Shown piece after piece: positions 1 through 41,293 of a stretch of 41,293 bases of DNA. Within the stretch, counting starts at the first letter, position 1, and the number at the start of each line of letters is the position of its first letter. The position numbers and the translations under genes were made by a program. A model generated the notes under the pieces. That model had not been told where the DNA came from. It was given only the letters and a program-made list of their open reading frames with translations, and did no database searches. Origin of the DNA: Candidatus Crickella equi (GTDB lineage: Bacteria > Bacillota > Clostridia > Peptostreptococcales > Anaerovoracaceae); assembly GCA_018064755.1 (NCBI GenBank), contig JAGHUP010000005.1, positions 1 through 41,293 on the forward strand, given 5' to 3'.

Positions 1-99
1 GTTCCGCATCTTGTTTTTTGAAGGTCAATCTTGTTTTTTGTTGTAACAGAAAAGCCCTCCCTCCACGTTAGTGGAGAAAGAGCTTTGTCTACAGTCTGA
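1..99. repeat. 99-bp inverted repeat, left copy
   Basis: This segment is the exact reverse complement of 41119-41217, with no mismatch over 99 bases; identity stops at base 100. It contains two direct copies of a CTTGTTTTTTG-type run and a stem-loop at 53-84 (core CTCCAC/GTGGAG around a 4-base loop). Read on the minus strand, that stem-loop is followed by a T-rich tract, so it can act as a terminator for the leftward gene at 136-558. Because the window starts exactly at the repeat edge, the repeat may exist in further copies and may have ended an assembly contig. That last point is inference. Confidence 0.9.
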
Positions 100-123
100 G
101 GACTGATACAACGTATCAGTCCT
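99..123 (-). terminator. Stem-loop downstream of the zinc-ribbon gene
   Basis: An 11-bp perfect stem (AGGACTGATAC / GTATCAGTCCT) closes a 3-base loop just after the stop codon of the minus-strand gene at 136-558. The stem has no T-run of its own in the leftward direction. Termination may be completed by the second, T-tailed hairpin inside the adjoining 99-bp repeat. Confidence 0.55.
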
Positions 124-135
124 TTATTGATTGGG

Positions 136-558
136 TTATTTATTCTTCTTGTTGGCGCGTCTTTCTCTAAGAGCTTCGCGTTCCTTGGCAATTCTTTCTC
201 TTGCCTGTTCAACAAGGTAATTGTGAGTTTCTTCTCTAGTGTAGAGAGGCTGACCGCACTTCTTGCAGAAGTGATCACGACCGCCAACGAGACGACCGCA
301 TTTTGGGCATCTAAGATCAGTCTTTCTTGCAATCAGGTTAGCCTGAAGGTTAATGCGCTGTGGCTCTTTGTGAGTATCGAGCTCAACTACAGGTTCAATC
401 TTGATCTGGTTAGAGTGCATCTTACTCAGATAGATCTCTCCGATGTCTACAAGAAACTCTGAATTTGCTGATGGTTCGATATCCAGCTTGATTTCGTAAT
501 CTCCAGCTTCACCATCGTCTAATTGATTGATAATTTCCTTAAATTCCTTCAGTGTCAT
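136..558 (-). CDS. Zinc-ribbon hypothetical protein
   Basis: This encodes 140 residues with a strong SD (GAGGAGGGAG) before the ATG. The N-terminal ~80 residues are acidic, mixed alpha/beta and not recognised. Residues ~84-104 form a treble-clef-like zinc ribbon with two CxxC knuckles (CPKC and CKKC), a common rubredoxin-like metal site. The last ~30 residues are highly charged (Arg/Lys/Glu) and predicted helical, possibly nucleic-acid binding. No transmembrane segment or signal peptide is seen. The gene stands alone, reading towards the terminal repeat. Its function is unknown; a role as a small RNA- or DNA-associated protein is only a guess. Confidence 0.75.
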   Translation of the reverse strand: MTLKEFKEIINQLDDGEAGDYEIKLDIEPSANSEFLVDIGEIYLSKMHSNQIKIEPVVELDTHKEPQRINLQANLIARKTDLRCPKCGRLVGGRDHFCKKCGQPLYTREETHNYLVEQARERIAKEREALRERRANKKNK

Positions 559-588
559 TTACGTTCTCCCTCCTCGTACTTATGTGCC

Positions 589-614
589 AGATTGCATTGA
601 TTTTAGTGCAATCT
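589..614. promoter_or_regulatory. Inverted repeat in the leader of the zinc-ribbon gene
   Basis: Eight-base perfect arms AGATTGCA (589-596) and TGCAATCT (607-614) are separated by 10 bases, about 30-55 bases upstream of the start codon of the minus-strand gene. The element could be an operator or a 5' UTR hairpin. The rest of 615-760 is AT-rich with no other clear structure. Confidence 0.4.
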
Positions 615-795
615 CGTTTGGCCCAAGCGACATCTTAACACAGACTAAACAGCTTTTAAAGGAAGGTTAAACTTTAAACGCGATTGTTCCTTGTTGTATT
701 TAAAACGTTAACTTTTTTACAAACAATTTACATTAGCGAGAGACAAATATTCGCCTGATGATATAAAATGTATCTGCAAGAAAGGAATCAAAACT

Positions 796-846
796 ATGAT
801 TAATTGTGTTGAAGACGACAATAGCAAAGTACACTCTTTCATTTAG
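796..846 (+). CDS. Possible 16-codon small ORF upstream of thiT
   Basis: An ATG at 796 follows an AAGAAAGGA-type SD at a spacing of about 9 and opens a 16-codon frame ending in TAG at 846. A TATAAA-like -10 lies at 763-768 with a GAGACA hexamer 16 bases upstream. The peptide (MINCVEDD...) has no recognisable motif. It could be a leader peptide or a chance frame; only the SD spacing and the promoter-like boxes support it. Confidence 0.25.
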   Translation: MINCVEDDNSKVHSFI

Positions 847-907
847 TTTGAATTTCGTGTATTATTAATGCGTCGGCAGTGATGTCGATATATAAATAAA
901 TACTATT

Positions 908-993
908 GCTGGGGGCGCTTGACGCTGAGATGGGGATAGAGATATCCCGGTCCCTTATTACCTGAACAGGATAATGCCTGCGGAGGGAAGCAC
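908..993 (+). ncRNA. TPP riboswitch (THI box) aptamer
   Basis: The segment shows the hallmark order of a thiamine pyrophosphate aptamer: GGGGGCGC, then GCTGAGA with an upstream GAC, a variable stem (GGGATA...TATCCC), ACCTGAACAGGATAATGCCTGCG and a final GAGGGAA. The conserved CTGAGA and the ACCTGA...GATAATGCC blocks are near the family consensus. It lies directly upstream of thiT, whose product imports thiamine, fitting feedback control by thiamine pyrophosphate. Confidence 0.95.
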
Positions 994-1022
994 TAATATC
1001 TTCAGAGATATTGCACCAAGCC

Positions 1023-1047
1023 CCTCCTATACACTAGGAGGTTTTTT
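1023..1047 (+). terminator. Riboswitch expression platform: terminator containing the SD
   Basis: A 7-bp stem CCTCCTA (1023-1029) / TAGGAGG (1035-1041) with a 5-base loop is followed by six T (1042-1047). The 3' arm is the Shine-Dalgarno sequence of thiT, and the ATG begins at 1049. One hairpin can therefore end transcription and also hide the ribosome binding site. The expected logic is that thiamine pyrophosphate binding favours this hairpin and lowers thiT expression. Confidence 0.8.
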
Positions 1048-1048
1048 A

Positions 1049-1585
1049 ATGAACATAAGAAAAATGACAGTATGCTCGCTGTGTATAGCACTTGCTTGCA
1101 TACTAAGTATGATCAAACTGTATCAGTTCCCATTCGGTGGATCTGTAACACTGCTTTCAATGCTGGTAATCACTTTGCCTGCATGGATATACGGCCCTAA
1201 TACAGGAATTCTGTCGGGTTTGCTGTATGGCATGCTGCAGTTCGTTCTTGGACCTACAGTAATCTCAATTCCACAGGTGCTGCTCGATTACGTACTGGCA
1301 TTCAGCGTAATGGGCATAGCCGGATTCGTTAGCAACCGCAAGAATTCACTGGTTAAAGGCTATGCGCTGGCAGTAATTGGCAGATGGATAATCGCTACTC
1401 TAGCGGGATTGGCATGGGTTGCTGCAGGAACGACAATATGGGAAGGCTGGAATCCACTACCATATTCAATGGTATATAACGGAGCGTATATTGGAGCCGA
1501 GGCGGTGCTGACGCTCGTTGTCATCTCAATGCCACCTATGAAGAAGGCGTTAGAGCACGTCAAGAACAGCGCAATCAATAACTGA
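1049..1585 (+). CDS. thiT: ECF-type thiamine transporter substrate-specific protein ThiT
   Basis: This is a 178-residue, strongly hydrophobic S-component of an energy-coupling factor transporter, predicted to have six membrane helices. The motif LPAWIYGPNTGILSGLLYGMLQFVLGP matches the conserved ThiT region, and the PLPYSMVYNGAYI stretch holds aromatic residues like those of the thiamine pocket. The start at 1049 is chosen because AGGAGG lies 7 bases upstream; an upstream in-frame ATG at 974 lies inside the riboswitch. The shared EcfA/A'/T module is not in this window. Regulation is by the TPP riboswitch immediately upstream. Confidence 0.93.
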   Translation: MNIRKMTVCSLCIALACILSMIKLYQFPFGGSVTLLSMLVITLPAWIYGPNTGILSGLLYGMLQFVLGPTVISIPQVLLDYVLAFSVMGIAGFVSNRKNSLVKGYALAVIGRWIIATLAGLAWVAAGTTIWEGWNPLPYSMVYNGAYIGAEAVLTLVVISMPPMKKALEHVKNSAINN

Positions 1586-1591
1586 TAAGAG

Positions 1592-1617
1592 GAGAGTTCT
1601 ACGGAACTCTCTTTTTT
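1592..1617 (+). terminator. Intrinsic terminator of thiT
   Basis: GAGAGTTC (1592-1599) pairs with GAACTCTC (1604-1611) and is followed by six T, 7 bases after the thiT stop codon. Confidence 0.9.
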
Positions 1618-1711
1618 CTTTGCATAACTGATTCAATTCGCATGAATAATGCGGTTTTCTGGCAATATGCAGTGATGTGAAGAATAGACATTAGTTTTCA
1701 GTAACGTGTGA

Positions 1712-1828
1712 GGCCTTTTTCTGGCAATGCGTAGAGGAATAAGAATTTGACATGAGTGAATTTGGCTATTTATGACCAAAACACTCATGTCAATTCAAGC
1801 AGAGTGCACGTATTGCGAGAAAAAAGGC
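1712..1828. repeat. 117-bp imperfect inverted repeat
   Basis: The outer arms (1712-1732 and 1808-1828; core GCCTTTTTCTGGCAATGCGT) pair with a few mismatches and one bulge. An inner 12-bp perfect stem TTGACATGAGTG (1747-1758) / CACTCATGTCAA (1782-1793) encloses a 23-base loop. The outer-arm motif TTTTCTGGCAAT is also present as a direct repeat near 1655. There is no ORF and no T-run terminator. It could be a miniature palindromic element or a structured RNA. Nothing recognisable lies in 1618-1700 apart from that motif. Confidence 0.65.
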
Positions 1829-1901
1829 AATAGTAACTAGGTGCCTTTGCAATGGTTGCGATAATGTACGGAATTAGTACAAAGAAATTCGCAAAAAGGT
1901 C

Positions 1902-1930
1902 TTGCATCTATGTACATACATAGATACAAT
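1902..1930 (+). promoter_or_regulatory. Promoter embedded in a 28-bp palindromic operator
   Basis: The -35 TTGCAT (1902-1907) and -10 TACAAT (1925-1930) are separated by exactly 17 bases. The same stretch is a near-perfect palindrome: left arm TTGCATCTATGTA (1902-1914), CA centre, right arm TACATAGATACAA (1917-1929), one mismatch in 13 pairs. A dimeric repressor bound here would cover the whole promoter. The transcript would run to the terminator at 2036-2064. The regulator is unknown; an 11-base match to one arm also occurs in front of rbgA (19606-19616). Confidence 0.7.
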
Positions 1931-1936
1931 ATAGAC

Positions 1937-2064
1937 AACGAAGCAGACATGAGGACGAAAAACTAAAGTTGATTCAAGTCTGGAGGTAAAGACCGATGGG
2001 AGTACTTAGATAGTACAACTGAATAAGATGACTTCGGAACGGGCCCGTGTTCGTTCCTTTTTTT
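1937..2064 (+). ncRNA. Candidate small RNA of about 125 nt, family not recognised
   Basis: This segment is bounded by a good promoter (1902-1930) and an intrinsic terminator (2036-2064) and holds no convincing ORF. It contains possible helices (AGTTG/CAACT, GGT-AAAG-ACC, GTAC/GTAC) and purine-rich stretches such as CTGGAGGTAAAGACCGATGGG. It lies downstream of two convergent genes (thiT and the BCCT gene), so it is not an obvious leader of either. I do not recognise a riboswitch family. Promoter and terminator are seen directly; function is open. Confidence 0.5.
2036..2064 (+). terminator. Intrinsic terminator of the candidate small RNA
   Basis: GGAACG (2036-2041) pairs with CGTTCC (2052-2057) around a GC-rich 10-base loop and is followed by seven T. 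Confidence 0.85.
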
Positions 2065-2071
2065 ATTCTAA

Positions 2072-2149
2072 AAATGCACCTCCCAGCCCGTTCCTAACTG
2101 GTACATCTCCCACAATGTACCAGTTAGGAACGGGCTGAAAGGTGCATTT
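2072..2149. repeat. Palindromic repeat, copy A
   Basis: A 78-bp palindrome: outer arms AAATGCACC / GGTGCATTT, then 22-base perfect inner arms (2085-2106 and 2115-2136, core AGCCCGTTCCTAACTGG) around an 8-base loop. On the minus strand the hairpin is followed by TTTTT just after the BCCT gene, so it probably also terminates that gene. It belongs to a family with copies at 21879-21952 and 22671-22742 and a half copy in clpX at 11112-11147. Confidence 0.92.
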
Positions 2150-2175
2150 CTTTTGCGTTCATATATGAGTGTGGC

Positions 2176-3702
2176 TTATTCTTTAAAGTCTTTGATTAAG
2201 AGGGCTTCTTTGCGTAGTCCGCGGGTTAAACCTAGGACGGCGCCTATTTCTACAAATATGAATGGGAAGGCTCCGACTATTGCCAATGTTTCCATTGTAG
2301 TGAGAGCATCTGTACTTCCTATCATAAGTACGATTGCGAAGGCTCCTTCCAAGATGCCCCACATCAGAAGAGTTTTCTTGGATGGATCCATTGCTCCGTT
2401 TTCGCTGAAGATACCGAGTACTATTACTGCTGAGTCTGCGGAGGTTATAAAGAAGGTGCATACCAGAATCAAAGTGATAATTCCCATCAATTTGCCGACT
2501 AATCCATAATGTCCAAATACCAAGAAGCAGGAGAGGGCTTCGTTGCCTGCTGCCTGTTCGATAATAGCCTGAGTTGACTCGAGACCCATTGGCGCGAGCA
2601 CTGCAAACCAGAGGAAGGTGAGAAGTGTTGGCACGATGAGGACTGCCACGATGAATTCTCTGATGGTTCTTCCCTTGGAAATTCTAGCGATGAATGTTCC
2701 TACGAATGGGCCCCAGGATACCCACCAAGCCCAGAAGAAGATGGTCCATTTTGCACTCCATGTGTTGCCTGGCAGTCCGACATAGAGGGAGTCTCCAACT
2801 ATGTTCTGGAGATATGCGCCTGTTGCATCTGACAGTATGTGCAGGTCAGTAAGTGTAGGGCCGATAATAAATGCGAGCGCCATCAGGATGAATACGAACC
2901 ATACATTAAGCTTGGCTATGAGGTCTATTCCTTTCTCAATTCCAGATACCGCAGCTGCTGTGAAGATAATTGTAAATGATGCAATGATTGCAATCTTCAT
3001 TGCGTTGTTCTCTGGAAGTCCAAAAATATAGTGGAGGCCTGCGTTAATCTGCAATGTTCCGATACCGAGTGAGGAAATCTTGCCGAGTACTGTCGCTACT
3101 ATCGCAAGAATATCGATTGCTTTGCCGAGCCAATTGGTAGCCCATTTTTCTCCAATGATAGGAATGAAGATGCTGCTGATAAGACCTGGTTTGCCCTTGC
3201 GGAACTGCATATAAGCGAGGCCGAGTCCAATAACGCAGAAACATGCCCAAGGGTGAAGGCCCCAGTGGAAGAATGAGGTCTTAACTGCCCAGACTTTGGC
3301 ATCCCAAGCGGCCTCGGCCGTTGTACCCATGCCTCTATACATATACTGTTGCAGTGGTTCAACGATGGCAAAGAATACCATTCCAATGCCCATTCCTGCT
3401 GAGAAGAGCATTGAGAACCATGAGAATGTGCTGTATTCCGGTTCGCTATCATCAGGTCCGAGCTTAATCTTGCCATACTTACTGATTGCTATGTACAGGC
3501 ACCATACCAGAAATGCGGCAACGGACATTATATATAACCATCCGAATTTACCTGTAAGAAAATCAAAAGCTGAGTTAGTCATGTTGTTGAAACTACTAGA
3601 GCCAGCGAATGCCCATACAACCAGGATGAGGAAAATTGTCATCGAGATGGTGAATACGGGATTCTTAAAAACGTTGGTAGTTTGCTTGTCGTTCTCATTC
3701 AT
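2176..3702 (-). CDS. BCCT family betaine/choline/carnitine-type transporter
   Basis: This is a 508-residue membrane protein predicted to have 12 helices, the usual BCCT fold. Recognisable motifs are GMGIGMVFFAIVEPL (glycine-rich TM3 region) and the family signature WAWWVSWGPFVGTFIARISKGRTIREF, which carries the Trp box of the substrate pocket. Substrate cannot be read from sequence: glycine betaine, carnitine and choline are all possible. The ATG at 3702 is preferred because GGAGG lies just upstream and overlaps an earlier in-frame ATG at 3717. The gene is divergent from a PucR-type regulator, which may control it. Its 3' end is followed by palindromic copy A. Confidence 0.93.
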   Translation of the reverse strand: MNENDKQTTNVFKNPVFTISMTIFLILVVWAFAGSSSFNNMTNSAFDFLTGKFGWLYIMSVAAFLVWCLYIAISKYGKIKLGPDDSEPEYSTFSWFSMLFSAGMGIGMVFFAIVEPLQQYMYRGMGTTAEAAWDAKVWAVKTSFFHWGLHPWACFCVIGLGLAYMQFRKGKPGLISSIFIPIIGEKWATNWLGKAIDILAIVATVLGKISSLGIGTLQINAGLHYIFGLPENNAMKIAIIASFTIIFTAAAVSGIEKGIDLIAKLNVWFVFILMALAFIIGPTLTDLHILSDATGAYLQNIVGDSLYVGLPGNTWSAKWTIFFWAWWVSWGPFVGTFIARISKGRTIREFIVAVLIVPTLLTFLWFAVLAPMGLESTQAIIEQAAGNEALSCFLVFGHYGLVGKLMGIITLILVCTFFITSADSAVIVLGIFSENGAMDPSKKTLLMWGILEGAFAIVLMIGSTDALTTMETLAIVGAFPFIFVEIGAVLGLTRGLRKEALLIKDFKE

Positions 3703-3856
3703 CGGGTTGTCCTCCATTATTTATTGCTTAACGCCCAAAAAGAACCGGCGGGGACCGATCCTATGGGTGATCCCCAAGGGGGAACAATTATATTATTAGC
3801 TATACTCACATATTAGTGTATGAAACGCTCTCTGTATATGTTCATGCTGTTGTCAT

Positions 3857-3914
3857 TTGTGCACAAAAATTGTGCATTATGCACTATGTGCACCGTGCAC
3901 ATCTGTGTTATACT
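3857..3914. promoter_or_regulatory. Triple GTGCAC palindrome array and extended -10 promoter
   Basis: Three palindromes lie side by side with centres ~16 bases apart: TTGTGCACAA (3857-3866), GTGCATTATGCAC (3872-3884) and TGTGCACCGTGCACA (3887-3901). They abut an extended -10 element TGTTATACT (3906-3914) serving the rightward regulator gene. The array lies between that gene and the divergent BCCT gene, so it is a likely operator cluster for one or both. Between 3703 and 3856 the BCCT leader contains a possible GGGGATC/GGTCCCC stem (minus strand) and no gene. Confidence 0.65.
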
Positions 3915-3938
3915 TTTTCAACACGGAGGGTAGGTGAT

Positions 3939-5054
3939 ATGTCTATTGAAATTAAGAAGCTTTATAACGACATTTATCAGAAATATGGTGCTGAGATTCT
4001 GACCAAAAGCTTATATGGCAAGGAAGCTCGTTGGGCTCACGATCTCGAGTTTATTGATTATGTAATCTATCTTCATGGAGAGGAACTGGTTTTTAATGTT
4101 TCTCTTAATAATTTCTCTGAAGCAGAGAGAAAGAGGGCAATTGACAAGCTGATTTCCAGAAGAGCAGCTGGACTTCTAATGTCTACCGAAGATGGTAAGA
4201 AGCCTGGGGAGGACTTGATTGCTTACTGTGATAGCAAGCATTTTCCGCTGCTGTGGGTAAACTATAATGCTCCGTTCATTGACATGCTTCACGAATCCTT
4301 CGATGCGCTCGTATATGAGGACAGAAATAGCAAGACGAGAGAGGATGCTTTCAAGAAAGCGGTAATGCATTCTGAAGATTCGAATCAGTATTTAAGCTTG
4401 ATGGAGACAGATGTATTCTTCTCTAATGGTAAATATACTGTTCTGATTGCTGGTTATGAAGATGGCGGCAGGGAGGCTGTGGCTGAGTTGTCCGAGTTAT
4501 TCCGTTGCCAGATAACAAGGAATGTTACATTCCCGGAAGGCAACACTGTTGTTGCACTTCTAATTGGATATACTCTCCCTGAAATCAGATCCGAGCTACA
4601 GCTGATGAGCGAGGAGAAGACCAAACTCCGTATAGCTATCGGTTCGACCGTTGAAGAGGCTAGGGACATTCGCAGCTCTTACGACAAGGCGAAGATGGCG
4701 TTTTGCATGATGTCGGCACTAAGGCAACGCGTTTTGGCGTATTCTAATCTGGGAATATATAAGATGTTATATGAGATGAAGGACAGCAGCGTGGCTGATG
4801 AGTTCGTTGAGGAAACTCTCGGCAAGCTGGTTAGATACGATAGGGAGCACAAGACTGATTATATGGCAGTGCTCGAGTCGTTCATGAATAATGAGTGCCT
4901 TGTGTCACAGACGGCGGATGCTATGTTCTTCCACAGAAATACTATTAAATACAAGCTGGCGGCAATTCGCGATGTGCTGGGATACGACGTGACGCTGAAT
5001 GAAAACCGTTTCAAAATAATGATGGCTTTCTATCTAGTTCGTTGTCAGCGATAG
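3939..5054 (+). CDS. PucR-family transcriptional regulator
   Basis: This encodes 371 residues. The N-terminal ~130 residues resemble the PucR ligand-sensing domain (FNVSLNNFSEAERKRAIDKLISRRAAGLLMS). The middle resembles a GGDEF-like CdaR region (IAIGSTVEEARDIRSSYDKAKMAF). The C-terminal ~60 residues form the PucR helix-turn-helix (LESFMNNECLVSQTADAMFFHRNTIKYKLAAIRDVLGYD), the classic HRNT signature. The start at 3939 follows GGAGGG; an upstream in-frame ATG at 3816 would run through the operator array. It probably regulates the divergent BCCT gene and itself, which is inference from gene order. Confidence 0.88.
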   Translation: MSIEIKKLYNDIYQKYGAEILTKSLYGKEARWAHDLEFIDYVIYLHGEELVFNVSLNNFSEAERKRAIDKLISRRAAGLLMSTEDGKKPGEDLIAYCDSKHFPLLWVNYNAPFIDMLHESFDALVYEDRNSKTREDAFKKAVMHSEDSNQYLSLMETDVFFSNGKYTVLIAGYEDGGREAVAELSELFRCQITRNVTFPEGNTVVALLIGYTLPEIRSELQLMSEEKTKLRIAIGSTVEEARDIRSSYDKAKMAFCMMSALRQRVLAYSNLGIYKMLYEMKDSSVADEFVEETLGKLVRYDREHKTDYMAVLESFMNNECLVSQTADAMFFHRNTIKYKLAAIRDVLGYDVTLNENRFKIMMAFYLVRCQR

Positions 5055-5095
5055 CTATTATTGGGTCAAGATACTGTCACCAGGGGACAAGAAGA

Positions 5096-5125
5096 AAAGT
5101 GTGGGTGAAAGCCCACACTTTCTTT
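5096..5125 (+). terminator. Intrinsic terminator of the PucR-type gene
   Basis: AAAGTGTGGG (5096-5105) pairs with CCCACACTTT (5112-5121) around a 6-base loop, followed by a short T-rich tract. Confidence 0.85.
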
Positions 5126-5145
5126 AATTCTTCACAATTTTGCGC

Positions 5146-5151
5146 TATAAT
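5146..5151 (+). promoter_or_regulatory. -10 box for the gene at 5192
   Basis: A consensus TATAAT is located 40 bases before the start codon, downstream of the preceding terminator. No convincing -35 is visible 17 bases upstream (TTTAAT at best). Confidence 0.5.
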
Positions 5152-5191
5152 AATTCTGTATATTTATGCACATAACGAGGAGACATTATAG

Positions 5192-5758
5192 ATGCTATTT
5201 ACCAACAAGGAAAAGTTTCAGAAGAATTTTCTGGTCGTGATGGTCAGCGAGTATTTCGAGCGCATGTACCGCAATCGCGAGTTCGATATTTACAATGAAC
5301 TTAATGGCATCTGTGGTCCCGAAGCGACAGCCGATGGCAAGCCAATCCTTGCTACCAAGGAGCAGGTGAATGAGGCTATCAAACACTTCCGCGAAGGCGT
5401 TGCTCATGACGTGCTGGAGTTCGTTGGCAAGGAGTATCATGATGCCCTGGAGCCAGCTCTTGGATATTTGAATATCTTATATGAGCAGGACTACTGCCAG
5501 TGCTCGACTTACGGGTTTACTCCATCGATGGTTTATTCCATCGCGGTCAAAATGGCGAGAGGTGACGACTACAAATTCCATTTCATCACGTCAGATCGTG
5601 AGACTCCCGATGAAGTCGAGAAGATGGATTTTGAAGACATGATTGCAGTAATGCTGAAGCGTGTTGAAGAGAAGGAAGCTCACGCAATCCATACATCATT
5701 CGATATCTCAATCGAAGACAAATTATGTAAAGATTTTCCTGAGTATAATGTAAAGTAA
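5192..5758 (+). CDS. Hypothetical protein, 188 residues
   Basis: A soluble, acidic, largely helical protein with no motif I recognise. Features: a hydrophobic N-terminal helix (FLVVMVSEYFERMYR), a central region with Cys residues (QDYCQCSTYG) and an acidic C-terminal half (EVEKMDFEDMIAVMLKRVEEKEAH). The ATG follows GAGGAG at good spacing. It has its own terminator-promoter boundary upstream and leads into the MBL nuclease gene 60 bases later. Its last codons (Asn-Val-Lys-stop) are formed by the first copy of a 20-bp palindrome. Confidence 0.75.
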   Translation: MLFTNKEKFQKNFLVVMVSEYFERMYRNREFDIYNELNGICGPEATADGKPILATKEQVNEAIKHFREGVAHDVLEFVGKEYHDALEPALGYLNILYEQDYCQCSTYGFTPSMVYSIAVKMARGDDYKFHFITSDRETPDEVEKMDFEDMIAVMLKRVEEKEAHAIHTSFDISIEDKLCKDFPEYNVK

Positions 5759-5766
5759 ACTTTACA
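5747..5766. repeat. 20-bp palindrome ATGTAAAGTAAACTTTACAT, copy 1
   Basis: Perfect 9+2+9 palindrome overlapping the 3' end and stop codon of the hypothetical gene. As RNA it can fold into an 8-bp stem with a UAAA loop. Identical copies lie at 5784-5803, 7514-7533 and 32160-32179. Confidence 0.9.
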
Positions 5767-5783
5767 TTTTCAATAGGATAGAT

Positions 5784-5803
5784 GTAAAGTAAACTTTACA
5801 TCA
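5784..5803. repeat. 20-bp palindrome, copy 2
   Basis: Identical to copy 1 and 37 bases downstream of it. It ends 6 bases before the AGGAGG ribosome binding site of the MBL nuclease gene, so a protein or hairpin at this site could affect its transcription or translation. The two copies give the arrangement of a tandem operator. Confidence 0.9.
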
Positions 5804-5818
5804 GTAAAGGAGGCACTT

Positions 5819-7519
5819 ATGAAATTAACTTTCATCGGAGCTACTCATGAAGTAACTGGTTCATGCTCATTGCTTGAGGCATGTGGCAAACAAATATTAA
5901 TCGACTGCGGAATGGAGCAGGGCGTTGATATGTTCGAGAACATTGATATCCCTGTTGCGCCTGAAGATATCGATGCTATCTGCGTTACTCATGCGCACAT
6001 CGACCATACAGGCAAACTTCCATTCCTGGTTGCACATGGATATAACGGTCCAATCTATACAACAGAGGCAACAGCCAAGCTCTGCGACATTATGCTGAGA
6101 GACTCTGCTCACATTCAGGAGCAGGAAGCAGAATGGCGTAATCGTAAGGCAGAGAGAGCAGGCAAGGAAGAATACGTTCCTCTGTATACTATGGAGGATG
6201 CTGTTAATACAATCAACCTGCTACAGGGCGCAGGCTACGGTAAGACAATCAAGATTGCTGATGGCATTACTATTAGTTTCACAGATGCAGGACATCTGAT
6301 GGGTTCTGCTAACATTCTCTTCACTATCGAAGAGGATGGAGTTAAGAAGACTTTGCTCTTCTCCGGAGACCTCGGTAACTGTAACAAGCCACTGATTAGA
6401 GACCCACAGGATCCACCTCAGGCTGACTATGTTGTATGTGAGTCAACTTACGGAGACAGAGTTCACGAGGGTAGACCTGATTATGTAGCTCTTCTGACTG
6501 AGCACATTCAGGAAGCACTCGACAAGGGCGGCAATCTGGTAATTCCTTCATTCGCTGTAGGAAGAACTCAGGAACTGCTGTACTTCATTAGAGAGATTAA
6601 GAATCAGGGTCTTGTTAAGAATCACGAAGGATTCCCTGTATATGTAGATAGCCCACTTGGAGTAGAAGCGACTAATATCTACAGCTCCGTTGGTAGCATG
6701 TACTACGACGAAGAAGCGGACGCTTTGCTCAATAAGGGCATCAATCCGGTAACATTCCCGGACCTCCATATTGCTGTTTCGACTGACGAGTCAAGAGCAA
6801 TCAATATGGATATGACACCTAAGATCATAATCTCGGCTTCCGGAATGTGCGAGGCGGGTCGTATCAGACACCACCTGAAGCACAACCTCTGGAGGCCTGA
6901 GTGTACGATATTGTTCGTTGGCTACCAGAGCCCAGGCACAGTTGGCGCAAAGCTGCTCGACGGTGCAGATATGGTTAAGCTCTTCGGAGAGGAGATTCAG
7001 GTAGCTGCAACAATCAAGAGAATTGAAGCTTTCTCAAGCCACGCTGACAAGCCAGCTCTGCTGGAGTGGGTTAAGAAAGCTAATCCAAGCGAGAGACTCT
7101 TCGTTAACCACGGCGAGGACAAGGTTGCTGAAGCATTTGCACAGTTGGCAGGCGAGACAATCGGCAAGCCATACTATGCTCCATATTCGGGAGATGTATG
7201 GGACCTCGCAACTAATACTCAGCTGACCAAGGCTGCAATCGTTCCTATCGTTAAGAAGACTGCAACTGCCGGCATGGAGGCTCGCCTCAAGGATGAGGTT
7301 AAGGAGACTGCTGACGGCAAGAAGGAAAAGACAGGCAAGAAGTACTATAAGATCAGAAAGTCAGACGGCAAGTATGTCAACGTATATCAAGATCTGCTAA
7401 CTGCCGGAAGAAATCTCTGGGAGCTGGTTAAGATCAGCGAAGGCCTGTCCAACAAGGAGAAAGAAATCTTCACTAAGGAGATTAACAATCTGATTGAGAA
7501 ACACAAGAAAACGATGTAA
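5819..7519 (+). CDS. MBL-fold / beta-CASP metallo-hydrolase (RNA-processing nuclease type)
   Basis: This encodes 566 residues. The N-terminal metallo-beta-lactamase domain holds HAHIDH (His58, His60, Asp62, His63) plus DAGHLMGSANI and FSGDLGN metal-site motifs. A beta-CASP insert follows (YVDSPLGVEATNIY, ISASGMCEAGRIRHHLKHNL), then FSSHADKPAL and FVNHGE. Proteins of this build (COG1236, CPSF/YSH1-like) are RNA endo- or exonucleases. The C-terminal ~100 residues form a Lys-rich extension of unclear role. The SD AGGAGG is 7 bases before ATG. Its stop codon TAA lies in a 20-bp palindrome copy. Confidence 0.9.
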   Translation: MKLTFIGATHEVTGSCSLLEACGKQILIDCGMEQGVDMFENIDIPVAPEDIDAICVTHAHIDHTGKLPFLVAHGYNGPIYTTEATAKLCDIMLRDSAHIQEQEAEWRNRKAERAGKEEYVPLYTMEDAVNTINLLQGAGYGKTIKIADGITISFTDAGHLMGSANILFTIEEDGVKKTLLFSGDLGNCNKPLIRDPQDPPQADYVVCESTYGDRVHEGRPDYVALLTEHIQEALDKGGNLVIPSFAVGRTQELLYFIREIKNQGLVKNHEGFPVYVDSPLGVEATNIYSSVGSMYYDEEADALLNKGINPVTFPDLHIAVSTDESRAINMDMTPKIIISASGMCEAGRIRHHLKHNLWRPECTILFVGYQSPGTVGAKLLDGADMVKLFGEEIQVAATIKRIEAFSSHADKPALLEWVKKANPSERLFVNHGEDKVAEAFAQLAGETIGKPYYAPYSGDVWDLATNTQLTKAAIVPIVKKTATAGMEARLKDEVKETADGKKEKTGKKYYKIRKSDGKYVNVYQDLLTAGRNLWELVKISEGLSNKEKEIFTKEINNLIEKHKKTM

Positions 7520-7533
7520 AGTAAACTTTACAT
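7514..7533. repeat. 20-bp palindrome, copy 3
   Basis: Identical copy spanning the last codons of the MBL gene (ATG TAA) and ending 19 bases before the murI start codon, just upstream of its AGAGAGG SD. Confidence 0.9.
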
Positions 7534-7552
7534 ATTTAAGAGAGGTAATAAT

Positions 7553-8350
7553 ATGGACAATCGTCCTATTGGATTCTTCGACTCCGGTCTCGGCGGCCTG
7601 ACATCAGTTCATGAGCTGCACGAGAAACTGCCGGACGAGAAGGTAATATACTACGGCGACACAGCGAGAACCCCTTATGGTTCCAAGTCACCGGAGACAA
7701 TAAGAGAGTTTGCGACTCAGATAGTCGATTATCTGGTCGAGCATGATGCCAAAATGATCATCATCGCTTGCAACACGGCGACTGCGATGGCACTTGATTC
7801 ACTTCGCGAGAGATATCCGGATATTCCAATCCTCGGAGTAATCGAGCCAACAGTTAAGAAGGTTGTAGCCGATGGCGTTAAGAAGGTTGGAGTAATTGCT
7901 ACCAAGGCAACTATTGGCAGCGATGTATATGGCAAGAGCCTTAAGGCGCTGAATCCGGACATTGAAGTCAGCAGTTTGGCTTGCCCGGCAATCGTTCCGC
8001 TGGTTGAAGAGGGCATTATTGATGACGAGATAATGGAACTCACTATCAAGCACTATATGGACGAGTGGGTGAAGGCGAATGACTTTGACAATCTCATCCT
8101 CGGATGCACACATTATCCGCTGGTAACTAAGAGACTGTCCAAGCTCTATCCTGATCTCAAACTCTACAACTCATCAGCAGAAGTTATCAACGAAGCCGCT
8201 AAGATCCTCAAGGATAAGGACATTTTGGCGGAGAAAAATGACTTTAACGACAGATATTACGCGAGCGACGTGTCGGATAACTTCATAGCAATGACAGATT
8301 TGCTCTGTAAGGACCGAGATTCCAAGATAAAACTTGTAAAAATGGTCTAA
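7553..8350 (+). CDS. murI: Glutamate racemase
   Basis: This 265-residue enzyme interconverts L- and D-glutamate for peptidoglycan. FFDSGLGGLTSV and YYGDTARTPYG begin the first domain. The two catalytic cysteines are Cys73 (ACNTATA) and Cys185 (LGCTHYPL), with His187 next to the latter. Length is normal for the family. It is 33 bases downstream of the MBL gene and separated from it only by palindrome copy 3. It is probably co-transcribed with the MBL gene. A promoter for the next gene lies in its last codons. Confidence 0.96.
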   Translation: MDNRPIGFFDSGLGGLTSVHELHEKLPDEKVIYYGDTARTPYGSKSPETIREFATQIVDYLVEHDAKMIIIACNTATAMALDSLRERYPDIPILGVIEPTVKKVVADGVKKVGVIATKATIGSDVYGKSLKALNPDIEVSSLACPAIVPLVEEGIIDDEIMELTIKHYMDEWVKANDFDNLILGCTHYPLVTKRLSKLYPDLKLYNSSAEVINEAAKILKDKDILAEKNDFNDRYYASDVSDNFIAMTDLLCKDRDSKIKLVKMV

Positions 8351-8362
8351 AAATCATATAAT
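8334..8362 (+). promoter_or_regulatory. Promoter of the CYTH gene inside the murI 3' end
   Basis: TTGTAA (8334-8339) and a perfect TATAAT (8357-8362) are separated by 17 bases. The predicted transcript begins near 8369, exactly where a CTATGC (8370-8375) / GCATAG (8389-8394) stem would form its 5' end. A 5'-terminal stem may stabilise the message; that is inference. Confidence 0.75.
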
Positions 8363-8416
8363 TATAAGGCTATGCAGCGATTTTCAACGCATAGTAATAC
8401 AAAATGGGGAATTATT

Positions 8417-9028
8417 ATGGAGAAAGAATATAAATATACTCTTTCTGATGAGAAAATCTTCGATAAAATCGTCGAGGAATGCGAATTTATACCTGTAGAA
8501 AAGCGCAATATTGAGAGTATTGATATGAAAGCTGTGTATTTTGACACTGCAGATAGAAAACTCTTGGAAAAGGGCGTTGCTTACAGGATCAGAAACGAGA
8601 ACGACAGAATAACAGCAACCATTAAATGGGACAAGGACGTTAGAGACGGCTACCACATCAGAGAGGAATTCAACCTCGTTGTAAATGATGAGAGATATGC
8701 CGAGAATCCTGATATCGAGATGTTCCGTTCTAGTGATGCGTATGAAGTGTTGGAGCAGGCTGCCGGCGATGAGAAGCTGGTGAAGATGATCGGCATGGAG
8801 TACAACCGCAGACAGATCAAGGTAGATACAGGCAAGTCCATCAGTTGCATTTCGGTTGATAAGGGCGTTATCCATCATCTTGATGGACACGAAGTCCCAG
8901 TGCTGGAGCTGGAGATTGAATGGTTCTACGGAGACGAGGACGATTTCATGCAGCTCGCAACATCTATACAGAAGAAGTATTCGCTCGTAGCAGAAGATAT
9001 TAGCAAGCTACAGAGAGCATTTATCTAA
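8417..9028 (+). CDS. CYTH domain protein (adenylate cyclase IV/thiamine-triphosphatase fold)
   Basis: This encodes 203 residues. The start at 8417 (MEKEYKYTL) is chosen because it begins the CYTH domain and follows GGGGA; an upstream ATG at 8372 would lie inside the 5' stem. The EKEYK start corresponds to the family ExExK signature. YRIRNEN, TATIKWDK and VPVLELEIEWFYGD give the alternating basic and acidic residues that bind triphosphate and metal in the tunnel. Substrate (inorganic triphosphate, ThTP or other) cannot be told. It has its own promoter, so expression is probably separate from murI. Confidence 0.85.
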   Translation: MEKEYKYTLSDEKIFDKIVEECEFIPVEKRNIESIDMKAVYFDTADRKLLEKGVAYRIRNENDRITATIKWDKDVRDGYHIREEFNLVVNDERYAENPDIEMFRSSDAYEVLEQAAGDEKLVKMIGMEYNRRQIKVDTGKSISCISVDKGVIHHLDGHEVPVLELEIEWFYGDEDDFMQLATSIQKKYSLVAEDISKLQRAFI

Positions 9029-9066
9029 GTTAACTCAAATATTCAATATAACGGAGGAAAGTATTA

Positions 9067-10377
9067 ATGAAAGCTAAGAAGATTTCACAGAACAACGGAA
9101 TTGCAAAGTTCAGCATCGAGTTCACAACAGAGGAGTTCAGCGAGGCTCTGAATAAGGCATACCTTGAGAACAGAGCTAAGTTCTCAGTAGATGGTTTCCG
9201 TAAGGGCAAGGCTCCAAGAAAGATCATCGAGAGCTACTATGGTGAGGATGTATTCTACAACGAAGCACTCAACAACATGCTCGAGAAGGATTACACTGCA
9301 GCAATCACTGAGCTCGGACTGGACGTTATCGCACAGCCTGTAATCGAGCAGACTGACATCAAGAAGGGCGAGCCTGTTGTTATTACAGGAGCAGTTCAGG
9401 TATTCCCAGAAATCGAAGTTAAGAATTATAAGGGACTCGAAGTTGAAAAGTTCGAGACTAAGATTGGCGCTAAGGAAGTTAACGAAGAGCTCGAGAAAAT
9501 TCAGCAGAGCCAGGCTAGAATGGAAACTGTTGAAGGCAGAAAGTCCGAGAAGGACGACACTGTTATCATCGACTTCGTTGGATCAGTTGATGGCAAAGAG
9601 TTCCAGGGTGGCAAGGGCGAGAACTTCGAGCTCAAGCTCGGAAGCGGTCAGTTCATCCCAGGATTTGAAGAGCAGCTCGAGGGTAAGGATGCAGGAGAGG
9701 ACGTTGACGTTAACGTTACATTCCCAGCTGAGTACCATGTAGAAGAGCTCGCAGGCAAGGAAGCACTCTTCAAGTGCCACATCCACGAGATTAAGAAGGA
9801 AATCCTCCCAGAAATCAATGATGAGCTCGCAAGCGACGTAAGTGAATTCGAGACTCTTGCTGATTTCAAGAAGGATCTGAAGAAGAAGCTCCAGAAGGAT
9901 GCTGACGCTAGAGATGACGCTTACATGAAGGATAGACTGCTCTTAAAGCTCTACGAGGAGAATGAAGTAGAAGCTCCAGCTGTAATGGTTAAGAACGAGC
10001 TCGAGAACATGATCTATGACATGCAGCAGAACCTCGGACAGCAGGGCATCTCCCTCGACGATTACATGAAGTGGACTGGAAAGACTCCAGAGCAGGTAAT
10101 GGACGAGGCTAGACCAGAAGCTGAGAAGAGAATCAAGACAAGAATCCTTCTGAAGAACATCATCAGAATGGAAAACATCAAGGTTAGCGCTAAGGAAGTT
10201 GAAAACCTGATGGCTGAGTTCGGTGCTCAGTACGGAATGACTGCAGAGCAGGTTAAGGAAATGGCTGGTCCTGACACTGAGAAGTACTTCACAGAGGATG
10301 CTCAGACTAAGGAAGCTATCGAGCTCCTGTTCAAGAACTGCAAGTTCTCAGAGGTAGAGGTTATTAAGGAGAAGTAA
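9067..10377 (+). CDS. tig: Trigger factor, ribosome-associated chaperone/prolyl isomerase
   Basis: 436 residues, normal length. The N-terminal ribosome-binding domain contains the tail-docking loop [16 protein letters not shown] (residues ~45-60). An FKBP-like PPIase domain follows ([48 protein letters not shown]). The C-terminal helical chaperone arms fill the rest. SD GGAGG precedes the ATG. It starts the tig-clpP-clpX-lon block. The stop TAA shares its last A with the clpP start, giving translational coupling. Confidence 0.97.
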
Positions 10378-10958
10378 TGAACTACGTACCTTATGTAGTT
10401 GAGCAGACTGGTCAGGGCGAAAGAACCTATGACATCTACTCAAGATTATTATTAGATAGAATTATCTTCATTGACGAGGAAATTACAGAGCATACTGCCA
10501 GCGTTGTCGTTGCGCAGTTGCTCTTCCTTGAAGCGCAGGATCCTGACAAGGATATCAATATCTACATCAATTCACCTGGCGGTATGGTAACTGCAGGTCT
10601 GGCAATTCTCGATACTATGAGATATATCAAGCCGGACATCTGCACGATTTGCGTCGGAATGGCCGCAAGCATGGCAGCAGTTTTGCTTTCAGCCGGAACT
10701 AAGGGTAAGAGATATATCCTTCCTAATGCAGAGGTAATGATTCACCAGCCATTAGGCGGTGCTCAGGGTCAGGCAACAGATATCAAGATCACTGCTGATC
10801 ACATCATCGAGACAAGAGCTAGACTGAACAATATTCTCGCTGAGAATACAGGCAAGCCACTCGAGGTAATTGAGCAGGATACTGAGAGAGATAACTATCT
10901 CTCAGCACAGGCTGCAACTGAATACGGCCTGGTAGATAAGGTCTTGGAGAAACATTAA
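10377..10958 (+). CDS. clpP: ATP-dependent Clp protease proteolytic subunit
   Basis: 193 residues. Catalytic triad Ser98 ([14 protein letters not shown]), His123 (MIHQPLGG) and Asp172 (TERDNYLS) are all visible. It forms the tetradecameric chamber fed by ClpX, encoded 9 bases downstream. The start codon overlaps the tig stop by one base and there is no independent SD of note beyond AAGGAGAAG inside tig. Confidence 0.98.
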
Positions 10959-10967
10959 GGAGTACGA

Positions 10968-12233
10968 ATGGCAAGAGATAACGAACTTGTATGCTCATTC
11001 TGTGGCAAAACAAGCTCTCAGGTTAGAAAGATTATTGTTGGTCAGGAGGCGTATATCTGCGACGAGTGCGTAGCTACATGCCAGGAAATCCTTGAAGAGG
11101 AAAGAGTAATCAAAAATGCACCCGTTAGGAACGGGCTGAGGGGTACATTACCTACACCTGAGGAGATTAAGGCGACTCTCGATGATTATGTTATCGAGCA
11201 GGACCCAGCCAAGAAGAGCCTTGCGGTTGCAGTTTACAACCACTACAAGAGAATTAAGTATATTGAAAAGGGACTCAGAGAGGGCAGAAGAGCTGACGAT
11301 ATCGAGCTGCAGAAGAGTAATATTCTGATGCTCGGACCTACTGGAAGCGGTAAGACTTTGCTCGCACAGACTCTGGCAAGAGTTCTTAATGTTCCTTTTG
11401 CCATTGTTGATGCTACATCGCTGACTGAGGCTGGCTATGTAGGAGAAGACGTTGAGAACATCCTCCTGAGACTGTATCAGGCTGCTGATGGCGATCTGAA
11501 CAGAGCTCAGAGAGGCATTATCTATATCGACGAAATCGACAAGATTGCGCGCAAATCAGAGAATATGTCCATCACTCGTGATGTAAGCGGTGAAGGCGTA
11601 CAGCAGGCTCTCTTGAAGATCATCGAGGGCACCGTAGCCAACGTTCCACCACAGGGTGGTCGTAAGCATCCGACCCAGCAGTTCATTCAGTTTGACACCA
11701 AAGAAGTATTGTTCATCTGTGGTGGTGCTTTTGCTGGACTGGATAAGATCATCAAGACAAGACTGGGCAACAAGGTAATCGGATTCAATCAGGATGACGA
11801 TAGCAAGGATCTGTCCAATGACGATATTCTGCTGAAGGTTGAGTCAAGCGATCTGCTGAAGTTCGGACTGATTCCGGAACTGATTGGAAGACTGCCTGTA
11901 ATTGTTGCGCTGTCTGAACTGTCTGAGGATGCGCTGGTTCGTATTATTAAGGAGCCTAAGAATTCCATTATCAAGCAGTATCAGAAACTGTTCGAGATGG
12001 ATGGCGTTGCTCTCGAAGTGGAGGAGGAAGCTATCAAGGCTGTTGCTGACAAGGCATTACAGCTGAATACAGGAGCTAGAGGTCTCCGTGGAATCTTCGA
12101 GCAAGCTATGACAGATATAATGTATGAGCTGCCTTCTAACAAGGATGTTGCTAAATGCATTATTACTAGAGATGTAATTGAGAATGGCGAAGAGCCAATC
12201 TATGAGAAGAGAGAAATAAAAGAAGAAGCATAA
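10968..12233 (+). CDS. clpX: ATP-dependent Clp protease ATP-binding subunit ClpX, with repeat-derived linker
   Basis: 421 residues. The N-terminal zinc-binding domain has Cys9, Cys12, Cys31 and Cys34. The AAA+ module has Walker A GPTGSGKT (123-130), Walker [12 protein letters not shown], the RKS-type loop and the ClpP-docking IGF motif (GNKVIGFNQ). Oddities: residues 49-60 ([12 protein letters not shown]), in the linker between the two domains, are encoded by a half copy of the palindromic repeat family (11112-11147), and the usually conserved YVIGQ reads YVIEQ (74-78). The frame is intact, so the protein should be functional. Confidence 0.97.
11112..11147 (+). repeat. Palindromic repeat half copy (copy D) translated inside clpX
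   Basis: Thirty-six bases match the right arm and flank of copy B (21917-21952) at all but two positions. The stretch runs from AAAAATGCACC to GGGGTACA. The changed version can itself fold as CCCGTT-AGG-AACGGG. It is read in frame as clpX codons 49-60. Element insertion into a tolerant linker is the simplest reading; capture of a coding stretch by the repeat is the alternative. Confidence 0.85.
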
Positions 12234-12239
12234 GAAGTA

Positions 12240-14558
12240 ATGAGTGAAATTACAACTAATTGCGTCCCATACATTCCTCTGAGAGGACAAGTATTCTTCC
12301 CGGATACAGTAGTGGGATTTGACATTGGAAGAGATAAATCAATTGCCGCCGTTGATCTTGCGATGAACGGCGACAAGCATATTGTAGTGTCTGCACAGAA
12401 GGATACTAATGTTGCAGATCCTGTAGCTTCTGACTGCTATACAACAGGTGTTGTTATTAGAATTCAGTCAGTAGTTAAGAAGAATGAAGAGTTCGAGAGA
12501 ATTCTTGTCAGCGTTGTAGAGAGAGTTCGTATTAGCGACATCTATCAGGACGGACCATGCCTGAAGTGTGATTATGAACCGGCTCCAGATACAGACAATG
12601 ACAAGGACGATATTGTAATGATTGCTAACGTTCGCGTTATGTTCCAGCAGTTCTACAAGTATCTTGAGATGAACGGCGTTAATGACGCTGCTGTCAAGAC
12701 TCTGACCGGTGGAATTGAGGATAATGCAACTATCTGCAATATCATTGCTAACGAGCTCGATGTTGACTATGCAGCCAAGCAGACTTTGCTCGAGATTGAT
12801 AGCGTTAAGGCCAGAATCGAGCACTTGATTGACCTCATCGGCAAAGAAAACCAGATTCTCGCTATCGCAAAGCGCGTTAACAACCGTGTTGTTAAGAACA
12901 TGAACCGCGGTCAGAGAGAGTACTATTTGAGAGAGCAGATGCAGGTTATCAAGGAGGAACTCGGTGAAGAAGAGGACCTCGATGATGAGGCTAAGACTTG
13001 GAAGGCTAAGCTCGATGAGCTGAAGCTACCTGAGAAGGTTGACTCCAAGGTTCGTAAGGAAATCGACAAGTTCACTAAGATGAACGCAATGAGTCCTGAT
13101 GCTAATGTTAGCAGAACATATATCGAGACAATCTTAGAGCTCCCTTGGCATACTTCATCCAAGACCAACCTCAACATTAAGAAGGCCGAGAAGGTTCTTA
13201 ATGAGGATCATTATGGACTGGAGAAGGTTAAGGAGAGAATCTTAGAGAACCTCGCTGTTATGCATCTGAACAAGGATAACAAAGCACCAATTCTGTGTCT
13301 TGTAGGTCCTCCGGGAGTAGGTAAGACTTCCATTGCTCGTTCAGTAGCAAGAGCAACAGGCAGAGAGTTCACACGTATGTCCCTCGGCGGCGTTAGAGAC
13401 GAGGCTGAGATCAGAGGACATCGTCGTACATATATCGGAGCTATTCCGGGTAGAGTAATTAACAGCTTGATTGAGTGCGGTAGCAACAATCCGCTCTTCC
13501 TCTTCGACGAGGTAGATAAGATTGGTAGCGACTTCAGGGGAGACCCAGCAAGCGCTTTGCTCGAAGTACTCGACCCAGAGCAGAACAGCACTTTCACAGA
13601 TCACTATCTGGAGATTCCGTTCGATCTGTCCAAAGTAATGTTCATTACTACTGCCAATACGACAGATACAATTCCAACTCCGCTGCTCGACAGAATGGAG
13701 ATAATTGAGCTGTCCAGCTACACAGAGGAGGAGAAGGTTCAGATCGCTGAGCAGTATCTCATTCCTAAGAAGATGAAAGAGAACGGCATCAAGAAGAGCC
13801 AGCTATCAATTGCTGAGTCTGCCGTTCGAGATATTATCGAGTATTACACTCGTGAGGCTGGAGTTCGTAATCTGGAGCGTGAGATTGGTAATGCTTGCCG
13901 TAAGGTTGCCAAAAACATCGTTAGTGGCAAGTGCAAGAAGAACGCGATAACTGCTAAGACCCTTGAGAAGTTCATTGGCAAGAGAAAGTATATCGACGAT
14001 ATCGATAGCCTTGAGCCAGCTGTTGGAACTACTACAGGCCTTGCGTGGACTGCAGTTGGTGGAGTTACACTGACAGTTGAGACTTGCTACATGCCTGGCA
14101 AGGGCAACCTGGTTCTGACGGGATCTCTTGGAGATGTAATGAAGGAATCCGCCCAGATTGCCGAGGGTTATCTTAGATCACAGTCTGAGAAATACGGCAT
14201 CAAGGATGAGTATTTCAAGGATTACGATATTCAGATTCACTTCCCAGATGGTGCAACACCTAAGGATGGTCCATCTGCTGGTGTTACTATGACAAGTGCG
14301 CTGTATTCACTGCTCACTGGCAAGAAGGCTCTGCGCAATATTGCTATGACAGGTGAGATTACTCTGCGCGGTAATGTAACAAGAATCGGTGGACTGAAGG
14401 AGAAGGCTCTGGCTGCTCATAGACAGGGTATTAAGACAGTTATTATTCCTAAGGAGAATGTTCCTGATCTGGAAGATATTCCGGCAAGTGTTCGCAAGAA
14501 GATGGAGTTCGTGCCGGTTGAGCATTTTGATGATGTGATTCCAATCCTTTTTAAGTAA
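12240..14558 (+). CDS. lon: Endopeptidase La (Lon protease)
   Basis: 772 residues, typical LonA. The N-terminal LON substrate domain begins YIPLRGQVFFPDTVV. The AAA+ module has Walker A GPPGVGKT (~residues 354-361) and Walker B PLFLFDEVDKI. The protease domain contains the catalytic Ser (KDGPSAGVTM, ~679) and Lys (GGLKEKALAAHR, ~722). It starts 6 bases after clpX and completes the quality-control operon. SD is weak (AAGAAG), suggesting coupling with clpX translation. Confidence 0.97.
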   Translation: MSEITTNCVPYIPLRGQVFFPDTVVGFDIGRDKSIAAVDLAMNGDKHIVVSAQKDTNVADPVASDCYTTGVVIRIQSVVKKNEEFERILVSVVERVRISDIYQDGPCLKCDYEPAPDTDNDKDDIVMIANVRVMFQQFYKYLEMNGVNDAAVKTLTGGIEDNATICNIIANELDVDYAAKQTLLEIDSVKARIEHLIDLIGKENQILAIAKRVNNRVVKNMNRGQREYYLREQMQVIKEELGEEEDLDDEAKTWKAKLDELKLPEKVDSKVRKEIDKFTKMNAMSPDANVSRTYIETILELPWHTSSKTNLNIKKAEKVLNEDHYGLEKVKERILENLAVMHLNKDNKAPILCLVGPPGVGKTSIARSVARATGREFTRMSLGGVRDEAEIRGHRRTYIGAIPGRVINSLIECGSNNPLFLFDEVDKIGSDFRGDPASALLEVLDPEQNSTFTDHYLEIPFDLSKVMFITTANTTDTIPTPLLDRMEIIELSSYTEEEKVQIAEQYLIPKKMKENGIKKSQLSIAESAVRDIIEYYTREAGVRNLEREIGNACRKVAKNIVSGKCKKNAITAKTLEKFIGKRKYIDDIDSLEPAVGTTTGLAWTAVGGVTLTVETCYMPGKGNLVLTGSLGDVMKESAQIAEGYLRSQSEKYGIKDEYFKDYDIQIHFPDGATPKDGPSAGVTMTSALYSLLTGKKALRNIAMTGEITLRGNVTRIGGLKEKALAAHRQGIKTVIIPKENVPDLEDIPASVRKKMEFVPVEHFDDVIPILFK

Positions 14559-14564
14559 GATAGC

Positions 14565-14694
14565 GGAGAGCCTGTGCGACTCAGGTAGAGGGTACGGCTC
14601 TCGCCTGGTTGCGGCTTAACGCAGCAGTTCTAACCTCTGTCTGCGAAATGAGCGAGCTCATTTCTTGCCAATCGGTAAGAACTGGCTACCGCAA
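14565..14694. other. Structured intergenic region between lon and engB
   Basis: No ORF of note. A GAGAGCC/GGCTCTC pair spans ~14567-14602. Next, three nested stems share one axis: TTGCGG (14609-14614)/CCGCAA (14689-14694), CAGTTCT (14625-14631)/AGAACTG (14678-14684) and a perfect GAAATGAGC (14645-14653)/GCTCATTTC (14656-14664). There is no T-run, so it is not a standard terminator. It may be a processing site, a structured RNA or a palindromic repeat. Confidence 0.6.
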
Positions 14695-14744
14695 GCCCCC
14701 TCAACCTCGAACTCGTCGAACTCTCGACATTTTAAATAAAAATT

Positions 14745-15350
14745 ATGCTAAAGATAACAAAATCAGAATTGGAGACTGTAGCTGTAAAGCCTAATCAGTA
14801 TCCAGATACAAGTAAAAAGGAAATTGCGTTTGCGGGTCGCTCGAATGTGGGTAAGAGTTCGCTGCTCAATATGATAACTGGTAGAAAGAGCCTGGCTAGA
14901 GTGTCGGGTAATCCTGGTAAGACTAGGACAATTAATTTCTATCTGTGTAATGATGAGTTTCGCATTGTCGACCTTCCGGGTTATGGTTACGCCAAAGTGA
15001 GCCGTAGTGAGTCCGAGAAGTGGGGCGAGATGATGGAGGCTTATCTCGAGAAGAGAGAGAATCTCGTGAAAGTCGTACAGCTGGTGGATATTCGCCACAA
15101 GCCGAGCGCTCAGGACGTTCAGATGTATGATTATCTGAAATATTTTGGCCTTGACGGTATCGTAGTCGCAACTAAGGCGGACAAGGTCAGCAATAACGAG
15201 CGTCAGAAGTGTCTCAAGGAAATAAGGAACACTTTGGGCATGGGAAAGGGCGATGTGATTATCCCTTGCTCAGCACTGAAGAGAACAGGTACTGATCAGC
15301 TCTTGGAAGTTATCGAGGGGCTGTTAAATGAAAGCGTTGATGAGGAATAA
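14745..15350 (+). CDS. engB: Ribosome biogenesis GTPase EngB (YsxC/YihA)
   Basis: 201 residues, TrmE-Era-EngA-EngB-Septin GTPase family, involved in 50S subunit assembly. Motifs: G1 GRSNVGKSS, G3 DLPGYG, G4 TKAD, G5-like PCSALKR. The N-terminus (LKITKSELETVAVKPNQYP) aligns with the family start. No Shine-Dalgarno is visible before the ATG; upstream is the nested stem structure and an AT-rich stretch. This order after lon is common in Bacillota. Confidence 0.95.
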   Translation: MLKITKSELETVAVKPNQYPDTSKKEIAFAGRSNVGKSSLLNMITGRKSLARVSGNPGKTRTINFYLCNDEFRIVDLPGYGYAKVSRSESEKWGEMMEAYLEKRENLVKVVQLVDIRHKPSAQDVQMYDYLKYFGLDGIVVATKADKVSNNERQKCLKEIRNTLGMGKGDVIIPCSALKRTGTDQLLEVIEGLLNESVDEE

Positions 15351-15361
15351 GGAGAAGGGTC

Positions 15362-15916
15362 ATGGTTAAGAATTATTCAGAGCACATGGGAAAGGTTCTG
15401 TTCACACAGAAGCAGATTGAGGCTAGAGCTAAGGAACTTGGCAAGCAGATTGATAAAGATTATGCGGGCGAGGAGGTTCTGCTGCTCGGAACACTGAAGG
15501 GTTCAATTATGTGGATGGCAGATATGATGAAGGCTATCACACTTGATACACCTATTGATTTTATTACAGCAAGCAGCTATGGTTCATCAACTACTAGCTC
15601 TGGCGTTGTAAAGATTACTTATGAGCCAACAACTAATCTGTATGGCAAGAATATTCTTATTATTGAGGATATCGTTGATACAGGAAATACTCTTTATTAT
15701 CTCATCGAGAAGTTAAAGGAGCATGGTCCAAAGTCAATTAAGGTATGCACTTTGCTGAATAAGAAGGCAAGAAGAACTATTGATTTTGAAGCTGATTATA
15801 TTGGATTCGAGGTAGATGATCTCTTTATCGTAGGATATGGACTGGATTATGACCAGAGCCTGAGAGGGCTGCCTTATGTAGGTTATCTCACAGAAGAGGA
15901 TATTAAGGACCTGTAG
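15362..15916 (+). CDS. hpt: Hypoxanthine-guanine phosphoribosyltransferase
   Basis: 184 residues. The PRPP-binding motif IEDIVDTGNTLYYL and the substrate-loop ASSYGSSTTSSG are typical of HPRT, which salvages hypoxanthine and guanine to IMP and GMP. The C-terminal DDLFIVGYGLDYDQSLRGLPYVG is the conserved purine-pocket region. SD GGAGAAGGG precedes ATG. It is 11 bases after engB and probably in the same operon. Confidence 0.95.
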   Translation: MVKNYSEHMGKVLFTQKQIEARAKELGKQIDKDYAGEEVLLLGTLKGSIMWMADMMKAITLDTPIDFITASSYGSSTTSSGVVKITYEPTTNLYGKNILIIEDIVDTGNTLYYLIEKLKEHGPKSIKVCTLLNKKARRTIDFEADYIGFEVDDLFIVGYGLDYDQSLRGLPYVGYLTEEDIKDL

Positions 15917-15924
15917 AAATTTAG

Positions 15925-16770
15925 ATGGAAAAGAACGAAGTAATTAAGTTAATTAAGGAAGATGTCTGCAAGGATCTTCATATTCATACTGTATTTTCTG
16001 ATGGTGTGCTCACACCTGAGCAGGTTGTTGACAGATGGATGGCAGAAGGCAAGAAGACAATTGCGATTACTGACCACGATGGTATCGATGGTTCTATTGT
16101 GGCTGTTGAATATGCCAAGGATAAGGATATCAATGTAATTCCTGGAATTGAGTTCGATTCTGCGAATGAGCTGGGAAGACATATGCATATTCTCGGATAT
16201 GGCATGGATTATTATGATGATGCTATGCAGTCCAAACTTAAGCAGATGCTGGCATGGAGAAAGGAACGTAACGATTCCATTCTTGCAGAGCTGCGTCGTC
16301 AAGGCATTGATATTACTGACGAAGAGATTTATGCAGTTAATGAAGGACGTTATGTAGGTAAGCCTACATTCGGTAGAATTCTTGTTCAAAGAGGAATGTT
16401 CAAGGATCTGGCGGACGCTTTCAACAATCTGCTGAGCGCTTCTGCAGGATTCAAAGCAATTAAGAAGCAGACTCTTCATTCTAAGGAAGTAGTGGAGACT
16501 GTCCATGCAGCAGGCGGAATTGTTGTTCTGGCTCATCCTATGGAACAGATGAAAACAGGCGAGAGCTGGGAGGAATTCGAGCCACGTCTTATTAAACTGC
16601 TTGATACATTCGTTGAGTACGGTGTAGATGGAATTGAGTGCTGGCACCCATCAGCAAGTGAAGAGAATTCTGAGTACCTTGCTAAGTACGCTGATGATCA
16701 CGGTTTGCTGAAGACATGGGGATCAGACTTCCATTTCGATGGACTGAATCGTATTTATACTAGAGGTTAA
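15925..16770 (+). CDS. PHP domain metal-dependent phosphoesterase (YciV/RNase AM-like)
   Basis: 281 residues. The polymerase-and-histidinol-phosphatase metal motifs are clear: DLHIHTVFSDG (His19, His21), AITDHDGIDG, PGIEFDS, LAHPME and GSDFHFDG. Proteins of this group hydrolyse 3',5'-bisphosphonucleotides (pAp) or short 5' ends of RNA. No SD of strength is seen; it lies 8 bases after hpt. The stop codon overlaps the next start by one base. Confidence 0.9.
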   Translation: MEKNEVIKLIKEDVCKDLHIHTVFSDGVLTPEQVVDRWMAEGKKTIAITDHDGIDGSIVAVEYAKDKDINVIPGIEFDSANELGRHMHILGYGMDYYDDAMQSKLKQMLAWRKERNDSILAELRRQGIDITDEEIYAVNEGRYVGKPTFGRILVQRGMFKDLADAFNNLLSASAGFKAIKKQTLHSKEVVETVHAAGGIVVLAHPMEQMKTGESWEEFEPRLIKLLDTFVEYGVDGIECWHPSASEENSEYLAKYADDHGLLKTWGSDFHFDGLNRIYTRG

Positions 16771-17156
16771 TGATGGAGCGCGTGGCTTTAAATGGAAACG
16801 GCAACGTGACGTTGCCGCGCGCTGTCTACCATCAGTGTGAGTGGATTCTTAAGGATTATGATAGGTTGGCACAGCTGATTGCAAGAGCTCAGGATGCTGA
16901 GGCATCAGATGATGTAGTTGTCTTCTATACGGGAGACAGCGCGGGTCTGATCCCACAGTCCGTTGTAGCAGAAGCTGAGTTTAAGATTCGCTCGATAGAG
17001 AATGCACTGGAGCAGTTGCCTGAAGAGTATAGAGAGGCAATATTCGAGTACTACGTGCACGAAACTAGACTGCCTGATGAAGCTTCCGAGAACACTTGGA
17101 AGAGGTGGAAGCGAGCTTTCATAGAGGCATTTGCAAGAGAACTGAATTTGTATTAG
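16770..17156 (+). CDS. Small protein with sigma-70 region 4-like C-terminus
   Basis: 128 residues, two in-frame ATGs at 16770 and 16773. The C-terminal half (ALEQLPEEYREAIFEYYVHE ... SENTWKRWKRAFIEAFARELNLY) resembles the helix-turn-helix of sigma region 4 or phage ArpU-type regulators. The N-terminal half is not recognised. Codons 10-16 form a perfect 8-bp hairpin in the message (CGGCAACG/CGTTGCCG, 16799-16817), close enough to the start to influence initiation. Coupled to the PHP gene by a one-base overlap. Function unknown; a DNA-binding role is inferred from the helix pattern only. Confidence 0.7.
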   Translation: MMERVALNGNGNVTLPRAVYHQCEWILKDYDRLAQLIARAQDAEASDDVVVFYTGDSAGLIPQSVVAEAEFKIRSIENALEQLPEEYREAIFEYYVHETRLPDEASENTWKRWKRAFIEAFARELNLY

Positions 17157-17174
17157 AGCGTTAGGGCAGAAGAT

Positions 17175-18032
17175 ATGAATGAATTCTTAGAGTATTTAAA
17201 GAATAATAAGAGGGCAAGCGAGAATACACTGGTTGCTTATCGCCGTGATATTGCTGCGTTCGAGACTTTCCTCAGTGACAATCGTGCTAAGTTCATGAAC
17301 GAATGTAGCGAGAGTGATGCTGTGGCTTATGTGATGGAGCTGTCTAATTCCAGCAAATCCAAGTCAACCATCAATCGTAAGGTGTCGGCTCTTCGAACTT
17401 ATTACGAGCACAAAATGAACATCGGCGAGCGCACTGATAATCCTTTCGCTAAGATCAAAACTGCGAAGAATGATGCGCGCCAGATAGAGTATCTGACTAT
17501 AGAAGAGGTTGAGCGTTTGCTCGAGCTTCCTGATGACAGCAAGAAGGGTATTAGAGATAAGGCTCTGCTGGAGTTTATGTATGGAACAGGTGCTAGAGTT
17601 ACAGAGGTTGTTCGTATGAAATACGAGGACCTGAATCTCAGAATGGGATTTGCAACCCTCAGAGATGCGGACGATGCGAGTCGCATCGTACCACTTGGAA
17701 GGTATGCAAGAGCTGCTCTTGAGGCTTATATCGCAGGAGAAGAGCACGCGCCTGAAGAATATCTCTTCGTTAATATGAGGGGAGAGGTTCTGACAAGACA
17801 GGGCATCTGGAAAGTCTTAAAGGACTACGGCGAGATGATGGGAATCGGTGAGAGAATGACTCCACAGATTCTGCGTGATACATATGCCGTTCACATCCTT
17901 CAGAATGGAGGAGATTTAAAGACTTTGCAGGAACTCATGGGATTTGACGACATGTCGGTTGGTATCGCATATCTCGCTGTCACCGACATCCACGTGAGAG
18001 AGGTTTTTGCCCGCTGTCATCCGCGTGCATAA
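17175..18032 (+). CDS. XerD-like tyrosine recombinase family protein, catalytic residues degenerate
   Basis: 285 residues with an intact two-domain layout: SAM-like N-terminal core-binding domain and C-terminal catalytic fold. Arg141 (GTGARVTEVVRMKYEDL), Arg234 (QILRDTY) and Tyr266 (AYLAV) match the catalytic Arg, Arg and Tyr. The usual first His of HxLRH is Gln231, the RH pair reads Arg-Asp, the GH motif reads Gly-Phe257, and the GKGxKxR lysine hairpin reads DADDASR. Chromosomal dimer resolution is therefore doubtful. It may be a binding-only protein. The host would be expected to have standard XerC/D elsewhere. Confidence 0.85.
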   Translation: MNEFLEYLKNNKRASENTLVAYRRDIAAFETFLSDNRAKFMNECSESDAVAYVMELSNSSKSKSTINRKVSALRTYYEHKMNIGERTDNPFAKIKTAKNDARQIEYLTIEEVERLLELPDDSKKGIRDKALLEFMYGTGARVTEVVRMKYEDLNLRMGFATLRDADDASRIVPLGRYARAALEAYIAGEEHAPEEYLFVNMRGEVLTRQGIWKVLKDYGEMMGIGERMTPQILRDTYAVHILQNGGDLKTLQELMGFDDMSVGIAYLAVTDIHVREVFARCHPRA

Positions 18033-18047
18033 AAAATGAAAAAAGGC

Positions 18048-18076
18048 TTGATTTATCAAGGTTAATAGGATATACT
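18048..18076 (+). promoter_or_regulatory. Promoter of rplS
   Basis: TTGATT (18048-18053) and TATACT (18071-18076) with a 17-base spacer, just after the stop of the XerD-like gene and before the structured leader of rplS. Confidence 0.8.
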
Positions 18077-18080
18077 AGAC

Positions 18081-18129
18081 AAGCTGTTATTACGGGTGTT
18101 CCTCTGGGGATAAGCGTAGACAGAGCTTA
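18081..18129 (+). promoter_or_regulatory. Structured 5' leader of rplS (L19 leader candidate)
   Basis: AAGCT (18081-18085) pairs with AGCTT near 18125-18129. Inside, TACG pairs with CGTA and TCC with GGGA around a short loop. The region lies between a good promoter and the rplS SD. Many Bacillota carry autoregulatory ribosomal protein leaders before L19; this fits such an element in place and shape, but I cannot confirm the family consensus. Confidence 0.5.
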
Positions 18130-18172
18130 AATGAACCAAGAACATCTAGAGAGGGAGGAGGAATAACAAGAA

Positions 18173-18511
18173 ATGAACATTTTAGATCAGGTTACAATGG
18201 ATTACAAGAAGGAGAACATTCCTGAGTTTAACGTTGGTGATACACTGAAGGTATATGTAAAGATTATCGAGGGTTCAAGAGAAAGAATCCAGGTATTCGA
18301 GGGTTATGTGCTCAAGAAGCAGCACGGTGGAATCAACGAGACATTCACTGTAAGAAAGCTGTCAAACGGAATCGGCGTAGAGAAGACTTTCCCACTGCAC
18401 TCACCTAAGATTGATAAGATCGAGGTAGTTAAGAAGGGTAGAGTTAGAAGAGCTAAGCTCAACTACATGCGTGAAAGAACTGGTAAGGCAGCTAAGATTA
18501 AGAACGCTTAA
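18173..18511 (+). CDS. rplS: 50S ribosomal protein L19
   Basis: 112 residues, normal length. Conserved L19 segments [31 protein letters not shown] and [21 protein letters not shown] are present, with a basic C-terminus ([21 protein letters not shown]). It sits at the 30S-50S interface. SD GGGAGGAGGAAT lies upstream. It has its own promoter, leader and terminator, hence monocistronic; the usual rpsP-rimM-trmD partners are absent here. Confidence 0.98.
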
Positions 18512-18532
18512 TCAAACGCAAATTGCAAATAT

Positions 18533-18558
18533 AAAAGACGGTCGCAAGACCGTCTTTT
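18533..18558. terminator. Bidirectional terminator between rplS and cysK
   Basis: AAAAGACGGTC (18533-18543) pairs with GACCGTCTTTT around GCAA and is followed by T on the plus strand and by TTTTATA on the minus strand. It can serve both convergent genes. Confidence 0.92.
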
Positions 18559-18589
18559 TTCATTTCTTTATTCAATCATCCTTGAATTA

Positions 18590-19516
18590 TTACTCAAACA
18601 GTGGTGTCGAGAAGTAACGTTCAGCTGTGTCTGGCAGGACTGTGACTACTGTCTTGCCAGGGCCGAGCTTTTTAGCCAGCTGGAGTGCAGCACATACGTT
18701 GGTACCGCTTGAAACTCCAACGGCGAGGCCCTCGAGTCTAGCTAGATCTTTAGAAGTCTGAATTGCTTCTTCATCAGTTATGATATGAACTGAATCGTAG
18801 ATCTTCTGATCCAGGTTGGCTGGGATAATGCCATCGCCGATTCCCATCTGAAGGTGAGTTGTAATTGGACCTTTGGATAGAATGGCAGCATTCTCCGGCT
18901 CCAATGCCCAGATCTCGATATCCGGATTATTCTCTCTTAAGATCTTTCCGATTCCTGAGATTGTTCCACCTGTTCCGATTCCTGATACGAATCCGTGAAT
19001 CGGCTTTCCAACCTGCTGTATGATTTCTTCGCCTGTTCTAGTGTAGTGGGCGAGAGGATTATCTCTATTAATGAATTGCTGAGGTACGAATACATGTGAG
19101 TTCATCTGCGCCATTCTTACAGCTGTATAAGCGCATTCTGAGATACACTTACCAATATTTCCGTCATCATGAATAAGAACGACTTTGGCACCGTAGTGTT
19201 CACATAGCTTGCGACGTTCTTCGCTGACAGAATCAGGCATAATAATGATTGTCTTATAGCCCTTAACTGCACCAATAAGAGCCAGTCCAATACCTTGATT
19301 TCCTGAAGTAGGCTCAATGATAATGCTCTCCGGCGTCAGACGTCCCGCTTTCTCCGCGCGGCTAATCATCTCGTATGCAGTACGAGTTTTGATAGAGCCG
19401 CCGACATTAAGGCTCTCCAACTTGACCAGCACCTCTGCGCAGTCATCTCCAACCATTCTATTCAATCTAACTATCGGCGTATTGCCAATAGCGTCTAAAA
19501 CATTATCGTGAATCAT
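18590..19516 (-). CDS. cysK: PLP-dependent cysteine synthase family protein
   Basis: 308 residues. The start at 19516 (MIHDNVLDAIGNTPIVRLNR) follows GAGG and begins the family domain; an upstream ATG at 19573 is unlikely. PLP-binding Lys43 sits in GGSIKTRTA, and the phosphate/substrate loops read TSGNQGIG and SGIGTGGTISGIG. It should make cysteine from O-acetylserine and sulfide. The usual GGSVKDR reads GGSIKTR and GNTG reads GNQG, seen in a subset of clostridial homologues, so a different amino-acid substrate is possible. Its own promoter lies at 19545-19573. Confidence 0.85.
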   Translation of the reverse strand: MIHDNVLDAIGNTPIVRLNRMVGDDCAEVLVKLESLNVGGSIKTRTAYEMISRAEKAGRLTPESIIIEPTSGNQGIGLALIGAVKGYKTIIIMPDSVSEERRKLCEHYGAKVVLIHDDGNIGKCISECAYTAVRMAQMNSHVFVPQQFINRDNPLAHYTRTGEEIIQQVGKPIHGFVSGIGTGGTISGIGKILRENNPDIEIWALEPENAAILSKGPITTHLQMGIGDGIIPANLDQKIYDSVHIITDEEAIQTSKDLARLEGLAVGVSSGTNVCAALQLAKKLGPGKTVVTVLPDTAERYFSTPLFE

Positions 19517-19544
19517 AAATACCTCGTTGTTTTTATTTCCTACT

Positions 19545-19573
19545 ATTTTAGTGTGAATTAGGACAGTTGTCAA
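19545..19573 (-). promoter_or_regulatory. Promoter of cysK
   Basis: On the minus strand TTGACA (19568-19573) and TAAAAT (19545-19550) are separated by 17 bases. The start codon lies about 30 bases further on. Confidence 0.8.
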
Positions 19574-19592
19574 GGATTCACTATGTGCAATG

Positions 19593-19616
19593 GATACAAA
19601 AATAGTTGTATCTATG
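19593..19616. promoter_or_regulatory. GATACAA inverted repeat upstream of rbgA
   Basis: GATACAA (19593-19599) and TTGTATC (19606-19612) are 7-base perfect arms with a 6-base gap. TTGTATCTATG (19606-19616) matches 11 bases of the palindrome arm at the small-RNA promoter near 1902. A TATGAT -10-like box follows directly. Possible operator; weak evidence. Confidence 0.4.
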
Positions 19617-19640
19617 ATAAAATGACAGCGGAGGATCGAA

Positions 19641-20486
19641 ATGTTAGAAAATATTAACTGGTATCCGGGTCATATGAAGAAGACCCGTGAGCTGATAAGA
19701 GATAATTTGAAGGCTGTTGATCTGGTTGTTGAGATCATTGACAGCCGTATTCCTGTGTCCAGCCGTAATCCTATTATCGATGAGTTGATATCCGGCAAGA
19801 AGAGGATTGTTGTGCTGGGCAAAGCAGACCTTGCTGATGAAGCGGAGACTAAAATGTGGAAGGATGAGCTCAGCTGTGGCGATGTTGTTAAGGTGCTGGC
19901 TCTCAATCTGCAGTTGGGTGAGAATATAAAGCAACTGCTGAAGGCACTTGAGACTGAGCAGGAAGTTCGTAATGCTGAGAAGTCAATTCAGCGCCCACTG
20001 CGACTTATGATTGTTGGAGTTCCTAATGTTGGAAAGTCTTCACTTATCAATAGGTTGACAGGCAAGAAGTCAGCTCAGACGGGCGATAGACCGGGTGTTA
20101 CTAAGGGTAAACAGTGGCTGACACTTGAGAATGGAATGCAGCTACTGGATACTCCTGGAATCCTCTGGCCAAAGTTTGAGGATCCTGAGGTAGGTCTTAA
20201 TCTGGCATTCTGTGGCAGCATTAAGGATGATATCCTTGGAATTCAGGATCTGGGATTTGAGCTGATTAGAGTTCTGGGTGAGTCGTATCCGGATCTTCTG
20301 ATGGAGAGATACAAGCTTGATGAGATATCTGATCAGGCTATTGAAAATATGGATAATATTGCTATCAAGAGAGGCTTCATCCTGTCCGGAAAGCGTATCG
20401 ATTACGAGCGTACAGGCAGAACAGTTGTGGATGAATTCCGTGGTGGTAAGATAGGTAGAATTACTTTGGAAAAGGTTGGCAAGTAG
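19641..20486 (+). CDS. rbgA: Ribosome biogenesis GTPase RbgA (YlqF)
   Basis: 281 residues with circularly permuted GTPase motifs: G4 LGKADLAD near residue 58 comes before G1 GVPNVGKSS near residue 128 and G3 DTPGI. The family start NWYPGHMKKTRELI is intact. RbgA acts late in 50S assembly. SD GGAGG. It begins an rbgA-rnh operon; the next gene starts 5 bases after. Confidence 0.96.
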   Translation: MLENINWYPGHMKKTRELIRDNLKAVDLVVEIIDSRIPVSSRNPIIDELISGKKRIVVLGKADLADEAETKMWKDELSCGDVVKVLALNLQLGENIKQLLKALETEQEVRNAEKSIQRPLRLMIVGVPNVGKSSLINRLTGKKSAQTGDRPGVTKGKQWLTLENGMQLLDTPGILWPKFEDPEVGLNLAFCGSIKDDILGIQDLGFELIRVLGESYPDLLMERYKLDEISDQAIENMDNIAIKRGFILSGKRIDYERTGRTVVDEFRGGKIGRITLEKVGK

Positions 20487-20491
20487 TAATT

Positions 20492-21835
20492 ATGACTAAA
20501 GCTGAGAGAATTGAACTTCAGACCCAGCAATTGGCTGAAATGCGTGAGCGTGAGCACGAGCTGCGCGCTCGCGGCAAGAGGTTCGTTGCAGGCATTGATG
20601 AGGTGGGTAGAGGCCCACTGGCTGGTCCTGTATACGCAGCTGTTGTTGTAATGCCTGATGACTGGGAGGTTCTTGGTGTTAATGATTCCAAAAAGCTAAG
20701 TGCCAAGAAGAGAGAAGAGCTCAGCCAGTTGATCCGCGAGCGCGCCGTTGCCTACGGCATCGGCATCGCTGACAACCACGAGATTGACGAGATGAATATT
20801 CTCGAAGCAACTAAGACAGCGATGGCTCGTGCGATAGCAAACTGTAATGCCAAACTTGAAGAACAATATGGTAGTGGCATTGACTATCTCTTAATCGATG
20901 CAGTCAAGCTACCTGTAGATATTGAACAGGAGTCAATTATCAAGGGCGATGCTAAATGCCTCTGTATTGCTGCAGCAAGCATCGTTGCCAAGGTAGCAAG
21001 AGACTCCTATATGGAAGAAATGGATGAACAGTATCCGGGATATGATTTTGCCGGTAATAAGGGCTACGGAACCGCGGCGCACTACGCCGGCCTTAGAGAC
21101 CTTGGATACACACCAATACACAGAAGAAGTTTTCTCAAAAAATTCGAAGAAGAACAGGCCGGCGAGCGCGCCGCTGCCTGGGGCAATGGAGTAACTATGG
21201 CTAAGAAAGTATACGCTGTCAGAAAGGGCAGAACTACTGGAGTTTTCACCGACTGGGATTCATGCAAAGCACAAGTTGATGGCTTCCCGGGAGCTGAATA
21301 TAAGAGCTTTGTCAATCCGCAGGATGCACTCGAATACCTTGGCCTTGCAACAGCGGGTCAGACCCAAGTTGCAGGATTGCAACAAGGGGACAGTCCTGAC
21401 TTTGACAGTAGATACCAGGATAAGGTTCGCGCATATGTGGATGGCAGCTATGATGATGCAAGTGGAATGTTCTCCTGCGGCGTAGTTTTCATCAATAAGG
21501 ATGCCAAACCGATTGAGTTGAATAAAGCTTTCGATAATCCTGGCCTTGCCGAGCATCGAAATGTTTCCGGTGAGGTAATGGGCGCGATGGAGGCGATTAA
21601 CTACGCACTTGAGCACGGACATTCGGAGCTGACGATATTCCATGATTACGAGGGAATCGCTAAGTGGGCGAATGATGAATGGAAAGCAAATAACACTTTG
21701 ACCAAACACTATAAGGAGTTCGTAAAGACGGCAAGAATCCACATAAAGATAGACTTTGTCAAAGTTGCCGCACATACCGGAAATAAGTACAACGAAATGG
21801 CAGATAAATTAGCAAAAGAAGCGCTGGGATTGTAG
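20492..21835 (+). CDS. Fused ribonuclease HII - hybrid-binding domain - ribonuclease HI
   Basis: 447 residues. Residues ~1-222 are RNase HII: GIDEVGRGPLAGP (Asp36, Glu37), LLIDAVKL (Asp136), KGD (Asp153) and GYGTAAHY. Residues 236-285 are an RNase HI-type hybrid-binding domain (KKVYAVRKGRTTGVFTDWDSC). Residues ~312-447 are RNase HI with Asp317, Glu361, Asp385 and Asp438 all present, plus AHTG. Both halves look active. Residue 236 is a Met (ATG 21197) preceded by TGGAG at 5 bases, so a separate 212-residue RNase HI could also be made. Confidence 0.95.
   Translation: MTKAERIELQTQQLAEMREREHELRARGKRFVAGIDEVGRGPLAGPVYAAVVVMPDDWEVLGVNDSKKLSAKKREELSQLIRERAVAYGIGIADNHEIDEMNILEATKTAMARAIANCNAKLEEQYGSGIDYLLIDAVKLPVDIEQESIIKGDAKCLCIAAASIVAKVARDSYMEEMDEQYPGYDFAGNKGYGTAAHYAGLRDLGYTPIHRRSFLKKFEEEQAGERAAAWGNGVTMAKKVYAVRKGRTTGVFTDWDSCKAQVDGFPGAEYKSFVNPQDALEYLGLATAGQTQVAGLQQGDSPDFDSRYQDKVRAYVDGSYDDASGMFSCGVVFINKDAKPIELNKAFDNPGLAEHRNVSGEVMGAMEAINYALEHGHSELTIFHDYEGIAKWANDEWKANNTLTKHYKEFVKTARIHIKIDFVKVAAHTGNKYNEMADKLAKEALGL
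21197..21835 (+). CDS. Possible internally initiated RNase HI isoform
   Basis: In-frame ATG with upstream TGGAG at proper spacing inside the fused rnh gene. The product begins MAKKVYAVRKGRTTG, exactly like stand-alone bacterial RNase HI proteins with an N-terminal hybrid-binding domain. This suggests that two neighbouring genes were joined by loss of the first stop codon and that the second start was kept. Whether it is used is not shown by sequence. Confidence 0.5.
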   Translation: MAKKVYAVRKGRTTGVFTDWDSCKAQVDGFPGAEYKSFVNPQDALEYLGLATAGQTQVAGLQQGDSPDFDSRYQDKVRAYVDGSYDDASGMFSCGVVFINKDAKPIELNKAFDNPGLAEHRNVSGEVMGAMEAINYALEHGHSELTIFHDYEGIAKWANDEWKANNTLTKHYKEFVKTARIHIKIDFVKVAAHTGNKYNEMADKLAKEALGL

Positions 21836-21851
21836 GAATTCCAGTGCTTTT
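21820..21851 (+). terminator. Terminator overlapping the rnh stop codon
   Basis: AGCGCTGG (21820-21827) pairs with CCAGTGCT (21841-21848, one G-T pair) and is followed by four T. A TACAAT -10-like box (21856-21861) for the next gene follows. Confidence 0.7.
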
Positions 21852-21878
21852 GTGTTACAATATTAAATAACTATGTAA

Positions 21879-21952
21879 TGCGCCATTTAGCCCGTTCCTA
21901 ACTGGTGCAGAATTCCAAAAATGCACCAGTTAGGAACGGGCTGAGAGGTACA
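21879..21952. repeat. Palindromic repeat, copy B, in the leader of the alarmone synthetase gene
   Basis: Perfect 21-base arms (21889-21909 and 21922-21942, core AGCCCGTTCCTAACTGG) enclose a 12-base loop. The outer ends (TGCGCC/GGTACA) pair only partly. It is followed at once by CAAAAGGAGA, the ribosome binding site of the gene at 21968. In RNA this would be a very stable hairpin close to the SD. Confidence 0.92.
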
Positions 21953-21967
21953 AAAGGAGAATGTTAA

Positions 21968-22669
21968 ATGGCTTTTAGATATTACAATGCAGAGCGAGTC
22001 AGAGAGAGAATGCCTCAGTTCAGAGGTACAGATGAAGAACTCCAGTCTGCAATTGATGATATTAGTTTGAGATACAATTCGGCACTGAAAGAGCTTGAGA
22101 CCAAACTGGAGATTCTGTCAGATGATTTTGACAAGAAACACTCCTATACGCCGATTCATCATATTCAGTCGAGACTTAAGACTTTCGACAGTATTCTTGA
22201 TAAAGCCGTGAGATACGGCATCGAGGATCCTATCAACAACCTTGATGTCGTTACAAGAGAAGTGCTTGATATTGCGGGCGTTCGAGTCGTGTGCAACTAT
22301 GAATCAGATATGCACACAATGAGCAATTTGCTCCTCGATCAGGAGGACATCGAGCTCATCAGAGTTAAGGACTACTGTTCCAATCCTAAAGAAAGTGGAT
22401 ACAGAAGCCTGCACGTGGTTGTTTCGATTCCGGTTTATCTGGTTAACACCAAGAAGATGGTACCGGTTGAGATTCAGTTCCGCAGCATCGTAATGGATGC
22501 CTGGGCAAGTCTGGAGCACGAGCTGAGATATAAGAATAAGGGCGAACTCACAGAGGATATTCAGAACGAACTTAAGGAGTGCGCAGATATTCTTACCAGC
22601 GTTGACAAACGAATGGCTAGAGTAAGAAACGAAGTTATCGCAGAAGATAACGAATATGAGAAATATTAA
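21968..22669 (+). CDS. Small alarmone synthetase, GTP pyrophosphokinase (RelQ/YjbM type)
   Basis: 233 residues, synthetase domain only, with no hydrolase, TGS or ACT domain. Motifs: LDIAGVRVVCNY, KESGYRSLHVVV (G-loop), VEIQFRSIVMDAWASLEHELRYK, typical of RelP/RelQ proteins that make (p)ppGpp from ATP and GDP/GTP. It is framed by two copies of the palindromic repeat. The SD AAAGGAGA directly follows copy B. The cell would need a SpoT-type hydrolase elsewhere. Confidence 0.93.
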   Translation: MAFRYYNAERVRERMPQFRGTDEELQSAIDDISLRYNSALKELETKLEILSDDFDKKHSYTPIHHIQSRLKTFDSILDKAVRYGIEDPINNLDVVTREVLDIAGVRVVCNYESDMHTMSNLLLDQEDIELIRVKDYCSNPKESGYRSLHVVVSIPVYLVNTKKMVPVEIQFRSIVMDAWASLEHELRYKNKGELTEDIQNELKECADILTSVDKRMARVRNEVIAEDNEYEKY

Positions 22670-22670
22670 A

Positions 22671-22742
22671 TGTACCTCTAGCCCGTTCCTAACTGGTGCA
22701 TAAATCAAAAATGCACCAGTTAGGAACGGGCTAAGAGGTGCA
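22671..22742. repeat. Palindromic repeat, copy C, in the leader of valS
   Basis: Outer ends TGTACC/GGTGCA and 23-base perfect arms (22679-22701 and 22711-22733) with a 9-base loop. It starts immediately after the alarmone synthetase stop codon and ends one base before AAAGGAGA, the SD of valS. The spacing to SD is the same as in copy B. Confidence 0.93.
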
Positions 22743-22755
22743 AAAGGAGATAATA

Positions 22756-25440
22756 ATGAGAACTAATTTAGCAAAGACATACGATCCTAATGATTTTGAA
22801 GATCGTATTTATGAAATGTGGGAAGAAAAGGGCGCATTCAATGCGGACGTTGATAAAGACAAGAAACCGTTCACAATCGTAATGCCACCTCCAAATATTA
22901 CAGGACAGTTGCATATGGGTCATGCGCTTGACCAGACACTGCAGGATGTTCTGACAAGATGGAAGAGAATGCAGGGTTATTCAGCACTGTGGCTGCCAGG
23001 AACAGATCACGCATCAATCGCAACTGAAGTTAAGGTAGTAGAGAAACTCAAGAAAGAAGGCATCGACAAGCATGACCTGACTCGTGAAGAGTTCCTCAAG
23101 CACGCATGGGCATGGAAGGAAGAGTTCGGTGGACGCATTACCAAGCAGTGCCGTAAGCTCGGAGACTCCTGCGACTGGAGAAGAGAACGTTTTACAATGG
23201 ACGAAGGCTGCAACAATGCAGTTAAGGAAATGTTCATTAAGCTCTACAATGATGGCCTGATTTACAAGGGCAACCGTCTGATTAACTGGTGCCCATGCTG
23301 TCATACAACTCTGTCTGATGCAGAGGTAGAGCACGAGGATATGAATGGACACTACTGGTACTTCTACTATCCAGCAGAGGATGGTTCAGAGGGTATCACA
23401 ATTGCGACATCACGTCCTGAGACTATGTTCGCTGACGTAGCTATCGCAGTTGCTGAAGGAGATGAGAGATACGCTCACCTGATTGGCAAGAACGTACTTA
23501 TCCCACTGGTAGGAACACCAATTCCGGTTATTACAGACGAGCACGCTGATCCTGAGAAGGGTACTGGTGCCGTTAAGATTACACCTGCACACGACCAAAA
23601 CGACTTTGAGGTAGGCGAGAGACATGGACTCGACAGCAGTCTGTCTTGCATCGATGAGGATGCGAAGATGACTGAGCTGGCTGGCAAGTATGCTGGCATG
23701 GACAGATATGAGTGCCGTAAGCAGTGGATTGCTGACCTGGATGAGGCAGGATATCTGAAGAAGATTGATGACCTGGTAATTCCAACAGGTACATGCTATA
23801 GATGCCATACTATCGTTGAGCCACGTATTTCTGATCAGTGGTTCGTAGCTATGAAGAAGCTTGCAGAGCCTGCTATCAAGGCTGCTAAGAGCGAGGGCGG
23901 AGAGCTCGAATACGTACCACAGAGATACGAGAAGATCTATCTGAAGTGGCTGAACGAGATTAGAGACTGGTGTATCTCAAGACAGCTGTGGTGGGGACAC
24001 AGAATTCCTGCTTACTACTGCGATGAGTGCGGTGAGGTTGTTGTAGCTACTGATACACCTGATGTATGTCCAAAGTGCGGTTGCAAGCACTTCCACCAGG
24101 ACGAGGATGTACTCGATACATGGTTCAGTTCTGCGCTTTGGCCATTCTCAACTCTGGGTTGGCCTGAGAAGACTCCAGAACTTGATTACTTCTATCCTAA
24201 CAGCGTAATGGTTACAGGATACGATATCATCTTCTTCTGGGTAGTAAGAATGGTATTCTCCTCACTCTATACAATGGGTGAGATTCCATACAAGCACGTA
24301 TATATCCACGGTCTGGTTAGAGACTCACAGGGACGCAAGATGTCCAAGTCACTTGGCAACGGTATCGACCCACTGGTAGTTATCGATGAGACTGGTGCAG
24401 ATGCTCTGAGATTCATGCTCGCAACAGGTATTTCACCTGGTAACGACATGAGATTCCTCGAGGAAAAACTGCTGGCAGCTCGTAACTTTGCTAACAAGCT
24501 GTGGAACGCTTCAAGATTCACTATCATGAACCTCTTGGATGAGAACGGAGAGTTCCTGCCAATGGCAGATGAGAAGTCTGCAGTTCTCAAGGATGAGGAC
24601 AAGTGGATTATTGCTAAGATCAACGAAGGTGCTAAGACAATTACCGAGGATATGGACAAGTTCGAACTCGGTATCGCAGGCCAGAAGGTTTACGACCTCA
24701 TCTGGGATGTATACTGCGACTGGTACATCGAGCTGATTAAGCCTAGACTTTGGGGCGATGATGAAGAGGATAAGGCTACTGCAAGATTCGTTCTGCAGAA
24801 GACTCTGAAGGATCTCTTAAGACTCCTGCACCCATTCATGCCATTCATTACAGAGGAAATCTGGGGATACCTGCCAGAAGAGCCTAAGACTAAGGACAAT
24901 CCGGATGGTCTCTTGATTAAGGATAGATGGCCTGAGTTCGACGCAAGTCTTGACTATGCTGATTCAGTATTCAAGATTGAGACTGCTATGGAGATTATCA
25001 AGGCAGTTAGAAATATCAGAGTAGAGGCTGACGCTGCTCCATCAAGACACGTTAACCTGATCGTTAAGACAGATACTCTGGGCGAAGTTATCCCAGCAAT
25101 CGAGAGCTACATTGGCAATATTGCTAATGTTGACAGCATCAAGATTGAGGCTGCTGGTGGTGCTGCATCTGACGATGTAATGTCCGCAGTAATCAGTGGC
25201 GGTGAGATTCTCGTTCCACTGGACGAGCTCGTAGATATGGCTGCTGAGATTGAGCGTCTTGAGAAGGAAGTTAAGAGACTCGAGGGCGAGGTTACAAGAG
25301 TAGAGAAGAAGCTCAGTAACCAGGGATTCGTAGCTAAGGCTCCTGCAGCAGTTGTTGAGGAAGAAAAAGCAAAGGGTGAGAAGTACAAAGAGATGCTGGC
25401 AACAGTAGTCGCTCGTCTTGACTCACTGAAGAATAAATAA
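22756..25440 (+). CDS. valS: Valyl-tRNA synthetase
   Basis: 894 residues, class I. The HIGH motif is HMGH (53-56) in PPPNITGQLHMGHAL and the KMSKS motif is at 528-532. The CP1 editing domain (GITIATSRPETMFADVA) and two Cys clusters (CPCC; CDEC...CPKC) are present, with a C-terminal tRNA-binding coiled coil (EIERLEKEVKRLEGEV). The start at 22756 follows AAAGGAGA; the earlier ATG at 22738 lies in the repeat. No T-box leader is present, unlike many Bacillota valS genes. Instead, palindromic copy C abuts the SD. Confidence 0.97.
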   Translation: MRTNLAKTYDPNDFEDRIYEMWEEKGAFNADVDKDKKPFTIVMPPPNITGQLHMGHALDQTLQDVLTRWKRMQGYSALWLPGTDHASIATEVKVVEKLKKEGIDKHDLTREEFLKHAWAWKEEFGGRITKQCRKLGDSCDWRRERFTMDEGCNNAVKEMFIKLYNDGLIYKGNRLINWCPCCHTTLSDAEVEHEDMNGHYWYFYYPAEDGSEGITIATSRPETMFADVAIAVAEGDERYAHLIGKNVLIPLVGTPIPVITDEHADPEKGTGAVKITPAHDQNDFEVGERHGLDSSLSCIDEDAKMTELAGKYAGMDRYECRKQWIADLDEAGYLKKIDDLVIPTGTCYRCHTIVEPRISDQWFVAMKKLAEPAIKAAKSEGGELEYVPQRYEKIYLKWLNEIRDWCISRQLWWGHRIPAYYCDECGEVVVATDTPDVCPKCGCKHFHQDEDVLDTWFSSALWPFSTLGWPEKTPELDYFYPNSVMVTGYDIIFFWVVRMVFSSLYTMGEIPYKHVYIHGLVRDSQGRKMSKSLGNGIDPLVVIDETGADALRFMLATGISPGNDMRFLEEKLLAARNFANKLWNASRFTIMNLLDENGEFLPMADEKSAVLKDEDKWIIAKINEGAKTITEDMDKFELGIAGQKVYDLIWDVYCDWYIELIKPRLWGDDEEDKATARFVLQKTLKDLLRLLHPFMPFITEEIWGYLPEEPKTKDNPDGLLIKDRWPEFDASLDYADSVFKIETAMEIIKAVRNIRVEADAAPSRHVNLIVKTDTLGEVIPAIESYIGNIANVDSIKIEAAGGAASDDVMSAVISGGEILVPLDELVDMAAEIERLEKEVKRLEGEVTRVEKKLSNQGFVAKAPAAVVEEEKAKGEKYKEMLATVVARLDSLKNK

Positions 25441-25441
25441 T

Positions 25442-26665
25442 ATGGCAATTTCAGACGGATTAAATAGAATGACAAGACTTCTCGAGGTACTGGGTAACCC
25501 CGAGAAGTCATTCTCAGTTCTTCATATTGCCGGTACTAACGGCAAGGGTTCGACCGCTGTAATGATGGCAAGTGTGCTGGAAGCTGCCGGTTATTCGGTA
25601 GGCCTGTACACATCTCCACACCTTGAGGTTAAGAACGAGCGTATTCAGATCTGGAATGGTGAGCACTCCATGATTACAGACGAGAAATACGATGAGCTTG
25701 CGGCTGTAGTAGATGAAGCCGCTGCCAAAATCTCAGGTGAGAATAATCCGGAGACTGGCGAGCCACTCGGCAAGCTACACTTCTTCGAGAAGATTACAGC
25801 GATTGCTTATCTGTATTATGCAGAGCAGAATCCTGATTATGTAGTTCTCGAATGTGGACTCGGTGGAAGACTTGATTCAACCAATACGATTGAGAAACCG
25901 CTCGTTAGCGTATTGACTCAGATTGGACTTGATCATACGGCTGAACTCGGTAGAACGATATTCAAAATTCTTCGTGAGAAGGGCGGAATCATCAAACCAG
26001 GCGTTCCGGTGGTATGTCAGTGCGGTAATATGATGAACTCGCAGGTTATTCATAGAATTGCGAAGGAAAATGGCTGCGATTGTGTAGATGCATGCGACAG
26101 GAAGGACGAGTTCAGAAAGTATGAACTTGGAATGAAAGGTGATTATCAGCTGGACAATGCTGCAACTGCTGTTATAGCAATCCGGAAAGCAGGCATTGAG
26201 GTTCCAGAAAGCGCGATAGAAGAGGGCCTTCGCAAAGCCGTAATCCCGGGCAGATTCGAAATCATGAGCGAGGAACCATACTGGATTTTGGACGGGGCAC
26301 ATAACCCTGATGCGATACAAGGGGCTATAAACACCTTCGAAATGTTCAAAAGACAGAAAAAAATCAAAAAATCCCTGATTATATTTGGGTGCATGCAAGA
26401 CAAGAATTACCTCAGTATGATACAATTAATGAACCAATATACTAGAGGCTGCGAATTTGTCGTTACAGCATTCGATGATGAACGATGTGCGGACCCGATG
26501 GTTCTTGGTGAATGTTTCGTAAATAATGGACGTAATTGTACTGTATGTGAGTCTGTAGAGGAGGCCTATGAGCAGGCCCAATCACAGAAATATGAAGCAG
26601 TGTTAATAATTGGCTCCATCTATCTAGCTGGAGCAATGAGGAATATTATTAAAAGGAGAGTGTAG
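25442..26665 (+). CDS. folC: Bifunctional folylpolyglutamate synthase/dihydrofolate synthase
   Basis: 407 residues, Mur-ligase fold. The P-loop [14 protein letters not shown] (~29-42), [16 protein letters not shown] and [14 protein letters not shown] match the family. The C-terminal domain begins near GAHNPDA. It adds glutamate to folates and to dihydropteroate. It starts one base after valS stops and has no clear SD, so translation is probably coupled. Confidence 0.95.
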
Positions 26666-26666
26666 C

Positions 26667-27935
26667 ATGTTCGATAGAAATGGTAATGACAACAGCAACT
26701 ATAATCAGATGATTATCGAAGAGATCAACAAGGTTTCTCCTACAGTTGCAGGATTCATCGAGAAAGAGTACAACAGACAGAAGAACAACGTAGAGCTGAT
26801 CGCATCTGAGAACTATTGCTCAGAGGCTGTAATGGCTGCTTGCGGAAGCTGCCTGTCATGGAAGTATGCAGAAGGTTATCCATATGTAAGAACTTCCGGT
26901 AACAAGGGTAGATACTATGGTGGTACTGAGTTCGTTGACCAGATGGAAGAGTACTGCTGCGACGCATGGAGAAAGGTATTCAACACTGATTACCATGTAA
27001 ACGTACAGCCACATTCAGGTTCACAGGCTAACTTCGCTGCTTATAAGGCAGTTCTCGAGCCAGGAGATACAATTCTCGGACTGAACCTCGATAACGGTGG
27101 ACACCTCACTCACGGTTCTGGAGTTAACTTCTCCGGCAAACTGTATGATGTTCATTTCTATGATGTAGATGATAACGGATTCATCGACATGGAAGACCTC
27201 AAGAAGAAGGCTCATGAGCTCAAGCCACAGCTGATTCTGACTGGTGCTTCTGCTTATTCAAGAATCATCGACTTCAAGGCTTTCGCTGAGGTAGCTAAGG
27301 AAGTTGGAGCATACTTCATGGTAGATATGGCACACATCGCTGGTCTCGTAGCTGGCGGCGAGCATCCATCACCATTTGGCTATGCAGATATCGTAACTAC
27401 AACTACTCACAAGACTCTTAGAGGACCTCGTGGTGGAATGATCTTCTGCAGACCTGACCTCGCTAAGAAGGTTGACTCCGCAGTATTCCCATATGCACAG
27501 GGCGGCCCACTCGAGCACATCATCGCTGGTAAGGCTGTATGCGCTGAGGAGGCTATGAAGCCAGAGTTCAAGGAGTATGCAAAGCAGGTTAGAAAGAATG
27601 CTGCTGCACTTGCTGATGAGCTCATCAAGCTGGGATATAACATCGTAACAGGTGGAACTGACAACCACGTATTCCTGATCGACCTTTCAGATAAGGAATT
27701 CACTGGTAAGGAGTTGCAGGTTGCTTGCGACGAGCATGGAATTACTCTGAATAAGAACTGCGTACCTAACGAGAAGAGATCACCATTCCAGACTTCAGGC
27801 GTAAGAGTAGGTTCTGCACCTATGACAACTCGTGGATATCTTGAGGACGACTTCAGAAAGGTTGCTCACAGAATCGACGAAGTAGTTAAGGAACTCGAAG
27901 CTAAGAAGGCTGCTGAAGCTGCAGAAGCAAAGTAA
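26667..27935 (+). CDS. glyA: Serine hydroxymethyltransferase
   Basis: 422 residues, PLP enzyme making glycine and methylene-THF from serine. Motifs: [40 protein letters not shown], and [13 protein letters not shown] with PLP Lys near 249. It directly follows folC (1-base gap, SD AAAGGAGAG), forming a one-carbon/folate pair. Alternative starts are unlikely. Confidence 0.97.
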
Positions 27936-27959
27936 TATAAAACTAAGGAGAACGAAAAC

Positions 27960-28382
27960 ATGGTCAAACTTTTAATTGGACACAAGGGAAGCGGCAAGAC
28001 TAAGAAGATGATTGATCTTGCAAATGATACAGTTCAGGACGCTAAGGGAAGCATCGTATTCATCAATAAGAATACAAGACTTATCTACGACCTGGACTAC
28101 AAGATCAGAGTTGTCTGCATGGAGGACTTCCCACACATCACTAATGCTGATGAGTATCTCGGATTCATCTTCGGAATTATGAGTTCCGATAACGATATCC
28201 AGACAATGTTCCTCGACGGTATCATGAGACATAGAGATTTTGCTCTTGATGTACTGCCTGATTTCATTGACAAGATTAAGATTGTATCCAAGGAAACAGG
28301 AATTGACTTCATTGTTAGTGTAAGTGCTGAGCTCGAAGAGATGATCGGCGTAAACTTCGACGGCATTGAAGTACTGAACTAA
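27960..28382 (+). CDS. Small P-loop protein of unknown role
   Basis: 140 residues. The N-terminal GHKGSGKT (7-14) is a Walker A motif. TMFLDGIMRH may be a Walker B-like strand (hydrophobic stretch then Asp). The rest is alpha/beta with no further domain, too short for a full kinase or AAA module. SD AAGGAG. It is 24 bases after glyA and shares its transcript, ending at a strong terminator. I do not recognise a function. Confidence 0.75.
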   Translation: MVKLLIGHKGSGKTKKMIDLANDTVQDAKGSIVFINKNTRLIYDLDYKIRVVCMEDFPHITNADEYLGFIFGIMSSDNDIQTMFLDGIMRHRDFALDVLPDFIDKIKIVSKETGIDFIVSVSAELEEMIGVNFDGIEVLN

Positions 28383-28387
28383 GATAT

Positions 28388-28424
28388 AATGCCCTGGATT
28401 CGCTCCGGGGCATTGCTATTTTTT
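28388..28424 (+). terminator. Terminator of the folC-glyA-P-loop operon
   Basis: An 11-bp stem AATGCCCTGGA / TCCGGGGCATT with loop TTCGC is followed by GCTA and six T. Confidence 0.92.
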
Positions 28425-28433
28425 GATAAGGTA

Positions 28434-28656
28434 GGCGGTGCGTAGGTTGCACGCGGCATGAAAGATAGAGGTCGGATGGTTGACGTCCATGCGGACACGT
28501 TCGCACTCTATTTCGCTCGCAGCGGACACTAAGCTCTGCCTGCGCGAGTCGCAAGCGCCTGCTCGGCAATCGCTAAGTGCCGGCGGCTCAATGCGGTCCG
28601 CATAGACATCATTCATCCGACTATTCAATAATGCGGTGTGCATCGTACGCACCGCC
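28434..28656. repeat. GC-rich 223-bp imperfect palindrome
   Basis: The ends are perfect 11-base inverted repeats GGCGGTGCGTA (28434-28444) / TACGCACCGCC (28646-28656). A second pair of 26-base arms (28471-28496 and 28596-28621) matches at 22 of 26 positions. The middle is rich in short CGCTCGC-type motifs. It is visibly more GC-rich than both neighbours and no ORF within it looks real. It fills the space between a terminator and an orphan DNA methyltransferase. It could be a miniature mobile element or a large structured RNA. Confidence 0.8.
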
Positions 28657-28673
28657 AATAATCAATAATACCA

Positions 28674-29993
28674 ATGACAGTAATCGAATCCATTGCTAGT
28701 GGAGTTGCCACTGGAAGAAGTGAATATGAGCATATAATGGCGCATAGCATCGATGCGGATCTATTCGAGTACGCTGAAAAGCACGTATTCGAATCAAGGG
28801 CGATTGAGTCGGAACTTGCACTTGGCGATAATGTGAATTATATGAAGTGGCTCTTGGATAATGGATATGCGGGCAAGTTCCGTCTTATCTATATCGATCC
28901 GCCGTTCTTTACCAAGGCAAAGTATAATGCAACAGTGAATGTTCGCGATGCGTCGGGAACCAGCCGCAAAATCCATCATCTGGCATATGATGATCGATTT
29001 GAGCGCAACCTTGAGTTCTATGTTGAGAATATGACGGTTAGACTGTTGATGATTAAGGAGCTGTTGGCTGATGACGGTCTGGTATGGGTTCATCTGGATT
29101 GGCATTCGTCCCATTACATCAAGTTGATTCTTGATGAGCTGATGGGTGAGAAGAATTTTGTCAATGAGATTATCTGGAGCTACAAGTCAGGTGGCTCTGC
29201 GAAGAAGCATTTCTCCAGAAAGCACGACAGTATCCTTGTGTACAGCAAGACCGGCAATTATTTCATTAATGTGCCTGAGGAGAAGTCATATAATAGGGGA
29301 TTCAAGCCTTACAATTTCAAGGGCGTGAAGGAGTATCAGGACGAGAATGGTTGGTATACTCTGGTTAATATGAAGGATGTCTGGTCAATTGATATGGTTG
29401 GACGTACTTCTAAGGAGCGTACCGGTTATGCGACCCAGAAGCCGCTGGAGCTGATGAAGAGAATTATTAGTTCTAGTTCGAATGAAGGGGACTTGGTTGG
29501 AGATTTCTTCTGCGGAAGCGGCAGCTTTATTGAGGCGGCCGAGCAGATGGGAAGAAGATGGGTCGGCTGCGACAATGAGGAGCTGGCGACCGCAATGGCC
29601 AAGAAGAGACTTGACCTTATTGAGGCTAACTACACATATAGATCAGAGACAAAGCAGCCACTGCGGCTCGGCCGCGTCAAGCTGAAGAAGAATATGGAAG
29701 AGGAGTTGCAGAATGGCAAGAAGGCTCTTAGCTGTGCAATTACTGCCTTCGATCCCGATATTGAAATCGGCTACATTCAATTTGCTGACCGCCAATATGT
29801 CAAGGAAGCCCTTGCAACTAATACGCTTCAGTTCATTGATTATGTAATGATAGATCCTGACTATCGAGACAAGTTTGCTTGCGAGATAGTCGTTGAAGAG
29901 GGATTCGATAATATGAGGTTCATTTCACCAGGAAATGCTGCAATGGTTATCGTTGATGTACTTGGCAGAGAATATTTCGTGAAATTAGATTAA
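28674..29993 (+). CDS. Site-specific DNA methyltransferase, beta class, orphan
   Basis: 439 residues. The catalytic motif IV DPPF (75-78) precedes the AdoMet motif I DFFCGSGSF (~276-284), the order of beta-class N6-adenine or N4-cytosine enzymes, as in type III Mod proteins. GYATQKPLELMKRII is the conserved motif X region. The central recognition part is short. No restriction gene or helicase is adjacent, so it may be a solitary regulatory methylase or a remnant of a system. No SD is visible before the ATG. Its 3' end overlaps the convergent exonuclease gene by 47 bases. Confidence 0.88.
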   Translation: MTVIESIASGVATGRSEYEHIMAHSIDADLFEYAEKHVFESRAIESELALGDNVNYMKWLLDNGYAGKFRLIYIDPPFFTKAKYNATVNVRDASGTSRKIHHLAYDDRFERNLEFYVENMTVRLLMIKELLADDGLVWVHLDWHSSHYIKLILDELMGEKNFVNEIIWSYKSGGSAKKHFSRKHDSILVYSKTGNYFINVPEEKSYNRGFKPYNFKGVKEYQDENGWYTLVNMKDVWSIDMVGRTSKERTGYATQKPLELMKRIISSSSNEGDLVGDFFCGSGSFIEAAEQMGRRWVGCDNEELATAMAKKRLDLIEANYTYRSETKQPLRLGRVKLKKNMEEELQNGKKALSCAITAFDPDIEIGYIQFADRQYVKEALATNTLQFIDYVMIDPDYRDKFACEIVVEEGFDNMRFISPGNAAMVIVDVLGREYFVKLD

Positions 29994-30990
29994 TGGTTCT
30001 GCTGTTTAGAATCAAATATCCATTGATAAGATCTGGGTCATCGTTAATATCGAGGCCCAGTTTTTTGATGTCTACGAAGAAATCGCTGCCGTGGCAATCT
30101 ACTGGCAACTGTATTTCGTAAGAAGCTGTTGTCTTGTTGAATGTCGCTGTAATCGGATTGTCGATATCCGGGAAATAGGCAGCAGAAATAGGGGTAGCGA
30201 GCTGGTCGCCAGTGATGGTGAGCAGCTTTTTCTTTTCATTCAGCACTGGACGAGCAGAGTAGGCAATTGAGTTCTTGGATGAGCCTTCTGAAGCACCCAC
30301 AGGAAAGCCGTATTTTGCGATTGCAGAGTGAAAATCGCCATCAAGGACATCTGCATACTCATTGCGACTAGCGAGCTGCATGAGCTGATATAACTGCAAT
30401 ACGTCCTCTCTGTTGTGGGTAAGAATAATCTTTTCAACAGTGCTATTTCCGCTAATTGAGTATTCGTCAAACAGTGCCACACTTTCGCGGCCTGTGATGG
30501 TGTCCTGCCTGTTATTTGCAATGCCAAAATGCTGTTCGCAGGATGCCTGACTCAGAGAGCCCAGTGTTCTCGGCAGGGCAGAACACTTGCGCAGGAATCG
30601 ATATAGGTCGAAGTCATAGAGTTTAATTCCGCTTTGGCCTGAGTCTGGATCTGCATCCATGAAGTTGGCTTCGAGTCTCGTATTAATAAATGGAATATCG
30701 TAGCGTAGACCGTTGAATGTGATGAGGTAGTCGATGCCTTCATCGCGCAGAAAGTCGAGGGTAGCCTGGAGAACTTTGTACTCCTCGTAGTGATTCTCGG
30801 CTAGAAATTGAGTCACACGAACACCGTCCTCGGTCTCAGTGAGGAGACCCATGAGGATGACTTTGCAGCGGGAAGGGTCGAGGCCGGTCGCCTCGATATC
30901 CAGTACGCAGGATTTTAAGCCACTATAATACTCGCCGAAGACCGGCGAGTTTATATGATTCATTCTATAATCTCGTGTAAATGTTTTCAT
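29947..30990 (-). CDS. Ribonuclease H-like exonuclease, YprB type
   Basis: 347 residues with a DnaQ-like 3'-5' exonuclease fold: ExoI CVLDIEATGL (Asp31, Glu33), ExoII FNGLRYDIPF (Asn93, Asp98) and ExoIII THNREDV (His192, Asp196). These are the DEDD residues. The C-terminal ~100 residues are beta-rich and unrecognised; the TPR part seen in longer YprB proteins is absent. Substrate unknown. It follows ychF by 59 bases on the same strand and has no clear SD; a second ATG at codon 10 is an alternative start. Confidence 0.85.
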   Translation of the reverse strand: MKTFTRDYRMNHINSPVFGEYYSGLKSCVLDIEATGLDPSRCKVILMGLLTETEDGVRVTQFLAENHYEEYKVLQATLDFLRDEGIDYLITFNGLRYDIPFINTRLEANFMDADPDSGQSGIKLYDFDLYRFLRKCSALPRTLGSLSQASCEQHFGIANNRQDTITGRESVALFDEYSISGNSTVEKIILTHNREDVLQLYQLMQLASRNEYADVLDGDFHSAIAKYGFPVGASEGSSKNSIAYSARPVLNEKKKLLTITGDQLATPISAAYFPDIDNPITATFNKTTASYEIQLPVDCHGSDFFVDIKKLGLDINDDPDLINGYLILNSRTINLISRNILCQVHQR

Positions 30991-31049
30991 TATAGTACAG
31001 AGGACTGTCCCAAATCTGACATTTTCGACAGATATGGACCGGCCCGGTT

Positions 31050-32144
31050 TTACACATTAAAGAGGAAGTGTACGACGTCGCCGTCTTTAACTTCGTATTC
31101 TTTACCTTCGGAGCGGAGCCAGCCTTTTTCCTTGGCAGCGGAGAGTTTGCCTTCGCATTCCATGAGCTTGTCGTAAGCGATTGTTTCAGCTCTGATGAAG
31201 CCCTTTTCAAAGTCAGTGTGGATCTTACCAGCTGCCTGTGGAGCGAGGGTTCCGCGGCGAATTGTCCAAGCTCTTGTCTCGTCTTCTCCTGTAGTGAGGA
31301 AGGAGATGAGGTTCAGAAGAGCATATGATGACTTAATCAGTTTGTCGAGTCCGGACTCTGTAATGCCCATATCCTCGAGGAACATTGTTCTCTCTTCGTC
31401 ATCGAGCTCGGAGAGTTCTGCTTCAATCTTGGCACAGATTACTACAACTTCTGAATTCTCAGCTGCAGCGTATTCTTTTACTTCCTTAACGAAATCATTA
31501 TCAGGACCAGCAGCTTCATCTTCACCAACGTTAGCAGCGTAGATAACTGGCTTGAAAGTCAGGAGATCGAGTGTCTTAACGAAAGCAGCTTCGTCATCGT
31601 CGAGATCAATCTTACGAGCAACCTGTCCGTCAGCGAGTGCATCGTAAACCTTCTGGAGAATTACGATTTCTGATTTGGCATTCTTGTCGCCAGCCTTAGC
31701 AACTTTCTCAGTCTTGGCAATACGTCTTTCGAGCACTTCCATGTCTGCGATGATGAGCTCCATGTTAATAGTCTCAATGTCGCTAACTGGGTTAACTCTG
31801 CCGTCTACGTGAACAACATTAGGGTCCTCAAAGCAACGAACTACGTGAACAATAGCCTCAACTTCACGGATGTGGCCGAGGAATTTATTGCCGAGTCCTT
31901 CTCCCTTGGAAGCACCCTTAACGAGGCCAGCGATATCACTGAACTCGATAGTTGTGTAAATTGTCTTCTTGGAATGGTAGATGTTGGAGAGGTTGGTAAC
32001 TCTCTCGTCTGGAACGATAACCACACCTACATTAGGCTCGATTGTGCAGAAAGGGTAGTTTGCAGCCTCTGCACCAGCCTTAGTGATTGCGTTGAATAAT
32101 GTACTCTTGCCAACGTTAGGCAATCCGACGATTCCTAATTTCAT
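31050..32144 (-). CDS. ychF: Redox-regulated ATPase YchF (OLA1 family)
   Basis: 364 residues, normal length. G1 [16 protein letters not shown]3 [10 protein letters not shown], the atypical NVGED in place of NKxD that gives ATP preference, and a C-terminal TGS domain ([18 protein letters not shown]) are all visible. It binds ribosomes. The SD GGAGG is preceded at once by palindrome copy 4. Probably in an operon with lgt and the RelA/SpoT-domain gene upstream. Confidence 0.96.
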
Positions 32145-32159
32145 TTTATATACCTCCAG

Positions 32160-32179
32160 ATGTAAAGTAAACTTTACAT
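32160..32179. repeat. 20-bp palindrome, copy 4
   Basis: Identical to the copies at 5747, 5784 and 7514. It provides the final ATG-TAA of lgt and ends 2 bases before the GGAGG of ychF (minus strand). Confidence 0.9.
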
Positions 32180-32944
32180 ATTATTAACGTTCTTGTCAGC
32201 ATTCTCCAGTTGGTAATGCTTGCTACAATAAATATACAACAGAATGCTCACGACGATAACCGTTAAACTGAGCACTTGCGCTTGCTTGAAGTTGCCTATC
32301 ATGAGACTATCTGTTCTCAGCGCTTCAACGAAGAATCTTTCGATAGAGTAGAGGACTCCGTACAAAGCGAGTATCTGTCCGTTGAATGTGCGGTGGTTCT
32401 TCGCAAACCAGGACAGGAAGATGAACAGAATAAGACACCAAATCGATTCATACAGAAAAGTAGGGTGTACTTTGACGCCATCAACGAGAATGCCCCATGG
32501 TAGGTCAGTCGGACCGCCGTGTGCTTCGCCGTTGAAGAAGTTGCCCCAGCGACCGATTGCCTGACCCAGTGCAACAACTGGCATCAAGAGGTCAATCATA
32601 TTGAGCGCTTTAATCTTCTTGTAACGACAGACAATTACAACAGTAATTATCCCGAATATAAGTCCGCCATGAATTGCGAGACCGCCATTACGCATATTAA
32701 GGGCATCGGCCAGACTGTGATACATGCTTAAATTGAAAAGAACATAGTACAGTCTTGCTCCGATGACAGCAGCAGGGAGCATCCATATAACTGTATCCAG
32801 AACATCGTCCTCAGTAAGACCCTGTTGTGGCGCTCTCTTGCAGGAAATAATTACACCAAGTAGCATTCCCAGTGCAATCAACACTCCGTACCACCTTATA
32901 TCTATACTGCCTATTGAAAAAGCTATAGGATCTGGGTGACTCAT
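32174..32944 (-). CDS. lgt: Prolipoprotein diacylglyceryl transferase
   Basis: 256 residues, seven predicted membrane helices. The signature GRWGNFFNGEAHGG contains the essential Arg (132), and GLAIHGG the conserved His (92). It moves diacylglycerol from phosphatidylglycerol to the lipobox Cys of prolipoproteins; the LivK and PotD-like lipoproteins of this window would be substrates. Adjacent to the RelA/SpoT-domain gene with no gap. Confidence 0.96.
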   Translation of the reverse strand: MSHPDPIAFSIGSIDIRWYGVLIALGMLLGVIISCKRAPQQGLTEDDVLDTVIWMLPAAVIGARLYYVLFNLSMYHSLADALNMRNGGLAIHGGLIFGIITVVIVCRYKKIKALNMIDLLMPVVALGQAIGRWGNFFNGEAHGGPTDLPWGILVDGVKVHPTFLYESIWCLILFIFLSWFAKNHRTFNGQILALYGVLYSIERFFVEALRTDSLMIGNFKQAQVLSLTVIVVSILLYIYCSKHYQLENADKNVNNM

Positions 32945-34063
32945 TTATTCTTGCTCCTCTTCAGGGCCTGACCAATTAAGACTCTTTTCGTCAATGATGT
33001 TAGTATCAATTGCGTGCTTAACAACTCGACGAGCACGAATAATATTCTCAGGCTTGTCGCCGAAGAGTGTGTTGTAAAGCCATATGATACTCTTCTCACC
33101 ATATCCTTGTTTGAGGATATAAATTACAACCAAGTTGAAGATAGGAGCAGTAGACGTGATGATATCCAGCTCCAGGCCAGCCATTCTGTGAAGTGAGAGG
33201 CGCTTGGCATCTTCGGAATAATCGTTCTTCATCTTCTCAATGTCACCAAGTGTCTTGAACTTGAGTACTCGGAAGACTTCATAATATGGCTCCATATTTC
33301 CTGGGATAATTTCCGCCTTGAGAGATGATGCTACTGATTCAACCAGTCTGTCGAATGGTTTGATATCTAAATAGTTATTGAAGGAATCCTTGTTGTATTC
33401 GATATCGTCAAACTTACCATCATTGACAAGTGTAAGAATCTGATTACGATACTCACTGATGTCTCTTCTAAATCTCTTGAACTCGTCGTCTGCAATTTCA
33501 AGAAGACCAGCAAGACGAGATATTGTTCTCTTATATTCAGTAGGAATCTCGACTACAGATTTGTAACCGATATCGTGGTTGATAGTAGCCCAGATGTCCT
33601 GAAGTACTGTTCTTACTTGAATTTCGAATTTGTATTCGTTCAGCTCCGGATATTTCTCATCATAATAGAGCTCTTTAGGAATACGACATATATAATGAAT
33701 AGAAAGATAACCGAATCTATCTGATTCGAGCAGCTTTCTCTTATCTACAGAGTTTGCCCAATCAATTTCGAAGAGTCTTTCAACTAGAGCTGCTACCAAA
33801 TCAACTTCGTCATTGTAAAGGGTAGAGACTCTAGCACCGAATATGTCAGTGATATCGTCCAAACTGTGGTATTTGTAACCCTTCAGCTCGAGCTTGCCGG
33901 CAAGACTTTCCTCTGTCTTAACTCTGGAAGAAATCTTGGCATATTCAATGCCTTCTTTACCAATGTTAAGATCAAGAATATGAGTTACTATATCCTCCAT
34001 CATAGCGAATGAATCGCGCTTTTCGTGGTACTCTTTAAGAATATCTTTGCAGTGCTGATCCAT
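32945..34063 (-). CDS. RelA/SpoT synthetase-domain protein with C-terminal extension
   Basis: 372 residues. The start at 34063 (MDQHCKDI) is chosen because GGAGGA lies just upstream, overlapping an earlier ATG at 34078. Residues ~35-190 form the nucleotidyltransferase: SSRVKTEESLAGKL, DDITDIFGARVSTLY, RFGYLSIHYICRIP and FEIQVRTVLQDIWATINHDIGYKS. The G-loop SIHY differs from the SLHV of the other synthetase here and recalls toxSAS-type proteins, some of which pyrophosphorylate tRNA 3' ends. The C-terminal ~170 residues are helical and unrecognised. Either an alarmone synthetase or a tRNA-modifying relative is possible. Confidence 0.83.
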   Translation of the reverse strand: MDQHCKDILKEYHEKRDSFAMMEDIVTHILDLNIGKEGIEYAKISSRVKTEESLAGKLELKGYKYHSLDDITDIFGARVSTLYNDEVDLVAALVERLFEIDWANSVDKRKLLESDRFGYLSIHYICRIPKELYYDEKYPELNEYKFEIQVRTVLQDIWATINHDIGYKSVVEIPTEYKRTISRLAGLLEIADDEFKRFRRDISEYRNQILTLVNDGKFDDIEYNKDSFNNYLDIKPFDRLVESVASSLKAEIIPGNMEPYYEVFRVLKFKTLGDIEKMKNDYSEDAKRLSLHRMAGLELDIITSTAPIFNLVVIYILKQGYGEKSIIWLYNTLFGDKPENIIRARRVVKHAIDTNIIDEKSLNWSGPEEEQE

Positions 34064-34151
34064 AAATTCTTCCTCCATATAAGTGTGATACTTAATGATA
34101 CCAAAAATTATTTGAAAAGACTATTATTTTAAGGAGTTCTGCCAAAATTTG

Positions 34152-34180
34152 TTGACAAGTATTTGGACTTTTGGTAATAT
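34152..34180 (+). promoter_or_regulatory. Promoter of the tRNA operon
   Basis: Perfect -35 TTGACA (34152-34157), 17-base spacer and -10 TAATAT (34175-34180), about 36 bases before the first tRNA. The stretch between it and the divergent gene at 34063 is AT-rich without other structure. Confidence 0.9.
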
Positions 34181-34215
34181 AAACAAGCTGACTTCAAAAG
34201 TTGGCGAACAAATAT

Positions 34216-34292
34216 GGCGGCGTAGCTTAGTTGGCTAGAGCGTCCGGTTCATACCCGGAAGGTCACTGGTTCAAGTCCAGTCGCCGCTACCA
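34216..34292 (+). tRNA. tRNA-Met (anticodon CAT)
   Basis: Cloverleaf of 77 nt with encoded CCA. Acceptor GGCGGCG/CGCCGCT, anticodon stem TCCGG/CCGGA with CAT at 34250-34252, and TPsiC loop GTTCAAG. The first pair is G-T, unlike the unpaired 1-72 of an initiator. A CAT-reading tRNA-Ile2 cannot be excluded. Confidence 0.93.
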
Positions 34293-34296
34293 AGTT

Positions 34297-34372
34297 GGAC
34301 GCATAGCTCAGCTGGGAGAGCACCTGCCTTACAAGCAGGGGGTCATAGGTTCGAGCCCTATTGCGTCCACCA
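34297..34372 (+). tRNA. tRNA-Val (anticodon TAC)
   Basis: 76 nt with CCA. Acceptor GGACGCA/TGCGTCC, anticodon stem CCTGC/GCAGG with TAC at 34330-34332. Confidence 0.97.
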
Positions 34373-34376
34373 ATTT

Positions 34377-34453
34377 GGCCGGGTAGTTCAGTTGGTTAGA
34401 ATGCCAGCCTGTCACGCTGGAGGTCGACGGTTCGAGCCCGTTCCCGGTCGCCA
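34377..34453 (+). tRNA. tRNA-Asp (anticodon GTC)
   Basis: 77 nt with CCA. Acceptor GGCCGGG/CCCGGTC (one G-T pair), anticodon stem CCAGC/GCTGG, GTC at 34411-34413, G discriminator as expected for Asp. Confidence 0.97.
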
Positions 34454-34459
34454 AAATAT

Positions 34460-34536
34460 GGTGGGTGTCGTCAAGTGGTTAAGACCCTGGGTTGTGGCTC
34501 CAGTATGCGTGGGTTCGAATCCCTCCACCCACCCCA
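34460..34536 (+). tRNA. tRNA-His (anticodon GTG)
   Basis: 77 nt including the extra 5' G (G-1, 34460) opposite C73, the His identity element. Acceptor GTGGGTG/CACCCAC, anticodon loop TTGTGGC with GTG at 34494-34496, CCA encoded. Confidence 0.97.
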
Positions 34537-34585
34537 TATTTCTTCTTGATAGAAGTGTGGTAAAGGAATATAATTAATATGTTGA

Positions 34586-34660
34586 TGGGGTATAGCCAAG
34601 CGGTAAGGCAACGGATTCTGATTCCGTCATGCGCAGGTTCGAATCCTGCTACCCTAGCCA
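34586..34660 (+). tRNA. tRNA-Gln (anticodon CTG)
   Basis: 75 nt with CCA. Acceptor TGGGGTA/TACCCTA, anticodon stem ACGGA/TCCGT, CTG at 34618-34620. It is separated from tRNA-His by 49 bases of AT-rich spacer. Confidence 0.96.
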
Positions 34661-34663
34661 AGT

Positions 34664-34737
34664 GGTGACATAGCCAAGTGGTAAGGCCACGGTCTGCAAA
34701 ACCGTCATCCCCGGTTCAAATCCGGGTGTCACCTCCA
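34664..34737 (+). tRNA. tRNA-Cys (anticodon GCA)
   Basis: 74 nt with CCA. Acceptor GGTGACA/TGTCACC, anticodon stem ACGGT/ACCGT, GCA at 34696-34698, U73 discriminator as for Cys. Confidence 0.97.
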
Positions 34738-34745
34738 TAAGAATT

Positions 34746-34779
34746 GAACGGAATTTGTATTGAATTCCGTTCTTTTTTT
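34746..34779 (+). terminator. Terminator of the tRNA operon
   Basis: GAACGGAATT (34746-34755) pairs with AATTCCGTTC (34763-34772), followed by seven T. Confidence 0.95.
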
Positions 34780-34892
34780 ATAACCATAATCGATGAAATT
34801 ATTGACTGTCTTTTCAGTAGGGACTGAAATCACTCTGTGTCCGTATATCTCGGACATTGAGCGATTTTTTTGTATATATGTGGGTGTTTTTG

Positions 34893-34921
34893 TTGGTTTT
34901 TGTCCGCAGATAATGTACAAT
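34893..34921 (+). promoter_or_regulatory. Promoter of the liv operon
   Basis: TTGGTT (34893-34898) and TACAAT (34916-34921) with a 17-base spacer, 45 bases before livK. Just upstream a TGTCCG/CGGACA stem (about 34839-34857), followed at a distance by TTTTTTT, may be a second terminator or attenuator. Confidence 0.7.
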
Positions 34922-34966
34922 AATCTCGTTATTTGATATTAACTATTCTTTAAGGAGGAATACATA

Positions 34967-36145
34967 ATGAAAAAGGTATTAGCATTAACACTTTCACTGC
35001 TGATGGTACTTACTTTCTGTGTTGGCTGCGGCGGCGGATCAGATTCTGGCGCTGATGGCGATACAATCAAGATCGGAGTATTTGAGCCAGCTTCCGGAGA
35101 TAACGGAGCAGGTGGAAAGCAGGAGACACTGGGTATTCAGTATGGTAACAAAGTTCAGCCTACAGTTACTATCGGTGACAAGGAGTACAACGTTGAGCTC
35201 GAAATCGTAGATAACGAGTCCGATAACTCCAAGGCTGTAACTGCTGCACAGAACCTCGTTTCCAGCGGAGTATCCATGGTTCTCGGATCATACGGTTCAG
35301 CAGTATCCATCGCAGCTGCAGATACATTCCACGAGGCAGGCGTTCCTGCTATCGGAGTTACTTGCACAAACCCTCAGGTAACAGCTGACTGTGACGAGTA
35401 CTTCAGAATTTGCTTCCTGGACCCATTCCAGGGCACAGTACTTGCTAACTATGCTTGGGAATCAGGCATGAAGAAGGCATACTGCCTGTCCAAGCTGGGT
35501 GATGACTACTCAGTAGGACTGGTTAACTACTTCAAGAAGGCATTCACAGCTCTCGGTGGAGAAGTTGTTGAAGAGCAGTTCCCAGATAAGAACACAGACT
35601 TCACTTCATATGTAGCTAACGCTAAGAAGAAGGGATGCGACGTATTCTACAGCCCAGTTTCAATCGAAGCTGCTGTAAACATCATCGACCAGGCTAAGGC
35701 TCAGAAGATTGGTATGCCAATCCTCGCTGGAGACACTTGGGATTCCAACATGGTAACAGCTGCTGCTAAGGGCACAGACCTCGATATCGTAGTTACTACA
35801 TTCTACCAGGAGGGTGGTAACCCAGAATTCGACGAAGGCATCAAGGCTTGGATGGAAGAGGATTCAGATGCTCTGACTAACAACGGTGGAAACACTGACC
35901 TGGCTGCTGTAACAGCAATGGGTTATGACGCATACATGGTAGCTCTTGAGGCTCTCAAGGCTGCTGGTTCTGCAGATCCAGCTGACGTTCTCGCTGCACT
36001 GCCATCACTTGAAGTAAAGGGTCTGGTTTGCGGAGACGTTACATTCAACGAGACTGGTGACGCTAACAAGACAGAAGCATTCGTTAAGAAGTGCAACTGC
36101 GAGAAGGGCGTTTGGGAATTCGTTAAGAAGCAGAGCGCTAACTAA
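34967..36145 (+). CDS. livK: Branched-chain amino acid ABC transporter substrate-binding lipoprotein
   Basis: 392 residues. The signal peptide MKKVLALTLSLLMVLTFCVGC ends at lipobox Cys21, followed by a GGG/Ser/Asp linker. The mature part is a type I periplasmic-binding fold (IKIGVFEPASGDNGAGGKQETLGIQYG; NQ-rich VTAAQNLVSSGVSMVLGSYGS). It probably captures leucine, isoleucine, valine or a related ligand outside the membrane. SD AGGAGG. It heads the livKHMGF operon, with a hairpin after its stop codon. Confidence 0.93.
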   Translation: MKKVLALTLSLLMVLTFCVGCGGGSDSGADGDTIKIGVFEPASGDNGAGGKQETLGIQYGNKVQPTVTIGDKEYNVELEIVDNESDNSKAVTAAQNLVSSGVSMVLGSYGSAVSIAAADTFHEAGVPAIGVTCTNPQVTADCDEYFRICFLDPFQGTVLANYAWESGMKKAYCLSKLGDDYSVGLVNYFKKAFTALGGEVVEEQFPDKNTDFTSYVANAKKKGCDVFYSPVSIEAAVNIIDQAKAQKIGMPILAGDTWDSNMVTAAAKGTDLDIVVTTFYQEGGNPEFDEGIKAWMEEDSDALTNNGGNTDLAAVTAMGYDAYMVALEALKAAGSADPADVLAALPSLEVKGLVCGDVTFNETGDANKTEAFVKKCNCEKGVWEFVKKQSAN

Positions 36146-36195
36146 TTTGGCGGTATAAATTCTGTTTAACGAAATTACACGTTGACACTAATATA

Positions 36196-36219
36196 GCGGG
36201 AGGCCGTAAGGCTTCCCGC
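36196..36219 (+). promoter_or_regulatory. livK-livH intercistronic hairpin
   Basis: GCGGGAGGCC (36196-36205) pairs with GGCTTCCCGC (36210-36219, one G-T pair) around a GTAA tetraloop, without a T-run. Such hairpins commonly stabilise the message of the binding protein and lower expression of the permease genes. Confidence 0.8.
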
Positions 36220-36245
36220 ATCTTTACTGAAAAGAGAAAATAATT

Positions 36246-37130
36246 ATGAGTTTAATTTCAAGTTGGCTTCCGTACATTCTTGCGGGAATCGCAATTGGCG
36301 GACAATATGCGTTGATCGCTATCGGATACACAATGGTTTACGGTATCTTGAGACTGATCAACTTTGCTCACGGTGACGTATTTATGTGGTCAGGTCTTAT
36401 CATGGTTTATCTGATTACCGTAATGCCACTGTGGCTTTCTATTATCTGTGTTATCATCTTCGCAATCGTTCTTGGTACAACAATTGAGAAGGTGGCATAC
36501 AGACCATTAAGAACTGCACCACGTATGTCAATCATGATTTCAGCTATCGGCGTTTCATACCTGCTGCAGAACGTAGCACTGTATATTACAGGTGGTCTGA
36601 CTAAGACTTATCCATCCATTTCATGGCTGCAGAAGACTGTTGATATCGGTCCTGCAACAACTAAGATGGTAACTCTTATCACTCCAATTCTGACTATCGT
36701 TCTGGTTGTTGGTCTGGTAATGCTGATTAACCATACTAAGATTGGTATGGCAATGCGTGCAGTATCTAGAGATTTCGAAACATCTTCCCTGATGGGAATT
36801 GATATTAATAGAGTCATTACTGTTACATTCGTAATTGGATGCGGACTTGCAGCTATCGGCTCAGTTCTGTTCTTCTCCAACTACACAGGAATCAACCCTA
36901 TGTCCGGAGCTATGCCTGGACTTAAGGCATTCGTTGCTGCTGTATTCGGAGGTATCGGTTCTGTTCCTGGTGCTGTTGTTGGTGCGTTCATCATCGGTAT
37001 CTGCGAGAATATCATCAAGGGTGCTGGATGGACTACATTCTCTGACGCATTCACATTCGTACTGCTCATCGTAATCCTGATGGTTAAGCCTACAGGACTC
37101 TTCGGTGAAAAGAACATTGATAAGGTATAA
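36246..37130 (+). CDS. livH: Branched-chain amino acid ABC transporter permease LivH
   Basis: 294 residues, about eight hydrophobic segments. The start GIAIGGQYALIAIGYTMVYGILRLINFAHGDVFM is the LivH family hallmark, and GGIGSVPGAVVGAFIIGICEN is the conserved EAA-like loop contacting the ATPases. Weak SD (AAAGAGAA). It forms the membrane channel with LivM. Confidence 0.95.
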   Translation: MSLISSWLPYILAGIAIGGQYALIAIGYTMVYGILRLINFAHGDVFMWSGLIMVYLITVMPLWLSIICVIIFAIVLGTTIEKVAYRPLRTAPRMSIMISAIGVSYLLQNVALYITGGLTKTYPSISWLQKTVDIGPATTKMVTLITPILTIVLVVGLVMLINHTKIGMAMRAVSRDFETSSLMGIDINRVITVTFVIGCGLAAIGSVLFFSNYTGINPMSGAMPGLKAFVAAVFGGIGSVPGAVVGAFIIGICENIIKGAGWTTFSDAFTFVLLIVILMVKPTGLFGEKNIDKV

Positions 37131-37140
37131 GGAGGGTACT

Positions 37141-38448
37141 ATGGCACGAGTTACACTTAACAAGAAGACCAAATTAGTGCTCTCTTTCCTCGGAATTGCT
37201 CTGATTCTCCTTGGCTCATACTTAGCTGATGAGATGATTCCAGCAAGTTCCAATATGAGAATGTTCGTAACAGTTCTCGAGAAGGGCGCTATCTATGCAC
37301 TTGTTGCAGTATCAATGAACTTGCTTAACGGATTTACTGGACTGTTCTCACTCGGTCAGGCAGGATTCATGCTGATTGGTGCATACACATATGCAATCTT
37401 TACTATTCCAGCTGCCAAGCACGCTGACGTATATATGTACTTCGACGGTGGTGCAATTCAGTGGTCCATTGAGGAAGCACTGTCCGGTAGTCTGGGAATT
37501 GTTGGACATTATCTTGGAATGCTGATTCCAATTATCGGTGCAGGCCTGTTGGTTGCATTAATTGCATATCTCATCGGTATTCCTGTACTGAGACTTAAGT
37601 CCGACTATCTGGCAATCGCAACTCTCGGATTTGCCGAGATTCTGAAGGCATTCTTCCAGTGGAATACACTTGGTCCTATTACTAATGGATCCAACGTTCT
37701 CCGTAAGTATGCAACATATGACAATTCCATTTTCGTTGTACTGATTGCTTTAATCTCAATTGCATTTATCATGCTGCTTATCAACTCAACATATGGCCGT
37801 GCATTCAAGGCTATTAGAGATGACGAAATCGCAGCAGAGGCAATGGGTGTTAACCTGTTCAAGCATAAGGAACTTGCATTCGTAATTTCCTCATTCTTCG
37901 CAGGCGTAGGCGGAGCTCTGCTGGCTATGTTCCAGGGAACTATCGCTGCTACACCATTTACAACAACAATGACTTATGAAATCCTGCTTATCGTAGTTAT
38001 CGGTGGTATCGGTTCTGTAACAGGATCCATCATCGGAGCATTCCTCTTCACTGCTTGTTCAGAATGGTGGCTGAGAGGTCTCGATGCAGGAACATGGCTG
38101 GGAATCACTTCAGAATGGTTCAGACCAGGATTCCGTAAGGTTGTATTCGCAGTAATCATCATGCTCATCGTACTCTTTGCAGCACAGGGCATTATGGGAA
38201 CCAAGGAATTTAGCTGGGAAGGCTTGTTATCATGGTTCAAGAATCTGCCTGCTAACCTTAAGGCTGCTCCAGCTAAGAATAAGGCTAAGGCACAGGCTAA
38301 GAAGGAAGCTAAGGCAAGAGATAAGGCTGCTAAGGCTCAGGCTAAGGAGGACAAGGCTAATTCAGCTGCTAAGGCTGCATCAGGCGAGAAACTCTTCGAG
38401 CCACTGCCTGTATATGATCACGTTGTAGTATTTAAGGAGGGTAAATAA
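37141..38448 (+). CDS. livM: Branched-chain amino acid ABC transporter permease LivM, with Lys/Ala-rich tail
   Basis: 435 residues. The start at 37141 (MARVTLNKK) follows AAGGAGGG; an in-frame ATG at 37105 lies inside livH. Motifs MNLLNGFTGLFSLGQAGFMLIGAY, LRLKSDYLAIATLGFAEI and GGIGSVTGSIIGAFLF are typical. The last ~70 residues form an unusual cytoplasmic tail of Lys and Ala repeats (KAKAQAKKEAKARDKAAKAQAKEDK) ending in a short hydrophobic segment. Stop and livG start overlap by one base. Confidence 0.95.
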   Translation: MARVTLNKKTKLVLSFLGIALILLGSYLADEMIPASSNMRMFVTVLEKGAIYALVAVSMNLLNGFTGLFSLGQAGFMLIGAYTYAIFTIPAAKHADVYMYFDGGAIQWSIEEALSGSLGIVGHYLGMLIPIIGAGLLVALIAYLIGIPVLRLKSDYLAIATLGFAEILKAFFQWNTLGPITNGSNVLRKYATYDNSIFVVLIALISIAFIMLLINSTYGRAFKAIRDDEIAAEAMGVNLFKHKELAFVISSFFAGVGGALLAMFQGTIAATPFTTTMTYEILLIVVIGGIGSVTGSIIGAFLFTACSEWWLRGLDAGTWLGITSEWFRPGFRKVVFAVIIMLIVLFAAQGIMGTKEFSWEGLLSWFKNLPANLKAAPAKNKAKAQAKKEAKARDKAAKAQAKEDKANSAAKAASGEKLFEPLPVYDHVVVFKEGK

Positions 38449-39302
38449 TGAAACCTAATAGAGATATTGAAGTTATGCGACTCTCCGATATTACAATGCA
38501 GTTCGGCGGAGTTGTCGCTGTAGACAACCTGAACCTCAAGGTTCACAAGAATGAAATCGTAGGTCTGATTGGACCTAATGGTGCTGGAAAGACAACAGCA
38601 TTTAACTGCATCACTGGAGTATATGAGCCAACTAATGGTTCTGTTACAATCAACGGTGAAGTAGTTATTGAGAATTACCCACAGGGTAAGATGAAGGATA
38701 CATACAAGGGAAGAAACCAGGGCAAGTACACAGAGTCCAAGGCTATGCTGCCAGACAAGGTAACTAAGCTGGGTGTTGCTCGTACTTTCCAGAACATTAG
38801 ACTGTTTAAGGGTATGACTGTACTTGAGAATGTAATGCTGGCTATGCATATGAACCAGAAGCAGAGCATTTTCGGTGCTGCACTTCACAGTCCTCTTGCT
38901 AGAAAAGAAGAGGCCAAAATGAAGGAAGAAGCTCTTGAACTGCTGAAGAAGGTTGACCTGTATGAGAATAGAGACGACATGTCAACATCATTGCCTTATG
39001 GTAAGCAGAGACACCTTGAGATCGCAAGAGCACTGGCAACTAAGCCAAGCATCCTGCTTCTCGATGAGCCGGCTGCTGGTATGAACCCTCAGGAGTCTGA
39101 CGACCTGATGAAGTTCATTGGCCGTATTCGTGATGAGTTTGATCTGTCAATCCTGATGATTGAGCACCATATGCAGGTAATCATGGGTATTTGCGATTAT
39201 ATCTATGTACTTAACTATGGTGGTCAGATTGCAGATGGTACAGCTGAAGAGATTCAGAACAACCCTGCAGTAATTGAAGCATATCTGGGGGTGGATGAAT
39301 AA
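38448..39302 (+). CDS. livG: Branched-chain amino acid ABC transporter ATP-binding protein LivG
   Basis: 284 residues. Walker A GPNGAGKTT, signature LPYGKQRHLEIARAL, Walker B ILLLDEPAAGMNP and switch His in MIEHHMQVI. A ~30-residue insert (near residues 75-105, NYPQGKMKDTYKGRNQGKYTESK) after the first beta sheet is longer than usual. SD AAGGAGG inside the livM end. The stop overlaps livF. Confidence 0.96.
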   Translation: MKPNRDIEVMRLSDITMQFGGVVAVDNLNLKVHKNEIVGLIGPNGAGKTTAFNCITGVYEPTNGSVTINGEVVIENYPQGKMKDTYKGRNQGKYTESKAMLPDKVTKLGVARTFQNIRLFKGMTVLENVMLAMHMNQKQSIFGAALHSPLARKEEAKMKEEALELLKKVDLYENRDDMSTSLPYGKQRHLEIARALATKPSILLLDEPAAGMNPQESDDLMKFIGRIRDEFDLSILMIEHHMQVIMGICDYIYVLNYGGQIADGTAEEIQNNPAVIEAYLGVDE

Positions 39303-40006
39303 TGTTAGCAATAAGAGATTTACATGTTTATTATGGCGGAATTCACGCCCTGCAGGGAATCGATATCGATGTTCCTGATGGCCAGATTATTTCACTGATT
39401 GGTGCCAATGGTGCAGGAAAGTCAACTACACTTAAGTCCATCATGGGACTGGTTGGCAAGCGCCAGGGACAGGTATTCTGGGACAACCTTGATATCACTT
39501 CAATGAAGACTAAGGATATCGTTAAAGAAGGAATTATTCTCTGCCCAGAAGGAAGACGTATTTTCCCTGATCTCACAGTAGATGAGAATATTATGTGCGG
39601 AGCTTATCTGAGAAAAGATAAGGAAGAAATCGAGAAGGATAGAGAATGGGTTTATAGCCTGTTCCCAAGACTGAAGGAGAGAACATGGCAGCTCGGAGCT
39701 ACTCTTTCCGGTGGTGAGCAGCAGATGCTTGCAGTTGCAAGAGCACTGATGTCCAAGCCAAAGCTGCTGATGCTCGATGAGCCTTCACTTGGTCTGGCTC
39801 CATTGATTATCAAGGATATCTTTGCTATTATTCAGAAAATTGCTTCCGAAGGCGTTAACATCATGCTGATTGAGCAGAACGCTAAGGCAGCTCTTGAAAT
39901 CTCCGATTACGCATATGTAATGGAGACTGGAGTTATCACTATGGCTGGTCCTGGTAAGGCTCTTATGAACGACCCAAGAGTACAGCAGGCATACCTCGGA
40001 GAATAA
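39302..40006 (+). CDS. livF: Branched-chain amino acid ABC transporter ATP-binding protein LivF
   Basis: 234 residues, normal length. Walker A GANGAGKST, signature LSGGEQQMLAVARAL, Walker B LLMLDEPSLGLAP and switch His replaced by Gln (LIEQNAK), as usual in LivF. ICPEGRRIFPDLTV is the family landmark (here LCPEGRRIFPDLTV). It pairs with LivG to power uptake. Confidence 0.97.
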   Translation: MLAIRDLHVYYGGIHALQGIDIDVPDGQIISLIGANGAGKSTTLKSIMGLVGKRQGQVFWDNLDITSMKTKDIVKEGIILCPEGRRIFPDLTVDENIMCGAYLRKDKEEIEKDREWVYSLFPRLKERTWQLGATLSGGEQQMLAVARALMSKPKLLMLDEPSLGLAPLIIKDIFAIIQKIASEGVNIMLIEQNAKAALEISDYAYVMETGVITMAGPGKALMNDPRVQQAYLGE

Positions 40007-40010
40007 TCGA

Positions 40011-41081
40011 ATGAAAACAAAATTTAATTTTGGCAGAAAGCTGGCATTGGGACTTATGGTCCTGATGTCAGTACTGTTATTAACAGCTTGCGGCGGTGGT
40101 AGCGGCGAGAACGGAGAAGTTTACGTTTACTGCTACGGAGATTACTACGATCAGGCTATCGTAGATGAATTTGAGGCTGAGACTGGTATCACAGTTGTTC
40201 AGGATACGTATGATACAGCTGAGGAACTCTATACTGTTCTTGAGAACGATGCATCTGCTTATGATTGCATCTGCACTTCCGATTATATGATTGAGAAGAT
40301 GATCAAGAACGATATGCTCGAGGAACTTGACTATGCGAATATGCCTGAGACAGCTAATCTGGATGAGGTTTATCTCCAGAAGTCTGAGAGCTTCGATCCA
40401 GGAAACAAGTATTCAGTTCCTTTCCAGGCAGGTGTTGCTGGAATTCTGTATAACAAGACTATGGTAGATGGCAAAATCGATTCCTGGGATGTGCTCTGGG
40501 ATAAGAAGTATGCCGATCAGATTGTTATGCCAGATAGCGTAAGAGATGCTTTCCAGCTGGCTCTTGCAAGAGAGGGTTACTCAATCAATACAGAAAACGA
40601 GGCTGAAATTAAGAAGGCTGCAGACGCTCTAATGAAGCAGAAGGGCATGGTTTACAAATATGCCAACGATTCTGCAAGAGATTGCCTGGCAGACGGTTCA
40701 GCGGCTATCGGAGTTGTATGGAATGGTGAGTATTTCTACACTAGGGACCTCAATCCAGACGTTGAATTTGTAGTTCCTAAGGAGGGCTCTGAGTTCTTCA
40801 TTGACTCATGGTCAATTCTGAAGGGTGCAGCTAACAAGTCCAATGCTGAAGCTTGGATTAACTTCCTCTGCAAAGCAGAGACTGCTGCAACAAACTTCGA
40901 ATATCTTCACTATACTTGCCCTAACAAGGCAGCACTTGATCTGATTAGTGATGATGACCGCAACAACGAGGCCATCTTCCCATCAGCAGATACGCTGTCA
41001 AGATGCAATTCACTTAAGTCACTTGATGACAAGGTAATGGACATCTACAGCAAGTATTGGAAGAACGTTAAGGCTGAATAG
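40011..41081 (+). CDS. PotD-like spermidine/putrescine-binding lipoprotein
   Basis: 356 residues. The signal peptide has lipobox LLLTAC (Cys27). The mature fold starts VYVYCYGDYYDQAIVDEFEAETGITVVQDTYDTAEELYT, typical of PotD/PotF polyamine-binding proteins, and VPFQAGVAGILYNKTMVDGKIDSWDVLWDKKY is another landmark. GGAGA lies 9 bases upstream within livF, only 4 bases after its stop. No PotABC genes are here, so it either works with a remote transporter or serves the Liv permease. The second idea is speculative. Confidence 0.88.
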   Translation: MKTKFNFGRKLALGLMVLMSVLLLTACGGGSGENGEVYVYCYGDYYDQAIVDEFEAETGITVVQDTYDTAEELYTVLENDASAYDCICTSDYMIEKMIKNDMLEELDYANMPETANLDEVYLQKSESFDPGNKYSVPFQAGVAGILYNKTMVDGKIDSWDVLWDKKYADQIVMPDSVRDAFQLALAREGYSINTENEAEIKKAADALMKQKGMVYKYANDSARDCLADGSAAIGVVWNGEYFYTRDLNPDVEFVVPKEGSEFFIDSWSILKGAANKSNAEAWINFLCKAETAATNFEYLHYTCPNKAALDLISDDDRNNEAIFPSADTLSRCNSLKSLDDKVMDIYSKYWKNVKAE

Positions 41082-41095
41082 TTTATGCTAATAAA

Positions 41096-41119
41096 AAAGC
41101 GCCACTTGTGTGGCGCTTT
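41096..41119 (+). terminator. Terminator of the liv operon
   Basis: AAAGCGCCAC (41096-41105) pairs with GTGGCGCTTT (41110-41119) around TTGT. Only three T belong to the stem end; the second hairpin in the adjoining repeat (41134-41165, followed by TTTCT) probably completes termination. Confidence 0.85.
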
Positions 41120-41217
41120 CAGACTGTAGACAAAGCTCTTTCTCCACTAACGTGGAGGGAGGGCTTTTCTGTTACAACAAAAAACAAGATTGACCTTCAA
41201 AAAACAAGATGCGGAAC
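41119..41217. repeat. 99-bp inverted repeat, right copy
   Basis: Exact reverse complement of 1-99. It holds the hairpin 41134-41165 and two direct copies of CAAAAAACAAGAT (41188-41213). In both copies the hairpin faces away from the preceding gene, as a terminator would. Confidence 0.92.
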
Positions 41218-41259
41218 TTCAATATAGTATAATTGTATTAGATAAATGGAGGTTCCAAA

Positions 41260-41293
41260 ATGCTTTCAAAGAATGCAGATAATAGCACATCTC
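41260..41293 (+). CDS. 5' end of a gene running off the window
   Basis: ATG at 41260 preceded by ATGGAGG at suitable spacing and open to the window end (MLSKNADNSTS). TATAGTATAAT-like -10 sequences lie at 41223-41233. Too short to identify. Confidence 0.55.
   Translation, partial: MLSKNADNSTS

Follow-up and report, generated by a model that had tools for sequence, protein, structure and literature searches.

The repeat copy in clpX and the palindromic elements of the window

The window analysed here, a stretch of 41,293 nucleotides from Candidatus Crickella equi (contig JAGHUP010000005.1, positions 1 to 41,293), carries a clpX gene whose linker region contains one arm of a palindromic repeat, together with three complete elements of the same type. 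The features that bear on this study are the following, with z scores given for folding as single-stranded DNA in comparison with shuffled sequences, all three complete elements folding better than their shuffles.

10968–12233, + strand: clpX ORF, 421 aa, frame open through the repeat; solved ClpX chains match with E values down to 3.1e-155
11112–11116, + strand: A-run 5′ of the clpX half copy, resembling the loop end of full elements
11117–11147, + strand: single-arm (half) copy in clpX, TGCACCCGTTAGGAACGGGCTGAGGGGTACA, encoding 11 residues
About 2075–2146, unstranded: full element (z = −15.4 for 2073–2148)
21879–21952, unstranded: full element, arms 21879–21909 and 21922–21952 with a 12-nt loop (z = −10.4 for 21875–21956)
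22670–22742, unstranded: full element (z = −14.4 for 22669–22742)

The first of these full elements lies 29 nt from the end of a 513-aa ORF (2176–3717, − strand). The second is located between an RNase H ORF ending at 21835 and a 233-aa ORF starting at 21968, and the third follows directly the end of this 233-aa ORF (22669), ahead of a 900-aa ORF. A TPP riboswitch at 901–1005, ahead of a 203-aa ORF (974–1585), was also observed in the window, as were six tRNA genes grouped at 34216–34734.

Direct comparison of bases 11112–11147 with bases 21917–21952 revealed 34 identities out of 36, the two mismatches being C for A at position 11123 and G for A at position 11141. The stretch corresponds in frame to codons 49–60 of clpX, and our recount thus confirmed the match reported in a preliminary description of this DNA, where 21917–21952 had been regarded as the intergenic repeat itself. 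The match is real, but that stretch is not free-standing: it comprises the right arm and the loop end of a 74-bp palindrome. The location assigned to the ClpX segment, between the zinc-binding and the AAA+ parts of the protein, was borne out by the extents of solved chains, since those of the zinc domain align to residues 7–52 or 7–45, and solved N-truncated chains start at residues 59–61.

Abundance and anatomy of the repeat family

The assembly containing the window comprises 1,385,189 bases in 25 contigs and is 82.38% complete. A search of this assembly with the repeat core ACCNNTTAGGAACGGGCT (16 specified bases), allowing up to two mismatches, resulted in 95 matches (83 exact, nine with one mismatch and three with two), and the reversed core, used as control, gave none. 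A 23-base pattern, searched in the window with a tolerance of three mismatches, identified seven arms, namely the six of the three inverted pairs and the lone arm in clpX; none of 100 shuffles contained any. Examination of the stretches around the core matches resolved them into 33 inverted pairs plus 31 arms standing alone. One of the latter, a two-mismatch hit in a glycerol-kinase-like ORF (L179/L191), was removed as a chance match because its peptide resembles native glycerol kinases. The final set, designated family 1, consists of 63 units (33 inverted pairs and 30 single arms). These results are in agreement with the earlier view of an intergenic palindromic family that is also translated within the essential protein ClpX: the repeat is abundant in the genome, with many copies in both intergenic and coding positions.

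Base counts and pairing were analysed in 62 of the 63 units (94 arms), leaving out the pair at C4:59-129. The arm spans 31 bp, with consensus TGYACCNNTTAGGAACGGGCTNNNNGGNRCA, and at each position of its 13-base core (arm positions 9–21) at least 91 of the 94 arms agree. Two such arms in inverted orientation, separated by a loop of 10–13 nt in 28 of 32 pairs, make up a full element of about 72–74 bp. A run of at least four A residues precedes 23 of the 30 single arms, as at the loop end of full elements. The two arms of a pair agreed at positions 3, 7 and 8 in 31, 30 and 31 of 32 cases, respectively, compared with 19.8, 15.1 and 18.8 expected from random pairing. Agreement at the outer positions 22, 23, 24, 25 and 29 was lower (18, 22, 18, 15 and 18 of 32, with expectations of 12.1, 21.9, 14.6, 11.2 and 13.2). 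This contrast between inner and outer positions indicates that the inner 21 bp act as a stem in which either matching changes or homogenisation preserve the pairing.

The preliminary description had proposed that the two differences in clpX create a CCCGTT/AACGGG mini-hairpin within the arm. Only the difference at position 11123 does so. Furthermore, the C at 11123 is the commonest family variant, present in 46 of the 94 arms, and the mini-hairpin is therefore not peculiar to clpX. Across these arms, covariation was absent both between the mini-hairpin partners (positions 7–17 and 8–16) and between the end partners (3–29 and 4–28). The mini-hairpin was consequently rejected as a conserved element, the covarying stem being the one formed between the two arms. 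The clpX half copy folded alone as single-stranded DNA gave a z score of −2.1.

Most copies are intergenic and lie directly after stop codons or ahead of start codons. In two cases (L192 719–1228 and L078 1086–1706) the repeat supplies the stop codon, the ORFs ending at the TAA of the arm (..HLLARS and ..YLSARS, respectively). A second repeat family, GCAACANNGGGTCAGACC, was also detected in the assembly (62 matches with up to two mismatches vs two in the control); one of its copies is located at 21347–21396 of the window, within the RNase H ORF (20492–21835, 447 aa) and with the frame open, and a further one lies within the ComEC ORF (L188).

Distribution of the repeat among related genomes

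The full 74-bp element was searched for in 59 relatives, 35 of them from the same genus, with no matches. When the core was searched with up to one mismatch, 92 matches were found in the assembly under study, in comparison with one 1-mismatch match in each of two genomes among 295 others of the family, and one such match in each of two genomes among 195 others of the class. No exact match to the repeat was found in viral contigs. A scan of genome contigs with this ClpX gave named matches of 65% identity at most, none of them close, and their names point to a host of the class Clostridia. The ClpX linker itself differs in length and sequence among 29 aligned relatives of the same genus, and none of these has a linker identical to that encoded in the window. 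Neither of the two findings named in the preliminary description as grounds for refutation was thus made. In the literature covered, for the most part outside subscription journals, we found no account of palindromic elements of this kind in Clostridia.

Repeat copies inside genes and local protein length

Palindromic repeats in genes have mostly been discussed as insertions tolerated by protein loops. In this assembly, 13 of the 63 family-1 units are placed in frame within ORFs, in both orientations and in differing frames. The genes involved encode ClpX, FtsK (two units), MurE, IF-2 (with a two-mismatch core), pyruvate carboxylase, TrkH, YlmH, ComEC, a heavy-metal P-type ATPase, an ABC exporter, an ORF with a Creatinase_N match that we read as aminopeptidase P, and a fusion with paired ABC_tran matches, presumably EcfA-like. 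Only the ComEC gene (803-aa ORF) and the P-type ATPase gene contain full elements, the other 11 coding units being single arms. Full elements thus account for 2 of 13 units in genes vs 31 of 50 elsewhere, where 19 are single (Fisher P = 0.004).

Two of these ORFs have further peculiarities. The frame of the aminopeptidase-P-like ORF (L189 2016–2576, − strand; 186 residues) breaks about 88 codons past its repeat copy, and homology continues in another frame, reflecting either a true break or an assembly error. The EcfA-like ORF (L190 912–2606, − strand; 564 aa) joins two ABC ATPases through a linker made up of a copy of a further repeat, designated family 3, and then the family-1 arm; repeats may have brought about this gene fusion.

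Local protein length was compared with that of orthologues for seven single-arm genes (those of ClpX, MurE, YlmH, TrkH, pyruvate carboxylase, the aminopeptidase-P-like protein and the ABC exporter) and for the two full-copy genes. The orthologues came from same-genus genomes, none of them conspecific, and were about 42–79% identical over the compared segments. For seven of the proteins and the ABC exporter the comparison drew on 12 chosen same-genus genomes, of which only the fetched loci were aligned; four to nine relatives entered each of the seven alignments and 11 that of the ABC exporter (11 of 15 returned loci). The ClpX comparison included 29 relatives (30 aligned loci minus the ClpX of the window).

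Between conserved anchors, ClpX has 16 residues in this genome, compared with 12 in 20 relatives, 13 in six, and 11, 14 and 15 in one each. Taking the most frequent length as reference, the net gain is therefore about four residues, in contrast to the plain insertion of 12 residues that had been envisaged in the preliminary description. In MurE, the anchor-to-anchor distance was 11 residues vs 12 in nine of nine relatives; in YlmH, 17 vs 18 in six of seven and 14 in the remaining one; and in TrkH, 17 vs 17 in two relatives and 19 in three. The distance in pyruvate carboxylase was 16 vs 12 residues in all six relatives, and that in the aminopeptidase-P-like protein 16 vs 25, again in six of six. 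The ABC exporter, as read from the alignment, has one additional residue in the block in comparison with 11 of 11 relatives, with further indels downstream. Altogether, the seven single-arm copies are associated with local length changes of −9 to +4 residues, vs +11 for a pure insertion (Wilcoxon P = 0.008, taking the commonest relative length for each gene and the aligned value of +1 for the ABC exporter). Judged from these alignments, the seven single-arm coding copies are demonstrably near length-neutral with respect to orthologues.

The two full copies in genes, for which a pure insertion would add 25 residues, run counter to a length-neutral account, as both lengthen the protein in comparison with most relatives. 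The P-type ATPase has 28 residues at this site vs 24 in five of nine relatives (22, 27, 28 and 34 in the others), and ComEC has 71 vs 51, 57, 59 and 61.

Origin of the coding copies

The ClpX segment probably represents a single arm of a palindromic element that forms hairpins, is mobile and has expanded within this genome lineage, no copies having been found in the sampled relatives. The element would travel as a folded single strand through an enzyme acting in trans, and the copies landing in genes would persist only in linkers and loops, in a frame free of stops. The prevalence of single arms in coding positions may reflect that the other arm, along with some of the native neighbouring codons, was lost or overwritten, a process that would leave the protein at about its former length. 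For ClpX, the outcome is most likely a neutral alteration of the linker sequence.

A possible, though unlikely, alternative is that the repeat was copied directly onto existing sequence, so that around 31 bp were replaced in one step and no insertion took place. In such a replacement, a polymerase could leave a weakly similar sequence and switch template to another copy of the repeat, or the hairpin, as single-stranded DNA, could anneal to such a sequence at the replication fork. The net changes of −9 to +4 residues in the seven single-arm genes would be expected from this route, especially the values of −1 or 0 in most of the MurE and YlmH comparisons and part of those of TrkH, where the flanks are well aligned on both sides. 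In addition, the similarity of the repeat-encoded peptide to the native residues exceeds that of its shuffled versions in three of the seven genes (shuffles were as good in 0 of 200 cases for TrkH, 1% for YlmH and 3% for ClpX). On the other hand, this likeness is weak or absent in the other four (15.5% for MurE, 16% for pyruvate carboxylase, 17% for the ABC exporter and 66.5% for the aminopeptidase-P-like protein), and both full copies lengthen their host proteins as described above. Insertion followed by selected deletion arrives at the same end state as overwriting.

Unlike the mobile element favoured here, a recognition motif under sequence drive, comparable to the DNA uptake sequences of Neisseria and Haemophilus, would arise in place by accumulation of point mutations. 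Family 1 does resemble uptake sequences in being a short genome-wide motif with inverted pairs near gene ends and copies also in genes; the length neutrality of coding copies, the inverted pairs directly behind genes and the nearly invariant 13-base core would all fit. We consider this origin very improbable. Drive predicts many intermediates, but the arms showed a bimodal distribution of mismatches over the 24 specified positions (68 arms with none, 16 with one, and then 6, 2, 2 and 0 with two to five), and once arms with up to five mismatches had been masked, near-matches were no more frequent than at the level of shuffled motifs. Matches are thus all-or-nothing, indicating that copies arrive whole; moreover, copies have flank and loop sequence in common. 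Family 1 departs from uptake sequences in its 24 specified positions, in the missing excess of partial motifs and in having only 95 core matches. Drive was rejected on account of the lack of intermediates.

Little credence can likewise be given to domestication, according to which the hairpin, or a Shine-Dalgarno-like AAAGG/GAGG near its end, would regulate neighbouring genes, with coding copies as by-products. Several copies do end 0–4 bases ahead of a start codon or adjoin a stop codon, and TAA ends 8 of the 32 left flanks of full elements; but the flanking genes are diverse, copies are also found between convergent genes and within genes in both orientations, and an Rfam search with the window copies gave no family match. 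Chance resemblance of native ClpX linker codons to the repeat is scarcely credible, even though a relative's linker contains STVRNTLEGRLP, a solved ClpX chain has APHRE--RSALPTP and the weak glycerol-kinase-like match does look accidental, for the 34 matching bases cover the loop-like A-run together with each of the 16 bases specified in the core, the same DNA linker occurs in none of the 29 relatives, and the shuffle and reversed-core controls reject it.

Possible mobilisation and relationship with known systems

A single Y1_Tnp (RAYT-like) gene, encoding a Y1 transposase, was found in the 82%-complete assembly. No family-1 copies were detected in the 5 kb around it, and the gene is instead flanked, one on each side, by copies of family 3 (AAACCGGGCCGGTCC...GGGACA.TCC). 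Copies of this family were observed at positions 1032 and 2758 of L180, and at about 31036–31050 (− strand) of the window, behind the ORF 31050–32144 (− strand). Family 3 is a better candidate than family 1 as target of the Y1 transposase. Y1_Tnp genes were present in 24 of 40 genomes surveyed, including this one, while family 1 was not found in the relatives searched. As a consequence of the missing family-1 copies and the family-3 flanks, the Y1 transposase was not supported as mobiliser, and none is assigned to family 1. The assembly also contains one RVT_1 gene, presumably of the group II intron type, for which no link to the repeat was found.

At the 32 full elements, a target-site duplication was sought and not detected (mean longest flank repeat of 1.78 vs 1.45 in shuffled flanks, P = 0.11). 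Departures at 22 near-fixed positions averaged 0.21 for 19 intergenic single arms, 0.64 for 11 coding single arms and 0.36 for 66 paired arms. There was no excess of decay in single arms compared with paired ones (P = 0.68 for intergenic and 0.07 for coding arms), which fits poorly with single arms being old remnants.

Several known systems resemble family 1 in part. According to PMC10969869, Rickettsia palindromic elements (RPEs) are palindromic repeats of about 150 bp, described as insertions, that occur between genes and in frame within many unrelated genes. The likeness to these elements put forward in the preliminary description holds for behaviour, since family 1 is both intergenic and, in 13 of 63 units, in frame within unrelated genes. 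Membership is not supported. The family-1 arm is 31 bp and the full element about 72–74 bp, of apparently different sequence and in another bacterial class. Besides, the seven single-arm coding copies of family 1 that were compared add −9 to +4 residues instead of +11, replacing about as much as they add.

With REPs and REPINs, family 1 shares short palindromes near gene ends, hairpin folds, and the occurrence of singlets together with inverted doublets (33 of 63 units), REPINs being inverted REP doublets (PMC3116915). On the contrary, base counts show that the family-1 consensus lacks a GTAG or CGTC tag, although REP classes without tag are reported in PMC6006769. No family-1 copy flanks the one RAYT-like gene found, with the reservation that a second gene may be missing from an assembly 82% complete, and singlets are not more decayed than doublets, contrary to what is reported for REPIN singlets in PMC3116915. 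REPs within ORFs of several species, often dimers coding for 20–30 residues, are described in PMC3733652; as far as that description is available, the length neutrality of family-1 coding copies sets them apart. Given this division of traits, with doublets present and tag, flanked RAYT gene and decayed singlets lacking, family 1 was not filed as REPIN or RPE; by analogy, it appears to work like both, without being assigned to either. Family 1 also resembles MITEs as a small non-autonomous element with inverted repeats, and differs from them in the lack of a detected target-site duplication or an identified parent transposon.

In-frame palindromes were already known from RPEs and intragenic REPs, and family 1 differs in its length-neutral coding copies. 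The genome contains a recent-looking, lineage-restricted family with 13 coding copies, including those in the essential ClpX, MurE, IF-2 and FtsK, and the host proteins that were compared have about their former length. With conspecific strains, the question becomes testable whether such copies insert and then lose codons, or overwrite. If overwriting were true, a selfish repeat would have altered existing residues of MurE, TrkH, YlmH and ClpX through one-step substitutions of multi-residue blocks that are neither insertions nor point mutations, and proteins would acquire block substitutions from repeats of this kind.
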